From Pseudomonas antarctica (lineage in GTDB: Bacteria > Pseudomonadota > Gammaproteobacteria > Pseudomonadales > Pseudomonadaceae): 64,000 nucleotides of DNA. The notes below the pieces were generated by a model. It was not told the origin of the DNA. It saw only the letters and a program-made list of their open reading frames with translations, and made no database searches. Each line of letters starts with the position of its first letter. The stretch's first letter is position 1. Shown in pieces: positions 1 to 64,000 of the stretch. The position numbers were made by a program, and so were the translations under genes. Location: positions 1,736,001-1,800,000 of the forward strand of contig NZ_CP015600.1 of the NCBI RefSeq assembly GCF_001647715.1, in the 5' to 3' direction.

Positions 1-805
1 GATGTGCGCCTTCACCGCGTAGGGCTTCGGTGATCAGGAAACTCTTGGCTTGCGGGTGATACAGGCAGGTGGGGTGGAACTGATTGAATTCCAGATTGGC
101 CACCCGGCAGCCCGAACGCCAGGCCATGGCGATGCCATCACCGCAGGCGCCATCGGGGTTGCTGGTATAGAGGTAGACCTTGGCCGCGCCGCCCGAGGCG
201 AGAATGGTGAAGCGTGCGCCGTAGGTGTCGACTTCACCGCTGGCACGATTGAGTACGTAGGCGCCGAGGCAGCGTTCGCCGTCCAGGCCCAGGCGTTTTT
301 CCGTGATCAGGTCGACGGCGACACGCTGCTCCAGCAATTCGATGTTGGGGCGTTGGCGGGCTTGGTCGAGCAGGGTCTTGAAGATCGCCGCGCCGGTGGC
401 GTCGGCGGCGTGGATGATGCGGCGATGGCTGTGGCCGCCTTCACGGGTCAGGTGAAACTCGAAGCCGCCGTCGTCACTGCCAGCGTGTTCGTCGCGGGTG
501 AACGGCACGCCCTGATCGATCAGCCATTGGATGGCTTCGCGGCTGTGCTCGACGGTGAAGCGCACGGCGTCTTCGTTGCACAGGCCGCCGCCGGCGTTGA
601 GGGTGTCCTCGACGTGGGATTGCACTGTATCGGTGTCGTCCAGTACCGCCGCGACACCGCCTTGGGCCCAAAATGTCGAGCCGTTGGCCAGATCACCCTT
701 GCTCAGGACGGCAATGCGCAGGTGGCCGGGCAGGGTCAGTGCCAGGCTCAAGCCGGCCGCGCCGCTGCCAATCACCAGAACATCGTGTTGAAACTGTTGG
801 CTCAT
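1..805 (-). CDS. nadB: L-aspartate oxidase NadB (3' part outside window)
   Basis: First enzyme of de novo NAD synthesis: a cytoplasmic FAD enzyme that oxidises L-aspartate to iminoaspartate for quinolinate synthase. The reverse-strand translation starts MSQQFQHDVLVIGSGAAGLS, giving the GxGxxG dinucleotide-binding motif within the first 20 residues. It continues with the conserved STFWAQGGVAAV segment and the FHPT segment near the window edge, both typical of NadB and the related succinate dehydrogenase flavoprotein fold. About 268 of the usual ~535 residues are inside the window; the C-terminal part lies to the left. It is divergent from algU, the usual Pseudomonas arrangement. Identification rests on the recognised family motifs and on gene order. 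Confidence 0.95.
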   Translation of the reverse strand, partial: MSQQFQHDVLVIGSGAAGLSLALTLPGHLRIAVLSKGDLANGSTFWAQGGVAAVLDDTDTVQSHVEDTLNAGGGLCNEDAVRFTVEHSREAIQWLIDQGVPFTRDEHAGSDDGGFEFHLTREGGHSHRRIIHAADATGAAIFKTLLDQARQRPNIELLEQRVAVDLITEKRLGLDGERCLGAYVLNRASGEVDTYGARFTILASGGAAKVYLYTSNPDGACGDGIAMAWRSGCRVANLEFNQFHPTCLYHPQAKSFLITEALRGEGAH

Positions 806-989
806 TTGAAGGATTCCGCAAAAAGCGATCCACAGGGGTTGGCGCAAACAGGACGCCTGGATCGGCGAATCAAAGGGTCACACGGGCCACTAGTATATAG
901 AGGGGGGGAGCGGCACAATAGCCGGGCATTCGTGGCAATGTGAAATTACGGTGCACGGCGAGGGGCTGACTGACTGGTTATTGAGGTGG

Positions 990-1017
990 GAACTTTTTGC
1001 ATAAGCCCCGACTCAAT
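990..1017 (+). promoter_or_regulatory. Distal AlgU-type promoter candidate
   Basis: GAACTT at 990-995 is followed after 17 bases by TCAAT at 1013-1017. This resembles the GAACTT-N16/17-TCnnA consensus of the ECF sigma factor AlgU. Position about 250 bases upstream of algU fits a distal autoregulated promoter as known for P. aeruginosa algU; the -10 match is only partial. Confidence 0.5.
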
Positions 1018-1183
1018 AGCAGGTTGCCCGAAAGCTGGGAAAACGTTGAGTTTATTGGCCCGTCGGGAGCATTGGACGCGTCAGAAGACCGGCGACAAGA
1101 TTATTCGCGCAGCCGGCCTAGCCCGCGCTGCGTTTTTCGTGTGTGCCAAATCAGTGCATGCCGGAAACTTGCTTGGAGGGGGA

Positions 1184-1210
1184 GAACTTTTGCGAAAAGT
1201 CCTAGTCTAT
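1184..1210 (+). promoter_or_regulatory. Proximal AlgU-type promoter
   Basis: GAACTT at 1184-1189 and TCTAT at 1206-1210 are separated by 16 bases, about 60 bases before the algU start. The -35 is a perfect match to the AlgU/RpoE consensus and the -10 is close to TCTGA. This predicts positive autoregulation of the algU-mucA-mucB operon. Confidence 0.7.
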
Positions 1211-1269
1211 GTTTGCAAGCCTGATCGTTTAGTTATGCAAGCCTCCTTCAAGTACAACGAGGAGTGTTC

Positions 1270-1851
1270 ATGCTAACCCAGGAAGAGGATCAGCAGCTGG
1301 TCGAGCGCGTTCAACGCGGCGACAAGCGCGCATTTGATCTGCTAGTGCTGAAATACCAGCACAAAATTCTCGGGTTGATCGTGCGGTTTGTGCACGACAC
1401 CCATGAAGCGCAGGACGTTGCACAGGAAGCCTTTATCAAGGCGTACCGTGCACTTGGCAATTTCCGCGGTGATAGTGCGTTTTACACGTGGCTATACCGT
1501 ATCGCCATTAACACGGCGAAGAACTATCTGGTGTCTCGCGGACGCCGCCCACCTGATAGCGATGTAAGTTCAGAAGATGCAGAATTTTACGATGGTGATC
1601 ACGGCCTCAAAGATCTCGAGTCGCCGGAGCGTGCATTGCTGCGCGACGAGATCGAAGGCACCGTTCATCGCACAATTCAGCAACTGCCAGAAGATTTGCG
1701 TACGGCGTTAACTTTACGTGAATTCGATGGTCTGAGTTACGAAGACATTGCGAGCGTCATGCAGTGTCCGGTGGGGACTGTAAGGTCACGGATTTTCCGG
1801 GCCCGGGAAGCCATCGATAAAGCCTTGCAACCGTTGTTGCAGGAAAACTAA
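1270..1851 (+). CDS. algU: ECF sigma factor AlgU (RpoE/AlgT)
   Basis: Extracytoplasmic-function sigma factor that directs the envelope-stress regulon and alginate genes. The 193-residue product begins MLTQEEDQQLVERVQRGDKR. It has the region 2 helix with QDVAQEAFIKAYRAL around residues 57-71 and the region 4 helix-turn-helix with YEDIASVMQCPVGTVRSRIF near residues 158-177. I chose the ATG at 1270, with GAGGAG-like sequence at 1258-1264, over an upstream in-frame GTG because it gives the canonical length. It heads the operon algU-mucA-mucB and is preceded by two AlgU-type promoter candidates. MucA is expected to hold it at the inner membrane until regulated proteolysis. Confidence 0.98.
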   Translation: MLTQEEDQQLVERVQRGDKRAFDLLVLKYQHKILGLIVRFVHDTHEAQDVAQEAFIKAYRALGNFRGDSAFYTWLYRIAINTAKNYLVSRGRRPPDSDVSSEDAEFYDGDHGLKDLESPERALLRDEIEGTVHRTIQQLPEDLRTALTLREFDGLSYEDIASVMQCPVGTVRSRIFRAREAIDKALQPLLQEN

Positions 1852-1883
1852 AGACAGCGGCGACAGCCAAGAGAGGAACCGCC

Positions 1884-2471
1884 ATGAGTCGTGATGCCCT
1901 GCAGGAATCGCTGTCCGCAGTGATGGATAACGAAGCGGATGAACTGGAACTTCGTCGAGTGCTCAATGCATTTGATGATGCTGAAACCCGTGATACCTGG
2001 TCTCGTTACCAAGTCGCTCGGGCGGTGATGCACAAGGATCTTCTAATCCCTCGTCTGGATATTGCTGCGGCCGTTTCTGCCGCGCTGGCTGATGAAGCCG
2101 TTCCGGCAAAAGCTGCTCGTGGCCCTTGGCGTAGCCTGGGTCGCCTGGCAGTTGCTGCCTCGGTGACTGTTGCCGTGTTGGCCGGTGTTCGCCTGTACAA
2201 CCAGGACGAAATCGCCGGTGCCGAACTGGCCCAGCAGACTCAGCAACCGGTCATGGCCGGTCCGCAAGTCAAAGGCCCAGCGGTACTGGCCGGCTACAAG
2301 GAAAGCTCTGATACCACAGGTCCTATGGCCAATGGTGTACTTCAAGGGCAATCCGGCTGGCAGGACCAGCGTCTTCCAGGCTACCTGCGCCAACACGCAC
2401 AGGAATCGGCACTGAAAGGCACTGAAAGCGCTCTGCCATACGCTCGTGCAGCAAGCCTGGAAAACCGCTAA
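1884..2471 (+). CDS. mucA: Anti-sigma factor MucA
   Basis: Single-pass inner-membrane anti-sigma factor that sequesters AlgU. The 195-residue protein begins MSRDALQESLSAVMDNEADE. Its N-terminal cytoplasmic RseA-type domain (about 1-80) carries the conserved DNEADELELRRVL motif. A membrane helix lies around residues 86-104, followed by a periplasmic tail that family knowledge says is bound by MucB and cut by AlgW. The gene follows algU after 32 bases and has a GAGAGGAA ribosome site. The reading frame is intact, so this strain is predicted to be non-mucoid by genotype. In P. aeruginosa frameshifts here cause constitutive alginate production. Confidence 0.97.
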   Translation: MSRDALQESLSAVMDNEADELELRRVLNAFDDAETRDTWSRYQVARAVMHKDLLIPRLDIAAAVSAALADEAVPAKAARGPWRSLGRLAVAASVTVAVLAGVRLYNQDEIAGAELAQQTQQPVMAGPQVKGPAVLAGYKESSDTTGPMANGVLQGQSGWQDQRLPGYLRQHAQESALKGTESALPYARAASLENR

Positions 2472-2487
2472 ACCGTTAAGGGGCCCT

Positions 2488-3447
2488 ATGCGCGCCATAC
2501 CGCTCCTTACGCTTTTGCTCAGTGGTTGTTTTGCACTATCCGCCCATGCCGACGAAGCCCAAGACTGGCTGACTCGACTTGGGCGTGCAGAGCAGCAGCA
2601 AAGCTTTGCAGGTACGTTCGTCTACGAGCGTAACGGCAGTTTTTCTACCCATGACATCTGGCATCGTGTCCAGGACGGTCAAGTCCGTGAGCGGCTGTTG
2701 CAGCTCGATGGTTCTGCCCAGGAACTGGTGCGGGTAAATGGAAGAACTCAATGTGTCAGTGGCACATTGGTTGCCGGCCTTGGCAATTCGCCTGACGCGC
2801 CTTCGCGCGCACTCGACCCGCTAAAACTCACCCAATTCTACGAACTGGCCGTCATTGGCAAATCTCGTGTGGCTGGTCGTAATGCGGTGATTGTGTCGAT
2901 CACTCCGCGCGATCAATACCGTTATGGCTTCGAGTTGCACCTGGATCGTGAAACCGGGCTGCCGCTTAAATCTTTGTTGCTCAATGATCAGGGCCAGTTG
3001 TTGGAGCGCTTTCAGTTCACGCGGCTGAACACGTCGCCAGCACTAACGGATCGCGACTTGCAGCCCAGTGGCGAGTGCACGGCTGTAGCGGTTTCGAACG
3101 GTAAAGCGCCCGAAGTACCCGCCACCCAGGCATGGCACTTGGACTGGTTGCCCCCTGGCTTCCAGCTCACCAACAGCATCTCGCGAAAAGATACCCAGAC
3201 CAAAACCACCGTCGACAGCCTGATGTATGGCGACGGGCTGGCGCGCTTTTCAGTGTTTCTTGAATCGACCGATGGTGCGAGCGTGAGCGAAACACGCACC
3301 CAACTCGGTCCGACTGTTGCCGTGTCTCGCCGCCTGAACACCGTAGATGGCGAAGTCATGGTGACGGTTGTCGGAGAAATCCCTATCGGCACCGCTGAGC
3401 GTATCGCGCTGTCGGTGCGCGGCGAAAAGACCGCCGCCAAGCCGTGA
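2488..3447 (+). CDS. mucB: Sigma factor AlgU regulatory protein MucB
   Basis: Periplasmic RseB-family protein that binds the periplasmic tail of MucA and shields it from site-1 proteolysis. The product is 319 residues. It has an N-terminal hydrophobic signal, then AQDWLTRLGRAEQQQSFAGT and the FVYERNG strand typical of the MucB/RseB lipid-binding domain, and a smaller C-terminal domain from about residue 220. I used the ATG at 2488 because it gives a proper signal peptide; the frame is open further upstream. The sequence LSGC at residues 11-14 resembles a lipobox, although a signal peptidase I site after SAHA is the family norm. The gene starts 16 bases after mucA, in the same operon. Confidence 0.95.
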   Translation: MRAIPLLTLLLSGCFALSAHADEAQDWLTRLGRAEQQQSFAGTFVYERNGSFSTHDIWHRVQDGQVRERLLQLDGSAQELVRVNGRTQCVSGTLVAGLGNSPDAPSRALDPLKLTQFYELAVIGKSRVAGRNAVIVSITPRDQYRYGFELHLDRETGLPLKSLLLNDQGQLLERFQFTRLNTSPALTDRDLQPSGECTAVAVSNGKAPEVPATQAWHLDWLPPGFQLTNSISRKDTQTKTTVDSLMYGDGLARFSVFLESTDGASVSETRTQLGPTVAVSRRLNTVDGEVMVTVVGEIPIGTAERIALSVRGEKTAAKP

Positions 3448-3512
3448 ATCGTTAATCTTATGTTCATCCTGATCTTTCAATGTGAGCCGATGCTTGGTTG
3501 GGAGCTGTGAGC

Positions 3513-3581
3513 ATGAAATCTCTGGATCAGTATTTTCACTTGCAAAAAATCCACATGTTTTTTATAGGTCAGGGCCTGTAG
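3513..3581 (+). other. Tiny ORF overlapping a terminator hairpin before mucD
   Basis: A 22-codon ORF (MKSLDQYFHLQKIHMFFIGQGL) starts with ATG 8 bases after a GGAG at 3501-3504. Its TAG stop falls in the loop of the hairpin at 3567-3590. It sits where P. aeruginosa has mucC but has no resemblance to the RseC/MucC family. It may be a leader peptide, or chance. Confidence 0.3.
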
Positions 3582-3600
3582 GTCCTGACCTTATTTTGTT
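3567..3600 (+). terminator. Intrinsic terminator or attenuator between mucB and mucD
   Basis: GGTCAGGGCC (3567-3576), a TGTA loop and GGTCCTGACC (3581-3590) form a 10-bp stem with one G-U pair, followed by TTATTTTGTT. It should end much of the algU-mucAB transcript before mucD. Confidence 0.7.
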
Positions 3601-3681
3601 CGCGGAACAAGGAAGTCGGTCGCAGTTTTCGGCGTTTCTTGAACCCTGTCGCTCAACCCTGCTCGTCGTAACGGGAGCTGT

Positions 3682-5124
3682 ATGTCGATACCACGTTTGA
3701 AGTCTTACCTATCCATAGTCGCCACGGTGCTGGTGCTGGGTCAGGCCGTGTCCGCGCAAGCGGCCGAGCTGCCTGATTTCACCCAACTGGTGGAGCAGGC
3801 TTCGCCTGCCGTGGTGAACATCAGCACCACGCAGAAACTGCCGGAGCGCAAAGTCTCGAACCAGCAGATGCCGGACCTTGAAGGCTTGCCGCCAATGCTG
3901 CGCGAGTTCTTCGAGCGTGGCATGCCGCAACAGCGTTCCCCGCGTGGTGGCGGTGGCGGTGGCCAGCGTGAAGCTCAGTCCCTGGGCTCGGGTTTTATCA
4001 TTTCGCCTGATGGCTATATCCTCACCAACAACCATGTCATTGCCGACGCTGACGAGATCCTCGTTCGCCTGGCTGATCGCAGTGAGCTGAAAGCCAAGCT
4101 GGTCGGTACTGACCCGCGTTCTGACGTAGCCTTGCTGAAAATCGATGGTAAGGACCTGCCGGTGCTGAAACTGGGCAAATCCCAGGATCTGAAAGCCGGG
4201 CAGTGGGTGGTCGCTATCGGCTCTCCGTTTGGTTTCGACCATACCGTTACCCAGGGCATTGTCAGTGCAATCGGTCGTAGCCTGCCTAACGAAAACTACG
4301 TGCCGTTCATCCAGACCGACGTGCCGATCAACCCGGGTAACTCCGGTGGTCCGCTGTTCAACCTGGCGGGCGAAGTGGTCGGAATCAACTCGCAGATCTA
4401 CACCCGCTCCGGTGGCTTCATGGGCGTGTCCTTTGCCATTCCGATCGATGTGGCCATGGACGTTTCCAACCAGCTCAAAGCCGGTGGCAAGGTCAGCCGT
4501 GGCTGGTTGGGCGTAGTAATCCAGGAAGTGAACAAAGACTTGGCTGAATCGTTCGGCCTCGACAAACCGGCCGGTGCGCTGGTCGCGCAAATCCAGGACG
4601 ACGGCCCGGCTGCCAAAGGCGGTCTGCAAGTGGGCGACGTGATCCTGAGCATGAATGGTCAGCCGATCATCATGTCGGCCGACTTGCCGCATCTGGTCGG
4701 TGCCCTGAAAGCGGGCAGCAAAGCCAAGCTGGAAGTGATTCGTGATGGCAAGCGCCAGACCGTTGAACTGACCGTTGGCGCGATCCCGGAAGAGGGCGCA
4801 ACCCTGGATGCTCTGGGCAACGCCAAACCGGGCGCCGAGCGCAGCAGCAATCGCCTTGGCATTGCCGTGGTTGAGCTGAGCGAGGAGCAGAAGAAGAGCT
4901 TCGACCTCAAGAGCGGTGTTGTGATCAAGGAAGTTCAGGACGGCCCAGCCGCCTTGATCGGCCTGCAGCCGGGCGACGTGATTACCCACTTGAATAACCA
5001 GGCGATCAACTCCACCAAGGAGTTCGCCGACATTGCCAAGGCGTTGCCGAAGAATCGCTCGGTGTCGATGCGCGTACTGCGTCAGGGGCGTGCAAGCTTC
5101 ATCACCTTCAAGCTGACCGAGTAA
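3682..5124 (+). CDS. mucD: DegP/HtrA-type periplasmic serine protease MucD
   Basis: Periplasmic HtrA-family protease and chaperone that removes misfolded envelope proteins and so dampens AlgU activation. The 480-residue protein has a signal peptide ending near QAVSAQAAE. The trypsin-like domain contains the catalytic triad His118 (TNNHVI), Asp148 (RSDVALLK) and Ser221 (PGNSGGP). Two PDZ domains follow, roughly 270-365 and 385-475. A Gly-rich linker, RGGGGGGQRE, lies near residues 89-97. The ribosome site is GGGAG at 3673-3677. It is separated from mucB by 234 bases with a terminator and no mucC, so it probably also has its own promoter, as known in P. aeruginosa. Confidence 0.97.
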   Translation: MSIPRLKSYLSIVATVLVLGQAVSAQAAELPDFTQLVEQASPAVVNISTTQKLPERKVSNQQMPDLEGLPPMLREFFERGMPQQRSPRGGGGGGQREAQSLGSGFIISPDGYILTNNHVIADADEILVRLADRSELKAKLVGTDPRSDVALLKIDGKDLPVLKLGKSQDLKAGQWVVAIGSPFGFDHTVTQGIVSAIGRSLPNENYVPFIQTDVPINPGNSGGPLFNLAGEVVGINSQIYTRSGGFMGVSFAIPIDVAMDVSNQLKAGGKVSRGWLGVVIQEVNKDLAESFGLDKPAGALVAQIQDDGPAAKGGLQVGDVILSMNGQPIIMSADLPHLVGALKAGSKAKLEVIRDGKRQTVELTVGAIPEEGATLDALGNAKPGAERSSNRLGIAVVELSEEQKKSFDLKSGVVIKEVQDGPAALIGLQPGDVITHLNNQAINSTKEFADIAKALPKNRSVSMRVLRQGRASFITFKLTE

Positions 5125-5145
5125 CTCGCCAGCCTGCATCCCAAC

Positions 5146-5185
5146 AAAAAGCCCCGTCTTCGGTTAACGAAGGCGGGGCTTTTTT
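5146..5185. terminator. Bidirectional intrinsic terminator, mucD / bepA
   Basis: AAAAA, then GCCCCGTCTTCG (5151-5162), a short loop and CGAAGGCGGGGC (5168-5179), then TTTTTT. The flanking A and T runs let it serve both convergent genes. Confidence 0.9.
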
Positions 5186-5198
5186 GTGGGCGATGGGT

Positions 5199-6632
5199 TT
5201 AGCTCATCATCCCTTTTACCAAGCGTTCTTGCTCGATCAACTCACGCTGGCGGGCATCTATTCGTGAGGACAGTGGGAAGTTGCTGCCGGCGCGGCGCTT
5301 GGCGAAGTCCAGTTGTTGAATGGCCTGCTTGAAGTCACCCACCAATGCAAAGTACTCGGCGCGGGCCTGATGCAGGCCGATGATGTTGCCGGACAGGCCA
5401 CGTGTCTCGGCAACCTGGTACCACACATCCGGATCATCCGGACGTGATTTGAGTAGCCCGTCCAAGGCCTTTTCCGCATCGGCGATACGGTTCTGCTTGA
5501 TCAGCAAGTCCACCCGCACCTGATTCAGCGGATAGTTGCCGGGGTACTGGGTGAGCATCCGATCAGTGCGTTGCTGGGCATCGGGCAAGCGGTTATTGGC
5601 CATATCCAACTCGATCTGCGCCAGGTTGTAGGTGATGTCGTTGGGCGCCTTGGCCAACAATGGCTGCAAGCTTTCCCGTGCCTCTTTGTACTGAGTGCCT
5701 TTGATCTGGGCTATTGCCAGGCCATAACGCGCCACATCGTTTTTCGGGTTCTCGTCCAGCTGCGCCTGGAAGCGCTTGGCGGCGAGGCCCGGGGTGTCTT
5801 CGTATTGCAACTGCACCCGTGCGCGAATCAGCTGATAGCGCAAACTGTCTTCCGTGCCGCCGGGTTTGGCTTGCTCGGCGCGGTTGCGGGTGTCGGCGAT
5901 CCGCGACTCGGTCACCGGGTGCGTCAGCAGGAATTCCGGCGGCTTGGCGTCGAAACGGTATTGGCGCATCAGGCGTTCAAACATGGTGGGCATGGAGCGC
6001 GGGTCGTAACCGGCTTTTTCCAGGTTGAGAATGCCGATACGGTCAGCTTCCTGCTCGTTCTGGCGGGAGAACCGGCGCTGCTCCTGGATGGCCGCCGCCT
6101 GGCTGCCGGCAATCGCGGCAATCCCCGCATCGCCCGCACCCGCTGCGGCAGCGATAATCCCGCCGAGCAAAGCCGCCATCATCGGTAGCTGCATGCGCGA
6201 CTGAGCTTCCACGCCACGGGCAAAGTGGCGTTGGGACAAGTGAGCCAATTCGTGGGCGAGCACCGAGGCATATTCACCTTCGGTCTGGGCATTGAGGAAC
6301 AGGCCGCCGTTGACCCCGACAATCCCGCCTGGCGCAGCAAAGGCGTTGAGTTGCGGGCTGTTGATCAGGATGAACTCCAGGCGTCGGTCATTGACCTGGC
6401 TGGTTTCCACCAGCTTGTACACGCTGGTTTCGACGTAATCCTTGAGTTGTGGATCATTGAGCTGCGAGACCTGGCCCCGCAGGTAGGCAAGCCAGGCACG
6501 GCCCAGTTGGAATTCCTGTTGCGGAGAGACAATGGCAGAACTGGCGTCGCCAAGTGACGGCAGGTCGTCAGCGAAGCCCGGAGAGGCCAGCAGGCAGGCC
6601 AGCGTCAGCAGGGTAGGGCGCAAAAAAGTCAT
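5199..6632 (-). CDS. bepA: Periplasmic M48 metalloprotease with TPRs, BepA-like
   Basis: Periplasmic zinc metalloprotease that by family knowledge helps LptD/BAM assembly and degrades stalled outer-membrane proteins. The 477-residue protein has a signal peptide (MTFLRPTLLTLACLLASPGF-A). The HELAH zinc site is at residues 127-131, with the third ligand in QEADRIG at about residue 195. An Ala/Gly-rich loop of about 150-180 sits between them, as in BepA. The C-terminal half (about 260-470) is TPR-like helical repeats. It is convergent with mucD, so two envelope quality-control proteases share one terminator. It is divergent from the TusA-family gene. Confidence 0.9.
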   Translation of the reverse strand: MTFLRPTLLTLACLLASPGFADDLPSLGDASSAIVSPQQEFQLGRAWLAYLRGQVSQLNDPQLKDYVETSVYKLVETSQVNDRRLEFILINSPQLNAFAAPGGIVGVNGGLFLNAQTEGEYASVLAHELAHLSQRHFARGVEAQSRMQLPMMAALLGGIIAAAAGAGDAGIAAIAGSQAAAIQEQRRFSRQNEQEADRIGILNLEKAGYDPRSMPTMFERLMRQYRFDAKPPEFLLTHPVTESRIADTRNRAEQAKPGGTEDSLRYQLIRARVQLQYEDTPGLAAKRFQAQLDENPKNDVARYGLAIAQIKGTQYKEARESLQPLLAKAPNDITYNLAQIELDMANNRLPDAQQRTDRMLTQYPGNYPLNQVRVDLLIKQNRIADAEKALDGLLKSRPDDPDVWYQVAETRGLSGNIIGLHQARAEYFALVGDFKQAIQQLDFAKRRAGSNFPLSSRIDARQRELIEQERLVKGMMS

Positions 6633-6726
6633 GCACAGAGCCTTTCGACAAAGAGCTTACTGTAGCCGGACACTGAGCTTCGGACCAGATATTCTAAGCA
6701 CCCCAATCGCCTGTCCGGAGTAAACC

Positions 6727-6966
6727 ATGACCGACGCTGTAGCCTTTGATGCCGAACTCGATGCCAGTGGCCTCAATTGCCCGTTGCCTTTGCTCAAAGC
6801 CAAGTTGGAACTCAATCGGTTGGCCAGCGGTGCAGTGCTTAAGGTCATCGCCACAGACGCTGGCTCCCAGCGCGATTTCCGGACCTTCGCGAGGTTGGCC
6901 GGGCATACTCTATTGCACGAAGAAGACGCCGCCGGTGTGTATCGTTACTGGTTGCGCAAGGCCTGA
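6727..6966 (+). CDS. TusA-family sulfur carrier protein
   Basis: Small cytoplasmic protein of 79 residues with the SirA/TusA/YedF fold. The family motif LNCPLPLLKAK includes the active cysteine at about residue 18 in the CPxP context that carries persulfide sulfur. TusA itself relays sulfur for tRNA 2-thiouridine, but paralogues (YedF, YeeD) differ in role, and the sequence alone does not settle which this is. GGAG lies 6 bases before the start. The next gene, a PerM-type membrane protein, starts 30 bases downstream and is probably co-transcribed. Confidence 0.85.
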   Translation: MTDAVAFDAELDASGLNCPLPLLKAKLELNRLASGAVLKVIATDAGSQRDFRTFARLAGHTLLHEEDAAGVYRYWLRKA

Positions 6967-6996
6967 GCCGTTTGCCCCTTCACCCGAGGTTGATTG

Positions 6997-8067
6997 ATGT
7001 TCAAAGTGTTACGAGACTGGATTCAGCGCTACTTCTCCGACGAAGAAGCCGTGGTGCTGGCGGTCCTGCTGTTCCTGGCCTTCACGGCCGTGCTCACCTT
7101 GGGCGGCATGCTCGCGCCAGTGCTGGCAGGGATGGTGCTGGCTTACCTGATGCAGGGCCTGGTCACTACCCTGGAGCGGTTGCGCTTGCCGGGCGGCGTT
7201 GCGGTGGGCCTGGTGTTCGCCTTGTTCATGGGGTTGCTGGTGGTGTTTATCGTGGTGGTCTTGCCATTGCTGTGGCATCAGTTGATCACCCTGTTCAACG
7301 AGTTGCCGGGGATGCTTGCCAAGTGGCAGTCACTGCTGCTCTTGTTGCCGGAACGCTACCCGCACCTGGTGTCGGATGAGCAAGTGCTGCAAGCCATCGA
7401 AGTGGCGCGTGGCGAGATCGGAAAATTCGGGCAGTGGGCGCTGACGTTTTCCCTGTCCAGCCTGCCGCTGCTGGTCAACATCATGATCTACCTGGTGCTG
7501 GTACCGATCCTGGTGTTTTTCTTCCTCAAGGACCGCGCGATGATCGGCCGCTGGGTCAGCGGTTACCTGCCGCGTGAACGCGCGCTCATTACCCGCGTGG
7601 CCGAAGAGATGAACCGGCAGATCGCCAACTACATTCGCGGCAAAGTGATTGAGATTGTTATCTGTGGAGGCGTCACCTACATCGCATTTGTCGCGCTCGG
7701 GCTGAACTATGCGGCGCTGCTGGCGTTGCTGGTGGGCGTGTCGGTGGTGGTGCCGTATGTCGGCGCGGTGGTGGTGACGGTGCCGGTGATGTTGATCGCA
7801 TTGTTTCAGTGGGGCTGGAGTGACCAGTTCATCTACCTGATGGCGGTGTACGGCATTATCCAGACCCTGGATGGCAACGTACTGGTACCGCTGCTGTTTT
7901 CCGAGGCCGTCAACCTGCACCCGGTGGCGATCATCTGTGCAGTGTTGTTGTTTGGTGGGTTGTGGGGATTCTGGGGCGTATTCTTCGCGATTCCCCTGGC
8001 GACGTTGTTCAAAGCCGTGCTGGATGCCTGGCCACGAAAAGAACCGGTGGTTGCGCCTTTGTTGTAA
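6997..8067 (+). CDS. AI-2E/PerM family membrane protein
   Basis: Polytopic inner-membrane protein of 356 residues from the AI-2 exporter-like (PerM/YdiK, formerly UPF0118) family. Hydrophobic segments cluster at about 20-75, then after a soluble stretch at about 150-175, 210-270 and 300-340. The segment PYVGAVVVTVPVMLIALFQWG and the closing GFWGVFFAIPLATLFKAVL are characteristic of the family. Substrates of most members are unknown. I used the ATG at 6997, preceded by CGAGGT; the TTG one codon earlier is less likely. Confidence 0.88.
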   Translation: MFKVLRDWIQRYFSDEEAVVLAVLLFLAFTAVLTLGGMLAPVLAGMVLAYLMQGLVTTLERLRLPGGVAVGLVFALFMGLLVVFIVVVLPLLWHQLITLFNELPGMLAKWQSLLLLLPERYPHLVSDEQVLQAIEVARGEIGKFGQWALTFSLSSLPLLVNIMIYLVLVPILVFFFLKDRAMIGRWVSGYLPRERALITRVAEEMNRQIANYIRGKVIEIVICGGVTYIAFVALGLNYAALLALLVGVSVVVPYVGAVVVTVPVMLIALFQWGWSDQFIYLMAVYGIIQTLDGNVLVPLLFSEAVNLHPVAIICAVLLFGGLWGFWGVFFAIPLATLFKAVLDAWPRKEPVVAPLL

Positions 8068-8072
8068 CGGTT

Positions 8073-8097
8073 GGGGCGAACACCCAGTGTTCGCCCC
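8073..8097. terminator. Perfect hairpin between convergent genes
   Basis: GGGGCGAACAC (8073-8083), CCA loop, GTGTTCGCCCC (8087-8097): an 11-bp perfect stem between the perM-like gene and bcp. There is no strong T-run on either side, so it may be a weak terminator or an RNA-stabilising stem. Confidence 0.6.
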
Positions 8098-8104
8098 TCA
8101 CGCG

Positions 8105-8578
8105 TCAGGCCTTGTCCAGGGCCTGTGCCGCCGCCAAAACGGCGTCCACATGGCCCGGCACTTTCACGCCGCGCCATTCCTGACGCAGCACGCCCTCCTT
8201 GTCGATCAGGAAAGTGCTGCGATCAACCCCCAGGTATTCCTTGCCATACAGCTTCTTCAGCTTGATCACATCAAACAACTGGCAAACCGCTTCGTCCTTG
8301 TCACTGATCAGCTCAAAGGGAAACGCCTGCTTGCTCTTGAAGTTCTCGTGGGATTTCACGCTGTCACGCGACACGCCAAACACTTCGGTGTTGGCGGCCT
8401 TGAACGCCGCGTACTGGTCACGGAAACCCTGGCCTTCAGTGGTGCAGCCCGGGGTGCTGTCCTTCGGATAGAAGTAGATCACCACCTGCTTGCCCTTGAG
8501 TGCAGCGAGGCTGAAGGTCTGGCCGCTGGTGGCCTGGGCTTCGAAATCGGCCACGGGTTTGTCGATGGCTACCGGCAT
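8105..8578 (-). CDS. bcp: Thiol peroxidase, Bcp/PrxQ type peroxiredoxin
   Basis: Cytoplasmic peroxiredoxin that reduces hydrogen peroxide and organic peroxides with thioredoxin. The 157-residue protein has the AhpC/TSA fold with the peroxidatic cysteine at residue 45 in the motif YPKDSTPGCTTEG. The resolving cysteine found five residues later in E. coli Bcp is absent (Gln at 50), so it may act as a one-Cys or alternative two-Cys enzyme using the cysteine near residue 99. It lies 10 bases downstream of gcvR in the same operon, an arrangement shared with other gammaproteobacteria. Confidence 0.93.
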   Translation of the reverse strand: MPVAIDKPVADFEAQATSGQTFSLAALKGKQVVIYFYPKDSTPGCTTEGQGFRDQYAAFKAANTEVFGVSRDSVKSHENFKSKQAFPFELISDKDEAVCQLFDVIKLKKLYGKEYLGVDRSTFLIDKEGVLRQEWRGVKVPGHVDAVLAAAQALDKA

Positions 8579-8588
8579 GAGTTCTTCC

Positions 8589-9149
8589 TTACATTGGGTT
8601 TTGTGGGCGCCACGGCTCGATCAGCGCATCGAGGTTCAGGGCATCGGCGAAATCCAGGAACTGGTCGCGCAGCCAGCTGATCTGCACGCCGGCCGGCAAG
8701 GTCACGGTGAACGTTGCGTTGAGCATGGTGCCGCCGGTTTGTGGCGCCTGGTAAGTGTCGCAGGTCAGGTTTTCCAGCTCGACGTTATGGTCGATGAAGA
8801 ACTGGCACAGCTCGTTGACGATGTCCGAGCGGTAGGCCGAGCTGACGTACGCTACATAAGGCAGGGCTTGTGGGCGGTTTTCCAACGCCGCACTGCGCAC
8901 CACGTTGACCGTGAAGTCGTGCTTCTTCGCCAAGCCCGGCAGGCCGGTTTCCAGACGCGCCAGGGCATCCCAGGTGCCGGAAATCTGCAGCACCAACGCA
9001 CTGCACTCGCCATGGCGGGTCAGGCGGGAGGTCACAACGGCGCAGCGGTTTTCATGGCTGGCGCGGCACAGGACGTTGGTCAGCTCCATGGGGTTGGCGC
9101 CGAGGGCACTGATAACAAGGAATTGTTCGCGAACTGTGGGGGTGGACAT
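8589..9149 (-). CDS. gcvR: Glycine cleavage system regulator GcvR-like, double ACT domain
   Basis: Cytoplasmic protein of 186 residues with two ACT domains, about 9-85 and 93-175. It resembles GcvR, which in E. coli binds glycine and antagonises the activator GcvA. The start REQFLVISALGANPMELTNV and the later YVSSAYRSDIVNELCQFFID fit the family. AGGAAGG lies just before the ATG. It is the first gene of the gcvR-bcp operon and is divergent from dapA. A GcvA-like LysR gene occurs elsewhere in the window (34125-35003), but nothing shows that the two interact. Confidence 0.85.
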   Translation of the reverse strand: MSTPTVREQFLVISALGANPMELTNVLCRASHENRCAVVTSRLTRHGECSALVLQISGTWDALARLETGLPGLAKKHDFTVNVVRSAALENRPQALPYVAYVSSAYRSDIVNELCQFFIDHNVELENLTCDTYQAPQTGGTMLNATFTVTLPAGVQISWLRDQFLDFADALNLDALIEPWRPQNPM

Positions 9150-9422
9150 GCAGCCTTCCTAAAACGATGAGCGGTCGATACGGTGAGGGCTGTATCGATC
9201 AAAGCATGAAGGGTAGCGAAAAGCGTCGCCAAGGGATAGGAGGTGGCGTTTTCATTGCGTGATCGGTCTGATTTCAGCGTGCTTCAAGCAACGCTTCGGC
9301 TCAATGATGGCATTGCCCGTCGTTTAGTTGATCCAGAACGCATCCTCAGGCGGTACTTCGCTTGTACAAGCATCTTGGCGCCAGTACCATTACGGCTCTC
9401 TTTTTCCGGCAGGAGCGGTTGC
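9150..9422. promoter_or_regulatory. gcvR-dapA divergent intergenic region
   Basis: This 273-base gap between divergent operons should hold both promoters. A frame continuous with dapA runs upstream to 9243, but it lacks a ribosome site and DapA-like sequence, so I treat it as untranslated leader. No clear operator palindrome was seen. Confidence 0.5.
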
Positions 9423-10301
9423 ATGATTGCGGGCAGTATGGTGGCACTGGTCACACCCATGGATGCACAAGGTCATCTCGACTGGGATAGCCTGGGCAAA
9501 CTGGTGGACTTCCACCTGCAAGAGGGCACCAACGCCATTGTGGCGGTCGGCACCACAGGTGAATCGGCCACCCTTGATGTGGAAGAACACATTCAGGTGA
9601 TCGAATTCGTGGTCAAGCGCGTCGCGGGTCGTATCGCCGTGATCGCCGGTACGGGCGCCAACTCGACGCGTGAAGCGATCGAGCTGACCAAAAACGCCAA
9701 GAAAGCCGGCGCCGATGCTTGCCTGCTGGTGACCCCGTACTACAACAAGCCGACCCAGGAAGGCCTGTACCAGCACTTCCGCACCATTGCCGAAGCCGTT
9801 GATATCCCGCAGATCCTTTACAACGTGCCCGGCCGCACTGCCTGCGACATGAAGGCCGAGACCGTGATTCGCCTGTCCACCGTACCGAACATCATCGGTA
9901 TCAAGGAAGCCACCGGCGACCTGCAACGCGCCAAGGACATCCTGGCCGGCGTGAGCAGCGACTTCCTGGTGTATTCCGGTGACGACGCCACGGCGGTCGA
10001 ACTGATCTTGCTGGGTGGCAAAGGCAACATCTCGGTGACCGCCAACGTTGCCCCGCGTGCCATGAGCGACATGTGCGCCGCTGCCATCGCCGGTGACGCC
10101 GTGAAAGCGCGTGCGATCCACGAGCAACTGATGCCGCTCAACAAGACACTCTTTATCGAATCCAACCCTATTCCCGTGAAATGGGCGCTGTTTGAGATGG
10201 GCTTGATGCCGGACGGTATCCGTCTGCCGCTCACCCGGCTCAGCGAAGCCTGTCACGAACCGCTGCGACAGGCCCTGCGCCAGTCCGGCGTCCTGGTTTA
10301 A
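9423..10301 (+). CDS. dapA: 4-hydroxy-tetrahydrodipicolinate synthase DapA
   Basis: First committed enzyme of the lysine/diaminopimelate branch: condenses pyruvate with aspartate semialdehyde. The 292-residue TIM-barrel protein carries the Schiff-base lysine at residue 161 (IIGIKEATGD), the proton-relay tyrosine at 133 (LYNVPGRTACD) and the GTTGES pyruvate loop at 43-48. The ATG at 9423 is preceded by AGGAG at 9411-9415 and gives the canonical length. bamC follows after 17 bases, the conserved dapA-bamC pair of gammaproteobacteria. Confidence 0.98.
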   Translation: MIAGSMVALVTPMDAQGHLDWDSLGKLVDFHLQEGTNAIVAVGTTGESATLDVEEHIQVIEFVVKRVAGRIAVIAGTGANSTREAIELTKNAKKAGADACLLVTPYYNKPTQEGLYQHFRTIAEAVDIPQILYNVPGRTACDMKAETVIRLSTVPNIIGIKEATGDLQRAKDILAGVSSDFLVYSGDDATAVELILLGGKGNISVTANVAPRAMSDMCAAAIAGDAVKARAIHEQLMPLNKTLFIESNPIPVKWALFEMGLMPDGIRLPLTRLSEACHEPLRQALRQSGVLV

Positions 10302-10318
10302 TTGAGGAAGCACTACGC

Positions 10319-11434
10319 ATGAAGCGATTGGCCGGACTTTCCGCACTTGCCTTGATTATCTCCAGCACCAGCGGCTGCGGTTGGATTTGGGGCCCGGATG
10401 GTTACTTCCGTGACCGCGGTAGCGATTACCTGGAAGCACAAGCAACCAAACCGATGCAACTGCCGCCCGACGTCAATGTCGCCAAGCGCCTTGACCCGTT
10501 GCTGCCGATCCCGCGCAACGTCGCCGACGACACCACCAAGGGTGAGTACGTGGTGCCGCGTCCACAGCCGATCTCGGCCGTGGCTGACGCCAGTGACTAC
10601 AGCCTGCAGAAGAGCGGCGACAACCGCTGGATCATCGCTCAGCGCCCACCTGCCGAAGTCTGGCCGGTGGCGGTGCAGTTTTTCCAGGACAACGGTTTCC
10701 GCATTGATCAGCAGCGTCCGCAGACCGGTGAGTTCACCACGGCGTGGCAGCACGGCAGCGAACTGTCCGCCAACATGGCCAAGCGCCTGCAGGCCGGTGG
10801 TGTAGCCGCCGACAGCGAAGCCCGTGTGCGTGTGCGTATCGAGCCAGGCGTGCAACGCAATACCAGTGAAGTCTACGTGGTCAGCGCCGAGCGTCCTGCC
10901 GGCAGCACTGCCAACGTCGATTTCACCCCGCGTTCGGTCAACATGGGCGTTGACGCCGCGCTGGTCGACGAGATGCTGGCCAGCATGAGCCGTATCTCCG
11001 AGAAGGGTGGTTCAGTCTCCCTGCTCGCCGCCGGTAACTTCGACACGCCTAACCGCGTCAGCCTCACCGAAGACGGCAGCGGCAACGTGGTGCTGACCCT
11101 GGGTGAAGACCTCGACCGCGCCTGGGCCAGTGTTGGCCGTGCGTTGGAGCAAGGTCCTTGGCGCGTTGAAGACATCAACCGCAGCCTGGGCCTGTACTAC
11201 ATCAACGTGGCTGAAAAGGCCGAGAAGAAAGACGACGAGCCAGGCTTCTTCGGCAAGTTGTTCGGCAGCAAGCCGACCAAGGAAGAGATCGAAACCCGCG
11301 CCGAGCGTTACCAGGTTCGTCTGAGCAAGGTTGGCGAGAGCGTGCAAGTCACTGTCGAGAAGAACATCAACACCGTTGCGCCTGCTGAAACAGCACGCAA
11401 AGTGTTGGGCGTGATTCAGGACAACCTGGGCTGA
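10319..11434 (+). CDS. bamC: Outer membrane assembly lipoprotein BamC (NlpB)
   Basis: Lipoprotein subunit of the beta-barrel assembly machine in the outer membrane. The 371-residue protein has a lipoprotein signal with the acylated cysteine at residue 20 (SSTSGC). An unstructured N-terminal stretch of about 21-95, rich in Pro, by family knowledge binds BamD. Two helix-grip domains follow, about 95-215 and 240-370. GAGGAAG lies 8 bases before the ATG. The next gene begins 4 bases after its stop, so translation is probably coupled. Confidence 0.95.
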   Translation: MKRLAGLSALALIISSTSGCGWIWGPDGYFRDRGSDYLEAQATKPMQLPPDVNVAKRLDPLLPIPRNVADDTTKGEYVVPRPQPISAVADASDYSLQKSGDNRWIIAQRPPAEVWPVAVQFFQDNGFRIDQQRPQTGEFTTAWQHGSELSANMAKRLQAGGVAADSEARVRVRIEPGVQRNTSEVYVVSAERPAGSTANVDFTPRSVNMGVDAALVDEMLASMSRISEKGGSVSLLAAGNFDTPNRVSLTEDGSGNVVLTLGEDLDRAWASVGRALEQGPWRVEDINRSLGLYYINVAEKAEKKDDEPGFFGKLFGSKPTKEEIETRAERYQVRLSKVGESVQVTVEKNINTVAPAETARKVLGVIQDNLG

Positions 11435-11438
11435 TCCG

Positions 11439-12197
11439 ATGCGCTTTGCCGTTCTCGGCAGCGGTAGCCAAGGGAACGGCACGCTGGTCGCTCATGACGA
11501 CACGTACGTGCTGGTGGATTGTGGTTTCTCCCTGCGGGAAACCGAGCGGCGCCTGCTGCGCCTGGGGGTAAACCCTGCGCAGCTGAGCGCGATTCTGGTG
11601 ACCCACGAACATGCCGACCACGTGCATGGCGTGGGTTTGCTGTCTCGGCGCTACAATCTTCCGGTGTACCTGAGTCGCGGCACCTTGCGCGGGATGCGCA
11701 AACCCATAGAACCCGCAGGTTTCCTGGCCGGTGGCGAGACGCTGCAGATTGGTGCGTTGAGCATCAATGTGGTTGCCGTAGCGCACGACGCCCAGGAGCC
11801 GACGCAGTACGTATTCAGTGACGGTGAGCGGCGTTTCGGCGTGCTCACCGACCTGGGTTCCTACTGCTCAAAGGTACTGGACGGTTACCGTGATCTCGAT
11901 GCGTTGATGATCGAGTCCAACCACTGCCGAGACCTGCTGGCACGTGGTCATTACCCGTACTTTCTCAAGCAACGGGTGGGCGGCGAGCTGGGACATTTGA
12001 ACAACCACCAGGCGGCGTACCTGGTGTATGAGTTGGGCTGGCAAGACTTGCAACACCTGGTCCTGGCCCACCTGAGCAGCAAGAACAACCTGCCGCAGCT
12101 GGCCCGGCAATGTTTTGTCGACACCCTAGGGTGCGATCCGGACTGGCTGCAACTGGCCGATCAAGATTCAGGGCTCGACTGGCGACACATCGCCTAG
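11439..12197 (+). CDS. MBL-fold metallo-hydrolase, YycJ-like
   Basis: Cytoplasmic metallo-beta-lactamase-fold hydrolase of 252 residues. The two-metal motif THEHADH near residues 54-60 is intact, with further ligands in NHC (about 161) and AHLSSKNN (about 209). The N-terminus MRFAVLGSGSQGNGTLV matches the YycJ/WalJ subgroup, thought to be DNA exonucleases in Gram-positives. In Pseudomonas it is conserved between bamC and purC, and its function there is not established. The start overlaps the coupling zone of bamC, indicating one operon dapA-bamC-MBL-purC. Confidence 0.88.
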   Translation: MRFAVLGSGSQGNGTLVAHDDTYVLVDCGFSLRETERRLLRLGVNPAQLSAILVTHEHADHVHGVGLLSRRYNLPVYLSRGTLRGMRKPIEPAGFLAGGETLQIGALSINVVAVAHDAQEPTQYVFSDGERRFGVLTDLGSYCSKVLDGYRDLDALMIESNHCRDLLARGHYPYFLKQRVGGELGHLNNHQAAYLVYELGWQDLQHLVLAHLSSKNNLPQLARQCFVDTLGCDPDWLQLADQDSGLDWRHIA

Positions 12198-12224
12198 CCC
12201 ACCATTTAGCAAGCGGAGCCCATC

Positions 12225-12938
12225 ATGGAAAAACGTGAAGAACTCTACCGCGGCAAAGCCAAATCGGTGTACAAGACCGACGACGCCAACCGCCTGATCC
12301 TGCTGTTTCGTAACGACACCTCGGCGTTCGACGGCAAGCGCATCGAACAACTTGATCGCAAAGGCATGGTGAACAACAAGTTCAACGCCTTCATCATGCA
12401 GAAACTCGAAGCGGCCGGCATTCCGACCCAATTCGACAAACTGCTGGGCGACAACGAGTGCCTGGTGAAGAAGCTGGACATGATCCCGGTCGAATGCGTC
12501 GTGCGTAACTACGCCGCCGGCAGCCTGGTCAAGCGCCTGGGCGTGGAAGAGGGCCTCAAGCTCAACCCTTATACCTTCGAGCTGTTCCTGAAGGACGACG
12601 CCAAGGGCGACCCGTTCATCAACGAATCCCACGTCGTGGCGTTCGGCTGGGGCACCGCTGAGCAGCTGGCACGCATGAAGGAGTTGTCCCTCAAGGTCAA
12701 CGACGTGCTGAGCAAGCTGTTCGACGACGCAGGCCTGCTGCTGGTCGACTTCAAACTGGAATTCGGCGTGTTCCACGACGGCTCCATCGTCCTGGGCGAC
12801 GAATTCAGCCCGGACGGCTGCCGTCTGTGGGACAAAGACACCAAGAAGAAGATGGACAAAGACCGCTTCCGCCAGGGCCTCGGTGACGTTATCGAAGCCT
12901 ACGAAGAAGTCGCCAAGCGCCTCGGCGTACCGCTTTAA
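12225..12938 (+). CDS. purC: SAICAR synthetase PurC
   Basis: Phosphoribosylaminoimidazole-succinocarboxamide synthase of purine biosynthesis: joins CAIR and aspartate using ATP. The 237-residue protein starts [20 protein letters not shown] and contains the signature motifs [12 protein letters not shown] and [16 protein letters not shown] lies just upstream of the ATG. It is the last gene of the dapA-bamC group and is followed by the tRNA-Ser gene with its own promoter. Confidence 0.98.
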
Positions 12939-12983
12939 TCGACGCAAGCATCTGATAGAACGGAAAAAAATCGCTTTTGGGGT

Positions 12984-13011
12984 TTGCTTCCGCGAAACAC
13001 ACTGTTATGAT
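12984..13011 (+). promoter_or_regulatory. Sigma-70 promoter of tRNA-Ser
   Basis: TTGCTT (12984-12989) and TATGAT (13006-13011) are spaced by 16 bases, ending 10 bases before the tRNA 5' end. A GC-rich run follows the -10, as in stringently controlled stable RNA promoters. Confidence 0.65.
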
Positions 13012-13021
13012 GCGCGCCGTT

Positions 13022-13111
13022 GGAGAGATGCCAGAGTGGCCGAATGGGACGGATTCGAAATCCGTTGTACCTTCACCGGTACCTAGGGTTCGAATCCCTA
13101 TCTCTCCGCCA
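13022..13111 (+). tRNA. tRNA-Ser (anticodon CGA)
   Basis: 90-nt class II tRNA. The acceptor stem GGAGAGA pairs with TCTCTCC, followed by discriminator G and encoded CCA. The anticodon loop TTCGAAA inside GGATTCGAAATCC gives anticodon CGA. A long variable arm, about GTACCTTCACCGGTAC, and the T arm GGGTTCGAATCCC confirm serine identity. Its 3' end is partly duplicated 5.6 kb downstream, which suggests use as an integration site. Confidence 0.97.
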
Positions 13112-13157
13112 TTACATAGAAAAAGCCCCGTCGCTGAATAAGCGACGGGGCTTTTTT
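13104..13157 (+). repeat. Left copy of tRNA-end direct repeat (att-like)
   Basis: Begins CTCCGCCATTAC in the tRNA 3' end and runs through the tRNA terminator. The right copy is at 18759-18812. It may mark the left boundary of an acquired block. Confidence 0.6.
13121..13157 (+). terminator. Intrinsic terminator of tRNA-Ser
   Basis: AAAA, stem GCCCCGTCGCT (13125-13135), loop GAATA, AGCGACGGGGC (13141-13151), then TTTTTT. Confidence 0.93.
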
Positions 13158-13308
13158 GTTTTCAGATGTTCGTACTTGTTTCTACCACTCCTGCCTCCCT
13201 GTTTTCTTGCGTAAGCCGCATTTCAGTCGTTCTCTGGGAGCGCAGCCCTGTTGGAGTGGGCCTGCAGAAGCGGCTGCTTAATCTGGTGTTTATGCCTGTC
13301 GGCAGCCT

Positions 13309-14997
13309 TCACCGCCTTTGACTGTCTCTTGTTAGCGGTATCGACATTTGGTGCCTGAAAAGGTTGTTAGGGTCTACCTGGTTTTTCAGGGAAATCAACT
13401 CATCTACCAATCCCGAGTCTCCATAGTAAAGTTCCAGCCAACTGTCATCAGGCCTGCCGTTTACCACTAGCATGTCGACATCCGGATAGTTGATGTAGCA
13501 GCCTTCATATCGCCCCTCGACGCCCGGTCGCTGATTGGGTTGACTGGCGTGGACGTCTTCGTAGATTTTATTGATCCATGCGAGTTGAATAGGGTCTTGA
13601 GCGGGGTCAGTCCAGTAGGTTTGATATTGAGACTTTAATATTGATTTGCGCTGTGGAACAGCCGTGTTTCCTTGGCCCAGGCTATTGATTCTCCCACCAT
13701 AAGAATCAATTTGGACAAGGGATTGGCTGAATGTCCCATGTTGCGAAGGGGTGCTCAGATTATTATAAAAAGCATCGCATTCTTCGTCGGTAAAGGTATC
13801 CACTTGGTAGGCAGACTTATATTTTCCTCTTTGATTATTTCCTGATCCATTAATCATCTGGGTGATATAGAACCAATCCATTAGCAGCCCAGGCGACGCT
13901 TGGCTGATAGCTCTGCCAGCCATGCTATGCGGTCTTGGCGCGATGTTGGGTAATACGAAACCGTCGTAGAACTTTCCGTGGCCCGGTGCGGCACTGTTTA
14001 TAGCCGAGAGAAAATCGTTAAAGGGAGCATCTCGCTCATGATCGCCCACCAGGCCATCGCATCCCGTGTATTGGATGGCAAGAATGATTTTGGGGTTGGC
14101 GTCGATGTGATTCAGTTTCAGCAGGCTGAATAGACCACCGTTGGCTTTTGATAAAATAGGCGAGGTTGCATCTGAATCGTTTTTGGCGAACCAGTCGTGA
14201 TAGCCACGCAAAAATGTTCTAAAACTAATGGTGTCAAAGTCAGACCAGTCCCAGGAGAGCGTTGTCCAATACGCTTTTTGTGGCGCCTCGGGCAGGTCGT
14301 TGAAGTAGTAACGAATAATGATGCCGAAATTTCCGCCACCGGCTCCGCAGCAAGCCTTGAAAAGTTCTCGATGCAGCTTGAGATTTGAATGGGGGGTGAC
14401 ATGGACGGGGACTAACGATCTGCTGCTATTGGCGGGGTCCGGAATCAGGATGTCCACGCCGGTTACCCAGTCGACCGTCAACCCCTGAAGGCGCGACAGT
14501 AAACCGTAGCCCCCGCCGCTGATGTGGCCTCCGAGCCCCACGGAGTAACACGAACCGCCAGGTATCGTCTTGCCGCTCTGTTTGTACATTGCCACATAAC
14601 CATCCCAGTTCTGGCTACCTGTGAAAGCAGCGTATTGGTAATGGGTGGGGGTATGACTGTCATGTTTATAGAGCGGTTGAATATTGCCATCCGTATCATG
14701 AGAAAAACCTTTAAGTTCGCCCACGTCAATAATGGCTAGATTTTCGTTGTTTAATTGGTTCGACACGAAGCCTTCATAGCAATGTGCTCCGCTCCTTACG
14801 GTGATCCGAAAGCCTTGTGAGAGGGCTTCATTCGCAGCGTCCAGTACTTCTTCTGGTGTTTTGCACACGTAGATTCGTTTCGCTCCCGTTCCGGCACTTG
14901 GCGGCCAACGGAGATTGAACCCTTTCTGTAAGGTTGAAAATGTCTTGTTGTCTTCCGTTATTGTAATAAAACTCGAGTTGCCTGTTGGGGTACTCAT
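13309..14997 (-). CDS. Bicovalent FAD oxidase, berberine-bridge (BBE) family
   Basis: Predicted oxygen-dependent flavoprotein oxidase of the VAO/BBE superfamily, 562 residues. The PCMH-type FAD domain has both residues expected for bicovalent flavinylation: His72 in RSGAHCYEG and Cys150 in GGSCYSVGLGGHISGGGYG. The C-terminus has the BBE signature: GCYINYPDVD, LYYGDS and DPNNLFRHQMSIP. No Sec or Tat signal is visible. The ATG at 14997 has AGGAGG upstream and is preferred over the longer open frame. Its codons are clearly AT-richer than those of neighbours. It is divergent from a ChiC-type chitinase. Known relatives oxidise sugars or oligosaccharides (hexose, gluco- and chito-oligosaccharide oxidases) or antibiotics; the substrate here is inferred, not shown. 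Confidence 0.85.
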   Translation of the reverse strand: MSTPTGNSSFITITEDNKTFSTLQKGFNLRWPPSAGTGAKRIYVCKTPEEVLDAANEALSQGFRITVRSGAHCYEGFVSNQLNNENLAIIDVGELKGFSHDTDGNIQPLYKHDSHTPTHYQYAAFTGSQNWDGYVAMYKQSGKTIPGGSCYSVGLGGHISGGGYGLLSRLQGLTVDWVTGVDILIPDPANSSRSLVPVHVTPHSNLKLHRELFKACCGAGGGNFGIIIRYYFNDLPEAPQKAYWTTLSWDWSDFDTISFRTFLRGYHDWFAKNDSDATSPILSKANGGLFSLLKLNHIDANPKIILAIQYTGCDGLVGDHERDAPFNDFLSAINSAAPGHGKFYDGFVLPNIAPRPHSMAGRAISQASPGLLMDWFYITQMINGSGNNQRGKYKSAYQVDTFTDEECDAFYNNLSTPSQHGTFSQSLVQIDSYGGRINSLGQGNTAVPQRKSILKSQYQTYWTDPAQDPIQLAWINKIYEDVHASQPNQRPGVEGRYEGCYINYPDVDMLVVNGRPDDSWLELYYGDSGLVDELISLKNQVDPNNLFRHQMSIPLTRDSQRR

Positions 14998-15443
14998 ATT
15001 TGTGCGCCTCCTTGCAAAAAATATGTGCCCTGCGCTGCGCAAGTGTCCTGACTGTTAGTGCTCAATCAGAATGTAAGTGCGTGTTTCACTAGGCGTATCT
15101 CACCTTAGTCTATATTTTCACGCTGTCCATGCTTCTTGCTAAAGCGCTTAGCCTGATATTTTTAGGTGGGTATCCGAAAGGTTATCGGTTGCTAATCGTC
15201 ATACACGACTGTTTCGCCCGTGTGCTTGGCGGTAGAGAAGGGTGAGGTGTGTGTCGGTCGGCGTTCGCCGCCTTGTGTTTTCTTCTTTTGTCGTCGAATT
15301 TATTTTTTATGATGGGCAATCTAAAAGCTTGCGCTAGCCTTAGGGGCTCACTCTAGCGTGAGGCGCCAATTCATCAAAGAGATGAGGTGTCAATAATCTC
15401 GGGCCATGTACGGCTCCTAGTATCGTTCTGAAGGAATAGAACA
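14998..15443. promoter_or_regulatory. Oxidase-chitinase divergent intergenic region
   Basis: A 446-base AT-rich gap with no supported gene. It should hold both divergent promoters. It contains an inverted repeat CTCAC-N6-GTGAG at 15347-15362, about 80 bases before the chitinase start. AAGGA at 15431-15435 is the chitinase ribosome site and also matches the ANGGA core bound by RsmA-type regulators. Confidence 0.5.
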
Positions 15444-16910
15444 ATGTCTAAGATTGATTTTTCATTACTGAAGTCAACCATAAATGATTCAGCTTCTTTG
15501 ATGCCTGACATCGCCAATAAAAAAATCCTGATGGGCTTTTGGCATAACTGGCCAGCGGGCCACAGTGACGGTTATCAAGGTGGGCATTTCGCTAATCTAG
15601 AACTGGTGGATATACCCAAGGACTACAACGTTGTTGCCGTGGCTTTTATGAAAGGCCAGGGCATTCCTACGTTCAAACCCTATAACCTCTCCGACGACGA
15701 GTTTCGCCGCCAGGTGGGCGTGCTGAACAGTCAGGGCAGGGCTGTCTTGATCTCGTTGGGCGGTGCCGATGCTCATATCGAGTTGCACAAAGGGGATGAA
15801 CAGCCTCTGGCCAATGAGATCATCCGCTTGGTTGAAACATACGGCTTCGATGGGTTGGATATCGACCTTGAGCAAAGTGCCATTGATTTCGCTGACAACA
15901 AGACGGTGCTGCCGACAGCCTTGAAACTGGTCAAGGATCACTACAAGGGTGAGGGCAAGCATTTTATTATCAGTATGGCGCCTGAGTTTCCCTATCTCCG
16001 GGCGGGCGGCAAGTACGTTGATTACATTCAGGCGCTCGAGGGCTACTACGATTTCATTGCGCCTCAATACTACAACCAAGGTGGCGATGGGATCTGGGTT
16101 CAAGAATTCAATAACGGTCAGGGGGTCTGGATTGCGCAGAACAATGATGCGATGAAGGAGGACTTTCTTTACTACCTGACCGAGAGCCTGGTCACCGGCA
16201 CTCGGGACTACATCGCCATCCCCGTGGACAAGTTCGTCATTGGCTTACCGACCAACATTGACGCTGCGGCGACAGGCTATGTCATTGAGCCTGCTGCGGT
16301 GGTTAATGCGTTTAAACGTCTCGATGCTGCGGGCCATTCCATCAAAGGACTGATGACCTGGTCGATCAACTGGGACAATGGCGTCAGCAGGGACAATGTT
16401 CCCTACGATTGGGAGTTCTACAATCGCTATGCCCCGTTGATTCACGGTGATACAGGTATCGGCGACCGGCCAACGGCTCCCGCCAATTTGTCCTATAAGG
16501 ACGTGACTGAAACCCGCGTGACCTTGAGTTGGGGGGCCGCAGCGGGCCCTCGTCCAATTCAAACATACACGCTGTACCGCAACGTGACCCCCATAGGTCA
16601 GACGGCGAACTTGACGCGGGAAGACTCGGGTCTAACCCCGAACACGCAGTACAGTTACTTTGTTACGGCAACCGACTCTTTGGGAAAAGAGTCGCTTCCC
16701 AGCATGAGCCTGAGCGTTAGAACCGCCGGAGACGTAACCGACCCCGAGTATCCCGAATGGCAATTGGACCATCGGTATCGCAAGGGGGATGGCGTGACTT
16801 ACGAGGGCAACAGGTACTTGTGCCTGCAAGAGCACGCATCAAACTCAGGCTGGACACCACCCGTCGCCTTTACCCTGTGGTCGAAGGTCGCAATCAAACG
16901 GCGAGCTTAG
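15444..16910 (+). CDS. chiC: GH18 chitinase, ChiC-like, without signal peptide
   Basis: Endochitinase predicted to hydrolyse beta-1,4 N-acetylglucosamine chains. The 488-residue protein has a GH18 barrel (about 25-335) with the catalytic signature FDGLDIDLE, general acid near residue 143. A fibronectin type III domain follows (about 340-428), then a C-terminal CBM5/12 chitin-binding module (about 434-482, with aromatic residues in YPEWQ, YRKGDGV and GWTPP). The N-terminus MSKIDFSLLKSTINDSASLM lacks a signal peptide, like P. aeruginosa ChiC, a leaderless chitinase that appears gradually outside the cell. AAGGA precedes the ATG. It is divergent from a flavin oxidase and is AT-richer than surrounding genes. 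Confidence 0.92.
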   Translation: MSKIDFSLLKSTINDSASLMPDIANKKILMGFWHNWPAGHSDGYQGGHFANLELVDIPKDYNVVAVAFMKGQGIPTFKPYNLSDDEFRRQVGVLNSQGRAVLISLGGADAHIELHKGDEQPLANEIIRLVETYGFDGLDIDLEQSAIDFADNKTVLPTALKLVKDHYKGEGKHFIISMAPEFPYLRAGGKYVDYIQALEGYYDFIAPQYYNQGGDGIWVQEFNNGQGVWIAQNNDAMKEDFLYYLTESLVTGTRDYIAIPVDKFVIGLPTNIDAAATGYVIEPAAVVNAFKRLDAAGHSIKGLMTWSINWDNGVSRDNVPYDWEFYNRYAPLIHGDTGIGDRPTAPANLSYKDVTETRVTLSWGAAAGPRPIQTYTLYRNVTPIGQTANLTREDSGLTPNTQYSYFVTATDSLGKESLPSMSLSVRTAGDVTDPEYPEWQLDHRYRKGDGVTYEGNRYLCLQEHASNSGWTPPVAFTLWSKVAIKRRA

Positions 16911-16920
16911 AGCGGTAGGA

Positions 16921-16948
16921 AAAGCCCGGCAGAAGTGCCGGGCTTTTC
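16921..16948. terminator. Terminator after chitinase
   Basis: AAA, stem GCCCGGC (16924-16930), loop AGAAGT, GCCGGGC (16937-16943), then TTTTCTT. It lies between convergent chiC and the MFS gene. Confidence 0.85.
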
Positions 16949-16987
16949 TTTGCCTTCGAGTAGGGCTTTTTCGTTTCTGTCGTCTGG

Positions 16988-18229
16988 TTAGCCAGGCTGG
17001 GCCACCAAGCTATTGCTCACATTACGCCCGAGCACCAGCACCGTTACAAAGCCACAGCCCACCAACGCTGTCGCCAGGCTCAACAACACCGCGCTACCCA
17101 TTTGATCGACAATTTGGCCGCCGAAGAACGACCCCAAAGCGATGATCACCTGGAACAAGGCAACGAACAGTGGCATGCCGCGTTCGACGTCCTTGGGGGC
17201 GACGACAAACATCCAAATACTGGCGCAAGCCGGGAAGGCGCCGAAGGCGAAGCCCCAGAGTGCGATCAGCATTGCGGCGCCGGTCATGCCGGTGGCGAAG
17301 TAGGGAAACAGGGCGGTGCTGGTGCCGATCATCAGTGCGACCAGCAGCAGGGTGTGACGCACGCTGCGGTTGGCGGCGAAACCGGCAAAGACATTGCCCA
17401 TCACCCCGGCCACGCCGTAGAGCAGTAGCAGTGAGCCAATTGTCGGGCCGTCGAAGCCGGAACTGTTTTTGAAGAAGGGCGCAACATAGGTATATGCAGC
17501 AAAGTGCGCCAGGCCGATCAGCAAGACAGCGATCAAGCCGACCCGTGCTTGCGGGTTGATAAACAAGGCTGGCAGATCACGGATCTGAATAGCCTTTTCC
17601 GGGGTGAGTCGCGGTAGCAGGAATACCTGCGCCAGCAGCACCGGTACGCCCACGATTGCGGTGACCAGAAAGGTCATGCGCCAGCCCATCAGGCCACTCA
17701 GCCACGTACCCACGGGCACGCCCAGTACCGTGGCCAGGGTCACCCCCATCATGATGATTGAGGTCGCCTTCGCTACGCCAACGCCCTTGGGGGCCAGGCG
17801 GCCGCTGAGGGCGATGGCCGTTGCCCAGAAACCACCGATGCTGATACCCAGCAGCACGCGGCCGAACAGCAGCAGGTTGAAGTCGCTGGCGTAGGCCACG
17901 ACCGTGTTGGCGATGATCATGATCAGTGTCAGGCCAATCAGCAGGTAACGCCGGTCCATGGCGCCAATGCTCACCGACAGCAAAGGCGCAGCGAGGGCGG
18001 CCATGATGCCGGGCAGGGTGACCATCAGGCCGGCATGACCGGCACTGATGCCGAGGTCGCTGGCGACGTCGTTGAGTACGCCCACGGGCAGAAACTCACT
18101 GGTCACCAGGGCGAAGGCACCCACGGCAACCGAGAGAATCGCCAGCCACTGCTGTTTGACACTCTGTTGATTATGTTCAGGGCGGCCGCTGGAGGCCTGG
18201 CTGACGCTTGGCATGGTGTTGGGTTCCAT
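16988..18229 (-). CDS. MFS transporter, DHA1/NepI-like exporter
   Basis: Inner-membrane major facilitator of 413 residues with about 12 hydrophobic segments. After a 28-residue polar N-terminus it begins LSVAVGAFALVTSEFLPVGV, the TSEFLPVGLL-type motif of the DHA1 drug/nucleoside exporter group (NepI, YdhP, SotB relatives). Motif A-like DRRYLL and the FGRVLLGISIGGFW helix follow. Likely an exporter of small molecules; substrate unknown. It is convergent with the chitinase and divergent from the small protein gene at 18496. Composition is ordinary for the chromosome, unlike the oxidase and chitinase. Confidence 0.85.
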   Translation of the reverse strand: MEPNTMPSVSQASSGRPEHNQQSVKQQWLAILSVAVGAFALVTSEFLPVGVLNDVASDLGISAGHAGLMVTLPGIMAALAAPLLSVSIGAMDRRYLLIGLTLIMIIANTVVAYASDFNLLLFGRVLLGISIGGFWATAIALSGRLAPKGVGVAKATSIIMMGVTLATVLGVPVGTWLSGLMGWRMTFLVTAIVGVPVLLAQVFLLPRLTPEKAIQIRDLPALFINPQARVGLIAVLLIGLAHFAAYTYVAPFFKNSSGFDGPTIGSLLLLYGVAGVMGNVFAGFAANRSVRHTLLLVALMIGTSTALFPYFATGMTGAAMLIALWGFAFGAFPACASIWMFVVAPKDVERGMPLFVALFQVIIALGSFFGGQIVDQMGSAVLLSLATALVGCGFVTVLVLGRNVSNSLVAQPG

Positions 18230-18495
18230 AGGGGAATGTCGCTTGAAATCAAGCGATGCACGGGCAGGAAAAGTGGAGGCGATTATAGGAATTGGTTTTG
18301 CTAATCACACAGGCGATCGTTTCGATAATAACCATCAGTGCAATCGATTCGACGCCCTACGGGACGATTGCGCTTTTCGTACCGGTTTCTCCAATGTTGC
18401 CTACAAACAGCGCGTTGCGGCTCTCACGGTAACTGCCTATCTTGATTTTGAGGCATTTTCAGGTAGAAAATCCCACACCGCAAAGGACATGCAGC

Positions 18496-18750
18496 ATGAG
18501 CAAAAACATCAAAAGAACCTCCGATAACATGGCCAGTCTGGCCGCGGAAACGCTCAGCAACCCCAATTCCTCAGCCATTGCCAAAAGCCTTGCTGCTTCA
18601 GCGTTGGCTCAGAGCGGTACCGATAAGCAGACGAGTGCAGAGATGGAGGAGAAAGCCGGGAAGGCGCTTCAAAGCGATAAATACAGCGACGCTACAAAAT
18701 CCCTTGCTGCCTCGGTTCTCTCCCAAGCCAATAAAGAACGGGGAAACTGA
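18496..18750 (+). CDS. Small Ala/Ser-rich protein with internal repeat
   Basis: An 84-residue hydrophilic protein with no signal peptide or membrane segment. AKSLAASALAQ (about 29-39) and TKSLAASVLSQ (about 68-78) are two copies of the same helical motif; between them lies an acidic and lysine-rich stretch. AAGGA lies 8 bases upstream of the ATG, and a terminator follows 23 bases after the stop, so it looks like a real monocistronic gene. I do not recognise a function. It sits just inside the right repeat of the putative tRNA-associated block. Confidence 0.75.
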   Translation: MSKNIKRTSDNMASLAAETLSNPNSSAIAKSLAASALAQSGTDKQTSAEMEEKAGKALQSDKYSDATKSLAASVLSQANKERGN

Positions 18751-18758
18751 ATTACACG

Positions 18759-18812
18759 CTCCGCCATTACCTGAAAAAGCCCCGTAGCCAAATAAGCTAT
18801 GGGGCTTTTTCG
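18759..18812 (+). repeat. Right copy of tRNA-Ser end plus terminator (att-like)
   Basis: CTCCGCCATTAC at 18759-18770 is identical to 13104-13115, the end of tRNA-Ser and 4 bases beyond. Similarity then continues through the terminator: GAAAAAGCCCCGT, AATAAGC and GGGGCTTTTT are shared in the same order and spacing, apart from a 1-base offset. Roughly four fifths of positions match by eye. Confidence 0.6.
18774..18810 (+). terminator. Intrinsic terminator after the small protein gene
   Basis: AAAAA, stem GCCCCGTAGC (18779-18788), loop, GCTATGGGGC (18796-18805, one G-U pair), then TTTTT. Resembles the tRNA-Ser terminator. Confidence 0.9.
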
Positions 18813-18997
18813 TAGCCGGGTGTCCCGGTTTTCTCGGCGGGCTCGCCTCTATTATTTGCGTCTCAGTGAATGGCGTCCGGCTGCTCGGCGCGAATCGCCC
18901 AAGGGCCGGCAGTCACCCGAGGCTTAACCTGCTGATGGAAAGGGCGCATTGTGCTATCTGCTGCTGTACTTCCCTATCGTTACGGAGCATGACCACC

Positions 18998-19549
18998 ATG
19001 AAGATCCGCCACGAACACGCCGTTGGATACCGCACTGCACTTTTATTCGGGGCTTGCCTGTGCGCAGCTTTGCTCGCAGGCCAAGCCTATGCCTCCGGTG
19101 ATGAGTCGGCACCGCCCAAGCCCAACTGCCCCAAAGGCCAGGTCTGGGACACCAAGACCGGAAAATGCGTGCTGCAAACCAGCAAAGCCACCTCAGACAC
19201 CGACCGTACCGACTATGCCTACCGCCTGGCGAAAGATGGGCGCTATGACGAGGCGCTGGCCTTGCTTGATACCCTGCAAAACCCGAACACCGCCAAGGCC
19301 CTCAACTACCGCGGCTACGCCACGCGCAAACTGGGGCGTACCGATGAAGGCATCAGTTATTACCTGAAGTCGGTCGCGCTCGACCCCAACTACGCCCAGG
19401 TTCGCGAGTACTTGGGTGAGGCCTACGTGATCAAGGGCCGCGTCGACTTGGCGCAAGAGCAATTGGTGAAAATCAAAGCCTTGTGCAGCACCACCTGCGA
19501 AGAGTACGAAGACCTGGCCGAAGCCATTGCTGCCGCGCCACAGGCTTGA
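18998..19549 (+). CDS. Exported TPR protein
   Basis: A 183-residue predicted periplasmic protein. A signal peptide (hydrophobic ALLFGACLCAALLAGQAYA) is followed by PNCPKGQVWDTKTGKCV, a short two-cysteine module. Then come about three TPR-like helix pairs (about 65-180: DGRYDEALALLD, YRGYATRKLGRTDEGISYYL, YLGEAYVIKGRVDLAQEQL). A cysteine pair lies near the end in LCSTTCEEY. I prefer the second ATG at 18998, ten bases after GGAG; the ATG at 18989 is only one base from it. Function unknown; such proteins often scaffold envelope complexes. Confidence 0.8.
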   Translation: MKIRHEHAVGYRTALLFGACLCAALLAGQAYASGDESAPPKPNCPKGQVWDTKTGKCVLQTSKATSDTDRTDYAYRLAKDGRYDEALALLDTLQNPNTAKALNYRGYATRKLGRTDEGISYYLKSVALDPNYAQVREYLGEAYVIKGRVDLAQEQLVKIKALCSTTCEEYEDLAEAIAAAPQA

Positions 19550-19710
19550 AACATATGAGTGAACCCGCAGGGTACAGCCATCACCCGTGATGGCTGTATT
19601 TCGTCGCGACTAGAGCGTGTTGTTCTGACAACAGCCCCCGGCTGAGGACTGCGTAATGGCGGTATGATATCCTTGTGCCATCACGCATTGTGATCGTCAC
19701 GGAGGATGTT

Positions 19711-19842
19711 ATGAAGACGTTGTCGTTGGTAGGGTTGCTGGTGGTACTGGCCGTTAGCCCGATGTTCGCGGTGGCGTGCCCGAAAGGCACGCATCCGGTG
19801 GGTGGCACTGGGTCGCACCACAAGGGTGGGACTTGCCAGTAG
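19711..19842 (+). CDS. 43-residue exported peptide with CPKG motif
   Basis: Short gene with a strong GGAGG at 19701-19705 and an ATG at 19711. The product starts MKTLSLVGLLVVLAVSPMFA, a convincing signal peptide. The mature part is only about 21 residues, CPKGTHPVGGTGSHHKGGTC plus Gln: Gly- and His-rich with a cysteine at each end. The two cysteines could form a disulfide, and the histidines could bind metal. An AVAC lipobox is possible but weak. The CPKG...C layout echoes the module in the preceding TPR protein. Function unknown. Confidence 0.7.
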   Translation: MKTLSLVGLLVVLAVSPMFAVACPKGTHPVGGTGSHHKGGTCQ

Positions 19843-19865
19843 CCATTGTTTGGGCTTGGGCTGAG

Positions 19866-20759
19866 CTAGTGCTGTAGGCTGTCGCTGGCAATCGCCAGCG
19901 ATGTGCTCACCAGTTTCAATACCCGGTTACGGCCACCTTCGGCCAGTAAATAAGTACCGTCCCCCGTTCGCACAATCGACTGCGGCGCCTTCAAGAACGA
20001 CAGAATCGTCTGTTGCTGCCCCTGTTTGTCGATCAGCAGCAACCTTGCCCGATGCGTCGAGTCTTCGTTGACCCACAGCCCGCGTTCATCGCACATCAAA
20101 AACGTCGGTTTGTTCAGGCCCGCCATCACCACAGGGTCGCTGCCGTCTTCGGTCAGCTCCCGTACCACGCCTTTTTTCTTTTCCGTGTAGAGCATTCGGC
20201 CGTCGGTGCAACGGGTAATGGATTCGCCTTCGTGCAACTGGTCGCGCACGACGGTCAGGGATTGGTCGCTCCAGCGATAACGCAATAGCCGCCCATTGTC
20301 CTTGCGGTCTTCGATGGCGTAGAGGTCGTCACCCTCGACCCACAGGCCTTGAACGTTTTCACCCCGGAACAGCTCAGTGACGACACCCTCCTTGAGAAAG
20401 CTGACGGGGGCGTCGCCGGTTTCCTGGCTGAACACCCAGCCGCCGTAGGTTGCGAACATGCCGTCAGGTTTGGACAGGCTGCCGACCACCACTTCGCGTT
20501 GCCCGTCGGGATGGATGCGCACGATGCTGCCTTTCGCATCGTTGAGTTCCTGGCTGACCATCAGCGAGCCGTCAGGCAAAGGCATCAGCGAGGCCGCTTT
20601 GGGCACATCGCTGTGCACGGTTTGAACACTCCAGCCGGCCGCCGCGCTCACGGGGTAGAAGCTTTGCCAGGCGAAAAAGCCCAAGGTTGCACTACCCATC
20701 AAGCCGATCAGACTTAACCCCCATCGCAGAAATTGATGCAGGGATCCGGTGTCAGTCAT
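19866..20759 (-). CDS. Membrane-anchored beta-propeller (SMP-30/NHL-like)
   Basis: 297 residues. An N-terminal membrane anchor (about 13-32, GLSLIGLMGSATLGFFAW) is followed by a repeated beta-blade pattern: SLMPLPDGSLMVSQE, KPDGMFATYGGWVFSQ, VQGLWVEGDDLYAIED, ITRCTDGRMLYTEK, PTFLMCDERGLWVNED and PQSIVRTGDGTYLLAEGG. This gives about six blades like SMP-30/gluconolactonase or NHL proteins, facing the periplasm. The usual SMP-30 metal ligands could not be assigned with confidence. GGAAG precedes the ATG. It is a separate unit from the toxin-antitoxin genes upstream of it on the same strand. Confidence 0.7.
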   Translation of the reverse strand: MTDTGSLHQFLRWGLSLIGLMGSATLGFFAWQSFYPVSAAAGWSVQTVHSDVPKAASLMPLPDGSLMVSQELNDAKGSIVRIHPDGQREVVVGSLSKPDGMFATYGGWVFSQETGDAPVSFLKEGVVTELFRGENVQGLWVEGDDLYAIEDRKDNGRLLRYRWSDQSLTVVRDQLHEGESITRCTDGRMLYTEKKKGVVRELTEDGSDPVVMAGLNKPTFLMCDERGLWVNEDSTHRARLLLIDKQGQQQTILSFLKAPQSIVRTGDGTYLLAEGGRNRVLKLVSTSLAIASDSLQH

Positions 20760-20811
20760 TTTTATCTTCCTTGTTTATTGATCAAGCTGTCGGTCAGCGT
20801 CGGCGAGATTC

Positions 20812-21150
20812 TCACGCGTCTGCCGAGGGGGCGTGTGCGCCGTGACTCTGGAACCGCGCGGCATAATCCTGTCCACCGTAAAACACTCCCAGGATCGACA
20901 CCGCATGAGTATCGGCGGCGACCCTGAATGCGATGGCGGTGGTATGCCGGTAATGGGTGATGCGCAACGTGGGTAGCAGGTCGTCACGGCGAGTGCCGCG
21001 CAAGGGCAACACGCAAAGGCTTTCGCAGTAGCTGATGAGGTTGTCAACAAAGCGTGCCGCTACCACTGGGGATTCGGTATCGCTGATGTAGTCTTCGAGG
21101 GCGTCAAGCTGGGCTAACGCCTCAGGCGCAAAGGCTACCGAATGACTCAC
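20812..21150 (-). CDS. ParE/RelE-family toxin
   Basis: A 112-residue protein of the ParE/RelE superfamily: FAPEALAQLDALEDYISDT, AARFVDNLISYCESL, a central LPLRGTRRDDLLPTLRITHYRHTTAIAFRV and the C-terminal strand VSILGVFYGGQDY. ParE members inhibit DNA gyrase; RelE members cleave mRNA; the sequence favours ParE. The start is GTG, overlapping the antitoxin stop by 4 bases (GTGA), the translational coupling typical of type II modules. A polar tail of about 15 residues after the fold is unusual. Confidence 0.88.
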   Translation of the reverse strand: MSHSVAFAPEALAQLDALEDYISDTESPVVAARFVDNLISYCESLCVLPLRGTRRDDLLPTLRITHYRHTTAIAFRVAADTHAVSILGVFYGGQDYAARFQSHGAHAPSADA

Positions 21151-21428
21151 GGTTTTTCGGTACTCTTTCGCTGACGTTTTGTCGTCATGTGTTCGCGAAC
21201 CTGCTCGGCGGACAGTGCCCGGCCAGGGTCGGCCGTGAGAGCGGCAGCCGCAGGGATCACCTGGTCGCGCAACCAGTCCTCCATCGCGCGGTCACGCGCC
21301 AGCAGCACCCTCAGGCCGTCGCGTATGACTTCACTCTCGGACGCGTATTCACCGGCAGCGACCTTGGCTTTGACCAGGGCGGCCATCTCGAGTGGCAGGG
21401 TGATGCTCATTTGCTGGGTTGAGCGCAT
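21147..21428 (-). CDS. ParD-type antitoxin
   Basis: Ribbon-helix-helix antitoxin of about 93 residues. MSITLPLEMAALVKAKVAAG is the DNA-binding strand and first helix; YASESEVIRDGLRVLLARD is the second helix. A longer C-terminal tail (about 55-93) would wrap the toxin. The start is uncertain: the ATG at 21428 and the one at 21410 are both possible, and neither has a strong ribosome site. The long open frame further upstream is not needed for the family length. A perfect palindrome just upstream is the probable operator of self-repression. Confidence 0.85.
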   Translation of the reverse strand: MRSTQQMSITLPLEMAALVKAKVAAGEYASESEVIRDGLRVLLARDRAMEDWLRDQVIPAAAALTADPGRALSAEQVREHMTTKRQRKSTEKP

Positions 21429-21448
21429 GTCGAAGTCCGCAGGTGTCG

Positions 21449-21467
21449 AGTAGGATTCAATCCTACT
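21449..21467. promoter_or_regulatory. Palindromic operator upstream of parDE-type genes
   Basis: AGTAGGATT-C-AATCCTACT: 9-bp perfect arms around one base, 21 bases upstream of the antitoxin start. It has the size and place expected for binding by the RHH antitoxin. Confidence 0.65.
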
Positions 21468-21770
21468 GGACCATTGGCGTGTTGCAAGAAGCAACTGACC
21501 GATACCGCTCGATGGCGTCTCGTCGTCGTTCCAAAAAGGATGGGGGTTCTGGCAGGTTTCCATGAGCGTCTTTCTCTCCCGTTGAGTAGGTCAGGTCGAA
21601 AGTATTGACGCTTTTTTCCGACTGTGTGGCGCCAGCGGGCGAATAACCCACTGATATGTATGACTTCATATTTGTAGCAGGGTTATTAAGACAAACCGGC
21701 CCCGTCACGCATGGCGCCCCATCCCCGCCCATACGATAATGCCCCTCAAATCGACCACACTGGCCTTCCC

Positions 21771-22673
21771 GTGAACATCAACTTCGACCTCAACGACCTC
21801 CAAGCCTTCCGCGCCGTGGTGGACAAGGGCAGTTTTCGGGGTGCCGCCGAGGCCATCCGTATCTCGCAACCGGCTCTCAGCCGGCGTATCGAAAAGCTTG
21901 AGTCCGCCCTCGATGTAAAGTTGTTCGAGCGCACCACGCGGCGGGTCAGCCTGACCATGGTCGGGCGAGCGTTCCTGCCCCAGGTGGAGCGCATACTCGA
22001 CGACCTCGATACCGCCTTGATGGGCATCAGTAACGTGGCGTCCACGCGCATGGGTAACGTCACCATCGCCTGTGTGCCGTCCACCGCTTACTACTTCATG
22101 CCCCACGTAATCTCCGAATTCCACAAGCTGTACCCGAAGATTCGCCTGCGGGTGCTGGATGCCAGTGCCGGTGAGGTGTGCAACGCGGTGGAAAGTGGCG
22201 AGGCAGATTTCGGCGTGAGTTTCAGTGGCAGCCTGGCCGACGAGGTGGAGTTCGAGCTGCTGTTTCAGGAGCGCTATGTGCTGGCCTGTCGCCGTGGTCA
22301 TCCGTTGGCCGAGCGCGCGAGCGTGACCTGGGCCGAAGCTTATGAGCACGACTACATCACCGTGGACAAAACCTCAGGCAACCGCTTCCTGCTGGACCAG
22401 GCCTTGCGTGGCGTGCGCGTGAAAAAACCGAGTATTTGCGAGACCCACCACGTGACCACAATGATCGGGCTGGTGGAGGCGGGGTTGGGGGTGGCGATGG
22501 TGCCGTCGATTGCGATGCCGGCGGGCACCCATCCCATCCTGGTGAGTGTGCCGTTGGTCGAGCCGCAGGTGATGCGCCATGTGGGCCTGATAAAACGCCG
22601 CGGGCGGACATTGCCGCCAGCGGCGCTGGAGTTGGAACGGTTGGTACGGGAGATGCCGTTTCGGTCAGCGTGA
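21771..22673 (+). CDS. LysR-family regulator
   Basis: About 300 residues. N-terminal helix-turn-helix: LQAFRAVVDKGSFRGAAEAI followed by ISQPALSRRIEKLE. The C-terminal effector domain of periplasmic-binding fold includes YVLACRRGHPLAE and GLVEAGLGVAMVPS. The GTG at 21771 gives the usual six-residue lead before the first helix; an upstream ATG at 21711 is open but adds atypical residues. It is convergent with, and overlaps by 9 bases, the solute-binding gene, whose operon with an MFS permease is its likely target by proximity. Effector unknown. Confidence 0.88.
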   Translation: MNINFDLNDLQAFRAVVDKGSFRGAAEAIRISQPALSRRIEKLESALDVKLFERTTRRVSLTMVGRAFLPQVERILDDLDTALMGISNVASTRMGNVTIACVPSTAYYFMPHVISEFHKLYPKIRLRVLDASAGEVCNAVESGEADFGVSFSGSLADEVEFELLFQERYVLACRRGHPLAERASVTWAEAYEHDYITVDKTSGNRFLLDQALRGVRVKKPSICETHHVTTMIGLVEAGLGVAMVPSIAMPAGTHPILVSVPLVEPQVMRHVGLIKRRGRTLPPAALELERLVREMPFRSA

Positions 22674-23423
22674 TACCGAGTCCAGGCCGGTGGATTGCAC
22701 CACCGGTTGCGCTTCGGGCGAGGCCAGGTAATGCAGCAACGCCTTGGCCTGGGCCGGGTGGTCGGCGTTGACCGGTATGCCCGCGGCAAAGCGCGTCACC
22801 GACTGCACGTCTTCCGGGATCTTGCCGACGTAGGTCACGCCCGGCACCGGCAACAATTCCGCCACCTGCTGCAAGCCCACCTCGTAATCACCCTTGGCGA
22901 CCTGTTCGGCAACCGGGAGGCGTTCGATCATCGTGCCTTTGGCCGGCATGCCGAGCTTCTTGAACAGCTCCTTCTCGACATACACACCGCTGGCGCTGTC
23001 CGAGTACGCCACGGACTTGGCCTTGCTCAGCACTGCTTTCAACTCGGCATCGGTGCCGATTGCAGGCTTGGCCGCGCCTTCCTTCACCACCATGCCGATG
23101 CGCGAGTCCGCCAGTTCGACGCGGGACGCAGGGTCGACCTTGCCCTGTTTGATCAAGTCATCCAGGGCATAACCGACCATGATCACCACGTCGGCATGTT
23201 CGCCACGGGCCAGGCGGTTGGGAATCGCTTCCGGCGCCTTGCCCATCGACGGGCCGAGGATAGTGTCGAGGGTGTCACCGCTTTGCTGGGCGTATTGCGG
23301 GCCCAGCAATTTATACGCGGCGGTGAAACCACCGGAGGTCATCACCTTGAGCTCTTCGGCCTGTGCCGTCAGCGCCAGGGCGCCGAGGGCCAGGGCCGCC
23401 AGGGTTTTGAACCACGGCTTCAT
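22665..23423 (-). CDS. ModA-like periplasmic solute-binding protein
   Basis: 252 residues. A Sec signal (FKTLAALALGALALTAQA) is followed by EELKVMTSGGFTAAYKLLGP and the ModA-type segments GKAPEAIPNRLARGEHADVVIMV and SVAYSDSASGVYVEKELFKKLG. It is related to molybdate-type type II binding proteins, but the ligand is not evident; many such orphan proteins bind organic acids. No ABC permease or ATPase gene lies nearby. Instead its ATG shares a base with the stop of the upstream MFS gene (TGATG), so the two are translationally coupled. The pairing suggests a shared substrate. Confidence 0.82.
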   Translation of the reverse strand: MKPWFKTLAALALGALALTAQAEELKVMTSGGFTAAYKLLGPQYAQQSGDTLDTILGPSMGKAPEAIPNRLARGEHADVVIMVGYALDDLIKQGKVDPASRVELADSRIGMVVKEGAAKPAIGTDAELKAVLSKAKSVAYSDSASGVYVEKELFKKLGMPAKGTMIERLPVAEQVAKGDYEVGLQQVAELLPVPGVTYVGKIPEDVQSVTRFAAGIPVNADHPAQAKALLHYLASPEAQPVVQSTGLDSVSR

Positions 23424-24727
23424 CACGCAGCCCCCTGCATCACCTGCCCACGGGTATTGGCGCGACGATACAACGCCAGGGTTGAACACAAGGCGCACAA
23501 CGCGGCAAACATCATCCAGTAGGCCGGCGAAGCCTTGTCTTCGGTGATGTGAATGAACCAGGTGGAGATCGCCGGGGTGAACCCACCGAAGATCGCCGTC
23601 GCCAGGCTATAGGCCAGGGAGAAGCCCGCCACGCGCACTTCCACCGGCATGATTTCGGTCAGGGCCGGAATCATTGCGCCGTTGTACATGCCGTACAGGA
23701 ACGAGAACCACAGCAGGGTTTCCAGCATATGCGCGAAGCTTGGCGCGTTCACCACGAACGACAGCGCCGGGTACGCGGTGATAACGGTCAGGGCGGTCAT
23801 CGCCACCAGCACCGGCTTGCGGCCGAAGCGGTCGCTCAAGGTGCCGCCGATCGGCAGCCAGACAAAGTTCGACACGGCTACCAGCAACGTCACCAGCAGT
23901 GCATCGGAGGTGCTCAGTTGCAGCACGGTCTTGCCGAAGGTCGGCGCATACACGGTAATCAGGTAGAACGCGGTGGTGGTCATGGCCACCATCAGCATGC
24001 CGCCGATGACCATGGTCCAGTTTTTCACCAGGGTCGCCAGCACTTCGCGCATGGTCGGGCGATGCTTGCGATTGGCGAACTCTTCGGTTTCCTGCAGGTT
24101 ACGGCGCAGCACGAAGATGAACGGGATGATCACGCAGCCGATGGCGAACGGAATGCGCCAGCCCCAATCGGCCACCACGGCTGGTTGCATCCAGACGTTC
24201 AGGCCATAGCCCAAGGCGGCCGCGACCACGATGGAGATCTGTTGGCTGCCCGACTGCCAGCTTGTGTAGAAGCCTTTGCGCCCGGGTGTGGCCATTTCGG
24301 AGAGGTAAACCGAGACACCCCCCAGTTCTGCACCGGCAGAGAAGCCTTGCAGCAAGCGGCCCAGCAACACCAGCAACGGTGCCCACAGACCGATGGTTTG
24401 ATAACCCGGCACCAGCACGATCAGCAAGGTCCCGCTGGCCATGATCGACAGCGTCACGATCAACCCTTTGCGGCGACCCACGTCGTCGATATAGGCACCC
24501 AAAATGATCGCGCCCAGTGGACGCATCAGGAAGCCTGCACCGAAGACGGCGAAGGTCATCATTAATGATGCAAACTCATTGGCGGCGGGGAAGAACGCGG
24601 CAGCGATATAGGTGGCGTAGAAGCCGAACAGAAAGAAGTCGAACTGTTCGAGGAAGTTGCCCGAAGTAACGCGGAATACCGCACCAACTTTCGAGCGGGC
24701 AGAGTCGGACCGGGAAGGGCTAGTCAT
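23423..24727 (-). CDS. MFS organic acid:proton symporter, citrate/tricarballylate type
   Basis: 434-residue inner-membrane transporter of the metabolite:H+ symporter group (CitA, TcuC, ShiA relatives). Signatures are [20 protein letters not shown] at the start, [21 protein letters not shown] (motif A), [20 protein letters not shown] and [12 protein letters not shown] in the second half. Likely substrates are tricarboxylates or related organic acids; the exact one is unknown. It is coupled to a downstream solute-binding protein gene and served by a nearby LysR gene. Confidence 0.85.
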
Positions 24728-24924
24728 GGTTTTGTGTCTCCAGCGTTCTTTTTAAAGTGCTTGTTTCGCTTAAGACCGCGGATAGTGGCTGACACATTTA
24801 GAAATGATAAGTGAGTAATTTGGATGTATTGATGCGTCAATGCTATCAATCGTCCGTCGCGTCAAAAATCCACACCCTGTTCTATGCTTAAGGTGTGACC
24901 AATTCTTACGGATGGGAGGTGGCA

Positions 24925-25071
24925 ATGGCTAACGAACAGAAGCGTCAGGATGAGTCGGCGCGCGAGCAACCCGAGCGCCGGCATGAGGAAGAAAAGCCGC
25001 AGACCTGGAAGCATCCAGATGACGGGCATGAGCTTTCCGAGCGAGATCAGGAGCGCCCGCTGAAACCCTGA
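24925..25071 (+). CDS. 48-residue charged protein
   Basis: Small gene with a strong GGGAGGT at 24914-24920. The product, starting MANEQKRQDESAREQPERRH, is almost entirely polar (Glu, Arg, Asp, Gln, Lys), with a single Trp in the middle and no hydrophobic core, so it is probably disordered. No function recognised. It stands alone, with a REP hairpin 26 bases after its stop. Confidence 0.65.
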   Translation: MANEQKRQDESAREQPERRHEEEKPQTWKHPDDGHELSERDQERPLKP

Positions 25072-25096
25072 ATATCCAGGCAATGATGATCAAACG

Positions 25097-25122
25097 GTGG
25101 GAGCTGGCAAGCCGGCTCCCAC
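25097..25122. repeat. Single REP hairpin
   Basis: GTGGGAGCTGGC-AA-GCCGGCTCCCAC: a 12-bp stem with one G-U pair. It shares the preceding ATGATCAAACG with the element at 41768-41793. Confidence 0.85.
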
Positions 25123-25135
25123 TTTAATTCCATAT

Positions 25136-25528
25136 TCAGCCTTGAATCGGCGTACACAACTCCACCAACGTGCCATCCGGGCAACGCACATACGACACCA
25201 CTTGCCCCCAAGGCTTGGTGCTGGGCGGCGACAGCTCCTTTGCGCCATGCATGAGCGCCTTGGCATGGGCGACGAACACATCTTCGGTCACGAACCCAAC
25301 CTCCATTCCCAAAGGCTTTTTAGAGGCATGCGCCGCTATGTGCCCGCCCTCGAAATTCAGTTCGCCCAATTCATGGGCGGCAAACGAGAGGGTGGTGTCG
25401 CCGGTTTCCAATTCGCCATAGGTGCCCGATTCATGCAGGAAACGGCGACTGAAACCGAAGGTCTTTTCGAAGAATGCCAGTGATGCGGCCACGTCCGGCA
25501 CATAGATGATGGTGTAGGCGAATTTCAT
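25136..25528 (-). CDS. VOC-family protein (glyoxalase/bleomycin-resistance fold)
   Basis: 130-residue cytoplasmic protein with two beta-alpha-beta-beta-beta halves of the vicinal oxygen chelate fold: YTIIYVPDVAASLAFFEKTF and later GMEVGFVTEDVFVAHAKALM, closing with SYVRCPDGTLVELCTPI, where the Glu is the typical last metal ligand. Members are glyoxalase-like isomerases, dioxygenases or antibiotic-binding proteins; the sequence does not decide among them. It appears monocistronic. Confidence 0.85.
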   Translation of the reverse strand: MKFAYTIIYVPDVAASLAFFEKTFGFSRRFLHESGTYGELETGDTTLSFAAHELGELNFEGGHIAAHASKKPLGMEVGFVTEDVFVAHAKALMHGAKELSPPSTKPWGQVVSYVRCPDGTLVELCTPIQG

Positions 25529-25583
25529 GGTTAAGCAGTCCTTGCTCAGAGAGTCAGCGTGTTAAAAGGCAGGCATCGGTTTA

Positions 25584-25829
25584 TCAAGCCAGGGCGGAAA
25601 CAGGGAAGCCCAGCGCCAGTACCCAATAGGCCACCACTGCCGCCAGGCATAGGCCGATAAACACCCGCAGCAAGGTCCTCGCGGTGGGGTGTGCGAGGAA
25701 CCTGACAACCCAGAGGCAGTACCCGGCCACGACGATGGCCAAGGCGAGAATGACCAGCACGAGTGTGTTCCTGTGACCTTCAAACGCTGATTTATAGCGC
25801 CAAAGCCACCCGATGAACAGTGTGCACAT
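25584..25829 (-). CDS. Small two-helix membrane protein
   Basis: 81 residues with two strongly hydrophobic segments (about 22-45, NTLVLVILALAIVVAGYCLW, and about 53-78, LLRVFIGLCLAAVVAYWVLA). AGGGGG lies a few bases before the ATG. No family is recognised. It is divergent from the LysR gene at 25890 with about 60 bases between the starts, so that regulator may control it. Confidence 0.65.
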   Translation of the reverse strand: MCTLFIGWLWRYKSAFEGHRNTLVLVILALAIVVAGYCLWVVRFLAHPTARTLLRVFIGLCLAAVVAYWVLALGFPVSALA

Positions 25830-25889
25830 AGACGCAGCCCCCTGGCCTTTCTAAACTGCGGCTTGTCTTGGGGAAAGGGGCGGGCGCCG

Positions 25890-26825
25890 ATGAATCGCAA
25901 TGAATTACGCAAGGCCGACATCAACCTGATGGTGGTCTTCGAAGCACTGATGCTCGAGCGCAATGTGACGCGTGTGGCGGAGAAGCTGTTTCTCGGCCAG
26001 CCCACCATCAGCTCGGCCCTCAACCGTTTGCGCACCTTGTTCAATGACCCGCTGTTTATTCGCGTCGGCCACCGCATGGAGCCCACTGCTCGTGCCGAAG
26101 AGATCATCCAGCACCTGTCGCCGGCCCTCGATTCCCTGTCGTCGGCCTTGAGCCTGACCCACGATTTTGACCCCACCCAGAGCACCATGACCTTCCGCAT
26201 CGGGCTGTCCGATGACGTTGAGTTCGGCCTGCTGCCGCCCTTGCTGCGGGCCTTGCGCCAGGAGGCGCCGCTGGTGGTATTTGTGGTGCAGCACGTGGAT
26301 TACTGGCGTATCCCCGACCTGCTGGCTTCGGGCGATATCACCGTTGGCATCACCCAGACACGCGGCCTGCCGGCAAATGCCAAGCGTAAACTGTTGCGGC
26401 ATATCCGCCCCTGCCTGTTGCGGGCCGACGCGTCGGACAAACCGCTGACCCTCGACGAATATTGCGCCCGCCCGCATGTACTGGTGTCCCACACCGCCAA
26501 CGTGTCCGGGTTTGCCGATGAATGGCTGGCGGAGATTGGTCGCAAGCGCCATGTGGTGTTGTCCGTGCCGCAGTACAGCGCGCTGCCGGCGTTGCTCGCC
26601 GGCACCGACATGATCGCCAGCCTGCCGGACTACACGGCCCAGGCCATGGCGGCCGGCGGGCACCTGTTTTGCGAGCCATTTCCATTCGAAACCCCGACCC
26701 TGGACTTGTCCATGGTTTGGCTCAGCCATGTCGACACCGACCCGGCGGAACGTTGGATGCGTTCAAGGCTGGAGGCATTTATGAGCGAGCGGGACATGCT
26801 GCCGGTGCTGGCGCCAAAATCTTGA
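25890..26825 (+). CDS. LysR-family regulator (NahR/NodD-like)
   Basis: 311 residues. The N-terminus MNRNELRKADINLMVVFEAL, then RNVTRVAEKLFLGQPTISSALNRLR, is the winged helix-turn-helix of the NodD/NahR/SyrM subgroup, and LFNDPLFIRVGHRMEPTARA is its hallmark. The effector domain covers about 95-300. I used the ATG at 25890, which matches family starts, rather than the open frame from 25863. It lies 26 bases upstream of the LtrA-family gene on the same strand and divergent from the small membrane protein. Confidence 0.87.
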   Translation: MNRNELRKADINLMVVFEALMLERNVTRVAEKLFLGQPTISSALNRLRTLFNDPLFIRVGHRMEPTARAEEIIQHLSPALDSLSSALSLTHDFDPTQSTMTFRIGLSDDVEFGLLPPLLRALRQEAPLVVFVVQHVDYWRIPDLLASGDITVGITQTRGLPANAKRKLLRHIRPCLLRADASDKPLTLDEYCARPHVLVSHTANVSGFADEWLAEIGRKRHVVLSVPQYSALPALLAGTDMIASLPDYTAQAMAAGGHLFCEPFPFETPTLDLSMVWLSHVDTDPAERWMRSRLEAFMSERDMLPVLAPKS

Positions 26826-26851
26826 GATAAGCCCTTCAGGGAGAGCCACCG

Positions 26852-28039
26852 ATGATCCTATCCCGTTCCTTGCTGCGCGGACGCGGCAGCCATGACAGCG
26901 GCAAGGTGGGCATGGTCGAGCTGTTTTTCGACCTGGTGTTCGTGTTTGCCGTGACCCAACTGTCCCATTCGCTGCTGGCCCATCTGACCCTCGGCGGCGC
27001 GGTGCAGGTGGCGTTGATGATGGTCGCGGTCTGGTGGGTGTGGATCTTCACCTCATGGGTCACCAACTGGCTCGATCCGGAGAAAATCCCGATTCGCATC
27101 GGCCTGTTCGGCTTGATGGTGGCCGGCCTGCTGTTGTCCTCGTCGATTCCCAAAGCATTTACCGACCGCGGTTTGCTGTTTGCCGGCGCCTACGTCTTTA
27201 TGCAAGTAGGCCGCACGCTGTTCGCGTTGTGGGCCGTGCGCGGCGAGTCACTCAACATGACCCGCAATTTCCAGCGGATCCTGGCGTGGATGCTCTGTTC
27301 CGCGGTGTTCTGGGTCACTGGCGCGCTGTTCGACGGTGAGCAGCGCCTGGCGTTCTGGGCGCTGGCGCTGTTGATTGAGCTGGTCTCGCCGTCGGTGTAT
27401 TTCTGGGTGCCGGGGCTCGGGTGTTCGACACTGGCGGACTGGAATGTGGAAGGCAACCACATGGCCGAACGTTGCGGCCTGTTTGTGATCATCGCCCTGG
27501 GCGAATCATTGCTGGTGACCGGCGCCACCTTCGCGGAGTTGCCCTGGAGCATGGAAGGCCTGGGCGCATTTCTGGTGGCCGTGGTGGGCAGCATTGCCCT
27601 GTGGTGGATCTATTTTGACAGCGGCGCCGAGCGCGCCCATCACCGTATCGCCAGCTCTGCCGACCCGGGTCGCCAGGCACGAATTGCCTACACCTACCTG
27701 CACGTATTGATCGTCGCCGGGATCATTGTCAGTGCAGTGGCTGATGAGCTGGTGCTGGTGCATCCGGGGCATGCCAGCCAGGCGGGTGTCATGGCGATCA
27801 TCGCCGGCCCCGGGGTGTTTCTGTTGGGCAGTGCGCTGTTCAAGTGGGTGATGAGTGACCGGCCGTTGCCGCCGTTTTCTCACCTGGGCGGGTTGCTGAT
27901 GTTGCTGGTGCTGTTGCTGCTGGGGTTATCGCAGGTGTTTTCGGCCTTGGCACTGGGGGCGCTGACCACCGCTGTATTGGTGATCGTAGCGTTTTGGGAA
28001 AACCGTTCGTTGCGCAGCGTGACCGAAGTTTCACATTGA
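26852..28039 (+). CDS. Low temperature requirement protein A (LtrA) family
   Basis: 395-residue polytopic inner-membrane protein. Family hallmarks: VELFFDLVFVFAVTQLSHSL near the start, WWVWIFTSWVTNWLDPE and HMAERCGLFVIIALGESLLVTG, followed by WWIYFDSGAERAHHRI. It has about ten hydrophobic segments. LtrA was named from Listeria growth at low temperature; its biochemical role is unknown, and this copy need not be cold related. AGGGAGAG precedes the ATG. Probably co-transcribed with the upstream LysR gene. Confidence 0.87.
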   Translation: MILSRSLLRGRGSHDSGKVGMVELFFDLVFVFAVTQLSHSLLAHLTLGGAVQVALMMVAVWWVWIFTSWVTNWLDPEKIPIRIGLFGLMVAGLLLSSSIPKAFTDRGLLFAGAYVFMQVGRTLFALWAVRGESLNMTRNFQRILAWMLCSAVFWVTGALFDGEQRLAFWALALLIELVSPSVYFWVPGLGCSTLADWNVEGNHMAERCGLFVIIALGESLLVTGATFAELPWSMEGLGAFLVAVVGSIALWWIYFDSGAERAHHRIASSADPGRQARIAYTYLHVLIVAGIIVSAVADELVLVHPGHASQAGVMAIIAGPGVFLLGSALFKWVMSDRPLPPFSHLGGLLMLLVLLLLGLSQVFSALALGALTTAVLVIVAFWENRSLRSVTEVSH

Positions 28040-28109
28040 AAGCGCTCCGAATCAGTTCGGCTGCGTGCTATACGTATGACTCTTTTCCTACAACCATTCG
28101 GAGCTTTTC

Positions 28110-28472
28110 ATGCCGCACCTGCACCTGGAATACACCGCCAACCTCACAGGCCTTGCCGTCGAGAAGACGCTTCTGCGGCTCAACAACGTGCTGATGGCAT
28201 CCGGGCAGTTCGGTTCCGAGTTCGATATCAAAAGCCGCGCCGTGAAGGTCGAGAGTTTCCAGGTCGGCACTTCCCTCGGCCCGCGCGGTTTTATCGCGGT
28301 GAAGCTGTCGCTGCTCAGCGGGCGGTCACCGCAGGTCAAGCAGCAGCTGTCGCAAAGCCTGTTGGCGGCGTTGCAGGACCTGGGTGATTGGCCGGCGGAT
28401 GCGCAGGTTCAACTCAGTGTCCAACTGGTGGACATGGATCGCGATTCCTACAGCAAGGTAGCGATCGGCTAA
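28110..28472 (+). CDS. 5-carboxymethyl-2-hydroxymuconate isomerase-like protein
   Basis: 120-residue cytoplasmic protein of the tautomerase superfamily, CHMI type. It begins MPHLHLEYTANL with the catalytic Pro2 exposed after Met removal. It continues with SRAVKVESFQVGT and FIAVKLSLLSGRSPQVKQQL, as in HpcD/HpaF. In homoprotocatechuate degradation the enzyme isomerises CHM, but no other hpc/hpa genes are present here, so its natural role may differ. GGAG lies 8 bases before the ATG. It is convergent with the LysR gene downstream. Confidence 0.85.
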   Translation: MPHLHLEYTANLTGLAVEKTLLRLNNVLMASGQFGSEFDIKSRAVKVESFQVGTSLGPRGFIAVKLSLLSGRSPQVKQQLSQSLLAALQDLGDWPADAQVQLSVQLVDMDRDSYSKVAIG

Positions 28473-28475
28473 GGG

Positions 28476-29411
28476 TTACAGTAGCCCCTGGTCCGCACAC
28501 ACCTTCACCACCTGCTCGCGAAACCATGTGTTGGCGCGGTCCTGCTCACTGGTTTCGTTCCACTGCATGTCCAGTGTGAACCCCGGTAAACCGTTGGGCG
28601 CTTCGCAATGGCCGAACACCGTGGCCGGGGCCAGCAGCTTTTGTACGCGGCGCGGCAGGGTAACGATGAAGTCAGTGCCGGTGATCATCTTCAAGGCCGC
28701 GCTGTAGCTGTTGGCCCGGGCGATGACCTGGCGCTTGTGCGCCTGGCGTGTAAGCCAGCCGTCAATCATGTTGGTGTCGGATGTCCACGGCGTGGGGAAC
28801 ACGTGGCGCCGCTCGACGAACGATTGCAGGCTGAACGTCGGCTCGCGCGGTGCCGAGCGTTTATCGAACACGCACACCAGGTCGTCTTCCAGCAGCATCT
28901 GGGTCTTGAAGTCTTTGTGGGCGCGGTGAAAGTGCGGGCCGAAGCAAATCACCAGATCGAGGCGGCCTTCACGCAGGTCGTCGGCGGGGATCTCGGTTTC
29001 CAGCTTTTGCACATTGACGATCACCGGCAGGTCGGCCTGGTCGAAGTTCTTCAACAGGCGCGGCAGGATCAACTGCTCGAAGTATTCCGGGGCGCACACA
29101 TTGAAGGTCACGGCCTTCTGCGTCGGGTCGAAGGCCTGGCCACCGGCATGGCACAGGTTGATGCTTTCCAGGATCTTCTGCACATGCTCGTACATGGTGG
29201 TGGCTTTGTACGTAGGGCGCATGCCCGCCCGCGTGTTGATAAACAGCTCATCTTCAAAACTGGTGCGCAGTTTCTTCAGGCTGTAGCTCACGGTGGACTG
29301 GCTGACGAACAACGTTTCAGACACCTCGGTAACGCTGCTCTGGTCGTAGACGGCGATAAACACCATCAAGTCCTGCATATCGAGCTTTCTGAGCAAATTA
29401 CTGTTTAGCAT
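28476..29411 (-). CDS. LysR-family regulator (NodD-like)
   Basis: 311 residues. The N-terminal DNA-binding helices include LMVFIAVYDQSSVTEVSETL, then VSQSTVSYSLKKLRTSFEDELF and TRAGMRPTYKA, the pattern of the NodD/NahR-like branch. The effector domain has VCAPEYFEQLILPRLLKNF and DLVICFGPHFH. It ends 4 bases from the convergent CHMI-like gene and lies between it and the CynX-type MFS gene on the same strand. Target and effector are not evident. Confidence 0.87.
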   Translation of the reverse strand: MLNSNLLRKLDMQDLMVFIAVYDQSSVTEVSETLFVSQSTVSYSLKKLRTSFEDELFINTRAGMRPTYKATTMYEHVQKILESINLCHAGGQAFDPTQKAVTFNVCAPEYFEQLILPRLLKNFDQADLPVIVNVQKLETEIPADDLREGRLDLVICFGPHFHRAHKDFKTQMLLEDDLVCVFDKRSAPREPTFSLQSFVERRHVFPTPWTSDTNMIDGWLTRQAHKRQVIARANSYSAALKMITGTDFIVTLPRRVQKLLAPATVFGHCEAPNGLPGFTLDMQWNETSEQDRANTWFREQVVKVCADQGLL

Positions 29412-29548
29412 CCATTCCGTCCGGTAAGCCTTGGCACTGAGGCAGCGCGCGACAAGGGCAAAAGCTTAACGGAACGGTCGTGCCAATAGAAAGTGCTGTA
29501 GGTCGTTTCTATGTTTGGCTTGGGACAAAAAATGTTGGCAACACGACG

Positions 29549-30736
29549 TCAGCGGATATGTTGCGCGTAATGCTTTGGGTTGAACTGCGTGACGATCAAC
29601 AGCATCACGACGATCACCGCAGTCAGCGACCACCAGGCCCATTCGAAGCTGCCCAATTGGTCGCGGATCATCCCGGCGATAAGGGGTGACAGGCCAGCGA
29701 TCAGATAGCCGATGCCTTGCACAAACGCGGTCAGGCCGCCGGCGCGGCGAGGGTTGTCGAGGTGGTCGAGGGACAGGATCAGGCTCATCGGAAACAGGCC
29801 GCCAATGCCCAGGCCCAGCAGGCATGGCCACAACAGGCTCACGTGTTGCGGGCTCAGGATCAGGCCGCAGAACCCCACGATGATCAGCACCAGCAGCACC
29901 GCCACCACACCGCGTTTGTCCTGGCGGCGGTTGGCGATGGCCGGGGTAATCAGCCCGGACACCACTTCCATCGCGGTCAAGAACCCCAGCAGCAAACCGG
30001 CGCTCTGTTCGCTCCAGCCTTGCTCCACGTAATACGGCGCCAGCCATGCCAGTACACAGGTGTAGGACGCGGTACCAAGACCAAAAAAGACTGCCAGCAA
30101 CCAGGCCCGGCGATTGCCCAAAAACGATTCCTGCGCACCGGCGCCGGCGTGCGTCAACGGCGGCAGCACCGAGCGCTGGGCATACCAGAACACCAGGGCC
30201 AACAACGCCAACACGGCCCAGATCGCCAGGCCGATGCGCCAGCTGCCGGTCTGCACTTGCACGAATGGCGAGAACGAAGCTGCCAGCGCCGCGCCGCCCA
30301 TGATGGCGGTGACGTACAGGCCCATGAACAGCGAAACGTTATCGCTGAACCGCGATTTGATCAGCGCCGGCATCACGGCCTGGATCATCGCAATGCCCAC
30401 GCCGGCAGCGATTGCGCTGACGATCAGCTCCAGTGCCGAATCCAGAAACAGCCGTGAGAGCGTGGCGAGGCCAATGACTGCCAGCGACATCACAATGCTG
30501 CGGTGCTCGCCAAAACGCTTGGCCAGGCCCATGCCAAAGAACATCGCCAGGCCCATGGCCATGACCGGCAGCATGGTCAGCAACGCCGCGCTGCTGAAAC
30601 TCAACGGCACATCCGTGCGAATCGACGACAACAGCGGGCCAATGGCGGCCATCGACGGGCGCAGGTTAAGGGCGACCAGTACAACGCTGATCATCAGCCA
30701 GACAGCGGTGGCGGGTTTTGCGTGAACGTTTTCCAT
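29549..30736 (-). CDS. MFS transporter, CynX/NimT-like
   Basis: 395-residue inner-membrane transporter with about 12 hydrophobic helices. It begins near WLMISVVLVALNLRPSMAAI, the NLRP motif diagnostic of the cyanate/2-nitroimidazole transporter (CynX, NimT, YycB) group, and continues with LLTMLPVMAMGLAMFFG and PAIANRRQDKRGVVA. I used the ATG at 30736 rather than the TTG seven codons upstream. Substrate cannot be predicted; members export or import small anions and drugs. It is upstream of the LysR gene on the same strand, separated by about 140 bases. Confidence 0.83.
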   Translation of the reverse strand: MENVHAKPATAVWLMISVVLVALNLRPSMAAIGPLLSSIRTDVPLSFSSAALLTMLPVMAMGLAMFFGMGLAKRFGEHRSIVMSLAVIGLATLSRLFLDSALELIVSAIAAGVGIAMIQAVMPALIKSRFSDNVSLFMGLYVTAIMGGAALAASFSPFVQVQTGSWRIGLAIWAVLALLALVFWYAQRSVLPPLTHAGAGAQESFLGNRRAWLLAVFFGLGTASYTCVLAWLAPYYVEQGWSEQSAGLLLGFLTAMEVVSGLITPAIANRRQDKRGVVAVLLVLIIVGFCGLILSPQHVSLLWPCLLGLGIGGLFPMSLILSLDHLDNPRRAGGLTAFVQGIGYLIAGLSPLIAGMIRDQLGSFEWAWWSLTAVIVVMLLIVTQFNPKHYAQHIR

Positions 30737-30851
30737 GGGCGGGCCTTGAATAGACAAGGGCGAATCAGGCCACGCACAGGGAAGGGGGGCAAATCAGAAA
30801 GTCGTTGGGGCTATCTAAAAATTGCAGGTGACTGATGCACCGCGAATCAAA

Positions 30852-30936
30852 ATGTGGGCTTGCTCGCGAAAGCGGTGTGTCAGTCACAGGTTCATTGCCT
30901 GATCCACCGCATTCGCGGGCAAGCTCGCTCCCACAG
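30852..30936. repeat. REP pair (REPIN)
   Basis: Two inverted REP palindromes of the GGGCTTGCTCGCG type facing each other, between the CynX-like and aldehyde dehydrogenase genes. The left copy lacks part of the GTGGGAGCG end. Confidence 0.85.
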
Positions 30937-30949
30937 GGGACCTTCGTCG

Positions 30950-32392
30950 TTAGTGGGAGCGAATCACATGCTTGATCTCCTGAAACGCCGCCAGCCCCCA
31001 CGGGCCCAACTCGCGGCCGATGCTGCTCTGTTTGTAACCGCCCCACGCCGTCTGCGGGAAGATTACCTGCGGCGCGTTGATCCATACCAGCCCGGCCTGC
31101 AAGGCATTGGCCACGCGGTCGGCGGTTTCGGCATCGGTGCTCACCACACTGGCCACCAGGCCGAAATCGCTGTCGTTGGCCAACGCAATGGCCTCGTCCT
31201 CGGAGGCAAAACGGCGTACACACAGCACCGGGCCGAAGATCTCTTCGTTCCACAAGGCACTGTCCAACGGCACATCGGTGAATACCGTCGGGCGAATGAA
31301 ATAGCCCTTCGCCAGGTCCGCCGGACGATCACCGCCACACAACAACCGCGCGCCATCGTGAACGCCGCGTTGAATGTGCCCCAGCACCCGCTGATACTGC
31401 GCCCGGTTAATCAACGCGCCCATTTCCACATCGTCGACAAACGGGTCCGCCACACGAATCCCTTCAGCCCGCGCCTGCAAACGCTGCAGGAATTCATCCG
31501 CGAGGCTGTCCGCTACCAGCACGCGGCTGGTGGCGGAACAGATCTGCCCGGCGTTGAAAAAGCCGCCGCCACAGGCCAGTTCCACTGCCAGGTCGAGGTC
31601 GGCATCGGCCAATACCAGCAATGAGGATTTACCCCCCAATTCCAGGCTTACACCCTTGATGGTTTCAGCGGCACGTTGCATCACCTGCACGCCGACGGCG
31701 TTACTGCCGGTGAAGGAAATCTTCGCGACTCGACGGTCCGCTGCCAGCGGTGCACCGACTGCCAAGCCGGTGCCGCAGACCAGATTGAACACCCCGGCCG
31801 GGAACCCTGCCTCAGCAATAATCCGCGCCAGGTGCAGCTCCGCGAGCGGCGTAACTTCCGACGGCTTGAGCACCACGCAACAGCCGGCAGCCAGCGCCGG
31901 GGCGAGTTTCCAGGCGGTGGTGACCATCGGGAAATTCCACGGCACGATCAGCCCCACCACGCCGCACGGCTCTCGGCGCAGGCGCGCGCTGAAATCATCG
32001 GCGGGCAGTATCACCGGGCGGTCTTGCCCGGCGTCCATCTCTTCGGCGATGCCGGCGTAATAGTCGAAGGTGGCGATCACGTCATCCACATCCATGCCCG
32101 CTTCAAACAGAGGCTTGCCGCTGTTGCTCGATTGCAGCTGCATCAAGTATTCGCGTTGCTCGCTCACGCCCCGGGCGACCTTGCGCAGCAGGGCGCCGCG
32201 ATCACTGCCGGTGCTTTTCGACCAGTCGATGAAAGCCGCACTGGCCGCGCCGACCGCTTGGGCCACGGCGCTCGCATCACCCACGCTGACGTGGGCCAAC
32301 GTCGCCTCGGTGGCCGGGTTGATCACCTCCAGCACTTCATGGCCCGCACGCCATTCCCCACCGATAAACACACCGTTCAATACTGTGCTCAT
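30950..32392 (-). CDS. Aldehyde dehydrogenase, betaine/guanidinobutyraldehyde type
   Basis: 480-residue NAD(P)-dependent aldehyde dehydrogenase. It has the nucleotide and active-site motifs of the superfamily: PWNFPMVTTAWKLAPALAAG (about 150-170), FTGSNAVG, the general base Glu in SLELGGKSS (about 250) and the nucleophile Cys in NAGQICSATSR (about 284). Its ATG overlaps the stop of the upstream ThDP decarboxylase gene by 4 bases, so both are translated together. By that context it probably oxidises the aldehyde the decarboxylase makes, with 4-guanidinobutyraldehyde to 4-guanidinobutyrate the leading guess. Confidence 0.87.
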   Translation of the reverse strand: MSTVLNGVFIGGEWRAGHEVLEVINPATEATLAHVSVGDASAVAQAVGAASAAFIDWSKSTGSDRGALLRKVARGVSEQREYLMQLQSSNSGKPLFEAGMDVDDVIATFDYYAGIAEEMDAGQDRPVILPADDFSARLRREPCGVVGLIVPWNFPMVTTAWKLAPALAAGCCVVLKPSEVTPLAELHLARIIAEAGFPAGVFNLVCGTGLAVGAPLAADRRVAKISFTGSNAVGVQVMQRAAETIKGVSLELGGKSSLLVLADADLDLAVELACGGGFFNAGQICSATSRVLVADSLADEFLQRLQARAEGIRVADPFVDDVEMGALINRAQYQRVLGHIQRGVHDGARLLCGGDRPADLAKGYFIRPTVFTDVPLDSALWNEEIFGPVLCVRRFASEDEAIALANDSDFGLVASVVSTDAETADRVANALQAGLVWINAPQVIFPQTAWGGYKQSSIGRELGPWGLAAFQEIKHVIRSH

Positions 32393-34014
32393 ACCGCTAC
32401 CGCCTTCATCCAGAGCGCCTGGTCGATTTCAATCAGCGTCGGCCCCTGGCGATCGGCGGCGGCGCGCAATGCCGTGCGCAGTGGCTCGATGCCCTGGATG
32501 CTTTCGGCCGCGCAGCCCAAGGCCGTGGCCACGCCGATGAAGTCCGGGGTGTAGATGTCCACGCCGACTGGCTCGATGGAACGGTTAACCATGTATTTCT
32601 TGATCTCCTCGTAGCCCTGGTTATTCCACAGCAGCACGATCACCGGCACGCGCGCTTCCACCGCGCTGGCCAGTTCCGGCAGGGTGAACTGCAGGCCGCC
32701 GTCGCCGATCAGGCACACCACCGGCTGCCCATCGCCGCGCCCCAACCAGGCGCCGATGGCCGCAGGCAGGGCGTAACCCAAGGTGCCGTAGCCGGTGGAT
32801 GAGTTGAACCAGCGGCGTGGGTGGTCGAGGTTCAGGGTCAGGTTGCCGCTGTACACCGGTTGGGTGGAGTCGCCCACCAGCACGGCGTCGGGCAGTTCCT
32901 CCAGGACGGTGTTGAGGAACAGGGTTTGCGCGCGCGTGGCGGCGTCCCAGGCGGGCGTCAATTCGGCCCACAAACGGGCGACGCGCTGAGTGCCCCAGTC
33001 GCTGTGGCGAGCGGGCAATGGCGCGGTTGTCAGTTCCGCCAGCAAGGCTTCGGCGGCTATTTGTGCATCGGCCACCAGCGCGACATGCGGCGGGTAGTTG
33101 CGCACGGTCTGGTCGGGGTCGATGTCGACCCGCAGCAGTAAACCTGGAATCTCGAAGCCTCCGGCGAAGGTCACGTCATAGTCGGTTTCCGCCAGCTCCG
33201 TGCCGATGGCCAGCACCACATCGGCTTCGGCGACGAGGGCGCGGGTGGCGACAAGCGTTTGGGTCGAGCCAATCAGCAATGGGTGTGTGGACGCCAGCAT
33301 ACCCTTGGCATTGATGGTCAGGGCCGTCGGTGCGCCGAGGGTTTCGGCCAGGCGCATCAGTGGTGCGGCGGCATCAATGGCGCCGCCACCGGCGAGGATC
33401 AACGGGCGTTTGGCGGCCGCGAGCAATTGGCTCATCTGCTTGACCGCCGACGGCGCCGCACCGGCGCGCGCGACGCTGACAGGCGTACTGCCGAGCAGTG
33501 CATCGGCGTTTTCGACCAGCACATCCAGTGGAATCTCGATATGCACCGGGCGCGGTCGACCGGCCTGGAACAGCGCAAACGCGCGCGCCAATACGCCAGG
33601 CAACTCCGCCGCCGACATCAAGGTATGGGAGAACGCGGCGACGCCCGCGATCATCGCGCCCTGGTTCGGCAGCTCGTGCAACTTGCCGCGTCCGCCGCCC
33701 AATTGGCTGCGCGACTGCACGCTGGAAATCACCAGCATGGGGATCGAGTCGGCATAGGCCTGGCCCATGGCGGTGGTGATGTTGGTCATGCCCGGGCCGG
33801 TGATGATGAAACACACCCCTGGCTTGCCGCTGGTGCGCGCGTAGCCGTCGGCCATAAAGCCTGCGCCTTGCTCGTGGCGCGGAGTGACGTGACGGATGTG
33901 CGAACGCGCCAGGCCGCGGTACAACTCCACGGTGTGCACGCCGGGGATGCCGAACACCTGGTCCACGCCGTAGCTTTCCAGGAGGTTGACCAATACTTCG
34001 CCGCAGGTGGCCAT
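32389..34014 (-). CDS. aruI: ThDP-dependent 5-guanidino-2-oxopentanoate decarboxylase-like (AruI)
   Basis: 541-residue thiamine diphosphate enzyme. The N-terminal domain starts CGEVLVNLLESYGVDQVFGI, with the catalytic Glu in RHEQGAGFMADGYAR. The C-terminal ThDP motif runs GDGGLQFTLPEL ... WNN. Closest in my memory is AruI of P. aeruginosa, which decarboxylates 2-ketoarginine to 4-guanidinobutyraldehyde in the arginine transaminase pathway. The aminotransferase AruH and the two-component pair AruRS are not in the window, so the substrate is inferred. The aldehyde dehydrogenase gene overlaps its 3' end, and a GcvA-like LysR gene is divergent. Confidence 0.78.
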   Translation of the reverse strand: MATCGEVLVNLLESYGVDQVFGIPGVHTVELYRGLARSHIRHVTPRHEQGAGFMADGYARTSGKPGVCFIITGPGMTNITTAMGQAYADSIPMLVISSVQSRSQLGGGRGKLHELPNQGAMIAGVAAFSHTLMSAAELPGVLARAFALFQAGRPRPVHIEIPLDVLVENADALLGSTPVSVARAGAAPSAVKQMSQLLAAAKRPLILAGGGAIDAAAPLMRLAETLGAPTALTINAKGMLASTHPLLIGSTQTLVATRALVAEADVVLAIGTELAETDYDVTFAGGFEIPGLLLRVDIDPDQTVRNYPPHVALVADAQIAAEALLAELTTAPLPARHSDWGTQRVARLWAELTPAWDAATRAQTLFLNTVLEELPDAVLVGDSTQPVYSGNLTLNLDHPRRWFNSSTGYGTLGYALPAAIGAWLGRGDGQPVVCLIGDGGLQFTLPELASAVEARVPVIVLLWNNQGYEEIKKYMVNRSIEPVGVDIYTPDFIGVATALGCAAESIQGIEPLRTALRAAADRQGPTLIEIDQALWMKAVAV

Positions 34015-34094
34015 ACATGTCGCTCTTGTGATGGATTCGAGGCGGTATTGGACCGGTTGGCCCGTAGCGGCAACAATCGATAAAAAGTCATACT

Positions 34095-34117
34095 AGCCAT
34101 GTCTCCACGTCATGGCT
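34095..34117. promoter_or_regulatory. Inverted repeat at the start of the divergent LysR gene
   Basis: AGCCATG (34095-34101), 9-base spacer, CATGGCT (34111-34117): perfect 7-bp arms ending 7 bases before the LysR start codon. It fits an autoregulatory site that blocks translation or transcription of the regulator. Confidence 0.5.
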
Positions 34118-34124
34118 GAGCCCG

Positions 34125-35003
34125 ATGAAACGCCTTCCGCCGCTGCCTGCGTTGCACACCTTCTGGGTCACGGCCCAGTGCTGCAACTTCACCCGCGCCG
34201 CCGAACACCTGCACATCACCCAAGGTGCGGTGAGCCGGCAGATTGCCGGGTTGGAGCGCCATTTGGGCTACGCCTTGTTCCAGCGCCAGGCGCGGGGCTT
34301 GAGCCTGACCGAAGAAGGCCGCGAATGGTCGTTACGCGCACAGCAGGTGTTCGGCCTGATCGGCGATGCCGTGGAGCAAATCGGCCGTCGCCGCGAGACC
34401 TTGCAACTCAAGGCCTCCACCTGCGTGATGCGCTGGCTGCTGCCGCGCTTGATGCAGTGGCAAAAGGAGCGCCCGGATGTGCCGGTGGAACTCACCACCA
34501 CCGTGGCCTACACCGTGGACTTTCGCCGCGAGCAATTCGACGCGGCAGTGATCTATGCGCCCATCGCCGAGCAGTCGAGCGAGGCGCGGCACTTGTTTGA
34601 TGAGCAACTCACGCCGGTTTGCGCGCCTGCTTTGCTCGATGGTTTGCACACAGCGGCGGATTTGCAGCAACAGGTGCTGCTGCACCCCACACGCGATGAG
34701 CGCGATTGGGCGTTGTGGTTGAAGGCAGCCAATACGCGCTTGAGCAACCTGGCCCAGGGGCATCATTTCGAGACATTGGATTTGGCAATGACGGTGGCCT
34801 CCCAAGGGTCCGGGGTGGCGATTGGCGACAGTGCGTTGATTGGCGAGGATGTGAAGGCCGGGCGGTTGGCGACGCCGTTTGAACTGCGGGTGCCGACGGG
34901 GATGGGCTATTACCTGGTGTATCCGCCGGGGACTGAGCCGTCGGCTGGGCTGGAAGCACTGATGGATTGGTTGGTGAGCCAGGCACAACAGTCTTGGCAC
35001 TGA
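34125..35003 (+). CDS. LysR-family regulator, GcvA-like
   Basis: 292 residues. The N-terminus MKRLPPLPALHTFWVTAQCC, followed by NFTRAAEHLHITQGAVSRQIAGLE, is typical of GcvA-type LysR proteins. Then GLSLTEEGRE and an effector domain (about 90-290) with TVAYTVDFRREQFDAAVIY and MTVASQGSGVAIGDS. It is divergent from the aruI-like/aldehyde dehydrogenase operon with 110 bases between starts, so it most likely regulates that operon. A REP pair follows its stop. Confidence 0.87.
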   Translation: MKRLPPLPALHTFWVTAQCCNFTRAAEHLHITQGAVSRQIAGLERHLGYALFQRQARGLSLTEEGREWSLRAQQVFGLIGDAVEQIGRRRETLQLKASTCVMRWLLPRLMQWQKERPDVPVELTTTVAYTVDFRREQFDAAVIYAPIAEQSSEARHLFDEQLTPVCAPALLDGLHTAADLQQQVLLHPTRDERDWALWLKAANTRLSNLAQGHHFETLDLAMTVASQGSGVAIGDSALIGEDVKAGRLATPFELRVPTGMGYYLVYPPGTEPSAGLEALMDWLVSQAQQSWH

Positions 35004-35011
35004 AGATCCAA

Positions 35012-35100
35012 ATGTGAGCGCGGGCTTGCGCGCGAAAGCGATGTGTCAGTCAACGATGCTCTAACTGAACCAACGCCTTCGCGAGCAAGCCCGCTCCTAT
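35012..35100. repeat. REP pair (REPIN)
   Basis: Inverted REP palindromes, left GAGCGCGGGCTTGCGCGCG (diverged), right CGCGAGCAAGCCCGCTCC, between convergent genes. Confidence 0.85.
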
Positions 35101-35118
35101 CGTGTTGACCGCGCTCGG

Positions 35119-35733
35119 TCAGTAGCCGACCGTGAAACGCTGGCGCGAGTGCTTCGGTGTTTCCACTTCGTCGATCAGCGCGATGGCGTAGTCGGCAAAG
35201 CTGATCCAGCTACGGCCGTCGCTACTGACCAGCAAATCATCCTGACCCAGGCGGAATTTCCCGGTGCGCTCGGTTTCTACGAACTCTGCCGACGGCGACA
35301 GGAAGGTCCAATCCAGTTCCTTTTCCTCACGCAGCGCTGCCAGAAATTCAGCCCCTGCGCTGGCTTCGGCCTTGTACTCTGCCGGGAAGCCCGGGCTGTC
35401 GATCACGCGGCTGCCGCCTGGCAACAGCAGCGAACCGGCACCGCCCACCACCAGCAAGCGTTTCACACCCGCTTTCTTCACTGGACCGATCACGGCGCTG
35501 GCCGGCAGGGTGGCAAAGTGCGCCGCACTGATCACCACATCGTTGCCGCTAATGGCCTGTTGTAAGGCTTGCGCATCCAGGGCATCGACTTGTTTAACGG
35601 TGACACCCGGGCGGGCGGCCAGTTTGTCGGTATTACGGGCGAGGGCGGTGACGGTATGCCCACGGCGCAACGCTTCTTCCAGCAGTTGGCTACCAGCACG
35701 GCCGGTGGCCCCAATGATTGCGATCTTGCTCAT
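35119..35733 (-). CDS. NAD(P)H-binding oxidoreductase, atypical SDR (YwnB-like)
   Basis: 204-residue Rossmann protein. The start MSKIAIIGATGRAGSQLLEE gives the GxTGxxG dinucleotide motif of atypical SDRs related to YwnB, NmrA and flavin reductases. Further features are VVISAAHF, VKRLLVVGGAGSLL and LDWTFLSPSAEF. The classical YxxxK catalytic pair is not present, so it may be a reductase of another type or a redox sensor. It follows the degenerate MBL gene by 34 bases on the same strand, and both are divergent from the LysR gene at 36739. Confidence 0.83.
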   Translation of the reverse strand: MSKIAIIGATGRAGSQLLEEALRRGHTVTALARNTDKLAARPGVTVKQVDALDAQALQQAISGNDVVISAAHFATLPASAVIGPVKKAGVKRLLVVGGAGSLLLPGGSRVIDSPGFPAEYKAEASAGAEFLAALREEKELDWTFLSPSAEFVETERTGKFRLGQDDLLVSSDGRSWISFADYAIALIDEVETPKHSRQRFTVGY

Positions 35734-35767
35734 GACGTTCTCCAGTTCGTTAAAGGGTTAAAACCAT

Positions 35768-36634
35768 TCACCACTTCATTTCGCCCTTGGCGACTTTGGC
35801 ACCCAGTTCCAGGCTGCTCTCGTCCTCAAGGTTCGGGTAACGCTTTTTCATGGCTGCAATCAGTGCAGTCGAGTCCTTGGCCTTGGCGGTCTCTTCATCG
35901 AACGCCTTGATGTAGCCCGCAGTAAATGCCACGGACTGCACCGTCGGTGTGCCCAGGTAATGGCCCGGAATCACCGTGCTTGGTTTCAGGTCTTCGATGC
36001 GTTGCAAGGTCGCCAACCAGTCAGTGTGCGACTTTGCAGTTTGCGTGTCGGCCATCCATACGTGTGTGTTCTCAAAGACTACAACGCCCCCGACGACTGC
36101 CTTGATCGATGGAATCCACACAAACGTGCGGTCCGGTTGCGGGCCGTCCAGGCCGATCACTTCCAGCGTCTTGCCTTCCAGAGTCAGCGTATGGCCCTGC
36201 AACACTTGCGGGATAATCGCTTTGGATGGCTTGTCGGCGCCCAGTTTCGGCCCCCAGAACGCGAGTTTGTGTTCAGCGGTGGCCTTGATGTGGTCCACCA
36301 CCGGCTGCGAGGCCAGCACTTTGGCGTCGGGGAATGCGGTGGTCAGGGTGTCGAGGCCGAAGTAGAAATCCGGGTCGCCATCGCTGACGTAGATGGTGGT
36401 CAGGTGCTTGCCGCTGGCGCGGATCTTTGTCACAAGCTGCTCGGCTTGGGTTTTACCGAATTGCGCGTTCACCAGGATGACGTCGTGCTCGCCGCTGACC
36501 AGCACCGAGCTGACCGGCATCATTGCCGAGGTACCGGGGTTGTACGCATCCAGCTTCAGGTCGGCGGCAGCGGCATGGGCGGCGAATGCCAGAGCGGCCA
36601 TCGCGGTGGTCAATTGTTTGAGCGTCGAGATCAT
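35768..36634 (-). CDS. Exported MBL-fold protein with degenerate metal site
   Basis: 288 residues with a signal peptide (LTTAMAALAFAAHAAAA) and a metallo-beta-lactamase fold of the lactonase-like type. The loop that should read HxHxDH is YVSDGDPDFYFG: the first two histidines are replaced by Ser and Asp or Gly, and the last His by Phe. VIPGHYLG and FENTHVW retain other fold positions. Catalysis by a normal two-metal centre is therefore doubtful. I used the ATG at 36634 after GGAG; the longer TTG form is unlikely. In operon with the SDR-like gene, divergent from a LysR gene. Confidence 0.78.
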   Translation of the reverse strand: MISTLKQLTTAMAALAFAAHAAAADLKLDAYNPGTSAMMPVSSVLVSGEHDVILVNAQFGKTQAEQLVTKIRASGKHLTTIYVSDGDPDFYFGLDTLTTAFPDAKVLASQPVVDHIKATAEHKLAFWGPKLGADKPSKAIIPQVLQGHTLTLEGKTLEVIGLDGPQPDRTFVWIPSIKAVVGGVVVFENTHVWMADTQTAKSHTDWLATLQRIEDLKPSTVIPGHYLGTPTVQSVAFTAGYIKAFDEETAKAKDSTALIAAMKKRYPNLEDESSLELGAKVAKGEMKW

Positions 36635-36738
36635 GTGCAACTCCAGCAAGCGTTAAGTGATGGACACAGCATAGTTGCACTAAACGTCACAAAAAATGCC
36701 ATGATTAGACATAGTTTGTTTCTGAAATCGGGCAAATA

Positions 36739-37644
36739 ATGGATCGTCTCCAGGCAATGCGAGTGTTTGTTACGGTAGTCGACTTGGGGAGCCAGTCGGC
36801 CGCCGCTGATCATCTGGACCTATCGCGCCCGGTGGTGTCACGGTTTCTCGCCGAGCTTGAGGATTGGGTCGGCGCCCGTCTGATGCATCGCACCACTCGA
36901 AAACTCAGCCTCACCGCCGCCGGCGCAGAAATGCTGCCCCGCTGCCGCCAGATGCTGGAGCTGTGCAGTGATATGCAAGCGGCCGTCAGTGAGTCGGACG
37001 AAGCACCTCGCGGGCAGTTAAGGCTGAGTGTCAGCAGCTCGTTTGGCCAGGCGCAGTTGGCGGATGCGGTGGTTGAGTACGTTAAGCTGTACCCGTTGGT
37101 CAGTATTGATATGCAGATGCTCGACCGCACGGTGAACCTGGTGGATGAGCGCATCGACTTGGCCATCCGCACCAGTTTTGAACTGGACCCCAACCTCATC
37201 GCCCGCAAGTTGACACTCTGTCGCTCGGTGATCTGTGCATCGCCCGGTTACCTGCTGGAGCATCCGCAGCCTCGGCAAGTACGCGACCTGGCGGGGCACA
37301 ATTGCCTGACCCACTCTTACTTCGGCAAGAGTCTTTGGCACTTCACAGAGCATGGCGAGCCGGTGTCGGTGGCGGTGCAGGGCAGTATCAGCGCCAACGA
37401 GGCCAGTACGCTTTTGCGGGTGACATTGGCGGGGGCAGGGGTGGCGCGGCTCCCCAGTTACCAGGCCGGGGACTATATCCGCCGGGGTGAACTCGTGCGT
37501 TTGCTGCCCGAGGCCGAGCCGCAGCAAATGCATATTTACGCGGTCTATGCCTCACGAAAACACATGCCGTTAGCGTTGCGCAGCCTGCTGGATTTTCTGG
37601 TGCTCAGGTTTCCGCAAGAGCCTGTGTGGGACATTGGGCTCTGA
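36739..37644 (+). CDS. LysR-family regulator (CrgA-like subgroup)
   Basis: 301 residues. MDRLQAMRVFVTVVDLGSQS starts the winged helix-turn-helix, with LDLSRPVVSRFLAELEDWVGARL as recognition helix and wing. The effector domain includes GQLRLSVSSSFGQ and VDERIDLAIRTSF. The start is clear from the family. It is divergent from the MBL/SDR operon with 104 bases between starts, which it probably controls. Inducer unknown. Confidence 0.88.
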   Translation: MDRLQAMRVFVTVVDLGSQSAAADHLDLSRPVVSRFLAELEDWVGARLMHRTTRKLSLTAAGAEMLPRCRQMLELCSDMQAAVSESDEAPRGQLRLSVSSSFGQAQLADAVVEYVKLYPLVSIDMQMLDRTVNLVDERIDLAIRTSFELDPNLIARKLTLCRSVICASPGYLLEHPQPRQVRDLAGHNCLTHSYFGKSLWHFTEHGEPVSVAVQGSISANEASTLLRVTLAGAGVARLPSYQAGDYIRRGELVRLLPEAEPQQMHIYAVYASRKHMPLALRSLLDFLVLRFPQEPVWDIGL

Positions 37645-37742
37645 TCCGACATAAACATCTTGAATAGCGCCCAATAATGGCAACTCGCCCTGACTGACCT
37701 ATGCTTTAAACAGCACCGAGTCGATTCATTCAGAGGTGTGCC

Positions 37743-37919
37743 ATGACTCTAAAAATCAGAAAGTACCTGATGATTTTCATCCTGTCCGCCTTGGCCACCG
37801 CGCTGTATGGCACGGCGGCCTACCGGGTTGAACAGACCCGCATGCAGCCGACCTTTGCGATCAGCTGCCATCAGGACCTGTGCGTTCCGCGCACCGGCAG
37901 TTTCAGCGCGCTCAGGTAG
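37743..37919 (+). CDS. 58-residue small membrane or exported protein
   Basis: Starts MTLKIRKYLMIFILSALATA, a basic N-terminus and one hydrophobic helix, with AGAGGTG before the ATG. The outer part, about 28 residues, contains two cysteines in CHQDLC and could form a disulfide loop. The last 8 bases overlap the 3' end of the convergent pobR gene. Function unknown. Confidence 0.6.
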   Translation: MTLKIRKYLMIFILSALATALYGTAAYRVEQTRMQPTFAISCHQDLCVPRTGSFSALR

Positions 37920-38787
37920 GCTGCTCGGCCTTCAGTTGCTCGCGAAATGCCTTGGGCGAAAACCCGACCCGGCGGCGGAACAGCCGTGAGAAGTTAGTCG
38001 GGTCGGAGAACCCCAACACCTCCGACATCTCATTGATCGTCATGCTGGTGTAGGTCAGCAGGCGCTTGGCTTCCAGGAGCTGGCGGTCATGCATGATCTG
38101 CAGCGCCGGCTGCCCGCCCAATTCCCGACACGTACCGTTCAGGTGTGAGACCGAAATGCCCAGCTTGTGGGCCAGGTCCTCGATCTTCGGGTGTTCGCGG
38201 TAGTGTTGTTCGACCAACTGGGTAAAACGCCGGAAATATTCACGGCCACGCGGTGCTCGCGGGTGGCGGCGCTGGATAGCCTGGCGGCTGATCCATACCA
38301 GCAGCACGCTCACCAGCGCGTGCATCATCATGTCGCGCGCCGGTTGCTCATCGGCGTATTCGCTCTGCAGGCGGGTGAACAGGCTGTTGAGGTAGTCGCT
38401 GTCCTTGCCGGCCGGGTAATTGCCCAGTGCCTGCAAACCGTCAACCGTTGCACCCAGTTGCGCCTGCAAGTGGCTGACCAGCGGCGCCGCCAGGGTCACT
38501 ACGTAACCTTCCACATCCTCGGAAAAACGAAACCCATGCACACACAGGGGCGGCAACACCTGCAAGGTCGACTCGCTCAGTGTGGTGCGCTGGCCTTCGA
38601 TTTCCAGTTGTGCCTGGCCTTTGTGTACGTACAACAACTGGCACAGATCCGCGTGCCGGTGGGGCTGGATTTCCCACTGGTATTCCCGACTCCGCCGGGA
38701 GATGGTTTCGCAGTGCAACAAATCGGGTGTCGGCCATTGCTGGCTTTCCCCGTAAAGCTTGAAGACCGGAATCGCGGTTTTGGTCAT
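37912..38787 (-). CDS. pobR: AraC-family activator PobR
   Basis: 291-residue AraC/XylS regulator. The N-terminal cupin-like sensing domain (about 1-170) has HRHADLCQLLYVHKG. The C-terminal pair of helix-turn-helix motifs (about 185-285) includes IEDLAHKLGISVSHLNGTCR and MSEVLGFSDPTNFSRLFRRR. It is divergent from pobA by 180 bases, the arrangement known in pseudomonads, where the AraC-type PobR activates pobA in response to 4-hydroxybenzoate. Confidence 0.9.
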   Translation of the reverse strand: MTKTAIPVFKLYGESQQWPTPDLLHCETISRRSREYQWEIQPHRHADLCQLLYVHKGQAQLEIEGQRTTLSESTLQVLPPLCVHGFRFSEDVEGYVVTLAAPLVSHLQAQLGATVDGLQALGNYPAGKDSDYLNSLFTRLQSEYADEQPARDMMMHALVSVLLVWISRQAIQRRHPRAPRGREYFRRFTQLVEQHYREHPKIEDLAHKLGISVSHLNGTCRELGGQPALQIMHDRQLLEAKRLLTYTSMTINEMSEVLGFSDPTNFSRLFRRRVGFSPKAFREQLKAEQPT

Positions 38788-38946
38788 GGTTTCAATCCGA
38801 TACTCAGGATAGTGGTGCGGTAATCGCCCCGATTGGCAAAAAGCGCAGGCTTTGTCGCAGTTTTCACCTTCTTATGCTGCCCGCTCAAGTGAAAAATGTC
38901 AGCCACAAGACCAATGACAACTCTTTCACTTGATCCGTTCGGGTGA

Positions 38947-40161
<1,215 letters not shown>

Positions 40162-40227
40162 CCTGCTATCGTATCGAGCATTCCCGCTGGCTGCCTTTTC
40201 CAGCGGGCCCTGCTCGAAGGTTATGCC

Positions 40228-41745
40228 GTGACCAATCTCAATCAGCCTGCTCAACCCGTTCCCGCCGTACGCAGCGTCCTTGCCGCCTTGATGATGGCGA
40301 TCTTTCTCGGCGCCCTGGACCAGACCATTGTGGCCGTGTCCATGCCGGCTATTTCCGCGCAATTTCATGACGTCAACCTGCTGGCCTGGGTGATCTCCGG
40401 CTACATGGTGGCGATGACGGTGGCAGTGCCGATCTACGGCAAGCTGGGTGATTTGTACGGGCGTCGCCCGATGATGCTGATCGGCATGGGCGTGTTCACC
40501 CTGGCGTCACTGTTCTGCGGTATGGCGCAGAGCATGGAACAACTGGTGCTGGCGCGGATTCTCCAGGGCATTGGCGCCGGCGGCATGATCTCGGTAAGCC
40601 AGGCGATCATCGGCGACATTATTCCACCCCGTGAGCGCGGGCGTTATCAAGGCTACTTCAGCAGCATGTACGCGGTGGCCAGCGTGGCCGGGCCGGTGCT
40701 GGGCGGGTATATGACCGAGTACCTGTCCTGGCGCTGGGTGTTTTTGATCAACCTGCCGCTGGGTGCCGGTGCCTGGTACGTGGCCCATCGCACCCTGGTG
40801 GGGCTGCCGGTGCCGCAGCGCAAGCCGGTCATCGATTACCTCGGCACCGTGCTGATGATCATTGGCCTGACGGCCTTGCTGTTGGGCATTACTGAAATCG
40901 GCCAGGGCCATCATTGGCGTGACGAGCAAGTGCTGGGGCTGCTGGTGTGTGCCCTGGTGGCGCTCAGCGTGTTTGTCTGGCACGAACGCCGTGCGCGCGA
41001 GCCCTTGTTGCCGATGCACCTGTTCGCCAACCGCAGCGCGGTGCTGTGCTGGTGCACGATTTTCTTCACCAGCTTCCAGGCGATTTCCCTGACAGTGTTG
41101 ATGCCTTTGCGTTATCAGACGGTGACCGGCTCCGGTGCCGACAGTGCCGCATTGCACCTGTTGCCGCTGGCCATGGGGTTGCCGATGGGCGCTTATTTCG
41201 CCGGGCGGATGACCTCGGTGACCGGGCGCTATAAACCGATGATCCTCACGGGGGCGCTGTTGAGTCCTTTCGCGATTCTTGGCATGGCCTACAGTGCGCC
41301 GCAGGCGGTTGGGCTGACGGCGGTGTTTATGCTGCTGTGTGGGATTGCTGCCGGTATGCAGTTTCCGACGTCGTTGGTCGGGACGCAGAATTCGGTGGAG
41401 CAGCGCGATATCGGCGTCGCCACCAGTACCACCAACCTCTTCCGCTCGTTGGGTGGGGCAGTGGGCGTGGCCTGCATGTCGGCGCTGTTGCTGGCGTTGT
41501 TGCAGGACTCGAGTTTTGCGCATTTGGCCAGCGGTGCGTGGGTGGCCGAAGGCAGTTCCGGGAATGTGCTGCTTGACGGCCTGAACGCCGCCCCAGGCCC
41601 AGCGCAAGATGCGCTGCGCGGGGAGTTGGCAGTGACGTTCCGGCATTTGTTGATGGTGAGTGCGGCAGTGTCGCTGTTGGGGTTGGCGGCAGCGATTGCC
41701 ATGCCGAACCGTGTGCTGCGCGGCCGCGAAGACAAAGCCAAGTAA
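40228..41745 (+). CDS. DHA2-family MFS exporter (EmrB/QacA type)
   Basis: 505-residue inner-membrane drug:H+ antiporter with about 14 hydrophobic segments. Signatures: ALDQTIVAVSMPAIS (motif D1), GKLGDLYGRRPMML (motif A), RILQGIGAGGM (motif B) and YAVASVAGPVLGGYMTEYLS (motif C). The start is GTG at 40228. It lies 66 bases after pobA on the same strand. Co-regulation with pobA, for instance to export aromatic acids, is possible but not shown. No membrane-fusion partner gene is adjacent. Confidence 0.87.
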   Translation: MTNLNQPAQPVPAVRSVLAALMMAIFLGALDQTIVAVSMPAISAQFHDVNLLAWVISGYMVAMTVAVPIYGKLGDLYGRRPMMLIGMGVFTLASLFCGMAQSMEQLVLARILQGIGAGGMISVSQAIIGDIIPPRERGRYQGYFSSMYAVASVAGPVLGGYMTEYLSWRWVFLINLPLGAGAWYVAHRTLVGLPVPQRKPVIDYLGTVLMIIGLTALLLGITEIGQGHHWRDEQVLGLLVCALVALSVFVWHERRAREPLLPMHLFANRSAVLCWCTIFFTSFQAISLTVLMPLRYQTVTGSGADSAALHLLPLAMGLPMGAYFAGRMTSVTGRYKPMILTGALLSPFAILGMAYSAPQAVGLTAVFMLLCGIAAGMQFPTSLVGTQNSVEQRDIGVATSTTNLFRSLGGAVGVACMSALLLALLQDSSFAHLASGAWVAEGSSGNVLLDGLNAAPGPAQDALRGELAVTFRHLLMVSAAVSLLGLAAAIAMPNRVLRGREDKAK

Positions 41746-41767
41746 CTGATACAACCATGATCAAACG

Positions 41768-41793
41768 GTGGGTGCTGGCTTGCCGGCACCCAC
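41768..41793. repeat. Single REP hairpin
   Basis: GTGGGTGCTGGC-TT-GCCGGCACCCAC: 12-bp stem with compensated A-to-T change relative to the copy at 25097-25122; the flanking ATGATCAAACG is shared too. Confidence 0.85.
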
Positions 41794-41816
41794 AGTCAAT
41801 CGCCTTTCAATGCAGA

Positions 41817-42653
41817 TCAGGGGCTGTAATACCCGACCGCCACCATGAAATGCCCGGCCTTGCGCAGGTAAGCGTGCTTGTTCTCGACCTTGTCGGTCAC
41901 CGGGTTTTTCCAGCGGTACTTGTACTCACCCTGGTCCTGCTCAGCCATTATCTTGAGGATCGGCTCACCCACCGGCTTGCCGTCGGGGTCCTTGATCTTG
42001 CCGAAGTCGGTATTGACCAGCCGCACGTTCGTGCCATGCGCTACGTAGCGCCCGGTATTCAGGTCGACCACAAACACATACAAGTCATCCTGCAGGAACC
42101 CACCCTGCAATGAGTTGATCGCCTTGAGCGTGCCGGCTTCATCCTTGACCAGCGCCGTTACCGCCTTGTCGCGCAAAGCGCGTGCATGTTCCGGCGTGGC
42201 CCGTGGCAGGTAGTAACCCACCGCCAGGATGCGTTCGCCCACACGTTGATAGAACACGTGTTTGTGCTCAACCTTGCCATCGTTCCAGTTCTGCCAGCGG
42301 TAGTCGGCCTGTTGGATGCCCTGGCCCTCGGGGACGGCCAGTGCCTGTTTGAACGAGGCTTGCAAATCCGGTCCGAGTTGCTCGAACACATCACGGCCGA
42401 TCAAGGCGGAGGACGGCCCGCCGCTGGCCAGCAACACGCCCTGGGTATCGACCACGAACACATAGCGGTCATGGTCGACAAACTCGCCCTGACGGCTGAA
42501 CGCGGCGAACGCCTTGTCGCCATTGCTCTGGTAAAAGGCCAAGGCCCTTTCCAGCAAGGCTTTGGCGGCCTGGGCGTCCTCATTCTGAGTCGCCGCGTGC
42601 ACCTGGCTGAAACACAACAGCAGCAGCCAGGTGATTCGCAAGAGTCCCTTCAT
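41817..42653 (-). CDS. Periplasmic double Cache-domain protein
   Basis: 278 residues: a signal peptide (LLRITWLLLLCFSQVHA) and two tandem single-Cache domains of the sCache_2 type, about 25-150 and 155-278. Each has the core YVFVVD motif (DRYVFVVDTQGVLLASGG and DLYVFVVDLNTGRYVAHG) and ends with a YRW...KHAYL/F...VGYY pattern. Cache domains bind small ligands, usually as sensors. Here there is no transmembrane or signalling output domain, so it may deliver a ligand to another protein. It is 49 bases downstream of the pheC-like gene on the same strand. Confidence 0.82.
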   Translation of the reverse strand: MKGLLRITWLLLLCFSQVHAATQNEDAQAAKALLERALAFYQSNGDKAFAAFSRQGEFVDHDRYVFVVDTQGVLLASGGPSSALIGRDVFEQLGPDLQASFKQALAVPEGQGIQQADYRWQNWNDGKVEHKHVFYQRVGERILAVGYYLPRATPEHARALRDKAVTALVKDEAGTLKAINSLQGGFLQDDLYVFVVDLNTGRYVAHGTNVRLVNTDFGKIKDPDGKPVGEPILKIMAEQDQGEYKYRWKNPVTDKVENKHAYLRKAGHFMVAVGYYSP

Positions 42654-42702
42654 TCCCCATCCCTCATTATTGTTGGTGTGACAACAGCGTAGTCGCTCCC
42701 GC

Positions 42703-43476
42703 TCAGGGCGCCGCCAGCCACTGGTTGACGATGCCGTCGTACACCCCGGTGGCCACGCTCAAATGCAGCCATTGGTCGACATAGCTTTTCCATGCCACAT
42801 CATCGCGGGGCAGCAGGAAGGCTTTTTCGCTGTACTGCATTTGCCGCTCGGGGTTGACCGCGCACAGCCCGGGCTTGAGCTTCTGCTGGAAGCGCGCCTC
42901 GCTGGCGTCGGTGATCATCACGTCGGCCTTGCCTGCGAGCAGCTCGTCGAAGATCGTCACGTTATCGTGCAGGCGGATTTGCGCCTGGCCCAGATGTGCG
43001 CGCGCAAACACTTCATTGGTGCCGCCCGCCGGTTCAATCACGCGCACCTGCGGCTGGTTGATCTGCTCGACGGTCTGGTAACGCTGCACATCGGCGCAGC
43101 GCACCAGCGGGATTTTTCCGTCGACGCCAAGGGCCTGGCTGAAGAAGGCTTTTTTCTGGCGCTCAAGGGACACGGAAATGCCGCCCACGGCGATGTCGCA
43201 GCGCTGTGCCAGGAAGTCCGGCATCAGGGTTTTCCAGGTGGTGGGCACCCAGGTGATTTTCGCATTCAGGCTCTTGGCCAGGGATTCGGCCATGGCAATG
43301 TCGATGCCTTCATAACGGCCATCGGCGCGCAGTGACGAGTAGGGCTTGTAGTCGCCGGTGGTGCAGACCGTGAGCGTGCCGCGCTGCAGCACGTCATCGA
43401 GGCGCGAGGTGGGGGTGTCGGCCAGGGCGGTGGTTGCCACACTCGCCAGTGTGCACAGGGCTAGAAAAGCTTTCAT
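42703..43476 (-). CDS. pheC: Periplasmic cyclohexadienyl dehydratase, PheC-like
   Basis: 257 residues of the periplasmic binding-protein fold with a signal peptide (MKAFLALCTLASVATTALA). From memory of P. aeruginosa PheC it matches in CTTGDYKPYSS, VGGISVSLERQKKAFFS, GGTNEVFARAHL, DNVTIFDELLAGKADVMITD and EKAFLLPRDD. The DASEAR segment keeps the Glu that I recall as general acid of PheC. Such enzymes dehydrate arogenate and decarboxylate prephenate, giving phenylalanine or phenylpyruvate in the periplasm. An amino-acid-binding role is the alternative. A perfect palindrome lies 20 bases upstream. Confidence 0.75.
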   Translation of the reverse strand: MKAFLALCTLASVATTALADTPTSRLDDVLQRGTLTVCTTGDYKPYSSLRADGRYEGIDIAMAESLAKSLNAKITWVPTTWKTLMPDFLAQRCDIAVGGISVSLERQKKAFFSQALGVDGKIPLVRCADVQRYQTVEQINQPQVRVIEPAGGTNEVFARAHLGQAQIRLHDNVTIFDELLAGKADVMITDASEARFQQKLKPGLCAVNPERQMQYSEKAFLLPRDDVAWKSYVDQWLHLSVATGVYDGIVNQWLAAP

Positions 43477-43890
43477 GCGGTCGAATCCTTGGGGGCATGA
43501 TCGGGGCGATCATTATTTCCAGCTGAGCGACAAGGTAGCAAGAGCTACGGAATGTTTAGCCAGGTTGCAACCAAACTCCATCAACCCTGAATTTAACCGC
43601 CTGTCCAGGCGTGTGACGCTGCCGGGCATCTGGCTCACTGTGATTTGCGCATGGACGATTCCCCCGACACTCACCCCGCGACATTGCCTGGCGCCTTTGC
43701 GCCGAGCCGTCCGGCCGATGTCGAGGCGCTACCTTCCGAGCTGGCTTTCTGGGCCCTGTTCCACTGCCGACACGCACGCCCACCAGATACTTTTCTCCTA
43801 CGTTGATCCGCCACATGGATGACGCGCACCCGTGCGCATCTGCCCGGCAGCGCCTGTGTGCCTGCCTGACGCAAACGTATGAGAATTCCC
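43477..43890. promoter_or_regulatory. Intergenic region between pheC-like and glutamine synthetase-like genes
   Basis: About 414 bases between divergent genes. No gene is supported, although a 51-codon ORF at 43651-43806 is open. The palindrome at 43497-43513 lies at its left end. The rest is ordinary GC-rich sequence in which I cannot place promoters. Confidence 0.4.
43497..43513. promoter_or_regulatory. Perfect palindrome upstream of pheC-like gene
   Basis: ATGATCG-GGG-CGATCAT: 7-bp perfect arms, 20 bases before the start codon and near the ribosome site. A candidate operator. Confidence 0.5.
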
Positions 43891-45261
43891 ATGAGTGTTT
43901 TTGCGAGCCTGCACGAAGCCCGATCTTTCCTTGAGCAGAACCCGGACATCGAGATGTTCGAGCTGTTTATCCTCGACAACAACGGCGTACCGCGCGGCAA
44001 GTTGCTGCACCGCGATGAGCTGCTGGCGGTGTACGAAAGTGGTCGGCCGTTACCCAGCACTATCCTCGGCCTGACGATTAATGGCGATGACGTGGAAAAC
44101 TCCGGGCTGGTGTGGGAAGTCGGCGATATCGACTGCCGCGCCTACCCGGTCAGCGGCAGTTTGCAGCGCATGCCGTGGCGCCTGATCCCGACGGCGGCGG
44201 TGCAAGTCAGCATGCACCCCACCGAAGGCCTGCCCGCTACCGTGGCCGACCCGCGGCATGTGTTGGCCAGGGTGATCGACGGCCTGAAAGCCGACGGTTA
44301 TTACCCGGTGATGGCGGCGGAGCTGGAGTTTTACCTGCTCGACCAGAAGCCCGACAGCAACGGCCGCCCGCAACCGGCGCGGGATGTAGACGGCAATCGC
44401 CCGCGCTCGACCCAGGTGTATGGCTTGCGCGAGCTGGAGCAGATCGAGCCGTTCCTTGCCGACCTTTATAGCGCCTGCAAACTGCAAGGTATCCCGGCGC
44501 GTACGGCGATTTCCGAATACGCCCCGGGCCAGGTGGAAATAACCCTGGAGCATCGTGCCGACGCGCTGCAAGCGATGGACGAAGCCGTGCGTTACAAACG
44601 CTTGGTCAAGGGCGTCGCCCATAAGCACGGGATGACGGCCTGTTTCATGGCCAAACCGTTCGATGACCTGGCCGGCACCGGCATGCACATGCACGTCAGC
44701 CTGGCCGATGCCCACGGCCATAACCTGTTCGCCAGTGAGGCCGCCGATGGCACACCGTTGCTGCGTCAGGCGGTGGGCGGCATGCTCAGTACCTTGCTCG
44801 ATTCGCTACTGATGTTCTGCCCCAACGCCAACTCCTACCGCCGCTTCCAGACCAACAGCTACGCGCCACTGGCCGCCACGTGGGGCGTGGACAACCGCAC
44901 GGTCAGCCTGCGCGTACCCGGTGGCCCGGCGAATTCGCGGCATATCGAACACCGTATCTGCGGCGCCGACGCCAACCCTTACCTGGCGGCTGCCGCGATC
45001 CTCGCCGGTATCCATCGTGGCATCCGTGAACAACGCGATCCTGGCGCTCCCGTGCAAGGTAACGGCTACGCCCAGGCCAATGAACGGTTGCCCACCGACT
45101 GGCTCACCACGCTGCGTGCACTGGAAGGTTCAAGCTGGGCACGGGATGCGTTCGGCAGCGAGTTCCTGGGTGTGTACCTGGCGGTAAAACGCGCCGAATA
45201 CCGCCAGTTCATGGGGGAAGTGGGCGAGCAGGATTGGCGTTGGTACCTGCACTCGGCGTGA
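43891..45261 (+). CDS. Glutamine synthetase family, gamma-glutamylpolyamine synthetase-like
   Basis: 456-residue ATP-dependent ligase of the GlnA superfamily. Motifs: MAAELEFYLLD, ISEYAPGQVEITLEH, GVAHKHGMTACFMAKPFDDL and the metal/substrate segment GTGMHMHVSLAD, then NSYRRFQTNSYAPL and NRTVSLRVPG. It lacks the adenylylation-loop character of GlnA and resembles PuuA/SpuB enzymes that glutamylate putrescine or other amines before oxidation. The usual partners (aminotransferase, Puu hydrolase) are not adjacent. Start is uncertain: the ATG at 43879 is in frame four codons upstream and neither has a good ribosome site. Confidence 0.85.
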   Translation: MSVFASLHEARSFLEQNPDIEMFELFILDNNGVPRGKLLHRDELLAVYESGRPLPSTILGLTINGDDVENSGLVWEVGDIDCRAYPVSGSLQRMPWRLIPTAAVQVSMHPTEGLPATVADPRHVLARVIDGLKADGYYPVMAAELEFYLLDQKPDSNGRPQPARDVDGNRPRSTQVYGLRELEQIEPFLADLYSACKLQGIPARTAISEYAPGQVEITLEHRADALQAMDEAVRYKRLVKGVAHKHGMTACFMAKPFDDLAGTGMHMHVSLADAHGHNLFASEAADGTPLLRQAVGGMLSTLLDSLLMFCPNANSYRRFQTNSYAPLAATWGVDNRTVSLRVPGGPANSRHIEHRICGADANPYLAAAAILAGIHRGIREQRDPGAPVQGNGYAQANERLPTDWLTTLRALEGSSWARDAFGSEFLGVYLAVKRAEYRQFMGEVGEQDWRWYLHSA

Positions 45262-45361
45262 CGGGTTTAAGGCAACGGTGGTTTCGACCTTTTTTTCACG
45301 TTGTGCTGGTTAAGCTACGAATCAAGGTCATTCACTACCGTTTCACACACATGAGCCCGTG

Positions 45362-45961
45362 ATGTCGTCACCATCTCCATCTTCTATCGAGATTGAATTC
45401 GCCGAACGCTGCGACCGCGAGCATGCCAGGGTCTGCGGCGACACGCGCCCGCCCGCGCTGCTCAAGCGGCTGGCCGCGTGGCGCGATGACCGGTTGGTGC
45501 GCCAGGCGTTGAAAGTCGCGGGCGAGCCGGGGCTGATCCTTGATCTGGCCTGTGGCTCGGGACGGTTCTGGCCCGTATTGGCCGAACACATCAACCGGGT
45601 AATCCTGGCCTCGGACAACTCCCAGGACATGCTCGACCACGCACGCACGCATCACCCGGCGGCGTTGCTCAAGCGTGTCAAAACGTTCCAGGGCTCAGCG
45701 TTTTCCATCGGCCTGTCGGCGAATGCGGTGGACTGCATTTTCTGCCTTGAATTGTTTCGCCATGTACCCAGCAGTGACGTGCGATTGGCGTTGTTGCGCG
45801 AATTTCACCGAGTCAGCCGTGACACGGTGATCGTCTCGGTAAACGCTCGTACACCGGTGGAGGATGAGTTCCGCATGGCGGGTTTTAAAGTCCTCAATCA
45901 TCAGGAATTCCTGCCGGGCTCCAAGCTGTGGCGCGTTTACGTTCTGCGTAAGAGAGGCTAA
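45362..45961 (+). CDS. Class I SAM-dependent methyltransferase
   Basis: 199-residue cytoplasmic protein with a methyltransferase-11 type fold. Motif I is LILDLACGSGRFWPVLAEH (about 58-76); the acidic residue after strand 2 lies in RVILASDNSQDMLDHAR; motif post-I and II include DCIFCLELFRHV and LLREFHRVSRDTVIVSV. It could methylate a small molecule or lipid; the sequence does not tell. It lies about 120 bases upstream of rnd on the same strand. Confidence 0.82.
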   Translation: MSSPSPSSIEIEFAERCDREHARVCGDTRPPALLKRLAAWRDDRLVRQALKVAGEPGLILDLACGSGRFWPVLAEHINRVILASDNSQDMLDHARTHHPAALLKRVKTFQGSAFSIGLSANAVDCIFCLELFRHVPSSDVRLALLREFHRVSRDTVIVSVNARTPVEDEFRMAGFKVLNHQEFLPGSKLWRVYVLRKRG

Positions 45962-46083
45962 CTCCCTCCTGTCGGACTATTCTTCGCCTCTTGTAGGGGT
46001 TTTCATGATGGCGTGTGCACTGCGGATGCTCGCAAGTCCCTTTCGCGATATATACTGCGCGCCATTCTTCAAGGGAGAGCCGT

Positions 46084-47217
46084 GTGGCCATCGATATTCA
46101 CTGGATCTGCGACAACGATAGCCTCGGCCAGCATTGCGCCGAATGGCAGCAGTTGCCATTCGTCGCCCTCGACACCGAATTCATGCGGGTCGACACCTTT
46201 TATCCCATTGCCGGGCTGATCCAGATCGGCGATGGCATCCGTGCTTACCTGATCGACCCCCTGACCATCGACAACTGGCAACCCTTGGCCGCCTTGCTGG
46301 AGAACCCGGCGGTGATCAAAGTGGTACACGCGTGCAGCGAAGACCTGGAAGTGTTGTTGCGCCTGACCGGCAGCCTGCCGGTGCCGTTGTTCGACACGCA
46401 GTTGGCGGCGGCGTACCTGAACCTCGGCTTCTCCATGGGCTACTCGCGCCTCGTGCAAGCCGTGCTGGATATCGAACTGCCCAAGGGTGAAACCCGCTCG
46501 GACTGGCTGCAGCGGCCATTGTCCGAGACGCAAGTGAGCTACGCCGCCGAAGACGCGGTGCACCTGGCCGAGGTCTACACCAGACTTCGCCCGCGACTGT
46601 CAGACGACAAATATGCGTGGGTCCTGGACGACGGCGCCGAACTGGTAGCGAACCTGCGCCGTGAAGTCGACCCGTACGAGGTGTATCGCGACGCCAAGCT
46701 GGCGTGGAAGCTGTCCCGTGCCCAGCTCGCCGTGCTGCGCGAACTGTGCGCCTGGCGCGAGCAGCAAGCCCGTGCCCGTGACCTGCCGCGCAACCGCATC
46801 ATTCGTGAACACTCGTTGTGGCCCCTGGCCAAAACCCAGCCGGATAACCTCGCCGCACTGGGCAAAATCGAAGACATGCACCCGCGCACCGTGCGTCAGG
46901 ATGGCCAGTTCCTGCTGGACCTGATCAAGCGTGCCGGCAGTGTGTCCATGGACCAATGGCCGCCCGCTGTGGCTGAACCGCTGCCGGTGGACGCCGCCAC
47001 GCTGATCAAGCAACTGCGCGCCCTGGGCCAGGCCGAAGCCGAACGCCTGGACATGGCGCCGGAACTGATGCTGCGCAAGAAAACCCTCGAAGCCCTGGTC
47101 AAAAGTGGCTACCCCGATGGGCCTTATAAATTGCCAGACTCGCTGCGTGGCTGGCGCCGCGAGTTGATGGGCCAGGCGCTGCTCGACAGCCTGGCCACTG
47201 CCGGAGAACAGCCTTGA
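46084..47217 (+). CDS. rnd: Ribonuclease D
   Basis: 3'-5' exoribonuclease that trims tRNA precursors. The 377-residue protein has the DEDDy exonuclease motifs: VALDTEFMR (Exo I), [13 protein letters not shown] (Exo II) and YAAEDAVHL (Exo III). An HRDC domain follows at about 210-290 ([20 protein letters not shown]). The start is GTG at 46084 after AAGGGAGAG; the frame is open upstream but without family resemblance. A TATACT at 46051-46056 is a plausible -10. It overlaps ycgL by 4 bases. Confidence 0.95.
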
Positions 47218-47507
47218 AACGTATTTGCTCCATCTATCGCAGCTTGAAAAAAGACGGGATGTACCTCTACGTGCTGAAAAGCGATGCGCTGGAGCGTGTG
47301 CCGGAACCGTTGATGGAAGCCTTCGGCAAGGCCCATCTCGCGTTCGAAATGGTGCTGACGCCGGAGCGCAAGCTGTCCCGCGAGGACATCACCGTGGTCC
47401 TGGAAAACCTCGACAAGCAGGGCTACCACCTGCAAATGCCACCGGCCGAGGACGAGTACATCGAACACTTGCCCGAAGAGCTGCTGCGCCGCAACGACCC
47501 GATGTGA
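47214..47507 (+). CDS. YcgL family protein, TTG start
   Basis: 97-residue conserved gammaproteobacterial protein of the YcgL family, beginning at a TTG that overlaps the rnd stop (TTGA). [20 protein letters not shown] and LEALGK-type [16 protein letters not shown] fit the family, which has a small alpha/beta fold and no established activity. The overlap makes its translation dependent on ribosomes finishing rnd. Confidence 0.9.
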
Positions 47508-47614
47508 TCAGTCAGTGCCCTGTCCAGGGCACCGTCTTCAACGCAAACGTATAAGTGGGTGGTGGCCGTATGGATGCGGGCGGCCGTCTGCAGTGTTTTT
47601 GAAAGGTTTGAACC

Positions 47615-48547
47615 ATGCGTGTTCTGATTGCTGAACAGGATTACCCGCTCTACGCCCAATTGCTCAGTGAAGCGGCACCGGACGTCGAGGTGCTGACCAG
47701 CGGCGACTCGGCCGAACTGTCGCGCCTGGCCGCCGATTGCCCGGTATGGCTCGGCCAGCCGGATTTGCTTGCTACCCTGTTGCGCCAGGGTCATCAGCCG
47801 CAGTGGCTGCAATCGACCTGGGCCGGTGTCACGCCGCTGCTGGCCGAAGGTTTGCCGCGCGACTACCGCCTGACCCGTGCGGTCGGTATCTTTGGCCAGG
47901 TCATGGCCGAGTTTGTGCTCACTTATATGCTCGGCCACGAGCGGGAAGTGCTCGCGCGGTTGGTCAGCCAGGTCGAGCGCAAGTGGGACAACCGCCTGGG
48001 CCAGAGCCTGGCGGGACGCAAGGCGCTGATCGTCGGCACCGGCGATATTGGCCAGCGTGTTGCCGATTTTCTGCTGCCGTTTGGCGTCAAGCTCTACGGC
48101 ATCGCCAGCACCGCGCGTGAGCAGGCGCCGTTTATCGAAGTCGCCGCGCTGGATCAATTGGGCCGATTGGTGGGGGAGGTGGACTACGTGATCAACCTGC
48201 TGCCCAATACGCCCAATACCCATGACCTGTACGACGCTGCGCTGTTCAAGCAATTCAAACCGACCGGGGTGTTTATCAATGTCGGGCGTGGCGTGGCCGT
48301 GGTCGATGCCGATCTGGTCGAAGCCTTGAAAGAAGGGCACTTGGCTGGTGCGGTGATCGACGTCTGCCGCCAGGAACCCCTGCCGCAACGCCATCCGTTC
48401 TGGACCGCCTGGGGCCTGCTGTTGACTGGCCACAGCTCGGCGCCGACCTCGCCGCTGATGATGGTGGAGTTGTTTGTGCAGAACCTGCTGGCTTATCAGG
48501 CCAAGGAAGCATTGCGCGGCGAAGTGGATTTCGAGCGCGGTTATTAA
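47615..48547 (+). CDS. D-2-hydroxyacid dehydrogenase (GhrA-like)
   Basis: 310-residue NAD(P)-dependent dehydrogenase. The nucleotide-binding domain has ALIVGTGDIGQRVADFLLPF (GxGxxG). The catalytic residues are visible: Arg in NVGRGVAVVD, Glu in CRQEPLP and His in LLTGHSSAPT. VGIFGQVMAEFVLTYMLGHE is the typical linker helix. Family members reduce glyoxylate or hydroxypyruvate; substrate is not certain. AAAGG precedes the ATG. It starts 107 bases after ycgL and is followed by a REP pair. Confidence 0.87.
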   Translation: MRVLIAEQDYPLYAQLLSEAAPDVEVLTSGDSAELSRLAADCPVWLGQPDLLATLLRQGHQPQWLQSTWAGVTPLLAEGLPRDYRLTRAVGIFGQVMAEFVLTYMLGHEREVLARLVSQVERKWDNRLGQSLAGRKALIVGTGDIGQRVADFLLPFGVKLYGIASTAREQAPFIEVAALDQLGRLVGEVDYVINLLPNTPNTHDLYDAALFKQFKPTGVFINVGRGVAVVDADLVEALKEGHLAGAVIDVCRQEPLPQRHPFWTAWGLLLTGHSSAPTSPLMMVELFVQNLLAYQAKEALRGEVDFERGY

Positions 48548-48563
48548 AATCACCACAAATCAA

Positions 48564-48655
48564 AATGTGCGAGCGGGCTTGCTCGCGATGACGGTGTATC
48601 AGCCTGCCATGCAGTGACTGACCCATCGCTATCGCGGGCAAGCCCGCTCCCACAG
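48564..48655. repeat. REP pair (REPIN)
   Basis: GAGCGGGCTTGCTCGCG and its inverse CGCGGGCAAGCCCGCTCCCAC, about 50 bases apart, between convergent genes. Confidence 0.9.
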
Positions 48656-48670
48656 GGATATCGGCAAGGC

Positions 48671-49264
48671 TTACAGGCTGAAGTCACCTTCCGACACCAG
48701 CTCGCTCAGCGGCCTACGCGGGCTTGGCGCTTCACGGCCTTGCAGGTATTCAGGCAAGCTCGATTTGTCGCCCAGCTTGCCGACGGCCACCGCCGCGTGC
48801 AGCGCATACCCTTCTGGAATCTTCAGCTCTTTGCGGGTCAACGCCTGATCGAAGCCGGCCATCCCATGGGTATGCCAGCCGCTGAGGCTGGCTTGCAGCG
48901 CCAGGTGGCCCCAGGCCGAGCCGGTGTCGAAGGTGTGCCACAGCGCCGGGGTTTCTTCGGTGGCGCCGGGGGCGGTGAAGTCGGTTTTGGAGGCGATGAT
49001 CACCAGCGCCGACGCGTGTTGCGCCCAGCCACGGTTGAATTCATTGAGCAGTCCCAGGAAGCGTTCCCAGTTCGGCGTGTCACGGCGCGCGTAGAGAAAA
49101 CGCCATGGCTGCGAGTTGTAGGCCGACGGCGCCCAACGTGCGGCTTCGAAGAAACTCAGCAGGGTCTCCTGCGGGATGCTCTCGCCGGTAAAGGCGCGGG
49201 GCGACCAGCGCTCGGTAAACTGGGTGTGGATCGGGTAATCGGCAACGCGTGGGTTATTGCTCAT
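48671..49264 (-). CDS. Nitroreductase family oxidoreductase
   Basis: 197-residue FMN-dependent flavoprotein. RWSPRAFTGESIP is the conserved FMN-binding start (Arg-Ser-x-Arg type). ARWAPSAYNSQPWRFLYARR is the second hallmark, and WGHLALQASLSGWHTHGMAGFD the dimer and flavin segment. Such enzymes reduce nitro compounds, quinones or flavins with NAD(P)H. An AGGA precedes the ATG. It is divergent from the YcgN gene. Confidence 0.87.
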   Translation of the reverse strand: MSNNPRVADYPIHTQFTERWSPRAFTGESIPQETLLSFFEAARWAPSAYNSQPWRFLYARRDTPNWERFLGLLNEFNRGWAQHASALVIIASKTDFTAPGATEETPALWHTFDTGSAWGHLALQASLSGWHTHGMAGFDQALTRKELKIPEGYALHAAVAVGKLGDKSSLPEYLQGREAPSPRRPLSELVSEGDFSL

Positions 49265-49416
49265 GGACAGATCCTGATGAAAAACCGGGGCTCAAAGCTA
49301 CTGCGCCGCCCCAAGCCTGACAAGTCTTGTCATACCGGCAGTCGTAAGCGCTTGGCCCCAAGGGCCTTGGGCACTAGACTGGCGGCCTTTTCACCGACCG
49401 ATACTGATGTAGAGCC

Positions 49417-49866
49417 ATGGCCGCCAAAGTCGAACCTTTCTGGATACGCAAAACCCTTGAACACCTCGACCAGGAGGAGTGGGAGTCGTTGTGCGACGGC
49501 TGTGGCCTGTGCTGCCTGCAAAAGCTTGAGGATGAGGACGACAACAGCGTCTATTACACGCGCATCGCCTGCAAGCTGCTGGACCTGAACACCTGCCAGT
49601 GCACCGACTACCCCAACCGCCGCGCCTCGGTGCCTGATTGCATCCAGCTCACGCCGGGCCAGGCCGATCAGTTCAAATGGCTGCCGCCGACCTGCGGCTA
49701 CCGCTTGGTCAGCGAACGCAAAGACCTGCCGCTGTGGCACCACCTGGTTTGCGGCGACCGTGATGCCGTGCACCACGAACGCATTTCCCAGTCCGGCCGA
49801 ATGCTCGCCGAAGGCAGCGTGCCCGAAGACGACTGGGAGGATCACCTGATCTTTCGCGCAGGCTGA
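49417..49866 (+). CDS. YcgN family cysteine-cluster protein
   Basis: 149-residue cytoplasmic protein. Its N-terminal [11 protein letters not shown] and following [24 protein letters not shown] give the cysteine pattern of the YkgJ/YcgN family, thought to bind zinc or an iron-sulfur cluster. The C-terminal part is [14 protein letters not shown]...GRMLAEG. No activity is established. The next gene starts 13 bases after its stop, suggesting an operon with the M61-like protein. Confidence 0.92.
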
Positions 49867-49879
49867 AAAAGGAGTGTGT

Positions 49880-51100
49880 ATGACGGTGGCAACCAAGCTG
49901 GCGGCCTCTTTCGTGTTGCTGGCGCTGAGCCTGCCCGCGTGGTGCGCGAAGAAAGTCGACCTCGACTATCACGTCAAACTGCTGCCCCAGAGCGATCAGG
50001 CCGAAGTACGCGTGAGCCTGTCCCAGGGCTCGGCGGTGCGCAGTCTTGACTTCGACCTGGGCCACGACGGCGACTACAGCGACTTCAAGGCCGATGGCCA
50101 ATGGCGCGTCAGCGGGCACCGTGGCCTGTGGCAACCCAGCGCCGACAAAGCCAGCCTGACCTACCGTGTACGTCTCACTCACGCTCGCAAACCGGGAATG
50201 TATGAAGCGCGGATGACGCCGAGTTGGGCGCTGTTTCGGGGTGAAGACCTGGTGCCGACGGCGCGGCTCGACCAGCAGGACGGCGTGGAGCTGGTCTCGC
50301 GCTTGATATTCGAGTTGCCGGCAGGCTGGAAAAGCATCGAGACGCCCTGGCCGCGTATTGGCAAGAACAAATTCCGTATCGACAACGTTTCCCGGTTGTT
50401 CGACCGGCCTACGGGCTGGATGCTCGCCGGCACGCTGGGCAGCCGCCGCGTGCGCCTGGGGGAGACCGAAGTCACCGTCGCCTCGCCCAAGGGCCAGGCC
50501 ATGCGGCGCATGGATGTGTTGACGTTGCTGACCTTTGTCTGGCCCCAGGTTGACGCTGCGTTCCCGCGCCACCCGGCCAAACTGCTGGTGGTGGGCGCCA
50601 GCGACCCGATGCGCCGTGGCGTGTTTTCGTCCCGCGACTCGATCTACCTCAGCAGCCGCACGCCGCTGGTGAGTGAAAATGGCAGTAGCCCGTTGATTCG
50701 CGAAGTGGTGCAAGCCATCGGCCGCTTCAACGACCACCACAGCAGTGACTGGATCGGCGAAGGCTTGGGGGAGTATTACGCCATTGAACTGGTGCGGCGT
50801 GCCGGCGGCATCACCGATGAGCGCTACGCCGCGATCCAGGCGCGATTGAGCAAGGAAGGCAAAGACGTCACCACGCTACGGGGCGAGCACGTCAGTGCGG
50901 CAACCGTGGCGCGGGCGGTGGTGGTGTTGCAGGAGTTGGATCGCGAGATTCGGGTGAAAACCCACAACAAACGTTCGCTGGATGACCTGGCGCAGGCGGT
51001 GATGCGTGCGAACAGCACCACCACCGCGGAGTTTGTGCAGCTGGCGGAGAGTGTGATCGGCGAGTCGTCAGTGGTGCTGGACACCAAGCTACTGCGCTGA
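49880..51100 (+). CDS. Exported M61-like protein lacking the zinc-binding motif
   Basis: 406 residues with a signal peptide (LAASFVLLALSLPAWC-A). The layout resembles M1/M61 gluzincins: an N-terminal beta domain (about 22-180), then a helical region with DWIGEGLGEYYAIELVRRAG (about 295-315), the counterpart of the WxxEG...Y element. Where HExxH is expected, the sequence reads LIREVVQAIGRF, so both histidines and the catalytic context are absent. It is therefore probably not an active zinc peptidase, perhaps a binding protein. AAAGGAG precedes the ATG at 49880. Identification of the fold is by motif only. Confidence 0.65.
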   Translation: MTVATKLAASFVLLALSLPAWCAKKVDLDYHVKLLPQSDQAEVRVSLSQGSAVRSLDFDLGHDGDYSDFKADGQWRVSGHRGLWQPSADKASLTYRVRLTHARKPGMYEARMTPSWALFRGEDLVPTARLDQQDGVELVSRLIFELPAGWKSIETPWPRIGKNKFRIDNVSRLFDRPTGWMLAGTLGSRRVRLGETEVTVASPKGQAMRRMDVLTLLTFVWPQVDAAFPRHPAKLLVVGASDPMRRGVFSSRDSIYLSSRTPLVSENGSSPLIREVVQAIGRFNDHHSSDWIGEGLGEYYAIELVRRAGGITDERYAAIQARLSKEGKDVTTLRGEHVSAATVARAVVVLQELDREIRVKTHNKRSLDDLAQAVMRANSTTTAEFVQLAESVIGESSVVLDTKLLR

Positions 51101-51122
51101 GCTTAAGCCATACACCCATCAA

Positions 51123-51217
51123 AAATGTGGGAGCGGGCTTGCTCGCGAATACGGTCTGTCAGTTAAAGATGTACTGACTGATACACCGCTTTCGCGAGCA
51201 AGCCCGCTCCCACATTT
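51123..51217. repeat. REP pair (REPIN)
   Basis: AATGTGGGAGCGGGCTTGC and the exact inverse GCAAGCCCGCTCCCACATT enclose about 55 bases; both halves are intact. Confidence 0.92.
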
Positions 51218-51244
51218 GGATCTCCAACTGATCGCAGAGGTGTA

Positions 51245-51595
51245 CTAGTCGGCCGTTTTAGTGGCCTTCTCAGCCGCCACTTCCGCCTTGGTCTTCAGGT
51301 TTTTCAACTCTTGCCCGGCCCGCTCGATCTTCGTGCGCACGCTGTTCATTTCCTGGCGGCCCTGCTCCAGCTTGTCTTTGAGCGAGCTGTGCCCGGTGAC
51401 GCCGCGCACCAGCGCCACACCCCCGATCGCTACCTGAATCAGGCCGAAGATCCCGCCACGGCGCAGGCCTTTGCCGACCATCATTACGCCGCCGGCTACC
51501 GAACCGATGCGTTCCCAACCGTGCACATTTTGGGTGGGCTGGGTGTCAAAAGGCGCGTGTTCGATGATAGGTCGCAGGATTTTGCTGTCGCTCAT
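51245..51595 (-). CDS. DUF2892-like membrane protein with coiled-coil tail
   Basis: 116 residues. NVHGWERIGSVAGGVMMVGKGLRRGG followed by IFGLIQVAIGGVALVRGVTG gives two short hydrophobic, Gly-rich helices of the DUF2892/YgaP-TM type. From about 75 on it is a charged heptad-like helix (LEQGRQEMNSVRTKIERAGQ, then Ala/Lys). GGAGA lies before the ATG at 51595; the longer open frame overlaps the next gene and is rejected. Likely an inner-membrane protein; function unknown. Confidence 0.75.
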   Translation of the reverse strand: MSDSKILRPIIEHAPFDTQPTQNVHGWERIGSVAGGVMMVGKGLRRGGIFGLIQVAIGGVALVRGVTGHSSLKDKLEQGRQEMNSVRTKIERAGQELKNLKTKAEVAAEKATKTAD

Positions 51596-51662
51596 GATCT
51601 GTCTCCAACAAGGGCAAGTGTTAGTAGCTGACTGTTTGCAGACGCCGGATGTTCCCGAAAAA

Positions 51663-52130
51663 TCAGTATTTTGGGCCCGAGCGGGTGTTGTTGCCCTTGG
51701 CCAGTCGGTCGTAGAGCACCACATTGACGGTGGCGGCGAGGTTCATGCAGCCGGTGGTCGGGATGTACACCACGTCTTCACACCAGTCGCGGATCTCTTT
51801 GTCGAGGGAGCCGTCTTCGGGGCCGAAGATATACAGCGCGCGGTCGGGGTGAGTGTATTCCGGCAGTGGGCGGGCGCCCTCGACCAGTTCTACAGCCACC
51901 GGAATACAGCCCAGCGGCAGGATTTTTTTCAGGTCGTCGATGCCGATCAACGGAATATCGTGGTGGACCTTCTTTGTGTCGGTGATGAAGTCCCGGGCGC
52001 GCTCGTAACGCACGCCGGTGTAGAACACCGAGGCCACGCCGTAGCAACCGGCGGCGCGCATCACCGAACCGACGTTTTCGGGGGATTTGGGGTTATACAG
52101 ACCGATGCAGCTGTAGCGTTTATTGCCCAC
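51663..52130 (-). CDS. SPOUT (TrmH/SpoU) family RNA methyltransferase
   Basis: 155-residue protein of the knotted SPOUT fold. Motif 1 is NPKSPENVGSVMRAAGCYG, motif 2 LYIFGPEDGSLDKEI, and motif 3 VYIPTTGCMNLAATVNVVLYDRL, which forms the SAM-binding knot. The protein is a catalytic domain only, like TrmL-size enzymes, but the motifs are of the TrmH type. The RNA target, tRNA or rRNA, cannot be read from sequence. The start is a GTG. Confidence 0.88.
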   Translation of the reverse strand: MGNKRYSCIGLYNPKSPENVGSVMRAAGCYGVASVFYTGVRYERARDFITDTKKVHHDIPLIGIDDLKKILPLGCIPVAVELVEGARPLPEYTHPDRALYIFGPEDGSLDKEIRDWCEDVVYIPTTGCMNLAATVNVVLYDRLAKGNNTRSGPKY

Positions 52131-52226
52131 GGGAGTGCCTTTGAAAAGGCAGCATTATAGCGGCAAGCTACGAGCTGCAAGTTAAAAGCAGAGCGGCTTT
52201 TTCTTGAGGCTCGCAGCTTGAAGCTT

Positions 52227-52601
52227 TCAGCTATCTTTTTTCATCAACCCCGCCAACGCCGCAAATGGGTTGTGCGTGGCCTTGGCAATGGTCGGGCTGC
52301 TGGTGGAGCCTTCGCCGAAATACTGCTGGTCGGTGTAACGCGAGTGTTCGTTATCGTGGCAGTACAGGCACAACAGCTCCCAGTTGGAGCCGTCCTGGGG
52401 GTTGTCATCATGATTGTGGTTGCGGTGGTGCACGGTCAGCTCGCTCAAGCGCTTGCCGGCGAATTCACGGGCGCAGCGGCCGCACACGTGCGGGTACATT
52501 TTCAAGGCTTTGTCGCGGTAGCCCATTTCCCGGTCGCGCTGGGCATCGGCGAGGATGCGGTCCAGCTTGGCGGTGTGGGAGGGCGGGTTGGTCGAGCTCA
52601 T
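52227..52601 (-). CDS. YajD family HNH nuclease
   Basis: 124-residue protein with an HNH fold: CGRCAREF and CLYCHDNEHSRY form the two CxxC zinc half-sites, and LSELTVHHRNHNHDDNP holds the catalytic histidines. Matches YajD, a conserved putative nuclease of unknown target. Two adjacent ATGs exist; AGGAG is 2 bases from the first and 5 from the second, so the second (52601) is preferred. It is preceded on the same strand only by short intergenic sequence and is divergent from the ParB/Srx-like gene. Confidence 0.9.
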   Translation of the reverse strand: MSSTNPPSHTAKLDRILADAQRDREMGYRDKALKMYPHVCGRCAREFAGKRLSELTVHHRNHNHDDNPQDGSNWELLCLYCHDNEHSRYTDQQYFGEGSTSSPTIAKATHNPFAALAGLMKKDS

Positions 52602-52752
52602 CATGGCTCCTGGCTATTTGGTGGGTCACGGATAACATGGATTCTAGCCCCTCGCGCTGTAAAACACCGCTGGCTTTTTCAGCAACGGTACAGCCTGGCA
52701 GCGGCAATCGTTTGTAGTATCGGCTCACACCCTTCATTCGGATCTGAAACCT

Positions 52753-53673
52753 ATGCGTCTGCACACATGGACCGTTGCACTCCTGCTCTGCGCCTTGACG
52801 GCTCAAGCCCACGCGTTCTCCACGCCCAAGCCCGGCCAGGTGATCGAGGTGTCCCTTGAACAACTGCACCCGACTCAGGCCGTGGTGGGGTTCGACCAGA
52901 TTGACTACAGCCTGGGGCTGTTCGCCGACAAGCCCGCCAAGGTGTTCGACGAATACTGTGAAACCAACGGGCAGGGCGCCGCCGACAACGTACCCAAAAA
53001 GGCCGACTTGCACCAACCGGCGAGCTTCACCTGCAAGGACCCTGTGGGCACTCACCCCGAGGACATGAAAACCGTGGTGGTCGGCCCCGCAGGCCAGCTG
53101 TACCTGACCGACGGTCACCACAGCTTCACCACCTTGTGGGAAGTGCCCGGCGGTGGCCCTCAGTTGAAAATGTGGGTCAAGGTGACCGACGATTTCAGCA
53201 ACAGCCCTGACCTGGCCACGTTCTGGCAACGCATGGAGGCTGCCCGCAAAGTCTGGCTCAAGGACAACCAGGGCCGCACCCTGCCACCTGAAAAGTTGCC
53301 GGCGCACTTGGGCTTCAAGAGCTTGCAGGACGACACTTTCCGCAGCCTGGTGTATTTCACGCGCAAGGCCGCCTACGGCAAGCCGGACGATGGCGCGATC
53401 GCACCGGAATTCCTGGAGTTTTACTGGGGCAACTGGCTGCGCACGCAAATTGATTTGAGCGCTTTCAACCTGAACAAGAAGGGCGGCTACAAGGACGCAA
53501 TTGAAGCCGTGGCCAAGCGCATGGTCAGCCTGGCACCGGGCTCACAGGTCGGTGACAGCGGTTTTACCGCCCATCAATTGGGCGGCATGACCACGCTTGA
53601 CCAACGTGAGCTGGAAAAGACCTTCGATAAAAAAGTGCCGTACTTGATTGATTACCGCAAAGCCCATAACTGA
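52753..53673 (+). CDS. Exported ParB/Srx-like domain protein
   Basis: 306 residues with a signal peptide (WTVALLLCALTAQAHA). The N-terminal part contains IEVSLEQLHPTQAVVGFDQI and LYLTDGHHSFTTLWEV; the DGHHS motif is that of the ParB/sulfiredoxin fold, which in these proteins may act as a phosphate or nucleotide pocket. The rest (about 140-306) is helical with no recognised domain. Since it is exported, it is not a chromosome-partition protein. Function unknown. It precedes a REP pair. Confidence 0.75.
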   Translation: MRLHTWTVALLLCALTAQAHAFSTPKPGQVIEVSLEQLHPTQAVVGFDQIDYSLGLFADKPAKVFDEYCETNGQGAADNVPKKADLHQPASFTCKDPVGTHPEDMKTVVVGPAGQLYLTDGHHSFTTLWEVPGGGPQLKMWVKVTDDFSNSPDLATFWQRMEAARKVWLKDNQGRTLPPEKLPAHLGFKSLQDDTFRSLVYFTRKAAYGKPDDGAIAPEFLEFYWGNWLRTQIDLSAFNLNKKGGYKDAIEAVAKRMVSLAPGSQVGDSGFTAHQLGGMTTLDQRELEKTFDKKVPYLIDYRKAHN

Positions 53674-53686
53674 CGGGGACCCAAAA

Positions 53687-53773
53687 TGTGGGAGCTGGCT
53701 TGCCTGCAATGCTGTCACCTCGGTGTATCCGGCGTACCGAGTTGAAGCCATCGCAGGCAAGCCAGCTCCCACA
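53687..53773. repeat. REP pair (REPIN), GAGCTGGC type
   Basis: TGTGGGAGCTGGCTTGCCTGC and inverse GCAGGCAAGCCAGCTCCCACA (each near 20 bases) between convergent genes; a different REP type from the GAGCGGGC elements. Confidence 0.9.
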
Positions 53774-53786
53774 GGGGAATCGCGGC

Positions 53787-54473
53787 TCAGCCCTTGAGCT
53801 TTTCGGCAATCCAGATGGTATGCCGGGTGCCCTTGTTGCCATGGGCAAACACCTGCACTTCCTCGGCCTTGAAACCGGCTTTGCGCAGTTTGTCGCTGAA
53901 CAGCTTGTCGGCGCTGGCGGACCATACGGCGAGCACGCCTTTGGGGCGCAGGGCCTTTGCGCACGCAGCCAGGCCACCGGCGGAGTAGAGCCAGCTGTTG
54001 GCTTTTTGCGTGAGGCCTTCGGGGCCGTTGTCGACGTCGAGCATGATTGCGTCAAAACCCTGAGGCTCGGCCTGCAGCACGTTGGCCACGTCTTCCATGC
54101 GAATCACCGTGCGCGGGTCGAGCAGCGGGCGGCCGGATTTTTCGCCCAGCGGCCCACGGTTCCATTCCACTACGCCGGGCACCAACTCGGCGACGACCAC
54201 TTCGGCGGTCTTGCCCAAGTGCTTGAGGGCCGAGGCCAGGGTAAAACCCATGCCTAACCCGCCGATCAACACCCGCGAACCCGGGCGCCCGGCGACTTTA
54301 CGGCAGGGGATTTCCGCCAGCGCGTCTTCGGAACCGTGCATGCGCGTGTTCATCAACTGGCCGCCATCGCCGCCCTGGATCTTGATGACAAAATCCTCGC
54401 CGTATTCGAACAGGCACAAGGCACCGCCGTTGTCGGGGATCGGAGTGGTGTCCAGCAGAACGAAACGTTTCAT
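53787..54473 (-). CDS. Spermidine synthase-like methyltransferase-fold protein
   Basis: 228-residue cytoplasmic protein. VLIGGLGMGFTLASALKHLG is the SAM or decarboxy-SAM binding motif of spermidine synthase relatives, VVVAELVPGVVEWNRGPLG follows as motif II, and FDAIMLDVDNGPEGLT as the DxD-type motif. The early LMNTRMHGSEDALAEI aligns with the substrate loop. Such shortened relatives are widespread in Pseudomonas, and polyamine synthesis is not demonstrated. It is convergent with the upstream exported gene, across the REP pair. Confidence 0.82.
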   Translation of the reverse strand: MKRFVLLDTTPIPDNGGALCLFEYGEDFVIKIQGGDGGQLMNTRMHGSEDALAEIPCRKVAGRPGSRVLIGGLGMGFTLASALKHLGKTAEVVVAELVPGVVEWNRGPLGEKSGRPLLDPRTVIRMEDVANVLQAEPQGFDAIMLDVDNGPEGLTQKANSWLYSAGGLAACAKALRPKGVLAVWSASADKLFSDKLRKAGFKAEEVQVFAHGNKGTRHTIWIAEKLKG

Positions 54474-54551
54474 GGAAATCTCATTGGGAAGGGCATTCTT
54501 GCGCGGTTGGGAGTAGCCTTACGATATTCCGGTCAGGCCATGGAGCCATCG

Positions 54552-54836
54552 ATGAAGTGCAGCATTCTAACGGTCATTGTGTTGAGCGCGCTCACCTTGG
54601 GCGCGGCGCAGGCGCAAGAGGTGCAAACCGTGCCGGTCGCACCCGCGCCAACCCCCGGTGCGCCGGGCACGCCAACGCCGACGCTGTATCCGCAAGTCAC
54701 CCCGCCTGTCGCGCCCAAAGCTACGGCGAACGGTTCACCTGCGTTGGTGCCGATCGTTTTACCGACACCGCCAAAAGATCAGACGGTGCCTGGCCTGCTG
54801 CAAAACGACAGCAAGCCAAAGACCCCTGGCGGTTAA
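54552..54836 (+). CDS. Small exported proline-rich protein
   Basis: 94 residues: signal peptide (LTVIVLSALTLGAAQAQ), then a low-complexity Pro/Thr/Ala/Val stretch (VPVAPAPTPGAPGTPTPTLY and on). GGAG lies 6 bases before the ATG. Probably an extended periplasmic or surface peptide; no function recognised. Its last four bases overlap the 3' end of the convergent cyclic nucleotide-binding gene. Confidence 0.7.
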   Translation: MKCSILTVIVLSALTLGAAQAQEVQTVPVAPAPTPGAPGTPTPTLYPQVTPPVAPKATANGSPALVPIVLPTPPKDQTVPGLLQNDSKPKTPGG

Positions 54837-55306
54837 AACTGTTGAGACAGTAATTGCCCGTCGGCCATGCGCAGGCGCTTGGACAAGGCAATGGCAATCG
54901 CGCGGATGATCTTGGCCGCCACCCTGGGGGCTTCGTTGAGCATTTTTTCCAGGGAATCCTTGCCCAGGTTCAGCAACACGCTGTCACTTGCCGCGATGCA
55001 ACTGGCAGAACGCCGTTCGCCATCCAGCACCGCCATCTCGCCAAACGCCCGGCCACTGCGCAGGGTGGCGATGGTGAGGCGCTGGCCTTCGTGGTTGGTT
55101 TTCTGCACGGCCACCTGCCCACTGTGGAGGATGCACATAAAGGTGCCGGCATCGCCTTCAAGGAAGATCACCTCGCCCTGGGCAATGCTGCTGATATTGA
55201 AGTAGCCCGCCGCCACGTGAAAATCTTCCGGCAACAAGGGGTCGAACAGGCCGCAGTCCATAAGCATGTCGCGGATTTCATTGTTGAGTAATGTGGGTTG
55301 GGGCAT
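54833..55306 (-). CDS. Cyclic nucleotide-binding domain protein
   Basis: 157-residue protein made of one Crp-type cNMP-binding domain (about 20-135). The phosphate-binding cassette reads GRAFGEMAVLDGERRSASC, with the Glu and Arg that contact the cyclic nucleotide. There is no helix-turn-helix, kinase or channel domain afterwards, only a short helix. It would act as a stand-alone sensor subunit. It is downstream of ptrB on the same strand, separated by a hairpin. Confidence 0.85.
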   Translation of the reverse strand: MPQPTLLNNEIRDMLMDCGLFDPLLPEDFHVAAGYFNISSIAQGEVIFLEGDAGTFMCILHSGQVAVQKTNHEGQRLTIATLRSGRAFGEMAVLDGERRSASCIAASDSVLLNLGKDSLEKMLNEAPRVAAKIIRAIAIALSKRLRMADGQLLSQQF

Positions 55307-55333
55307 GACTAATCTTGATCCATCAATCGAGTA

Positions 55334-55361
55334 GGCGGTCCTGTGTTCAGACAGGACCGCC
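55334..55361. terminator. Hairpin between ptrB and the cNMP-binding gene
   Basis: GGCGGTCCTGT (55334-55344), loop GTTCAG, ACAGGACCGCC (55351-55361): 11-bp perfect stem. No T-run, so termination may be partial. Confidence 0.55.
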
Positions 55362-55372
55362 GCGCTAAGTTC

Positions 55373-57427
55373 CTAAATCAACCCCAGCGCCTTGAACACA
55401 AATGCATATTCGAGCGCTACGTCACGTAATCCCTGGTAACGGCCGCTCATGCCGCCGTGGCCGGCGCCCAATTCGGTCTTGAGCAGCAGCAGGTTGTCGT
55501 CCGTCTTGGTGTCACGCAACCTGGCCACCCACTTGGCCGCTTCCCAGTACTGCACGCGGCTGTCGTTGTACCCGGCGATCACGAGCAGGGCCGGATAGGC
55601 CTGGGCGCAGACGTTTTCGTAAGGCGCGTAGGCCTTGATACGTTCATACACCTCAGGTTCTTCAGGGTTGCCCCACTCGTCGTACTCGGTGATGGTCAGC
55701 GGCAGTTCCGGGTCGAGCATGGTGTTGAGCACATCGACGAACGGCACTTCCGCAATGGCCGCCTGGAACAGCGCCGGGCGCTGATTGAGCACCGCGCCGA
55801 TCAACAGGCCGCCCGCACTGCCGCCGCTGATAGCCAGTTGCTTGGAGGTGGTCAGCCCCTCGGCGATCAAGTGCTCGGCGCAGGCGATAAAGTCGCTGAA
55901 GGTGTTTTGTTTGTGTTCCTGCTTGCCGTTGCGGTACCAGGCTTCACCCAGCTCACCGCCGCCGCGTACATGCGCGATGGCAAACGCCACGCCCCGGTCC
56001 AGCAGGCTCAGGCGTGCATGCGAGAACCACGGGTCGAGGCTTTGCCCGTAGGCGCCGTAGCCGTACAGGTACAGCGGCGTCGGCTGGCCCAGTTGGTCGC
56101 GCTTGACCACCAGGCTGATCGGCACCTGGGTGCCATCGGCCGACGTGGCCCACAGACGCTGGCTGACGTAGTCGTCGGCGTTGAACACGCCAAGCACCGG
56201 GGTTTCCTTGAGTACGACTTGCGCGCCTGTCGCCAATTCAAGCTGACGCACCTGGGCCGGGCGGTTCAGGGCTTCATAACGCAGGCGGATCTTGTCGCTC
56301 GGGAATTCCAGGCTGTTCTGTACATAAAGGCTGTAGGCGGCGTCAGGCAATTCCACCCGATAGGTAGGCAGGCCCTGTGGGTGCACTTCGATCACCGGCA
56401 GGCCGCCGATGCGCAGGCTCAAGGTCATGGCGCTGGCGTTGAGGGTCACGCCATCGAGCATCACGTCATCGCTGTGGGGGATCAGGTTTTGCCATTGGTC
56501 TTCGGTCGGCACACCGCCGGTGTCGGCGGCGACGAACAGCGCGTAGTTGATGCCGTCGCGGTTGCTGCGGATAAACCAGGTCCATTCGCCGTCGCGCATG
56601 CCGTGGTCGACATCGTATTCATGGTCCTCGACCCGTGGTGCCAGGCAGGTGAAGTCCAGGTGCGGCTGGTCGGCGTCGAGGGCCCAGATTTCGCTGGTGG
56701 TCTTGCTGCCCAGGGCCAGCAGCAACTGGCGCTCGGAGCTGGAGCGGTAGCAATGCAGGAAGAAGCGTCCGTCAGGCTCGTGGAACACTTCCTGCGCCGC
56801 CGTTCCGTCCAGGCGGTAGCGATACAGTTTGTGCGGGCGGTGGGTGTCGTCCAGCTCGCCGAAGAACAGGGTCAGGCTGTCATTAGCCCACGTCATGCTG
56901 CCGTCGCAGTCTTCAAACTCCAGTTCGCTGACTTTGCCGGTGGCCAGTTCCTTCACGTACAGGGTGTAAATCTCTTCACCGCTGGTGTCGAGGCTGTAGG
57001 CCAGGCGCTGGTGGTCGGGGCTGATGCTGAACGCGCCGAGGGAGAAAAAGCCGCCATTGGCCAGCACGTTGGGGTCGAGCAGCAGTTCTTCGCTGTTTTC
57101 GTCCACCGCATTGCTGTCATCCGCCGGGCGGCGGCAACGGTAGTGGCGGGCATATTCGTCACCCGCAGTGGTGCGCGTGTAATACAGGTACGGCCCCCAC
57201 GGCGAGGGCAGGGACAAGTCGGTTTCGAGAATGCGCCCCTTGATCTCTTCGAACAGGCTTTCGCGCAGGTCTGCCTGGTCGGCGAGCTGCGCTTCCTGCC
57301 AGGCGTTTTCGGCTTTGAGGTAATCGAGGACTTCAGCCGTGTCACGCGCTTGCAGCCAGGCGTACGGGTCCTGGCCTTCGGCCTTGCGAGCAATCGGGGC
57401 GGCAGTGATGTGGGGCGATGAAGGCAT
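55373..57427 (-). CDS. ptrB: Oligopeptidase B, S9 family
   Basis: 684-residue serine peptidase of the prolyl oligopeptidase clan; cuts short peptides after Arg or Lys. The N-terminal seven-bladed propeller covers about 75-400. The C-terminal hydrolase has PLYLYGYGAYGQSLDPWF, AHVRGGGELGEAWYRNGK, the nucleophile Ser in AISGGSAGGLL (about 530), Asp in GYNDSRVQYWEAAKW (about 615) and His in GAGHGGMSGR (about 650). The length and motifs are normal. No signal peptide, so cytoplasmic or periplasmic by an unclear route. Confidence 0.93.
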   Translation of the reverse strand: MPSSPHITAAPIARKAEGQDPYAWLQARDTAEVLDYLKAENAWQEAQLADQADLRESLFEEIKGRILETDLSLPSPWGPYLYYTRTTAGDEYARHYRCRRPADDSNAVDENSEELLLDPNVLANGGFFSLGAFSISPDHQRLAYSLDTSGEEIYTLYVKELATGKVSELEFEDCDGSMTWANDSLTLFFGELDDTHRPHKLYRYRLDGTAAQEVFHEPDGRFFLHCYRSSSERQLLLALGSKTTSEIWALDADQPHLDFTCLAPRVEDHEYDVDHGMRDGEWTWFIRSNRDGINYALFVAADTGGVPTEDQWQNLIPHSDDVMLDGVTLNASAMTLSLRIGGLPVIEVHPQGLPTYRVELPDAAYSLYVQNSLEFPSDKIRLRYEALNRPAQVRQLELATGAQVVLKETPVLGVFNADDYVSQRLWATSADGTQVPISLVVKRDQLGQPTPLYLYGYGAYGQSLDPWFSHARLSLLDRGVAFAIAHVRGGGELGEAWYRNGKQEHKQNTFSDFIACAEHLIAEGLTTSKQLAISGGSAGGLLIGAVLNQRPALFQAAIAEVPFVDVLNTMLDPELPLTITEYDEWGNPEEPEVYERIKAYAPYENVCAQAYPALLVIAGYNDSRVQYWEAAKWVARLRDTKTDDNLLLLKTELGAGHGGMSGRYQGLRDVALEYAFVFKALGLI

Positions 57428-57517
57428 GGACTACTCTCTGTCTGGCGGATGGTGGCAGGCATTGCAGCCGAGACACGCAAAAGCCGTTATCATAGCCGCC
57501 TGTTTGCCTACCTTGCC

Positions 57518-57985
57518 ATGGACACCATGACCGAGAACGACTATCTGACCGCTTGGGGCCTTTACGCCTTCGCCGCTTTGGGCTGCCTGTTGGTATGGTG
57601 GCGCATGACCCGCTGGATCTGGCGCTGGCTGCGCGAGCCGCTGCAATTGCTGATGGCGGTGCTGCTGTTCAGCCCGACCATCGTCGACCCGGTCAAGACC
57701 CAGTTCGCACCGGCGGTGGCGATTAGCGCCCTGGACCTGGTGCTGCATGTCGGTAATAACGCCTGGCGCGCCATCTCCGACCTGTTCATGTACACGATGA
57801 TCGCGTTGGGCGTGTATATCGTCTTTGTGTTGATCCGCTGGCCCATCGAGCGCGCCGCCAACGCCCGCCGTGAGCGCAAGGCCGCTGCCGATGCGGCGCT
57901 GGCCGCCGAGCCCGTGGACGAAGACGACGAGCCCTACCGCCGCCCGGCGCCGGTCGGCGGTATGCGGGTCGAACCGCGCCTTTAA
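57518..57985 (+). CDS. Hypothetical three-helix membrane protein
   Basis: 155 residues with hydrophobic segments at about 15-33 (LYAFAALGCLLVWW), 45-62 (LQLLMAVLLFSP) and 90-110 (MYTMIALGVYIVFVLIRW), followed by a basic then acidic cytoplasmic tail of about 45 residues. No family recognised. Start is uncertain: ATGs at 57518 and 57527 are both possible. It is followed after 30 bases by the YafJ gene in a likely three-gene operon. Confidence 0.75.
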   Translation: MDTMTENDYLTAWGLYAFAALGCLLVWWRMTRWIWRWLREPLQLLMAVLLFSPTIVDPVKTQFAPAVAISALDLVLHVGNNAWRAISDLFMYTMIALGVYIVFVLIRWPIERAANARRERKAAADAALAAEPVDEDDEPYRRPAPVGGMRVEPRL

Positions 57986-58015
57986 CGTTGTACGCCCTGC
58001 AGCGAGAGCCCTGGC

Positions 58016-58792
58016 ATGTGTGAATTATTGGGCATGAGTGCCAACGTCCCCACCGATATCGTGTTCAGCTTTACCGGGCTGATGCAGCGGGGCGGGCGTA
58101 CCGGCCCCCACCGCGACGGTTGGGGCATCGCCTTTTACGAAGGCCGTGGCCTGCGTCTGTTCCAGGACCCGGCCGCCAGCAGCGAGTCGGAAGTGGCGCT
58201 GCTGGTGCAGCGTTACCCGATCAAAAGTGAAGTGGTAATTGGCCATATCCGCCAGGCCAATGTGGGCAAGGTGAGCCTGGCCAATACCCACCCGTTCGTG
58301 CGCGAGCTGTGGGGCCGCAATTGGTGCTTCGCCCATAACGGCCAACTGGCGGACTTCAACCCCCGCGCCACGTTCTACCGCCCGGTAGGCGACACCGACA
58401 GCGAAGCGGCCTTCTGTGACCTGCTCAACCGTGTGCGCGAAGCCTTCCCGGAACCGGTGGACATCGAACAAGTGCTGCCGGATTTGATCGCCGCCTGCGC
58501 CGAATACCGCAGCAAAGGCGTGTTCAACTGCCTGCTCAGCGACGGTGACTGGCTGTTTTGCTACTGCTCCACCAAATTGGCGCAGATTACCCGGCGCGCA
58601 CCCTTTGGCCCGGCGCGTTTGAAAGATGTCGACGTGATCGTCGATTTTCAGGCCGAAACTACACCAAATGATGTGGTGACGGTGATCGCTACCGAGCCGT
58701 TGACCGACAATGAAAACTGGACCCGCTACGAACCGGGCCAATGGAGCCTGTGGCGACGCGGTGAATGCGTCAGCCAGGGCATCACCGAGTAA
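58016..58792 (+). CDS. Class II glutamine amidotransferase, YafJ-like
   Basis: 258-residue cytoplasmic protein with an N-terminal nucleophile fold. Cys2 ([12 protein letters not shown]) is the catalytic residue, freed by Met removal. [47 protein letters not shown] and DTDSEAAF match the YafJ/GATase type 4 family. The physiological acceptor of the ammonia is unknown. GAGAG lies before the ATG. The DUF2937 gene follows 11 bases later. Confidence 0.9.
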
Positions 58793-58803
58793 GGATATCG
58801 ACC

Positions 58804-59346
58804 ATGTTGCTGAGTTATCTGCGGTTGGTGCTGTTTGCGATTGGCTTGTTGGTCGGCGTGCAGGTGCCGGGGTTTATCAACGACTATGCCAAACGCGTCG
58901 AGGCCCACCTGATCGAGGCCCAGACCGGCCTCAGCGGGTTTGAAAGCACCGCACGGCAGTTCTTCAATGGTGACTTGAAGGCGCTGGTGGCGCATTACCG
59001 CGCCAGTGATGACCCGGTGTTCCAGAGCGATGCCAACAGCCTGGGCACCTTGCTCGATCGCCAGGTGGCGTTGGACAAGCAATTCCAGGCCATGCAAGGG
59101 CCGTGGTACATCCGCGCCCTGCAAGTGGCGGTGGCCGCCGACCCGGCCATTCGCCTGGAAACCTGGAACGGCTACAGCTACCAGATCCTGCTGACGCCGG
59201 AAGCCATGGGCTGGGGCCTGGGCGGGGCGATGTTGTTGTCGTTCGGCATCGAGTGCCTGTTCCGCTTGATCGACTGGGTGGTGTTGGGCGGCAAGCGCCT
59301 GCGCCAGAGCCGGCCGATTGAAGAGCGTGACCTCAAAGGCCTCTAA
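58804..59346 (+). CDS. DUF2937 family membrane protein
   Basis: 180 residues with a membrane helix at each end: about 5-22 (YLRLVLFAIGLLVGVQVPGF) and about 135-155 (EAMGWGLGGAMLLSFGIECL). A helical periplasmic middle part (YAKRVEAHLIEAQTGLSGFE) lies between. It fits DUF2937, a family of unknown function common in pseudomonads. The short gap to the YafJ gene indicates co-expression. I used the ATG at 58804, not the longer open frame that overlaps YafJ. Confidence 0.85.
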   Translation: MLLSYLRLVLFAIGLLVGVQVPGFINDYAKRVEAHLIEAQTGLSGFESTARQFFNGDLKALVAHYRASDDPVFQSDANSLGTLLDRQVALDKQFQAMQGPWYIRALQVAVAADPAIRLETWNGYSYQILLTPEAMGWGLGGAMLLSFGIECLFRLIDWVVLGGKRLRQSRPIEERDLKGL

Positions 59347-59361
59347 AGACCGGCTCGGTCA

Positions 59362-59452
59362 ATGTGGGAGCTGGCTTGCCTGCAATAGCGGTGGGTCAGC
59401 TTGCACATCTGCCACTGATACACCGCTATCGCAGGCAAGCCAGCTCCCACAG
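59362..59452. repeat. REP pair (REPIN), GAGCTGGC type
   Basis: TGTGGGAGCTGGCTTGCCTGC and its inverse, separated by about 50 bases, between convergent genes. Confidence 0.92.
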
Positions 59453-59454
59453 TT

Positions 59455-60375
59455 TTAATCCGGTTTCGTCAGCACCATGTGCTGTTCACCCACCTCCTCG
59501 GCATACCGCGCCACGACCTTCTGGCACAGCCCGACAATCTCCTCCACCAGCTCCACCCCGACACGCCACGACACCACGACCTGCAAGTTCGGCAGCTTCT
59601 GCGCCATCGGCAACATCACCAATTCCCCGCGTGCCAATTCCTCGCTGACCAGCACCGGCGGCAATGCGCCAATCCCGAAACCATCGCGCAGCAAGCGGGT
59701 GATGGCCGATACCGAATTCACACAGTTCATGCGTGGGGCGGCGACGCCGTTGGCCTGCATCAGGCTCAGTACGTCCTGGTGCGGGTGGGAGTTTTTCGAG
59801 TAGGTGATGATGCGCTCCTGGGCCAGTTCGGCGAGGGAGGCGTAGTCGCGGTTGTAGAGGGAGTGGCTGGCGACGATCCAGGCCATGGGATGGCTGGCCA
59901 GTTCCAGGCTGCGCACCGTTTCGAGGCGCAGCAAGTCGGTTTGCAGGATCAGGTCTAGGAAGCCTTTTTGCAGCTGATCGCTGAGGTTAAGCGCGGTATC
60001 GGCGACTAATTCGATTTCCACCAGGGGAAAGTGGTCCATCAATTCAGCGACCAGCGGGCTCAGCCAGGTGTGGATGACCGTGTCCATCGCGCCGATCCGA
60101 ATCCGCCCGACCTTGCTGCTGGTGGTTTCCAGGGACTGCTTCAGGCCCTGCATGGTCACCATCATCTGCTCGGCGTAATCGAGCACCTTCAAGCCGTCCG
60201 GGGTCAGGCTCACGCCGCGCGAATCGCGCAGAAACAGCTTCACGCCCAGTTCGCTTTCGAGCACGGCGATACGGCTGGAAATCGAGGCCTGGGTGGTGAA
60301 CAGCTTCTCGGCCGTCAGGCGAAAGCTCTTGAGCTTGGCCACCCAGACGAAGGTTTCGAGGAACTTCAAATTCAT
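59455..60375 (-). CDS. LysR-family regulator of the pxp operon
   Basis: 306 residues. MNLKFLETFVWVAKLKSFRL, then TAEKLFTTQASISSRIAVLESELG, is the winged helix-turn-helix; effector domain about 90-295, with GRIRIGAMDTVIHTWLSPLV. I used the ATG at 60375; the frame is open much further upstream but overlaps pxpA. It is divergent from pxpABC with 175 bases between starts, so it is the obvious regulator of 5-oxoproline use. The effector could be 5-oxoproline, by inference. Confidence 0.88.
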   Translation of the reverse strand: MNLKFLETFVWVAKLKSFRLTAEKLFTTQASISSRIAVLESELGVKLFLRDSRGVSLTPDGLKVLDYAEQMMVTMQGLKQSLETTSSKVGRIRIGAMDTVIHTWLSPLVAELMDHFPLVEIELVADTALNLSDQLQKGFLDLILQTDLLRLETVRSLELASHPMAWIVASHSLYNRDYASLAELAQERIITYSKNSHPHQDVLSLMQANGVAAPRMNCVNSVSAITRLLRDGFGIGALPPVLVSEELARGELVMLPMAQKLPNLQVVVSWRVGVELVEEIVGLCQKVVARYAEEVGEQHMVLTKPD

Positions 60376-60550
60376 GGGATCAACTTTTCTTATGCATGGA
60401 TCGGTTTTTATTAGTTGGACGCCGCACCGGGCAAACGCCAAAAATCGAGCTATTCCACGATAAGCGTCGTTGGGGTGTGAGGACAAGTTGCGCGTTTTGC
60501 GTAAAAAATCCCACACTACAAAAACTATAAAGCCTACAGGAGCACCCACC

Positions 60551-61291
60551 GTGAGCCGTCTGCTACTGAATTGCGACATCGGCGAAAGCTTTGGCAACTG
60601 GACCATGGGTCTGGACGCCGAGGTCATGCCGTTCATTGATTGTGCCAACGTGGCCTGCGGCTTCCATGCCGGTGACCCGAGCATCATGCGCAAGACCGTC
60701 AGCCTGGCCCTCAAGCACGGCGTGCAAGTAGGGGCGCACCCGGCGTACCAGGACCTGCAAGGGTTCGGTCGGCGCTCAATGGCTTATACCGCCGATGAAA
60801 TCCAGGACCTGTTGCACTACCAGATTGGTGCCCTCGACGGCATCTGCCGGGCGCAAGGCGGGCGGGTCAGCTACGTCAAACCCCATGGTGCGATGTACAA
60901 CGACATGATGGCCAACCCGGCGCAATTGCGTGCGGTGATCCAGGCCGTGGCTGCCTATGGCGACTTGCCGCTGATGCTGCTGGCCACCCGCGACAACAGC
61001 GCCGCCCAGGCGTTGGGCGACGAATACGGCGTGATCCTGTGGTTCGAAGCCTTCGCCGACCGTGCCTACGACCACAAGGGGCACCTGGTTTCCCGCCAGT
61101 TGCCGGGCGCCGTGCACCACGACTCCGACATCATCGTGCAGCAAGCCCTGACTATTTCCCGTGGCGAAGCCTTGACCGCCAGCGACGGCAGCGCCCTGGT
61201 GTTGCAGGCCAATACCCTGTGCGTGCACGGCGATAACGCCAGCTCGGTCGCCGCGGTGCAGCGCATTCGCGAGGCGTTGAAGCCAGCATGA
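60551..61291 (+). CDS. pxpA: 5-oxoprolinase subunit PxpA (LamB/YcsF)
   Basis: Subunit of the ATP-dependent 5-oxoprolinase that opens pyroglutamate to glutamate. The 246-residue protein begins [20 protein letters not shown] and contains [29 protein letters not shown] and [10 protein letters not shown], the LamB/YcsF hallmarks. The start is GTG at 60551, 8 bases after AGGAG. Its last four bases overlap pxpB. Confidence 0.95.
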
Positions 61292-61992
61292 AGCCACGCA
61301 TTGAAGTGGTGGCGATTGATTGCCTGATGGTGCGTCTGTTCGATGTGATTGCCGAAGCCAATATGCCGTGGATGCTCGCCGCCACCCAGCGTCTGCGCGA
61401 GGGGTTCGGCGCGGCGCTGGTGGATCTGGTGCCGTCCTACACCACGCTGATGGTGCATTACGACCTCACTGCGTTGAGCCCGGCCCAGGCACGGGAACTG
61501 ATTGGCCAGGCGCTGACCGACCTGCAACCCCAGGCCCAGGGCAGCGGCCAGTGCCACGTGCTGCCGGTGTGGTACGACCTGAGTGTCGGCCCTGAACTGA
61601 ACCTGCTCAGCCAGCGCAGCGGCCTGGCGGTAGACGATGTAATCCGTCGCCACAGTGCCCACGAATACCAAGTGTTTGCCCTCGGTTTTGCTCCCGGTTT
61701 CGCCTTTATGGGGTTGGTGGACGAGATCCTTGCCACGCCACGGCTGAACACCCCACGTAAACGCGTGGCTGCCGGCAGCGTCGGCATTGCCGAACGGCAA
61801 ACTGCCGCCTACCCGATGGTATCCCCCGGTGGCTGGAACCTGATCGGCCGCACCCCGGCCAAGCTGTTCGACCGCGACCGCGACGGCTACAGCCTGATGC
61901 AGCCCGGCGATACGGTGCGCTTCGAAGCCGTCGGCCACGCCGAATTCATCAACCTGGGTGGCGATGACACGCCGTTGGAGGCGCAGGCATGA
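61288..61992 (+). CDS. pxpB: 5-oxoprolinase subunit PxpB (KipI)
   Basis: 234-residue subunit of 5-oxoprolinase, homologous to the B. subtilis kinase inhibitor KipI and to the N-half of allophanate hydrolase. It carries [59 protein letters not shown] and [10 protein letters not shown], all typical. ATG overlaps pxpA by 4 bases, and the stop overlaps pxpC by 4 bases, so the three are translated in fixed ratio. Confidence 0.95.
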
Positions 61993-62903
61993 GCCGCTTG
62001 TTGATCGAGGCCAGCACGCCGCTGTGCCTGTTGCAGGACACCGGCCGTTTTGGCGTGCGGCACCTGGGCGTGACCCAGGGTGGCGCGCTGGATTGGGTGT
62101 CGATGACCTGGGCCAATTGGCTGCTGGGTAATGCCCTGGATAGGCCAGTGGTGGAAATCACCTTGGGCGGGTTTACCGTGCAAGCCGAGGAGTATTGCTT
62201 GCTGGCGTTGGCCGGTGCGGATCTGGGCGCGTATATCGGTGAGCGTGCGATCAGCCCCGGGCGCAGTTTTATCCTGCAAAAGGGTCAGCGTTTGCGCTTT
62301 ACCCAGCCGTTCAACGGTGCGCGCGCTTATCTGGCGGCACCGGGCGGTTTTGATGCGCCGGCTGTGCTCGGCAGTTGCGCCACGGTGGTACGTGAAGAGT
62401 TGGGCGGGGTGGACGGTTTCGGCAAGGCGTTGGCCGTAGGCGGGCGGTTGGCTTATTCCGGTGTGGGCGGGGCGATGAAAGTACTGAGTGCGCCTGATTT
62501 GCCAGCCAAGGCGCCACTGGAGGTGATAGTCGGCGCACAGATCGGCCAGTTCAGCGGGCAGAGTTTGTTCGATGCGTTCAATACTGAATGGGCCCTCGAC
62601 AGCCGTGCAGATCGCATGGGCATGCGTTTGCTGGGCACGCCGTTGCAGTATCAGGGGCCCTCGTTGATCTCTGAGGGCATTCCGCTGGGGGCCATCCAGG
62701 TGCCGCCGGATGGGCAGCCGATTGTGTTGCTCAATGACCGGCAGACCATTGGTGGCTATCCGCGATTGGGCGCGTTGACGCCGTTGGCGCTGGCGCGGCT
62801 GGCGCAGTGCTTGCCAGGGGAGAAGGTGCGCTTGGTGCCGGTGGTGCAGGAGACGGCGCATCGGCAGCATGTGGAGTTTTTGCAGCGCTTCACCGCGGGC
62901 TAA
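61989..62903 (+). CDS. pxpC: 5-oxoprolinase subunit PxpC (KipA)
   Basis: 304-residue subunit of 5-oxoprolinase of the biotin-dependent carboxyltransferase AHS2/KipA family. Signatures: LLQDTGRFGVRHLGVTQGGA, NALDRPVVEITLGGFTV, ARAYLAAPGGFDAP and SEGIPLGAIQVPPDGQPIVL. Final gene of pxpABC; a REP pair follows 19 bases after the stop. Confidence 0.95.
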   Translation: MSRLLIEASTPLCLLQDTGRFGVRHLGVTQGGALDWVSMTWANWLLGNALDRPVVEITLGGFTVQAEEYCLLALAGADLGAYIGERAISPGRSFILQKGQRLRFTQPFNGARAYLAAPGGFDAPAVLGSCATVVREELGGVDGFGKALAVGGRLAYSGVGGAMKVLSAPDLPAKAPLEVIVGAQIGQFSGQSLFDAFNTEWALDSRADRMGMRLLGTPLQYQGPSLISEGIPLGAIQVPPDGQPIVLLNDRQTIGGYPRLGALTPLALARLAQCLPGEKVRLVPVVQETAHRQHVEFLQRFTAG

Positions 62904-62921
62904 AGATCACCGCAACCCAAC

Positions 62922-63014
62922 ATGTGGGAGCGGGCTTGCTCGCGAATGCAGGGTGTCAGTCAGTCCATCAATAACTGACCCACCGCTTTCGCGAGCAAGC
63001 CCGCTCCCACATTT
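62922..63014. repeat. REP pair (REPIN)
   Basis: TGTGGGAGCGGGCTTGCTCG and the inverse CGAGCAAGCCCGCTCCCACA enclose about 50 bases; lies between convergent pxpC and the VWA gene. Confidence 0.92.
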
Positions 63015-63024
63015 GCCTCTGCGT

Positions 63025-64000
63025 TTACTTGGAGAGAAAGCGCATTCCTTCTTCCAAGCCGCGCAAGGTCAGCGGATACATCTGATCCTCCACCAACTCC
63101 CGCACAATCCCTGTCGACGCCGTATACCCCCACGTGTCCTTCGGGTACGGGTTTATCCAGATCAGCTTCTTGTACTTGGCCATGAAGCGCTGCATCCACA
63201 CATACCCGGGCTCTTCATTCCAGTGCTCGACGCTGCCGCCGGCCTGGGTGATTTCGTAGGGCGCCATCGACGCATCGCCGATAAAAATCACTTTGTAGTC
63301 AGCGCCGTACTTGTGCAGCAAATCCTGGGTGGAGGTGCGCTCCGATGTGCGGCGCTGGTTGTTCTTCCACACCGATTCGTACACGAAGTTGTGAAAGTAG
63401 AAGTACTCCAGGTGCTTGAACTCGGTCTTGCAGGCCGAGAACAGCTCTTCGCAGATCTTTACATGGGCGTCCATCGAGCCGCCGATGTCGAACAGCAGCA
63501 ACAGCTTGATGGTGTTACGCCGCTCCGGGCGCATCTGGATATTCAGCAACCCGGCGTCGCGGGCGGTGTGGTCGATAGTGCCGTCGATATCCAGCTCTTC
63601 GGCCGCACCCTGGCGCGCGAATTTGCGCAGGCGGCGCAGAGCGATCTTGATGTTGCGCGTGCCCAGTTCCACTTGGTCGTCGAGGTTCTTGTACTCGCGC
63701 TGGTCCCAGACTTTCACCGCTTTGCCCTGGCGCTTGCCGGCGTCGCCGACGCGAATGCCTTCCGGGTTGTAGCCGCCGGAGCCGAACGGGCTGGTGCCAC
63801 CGGTGCCGATCCACTTGTTGCCGCCGGCATGGCGCTCTTTCTGTTCTTCCAGGCGTTTCTTGAATTCTTCGATCAGCTTGTCCAGGCCGCCGAGGGACTG
63901 GATCTGCGCGCGCTCTTCATCGGTCAGCGAGCGTTCGAACTCCTTGCGCAGCCAGTCCTCGGGGATCAGCGCTTGCAGGTGGTCGTCGAGCTTTTCGAGG
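63025..64000 (-). CDS. VWA domain protein, CoxE-like (5' end outside window)
   Basis: The reverse-strand frame is open from the window edge, so the N-terminus lies to the right; about 325 residues are present. A charged helix (KLIEEFKKRLEEQKERHAGG) and a Gly-rich linker (GTGGTSPFGSGGYNPEGIRV) precede a VWA domain with LLLLFDIGGSMDAHVKICEE as the MIDAS-like site. The usual DxSxS is here DIGGS. The end is TLRGLEEGMRFLSK. Such proteins usually act with a MoxR-type AAA ATPase, whose gene might lie beyond the edge. Confidence 0.85.
   Translation of the reverse strand, partial: LEKLDDHLQALIPEDWLRKEFERSLTDEERAQIQSLGGLDKLIEEFKKRLEEQKERHAGGNKWIGTGGTSPFGSGGYNPEGIRVGDAGKRQGKAVKVWDQREYKNLDDQVELGTRNIKIALRRLRKFARQGAAEELDIDGTIDHTARDAGLLNIQMRPERRNTIKLLLLFDIGGSMDAHVKICEELFSACKTEFKHLEYFYFHNFVYESVWKNNQRRTSERTSTQDLLHKYGADYKVIFIGDASMAPYEITQAGGSVEHWNEEPGYVWMQRFMAKYKKLIWINPYPKDTWGYTASTGIVRELVEDQMYPLTLRGLEEGMRFLSK

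Follow-up and report, generated by a model that had tools for sequence, protein, structure and literature searches.

Layout and edges of the oxidase–chiC locus

The window analysed here is a 64,000-nt stretch of Pseudomonas antarctica DNA (GCF_001647715.1, NZ_CP015600.1, positions 1,736,001–1,800,000, forward strand). It contains a FAD oxidase gene on the minus strand that is divergent from a GH18-FnIII-CBM5/12 chitinase gene on the plus strand. The oxidase (13309–14997, minus; 562 aa) combines the Pfam domains FAD_binding_4 (PF01565) and BBE (PF08031) and, from its match to PDB 7zzk, is predicted to be an N-acetyl-D-hexosamine oxidase of the NagOx type, with the residues for bicovalent FAD. 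The ChiC-type chitinase (15444–16910, plus; 488 aa) carries GH18, fn3 and CBM_5_12 domains; the divergent intergenic region (14998–15443) was aligned with four relatives. In NCBIfam, no model scored above its cut-off for either protein. A mechanical ORF call had placed the oxidase start at a TTG (15042; 577-aa frame). The ATG at 14997 has a likely Shine-Dalgarno sequence, AAGGAGG (15007–15013, minus; CCTCCTT on the plus strand), and gives the same length as the relatives P0002 and P0005, so the coding sequence is taken as 13309–14997.

The pair lies in a variable site. A tRNA-Ser(CGA) gene (13022–13111, plus) forms its left edge and an MFS transporter gene (16988–18229, minus) its right edge, both outside the cassette: the flanks of two loci (L140 and L141) match the window up to 13114 and resume at 16986/16987. 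The initial annotation had called both genes AT-richer than their neighbours, and their GC contents of 49.4% (oxidase) and 53.1% (chiC) bear this out, against 60.7% for the window minus 13112–16985. In two other genomes (G017 and G031), different genes occupy the site behind the tRNA-Ser. Direct repeats flanking the integration site were just short, chance-looking pairs. Plasmid carriage was rejected: among 72,556 plasmid records, 10 matched, all at 60–80% identity and across no more than 9% of the query, and none covered 80% of it.

The chitinase matches Chitinase C1 (4axn) at 5.6e-167 and contains the GH18 motif DxxDxDxE as DGLDIDLE (residues 136–143). It resembles P. aeruginosa ChiC in its GH18-FnIII-CBM5/12 architecture, in having no evident signal peptide and in this motif, with an identically numbered Glu143; it differs in adjoining an oxidase gene here and, in relatives, an LPMO gene as well. 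For P. aeruginosa ChiC, the accessible text of one study reports removal of the first 11 residues and chitobiose as the main product (PMC11218509).

A NagOx-type active site in the oxidase

The best-fitting homologue of the oxidase is NagOx of Ralstonia solanacearum (EC 1.1.3.29, PDB 7zzk; 8e-117), which aligns nearly full length (residues 28–568 of the 577-aa frame) with 230 of 495 aligned residues identical (46%). The proposal of an oxidase with a His and a Cys for doubly attached FAD, divergent from a chitinase, holds: besides the Pfam domains, His72 (14782–14784, minus) aligns with NagOx His64, the histidyl FAD link, and Cys150 (14548–14550, minus) with Cys123, the cysteinyl link. Leu292 (14122–14124, minus) corresponds to Leu251 of the N-acetyl pocket, a position that is Gln268 in fungal ChitO according to the available part of the NagOx study (PMC9850908). 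The listed catalytic and N-acetyl pocket residues of NagOx, including Leu251 and Tyr462, are all identical except for the conservative change of Val334 to Ile382, and Tyr345, Tyr414 and Gln412, which differ in ChitO, are all kept. The lid-loop disulfide Cys291–Cys316 is missing (Cys291 is Ala336, Cys316 falls in a gap); it is seen in NagOx and is not known to define the class. These identities argue strongly for a bacterial N-acetyl-D-hexosamine oxidase nearer to NagOx than to ChitO. Its reaction is very probably conversion of GlcNAc to the lactone plus H2O2, with chitobiose used less efficiently.

Fungal ChitO (PDB 6y0r), the model chosen in the initial annotation, shares with the oxidase the VAO fold, bicovalent FAD and N-acetylated sugars as known or predicted substrates, but is a poor guide to it: its similarity is weak and local (3.1e-15, best stretch 117 residues, versus 8e-117 for NagOx), it has Gln268 in place of Leu, and it favours oligomers. 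It is thus quite unlikely that the enzyme is a ChitO-like oligosaccharide oxidase specialised for ChiC products. The gene does share a block with chiC, NagOx accepts chitobiose (PMC9850908, accessible text), and the entrance may differ from that of NagOx because the lid-loop cysteines are missing; against this stand the 117-residue limit of the ChitO match, the replacement of Gln268 by Leu292 and the retention of Tyr345, Tyr414 and Gln412. A ChitO-like pocket itself is ruled out by the residue identities in the alignment. Of the proposed chito-oligosaccharide oxidation, the C1 oxidation of GlcNAc-type sugars is retained through the NagOx match, and the oligomer preference is not, since NagOx prefers the monomer: its reported kcat/KM is 64x10^4 M-1 s-1 for the monomer versus 4x10^3 M-1 s-1 for chitobiose (PMC9850908, accessible text).

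The likeness to NagOx thus covers near-full-length homology, both FAD-linking residues and the active site including Leu251; the differences are the 46% identity, Val334 to Ile and the loss of both lid-loop cysteines. The accessible NagOx literature describes no linkage to chiC or LPMO genes, unlike the situation here. A HexNAc oxidase known from the purification of Horiuchi 1989 (cited in PMC9299179) came from a Pseudomonas-like bacterium. It resembles the present enzyme in predicted activity and, loosely, in type of bacterium; in the accessible citing text no sequence is linked to that protein. The oxidase family offers candidate sequences for this activity first purified in 1989.

A three-gene block and the missing LPMO gene

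In three named relatives, P. farris (L032, same genome as L112), P. sp. TH31 (L033) and P. fluorescens FW300-N2E3 (L034), the genes form a block of oxidase, AA10 LPMO and chiC; the LPMO is a copper enzyme that cleaves chitin. The LPMO frame is intact in P. farris and P. fluorescens FW300-N2E3 and frameshifted in TH31; in another genome (G007) the gene is partly deleted. Window positions 13316–15385 align to L112 12626–10549, and 15392–16959 to L112 9913–8346, so that about 635 bp are missing at 15385–15392, almost exactly the relatives' LPMO ORF from start to stop (9909–10544 in L112). The intergenic stretch is thus incomplete, lacking the AA10 LPMO gene of the nearest relatives, a point that the initial annotation had missed. 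All 13 genomes with long ChiC contain LPMO_10, and in 10 of the 13 it adjoins long chiC by coordinates, which favours loss in the window. The window pair therefore looks like a remnant of the three-gene block, and we infer that the cassette LPMO gene was lost in this strain, not gained elsewhere. Two other AA10 genes are carried by the window genome and could act in trans. Ahead of the LPMO/chiC start, short inverted repeats can be seen by eye, but a consensus fold of 11 leaders gave 0 pairs, and no conserved RNA hairpin is claimed.

The block is common to four strains including this one, with differing flanks and none in common within the DNA compared. It is thus very unlikely that these are unrelated genes parked by chance at a tRNA hot spot: other genes do lie behind tRNA-Ser in G017 and G031, but the same genes recur together in four strains with different flanks, and long ChiC co-occurs with the oxidase even when the two are distant. 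The gene set may be a mobile chitin-attack kit.

We favour, at a probability of roughly 0.6, a transferable chitin cassette in which the oxidase provides peroxide and oxidised sugar. ChiC would cleave chitin, and the oxidase would pass two electrons from C1 of GlcNAc (more slowly from chitobiose) to O2, yielding aldonolactone and H2O2. AA10 LPMOs are a class able to take H2O2 as co-substrate. Because such an enzyme is encoded between oxidase and chiC, the oxidase of the fuller cassette in close relatives would most likely feed H2O2 to the LPMO, converting chitin sugars to aldonic acids. The computation shows which family the enzyme belongs to, the identity of its active site, the structure of the block with its varying flanks and the lack of the LPMO gene; to these the reading adds a presumed cellular substrate, peroxide hand-over, extracellular release and oxidase–chitinase coupling. 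To our knowledge, the natural H2O2 source of chitin-active LPMOs is an open question, one that can be addressed in soil Pseudomonas through this gene block, in which a GlcNAc oxidase predicted to generate peroxide accompanies an LPMO and a chitinase. The state of the LPMO gene counts against the mechanism: this strain lacks it, its frame is broken in L033, and part of it is deleted in G007.

A more specific version is doubtful: a self-fuelling kit of co-released leaderless enzymes, in which oxidase H2O2 feeds a zymogen LPMO whose copper-binding His would be exposed only once a protease acts on the released protein. The expected N-terminal His follows a short leader that is not hydrophobic; among the 96 relatives keeping the His motif, this leader ends in Lys or Arg in 87. 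A literature search covering few subscription journals found, among the titles and abstract openings listed, no description of an oxidase–LPMO–chiC block or of a leaderless AA10 group.

Co-occurrence, export and the role of the oxidase

Adjacency of oxidase and chiC, which the initial annotation had left to be checked across strains, is not confined to this one. Among 398 genus genomes, the oxidase at >=60% identity occurs in 7, and 7 of 7 also have long ChiC, itself present in 13 genomes or, counting two weaker cases, in 15 (6e-12 or 2e-11 by Fisher's test, kinship of genomes ignored). In five of the seven genomes having both, the oxidase lies away from chiC. With oxidases of 43–46% identity, ChiC is no commoner (5/21 vs 88/398 genomes, p=0.79, kinship ignored). 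The chitin link also reaches beyond a single strain through the four-strain block and through fusion to CBM5/12 in 3 of the 120 oxidase relatives listed, two of which have FnIII too; the FnIII-CBM parts at two Yersinia loci (L039 and L040) are 39% identical to that of ChiC. The search for chitinases beside named oxidase relatives covered ChiC-like chitinases only. No GH20 gene was found in any of the 13 long-ChiC genomes searched, so the oxidase would be left with ChiC's chitobiose, the poorer NagOx substrate. Poor chitobiose use by NagOx and the lack of GH20 together argue against tight oxidase–ChiC coupling.

Judged by hydropathy, both proteins lack an evident signal peptide, as had been claimed: the highest Kyte-Doolittle mean over 10 residues in the N-terminal region reaches 0.42 in the oxidase and 0.97 in the chitinase, versus 2.46 for a lipoprotein-like protein in the window. 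A hydrophobic N-terminus is, moreover, missing in 119 of the 120 oxidase-family proteins listed, so leaderlessness is a family trait of the oxidase, which speaks against joint non-classical export with ChiC. The suggested common release route thus loses ground, also because in 12 of the 80 named loci the oxidase neighbours genes resembling those of a pathway with predicted cytoplasmic enzymes.

That pathway, the Ong pathway of Pseudoalteromonas, consumes GlcNAc1A, the acid expected from the oxidase, by enzymes predicted to be cytoplasmic (PMC9537276, accessible text). Deacylase-, deaminase- and RidA-like genes near some oxidase relatives recall it, a likeness drawn without comparison to the Pseudoalteromonas proteins themselves; it differs, in the text available, in that GlcNAc1A comes from LPMO action there, and no such gene set lies beside the window block. 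The 12 loci with deacylase-like and deaminase-like genes similar to those of Budvicia comprise 1 Budvicia, 1 Lelliottia, 3 Dyella and 7 Variovorax. They point to catabolism, perhaps in the cytoplasm, as the function in relatives; this and the missing export signal of the oxidase count against the peroxide-supplying cassette.

The strongest contender, though an improbable one, is intracellular catabolism: imported GlcNAc/GalNAc would be oxidised to the N-acetylhexosaminic acid, which would then lose its acetyl and amino groups along the lines of the Ong pathway, and nearness to chiC would reflect a shared chitin diet. It would fit the family-wide lack of hydrophobic N-termini, the 12 loci and a 55% identical relative of the Budvicia deacylase in the window genome (C1:5404326-5405762). 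Yet such a deacylase gene is found in 12 of the 13 genomes searched, including genomes without the oxidase, and its neighbourhood in the window genome contains no recognisable sugar kinase or aldolase. A chitin-binding module, to which some relatives are fused, would serve little purpose within a cell, and the block couples the oxidase gene to LPMO and chitinase genes. By eye, the deacylase neighbours in the window genome are regulator-like and GntP-like, and are not specific to sugar acids.

Use of the peroxide as a weapon is unlikely. Chitin sugars of fungi or arthropods would be turned into H2O2 against competitors or prey, with the aldonic acid as waste. Relatives of the oxidase are present in the insect-associated Xenorhabdus, and NagOx turnover is high (kcat 120–140 s-1; PMC9850908, accessible text), but no feature of the block is particular to weapon use, and nothing in this analysis tells such use apart from the feeding of peroxide to an LPMO.

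Genes beside distant oxidase relatives could degrade aldonic acids. In favour of the cassette reading, the pocket varies with gene context: oxidases with Lys292/Gln431 lie near D-galactonate-type genes at 24 of 24 loci. Leu/Asp versus Lys/Gln at residues 292/431 tracks the genomic setting and may indicate which sugar an enzyme prefers.

Genes and enzyme identity

The oxidase gene (13309-14997, minus strand) and chiC, which encodes a ChiC-type chitinase (15444-16910, plus strand), both lie where the initial annotation had placed them, within G000:C1:1736001-1800000 of a 6.6 Mb genome, which is assigned to Pseudomonas on the basis of its closest named relatives. The oxidase start is placed at ATG 14997 instead of the listed TTG because AAGGAGG lies upstream and relatives have equal length. 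The oxidase carries FAD_binding_4 and BBE domains and the chitinase GH18, fn3 and CBM5/12 domains; no NCBIfam model scored above cut-off for either. The AT-richness claimed for the pair also holds, with GC contents of 49.4% (oxidase) and 53.1% (chiC) versus 60.7% for the window outside 13112-16985.

The window oxidase is, with a probability of about 0.9, an N-acetyl-D-hexosamine oxidase. The closest solved structure is the Ralstonia solanacearum enzyme NagOx (PDB 7zzk; 8e-117, residues 28-568), with 230 of 495 aligned residues identical; the fungal chito-oligosaccharide oxidase ChitO (6y0r) matches at 3.1e-15 over a best stretch of 117 residues. The NagOx FAD-link residues His64 and Cys123 are conserved, as are Tyr66, Ser122, Tyr137, Leu139, Leu251, Tyr345, Gln381, Asp383, Gln410, Gln412, Tyr414, Tyr459 and Tyr462, whereas Val334 is replaced by Ile382 and Cys291 and Cys316 are not conserved. 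Residue roles and kinetics of NagOx follow what is set out in PMC9850908: kcat/KM is 64x10^4 M-1 s-1 for GlcNAc versus 4x10^3 for diacetylchitobiose, and the L251R variant moves preference towards non-acetylated sugars. C1 oxidation is reported in a passage of PMC9299179, which also cites a Pseudomonas-like bacterium as the source of an enzyme described earlier, in 1989, without sequence.

Pocket residues and gene neighbourhoods of relatives

Scanning named genomes gave 401 oxidase relatives, of which the best 80 loci were retained. Positions 292 and 431 were scorable in 79 of 81 sequences, with Leu at 292 in 54, Lys in 24 and Gly in one; Lys292 is always paired with Gln431. All 24 Lys/Gln loci, which are from Pseudomonas and form a single lineage (roughly one event), have dgoK-, dgoA-, dgoD- and MFS-like genes in their flanks; in the other 56 of the best 80 the counts are 0, 1, 1 and 0, respectively. 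Domains of the MFS and dgoD-like (MR_MLE) queries were assigned by Pfam, while dgoK and dgoA were named by similarity to Budvicia proteins bearing DGOK and Aldolase domains. These dgo-type genes are presumably of the D-galactonate type, and the Lys292/Gln431 sister group (L064, L066-L110, 24 loci) probably comprises oxidases for a non-acetylated hexose.

Budvicia-like deacylase (Amidohydro_3) and deaminase (D-ser_dehydrat) genes occur together in 12 of the 56 non-Lys/Gln loci, termed Ong-like after the Pseudoalteromonas GlcNAc1A catabolic pathway as described in PMC9537276. A Budvicia oxidase relative lies near D-ser_dehydrat, SSF, Ribonuc_L-PSP, Amidohydro_3, Aldolase and DGOK domain genes (L052:2152-8605), a possible cluster for HexNAc oxidation and catabolism. 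These contexts are consistent with an aldonic-acid-making family in which the pocket sets the sugar.

A probably mobile block with a missing LPMO gene

Among the best 80 of 401 relatives, ChiC-like chitinases were sought and found at three loci only: L032 (P. farris, also represented by L112), L033 (P. sp. TH31) and L034 (P. fluorescens FW300-N2E3). These loci and the window have only the oxidase-(LPMO)-chiC block in common, with no alignment outside it in the 13-22 kb compared for each. Alignment of the window site's flanks with G017 and G031 runs to 13114, just beyond tRNA-Ser, and resumes at 16986/16987, with ~1 kb of different DNA between in those two genomes. This variable site (13112-16987), between tRNA-Ser and an MFS gene, seemingly holds a nucleotidyltransferase/HEPN-like pair in G017 and an acyltransferase-like gene in G031 (both named by eye). 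For one Pseudomonas sub-clade, PMC3390384 places chiC within a compositionally unusual region and reads this as a recent acquisition. None of the plasmid records carries the module. A ParE/ParD-type toxin-antitoxin pair lies at 20812-21563.

An oxidase match at 1e-40 occurs in 31 of 398 genus genomes, which were sampled evenly from a larger set: seven at at least 60% identity, 21 at 43-46%, and three split or weak matches excluded from co-occurrence counts. Long ChiC occurs in 13 of 398 genomes (15 if G181 and G116 are counted), including all seven of the group at or above 60% (Fisher p 6e-12, or 2e-11, kinship ignored); any ChiC occurs in 5/21 of the 43-46% group versus 88/398 (p=0.79, kinship ignored). 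In five of the seven, oxidase and long chiC are far apart, and the flanking stretches examined around the oxidase hold no ChiC.

LPMO_10 matches are present in 13/13 long-ChiC genomes. By coordinates, a copy adjoins long chiC in ten (G232, G340, G350, G061, G360, G353, G376, G324, G271, G292); G000, G007 and G158 lack such a neighbour. Since the pair is present in 10/13, we infer that the window has lost its LPMO gene. In L112 (G232) and L034, oxidase and chiC flank an AA10 frame of 211 aa; the window aligns with L112 on either side, ~635 bp being absent, almost exactly the LPMO ORF. G007 has lost most of the gene through a different deletion, and in TH31 the frame is disrupted by frame changes, possibly sequencing errors in a draft contig. 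The P. putida oxidase P0005 and LPMO P0140, both listed with a 152,192-base contig, are perhaps a fifth case of the block.

The window genome retains two further AA10 genes, C1:2917372-2917959 and C1:4482701-4483291; the latter, leaderless, adjoins the genome's second, short chiC, the two lying within L127:4585-6325 (G000:C1:4481584-4483324). Short inverted repeats of differing sequence lie upstream of the LPMO/chiC start in the window (15334-15388) and relatives; a consensus fold of this region gave no pairs.

Proposed coupling, and export

Linkage of the genes and known chemistry lead us to infer a coupling of oxidase, LPMO and ChiC. The chief finding against an efficient coupling is that chitobiose, ChiC's main product in the account of PMC11218509, is a poor NagOx substrate, together with the absence of GH20 from 13/13 genomes searched. 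The same source describes P. aeruginosa ChiC as having no signal peptide and 11 residues removed.

The copper site of LPMOs requires a free N-terminal His. Among 108 AA10 relatives of L112:9909-10544, a pattern search found the His motif retained in 96, and in 87 of these Lys or Arg directly precedes the expected N-terminal His, after leaders of 6-20 residues (one of 37), many members being close kin. These proteins, too, appear to lack a classical signal; because the His must be free, the Lys/Arg suggests a zymogen that a protease would activate.

In L039 (Yersinia similis) and L040 (Y. pekkanenii), the oxidase is fused to an FnIII-CBM part 39% identical to that of ChiC. Since leaderless oxidases are fused to chitin modules, some family members are suggested to act extracellularly. 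No 10-residue stretch of mean hydropathy at or above 2.0 lies near the N-terminus in 119 of 120 listed oxidase-family proteins, the window's own (P0001) included. The sole exception, P0073, has a hydrophobic N-terminus that contains twin arginines and looks Tat-like on inspection.
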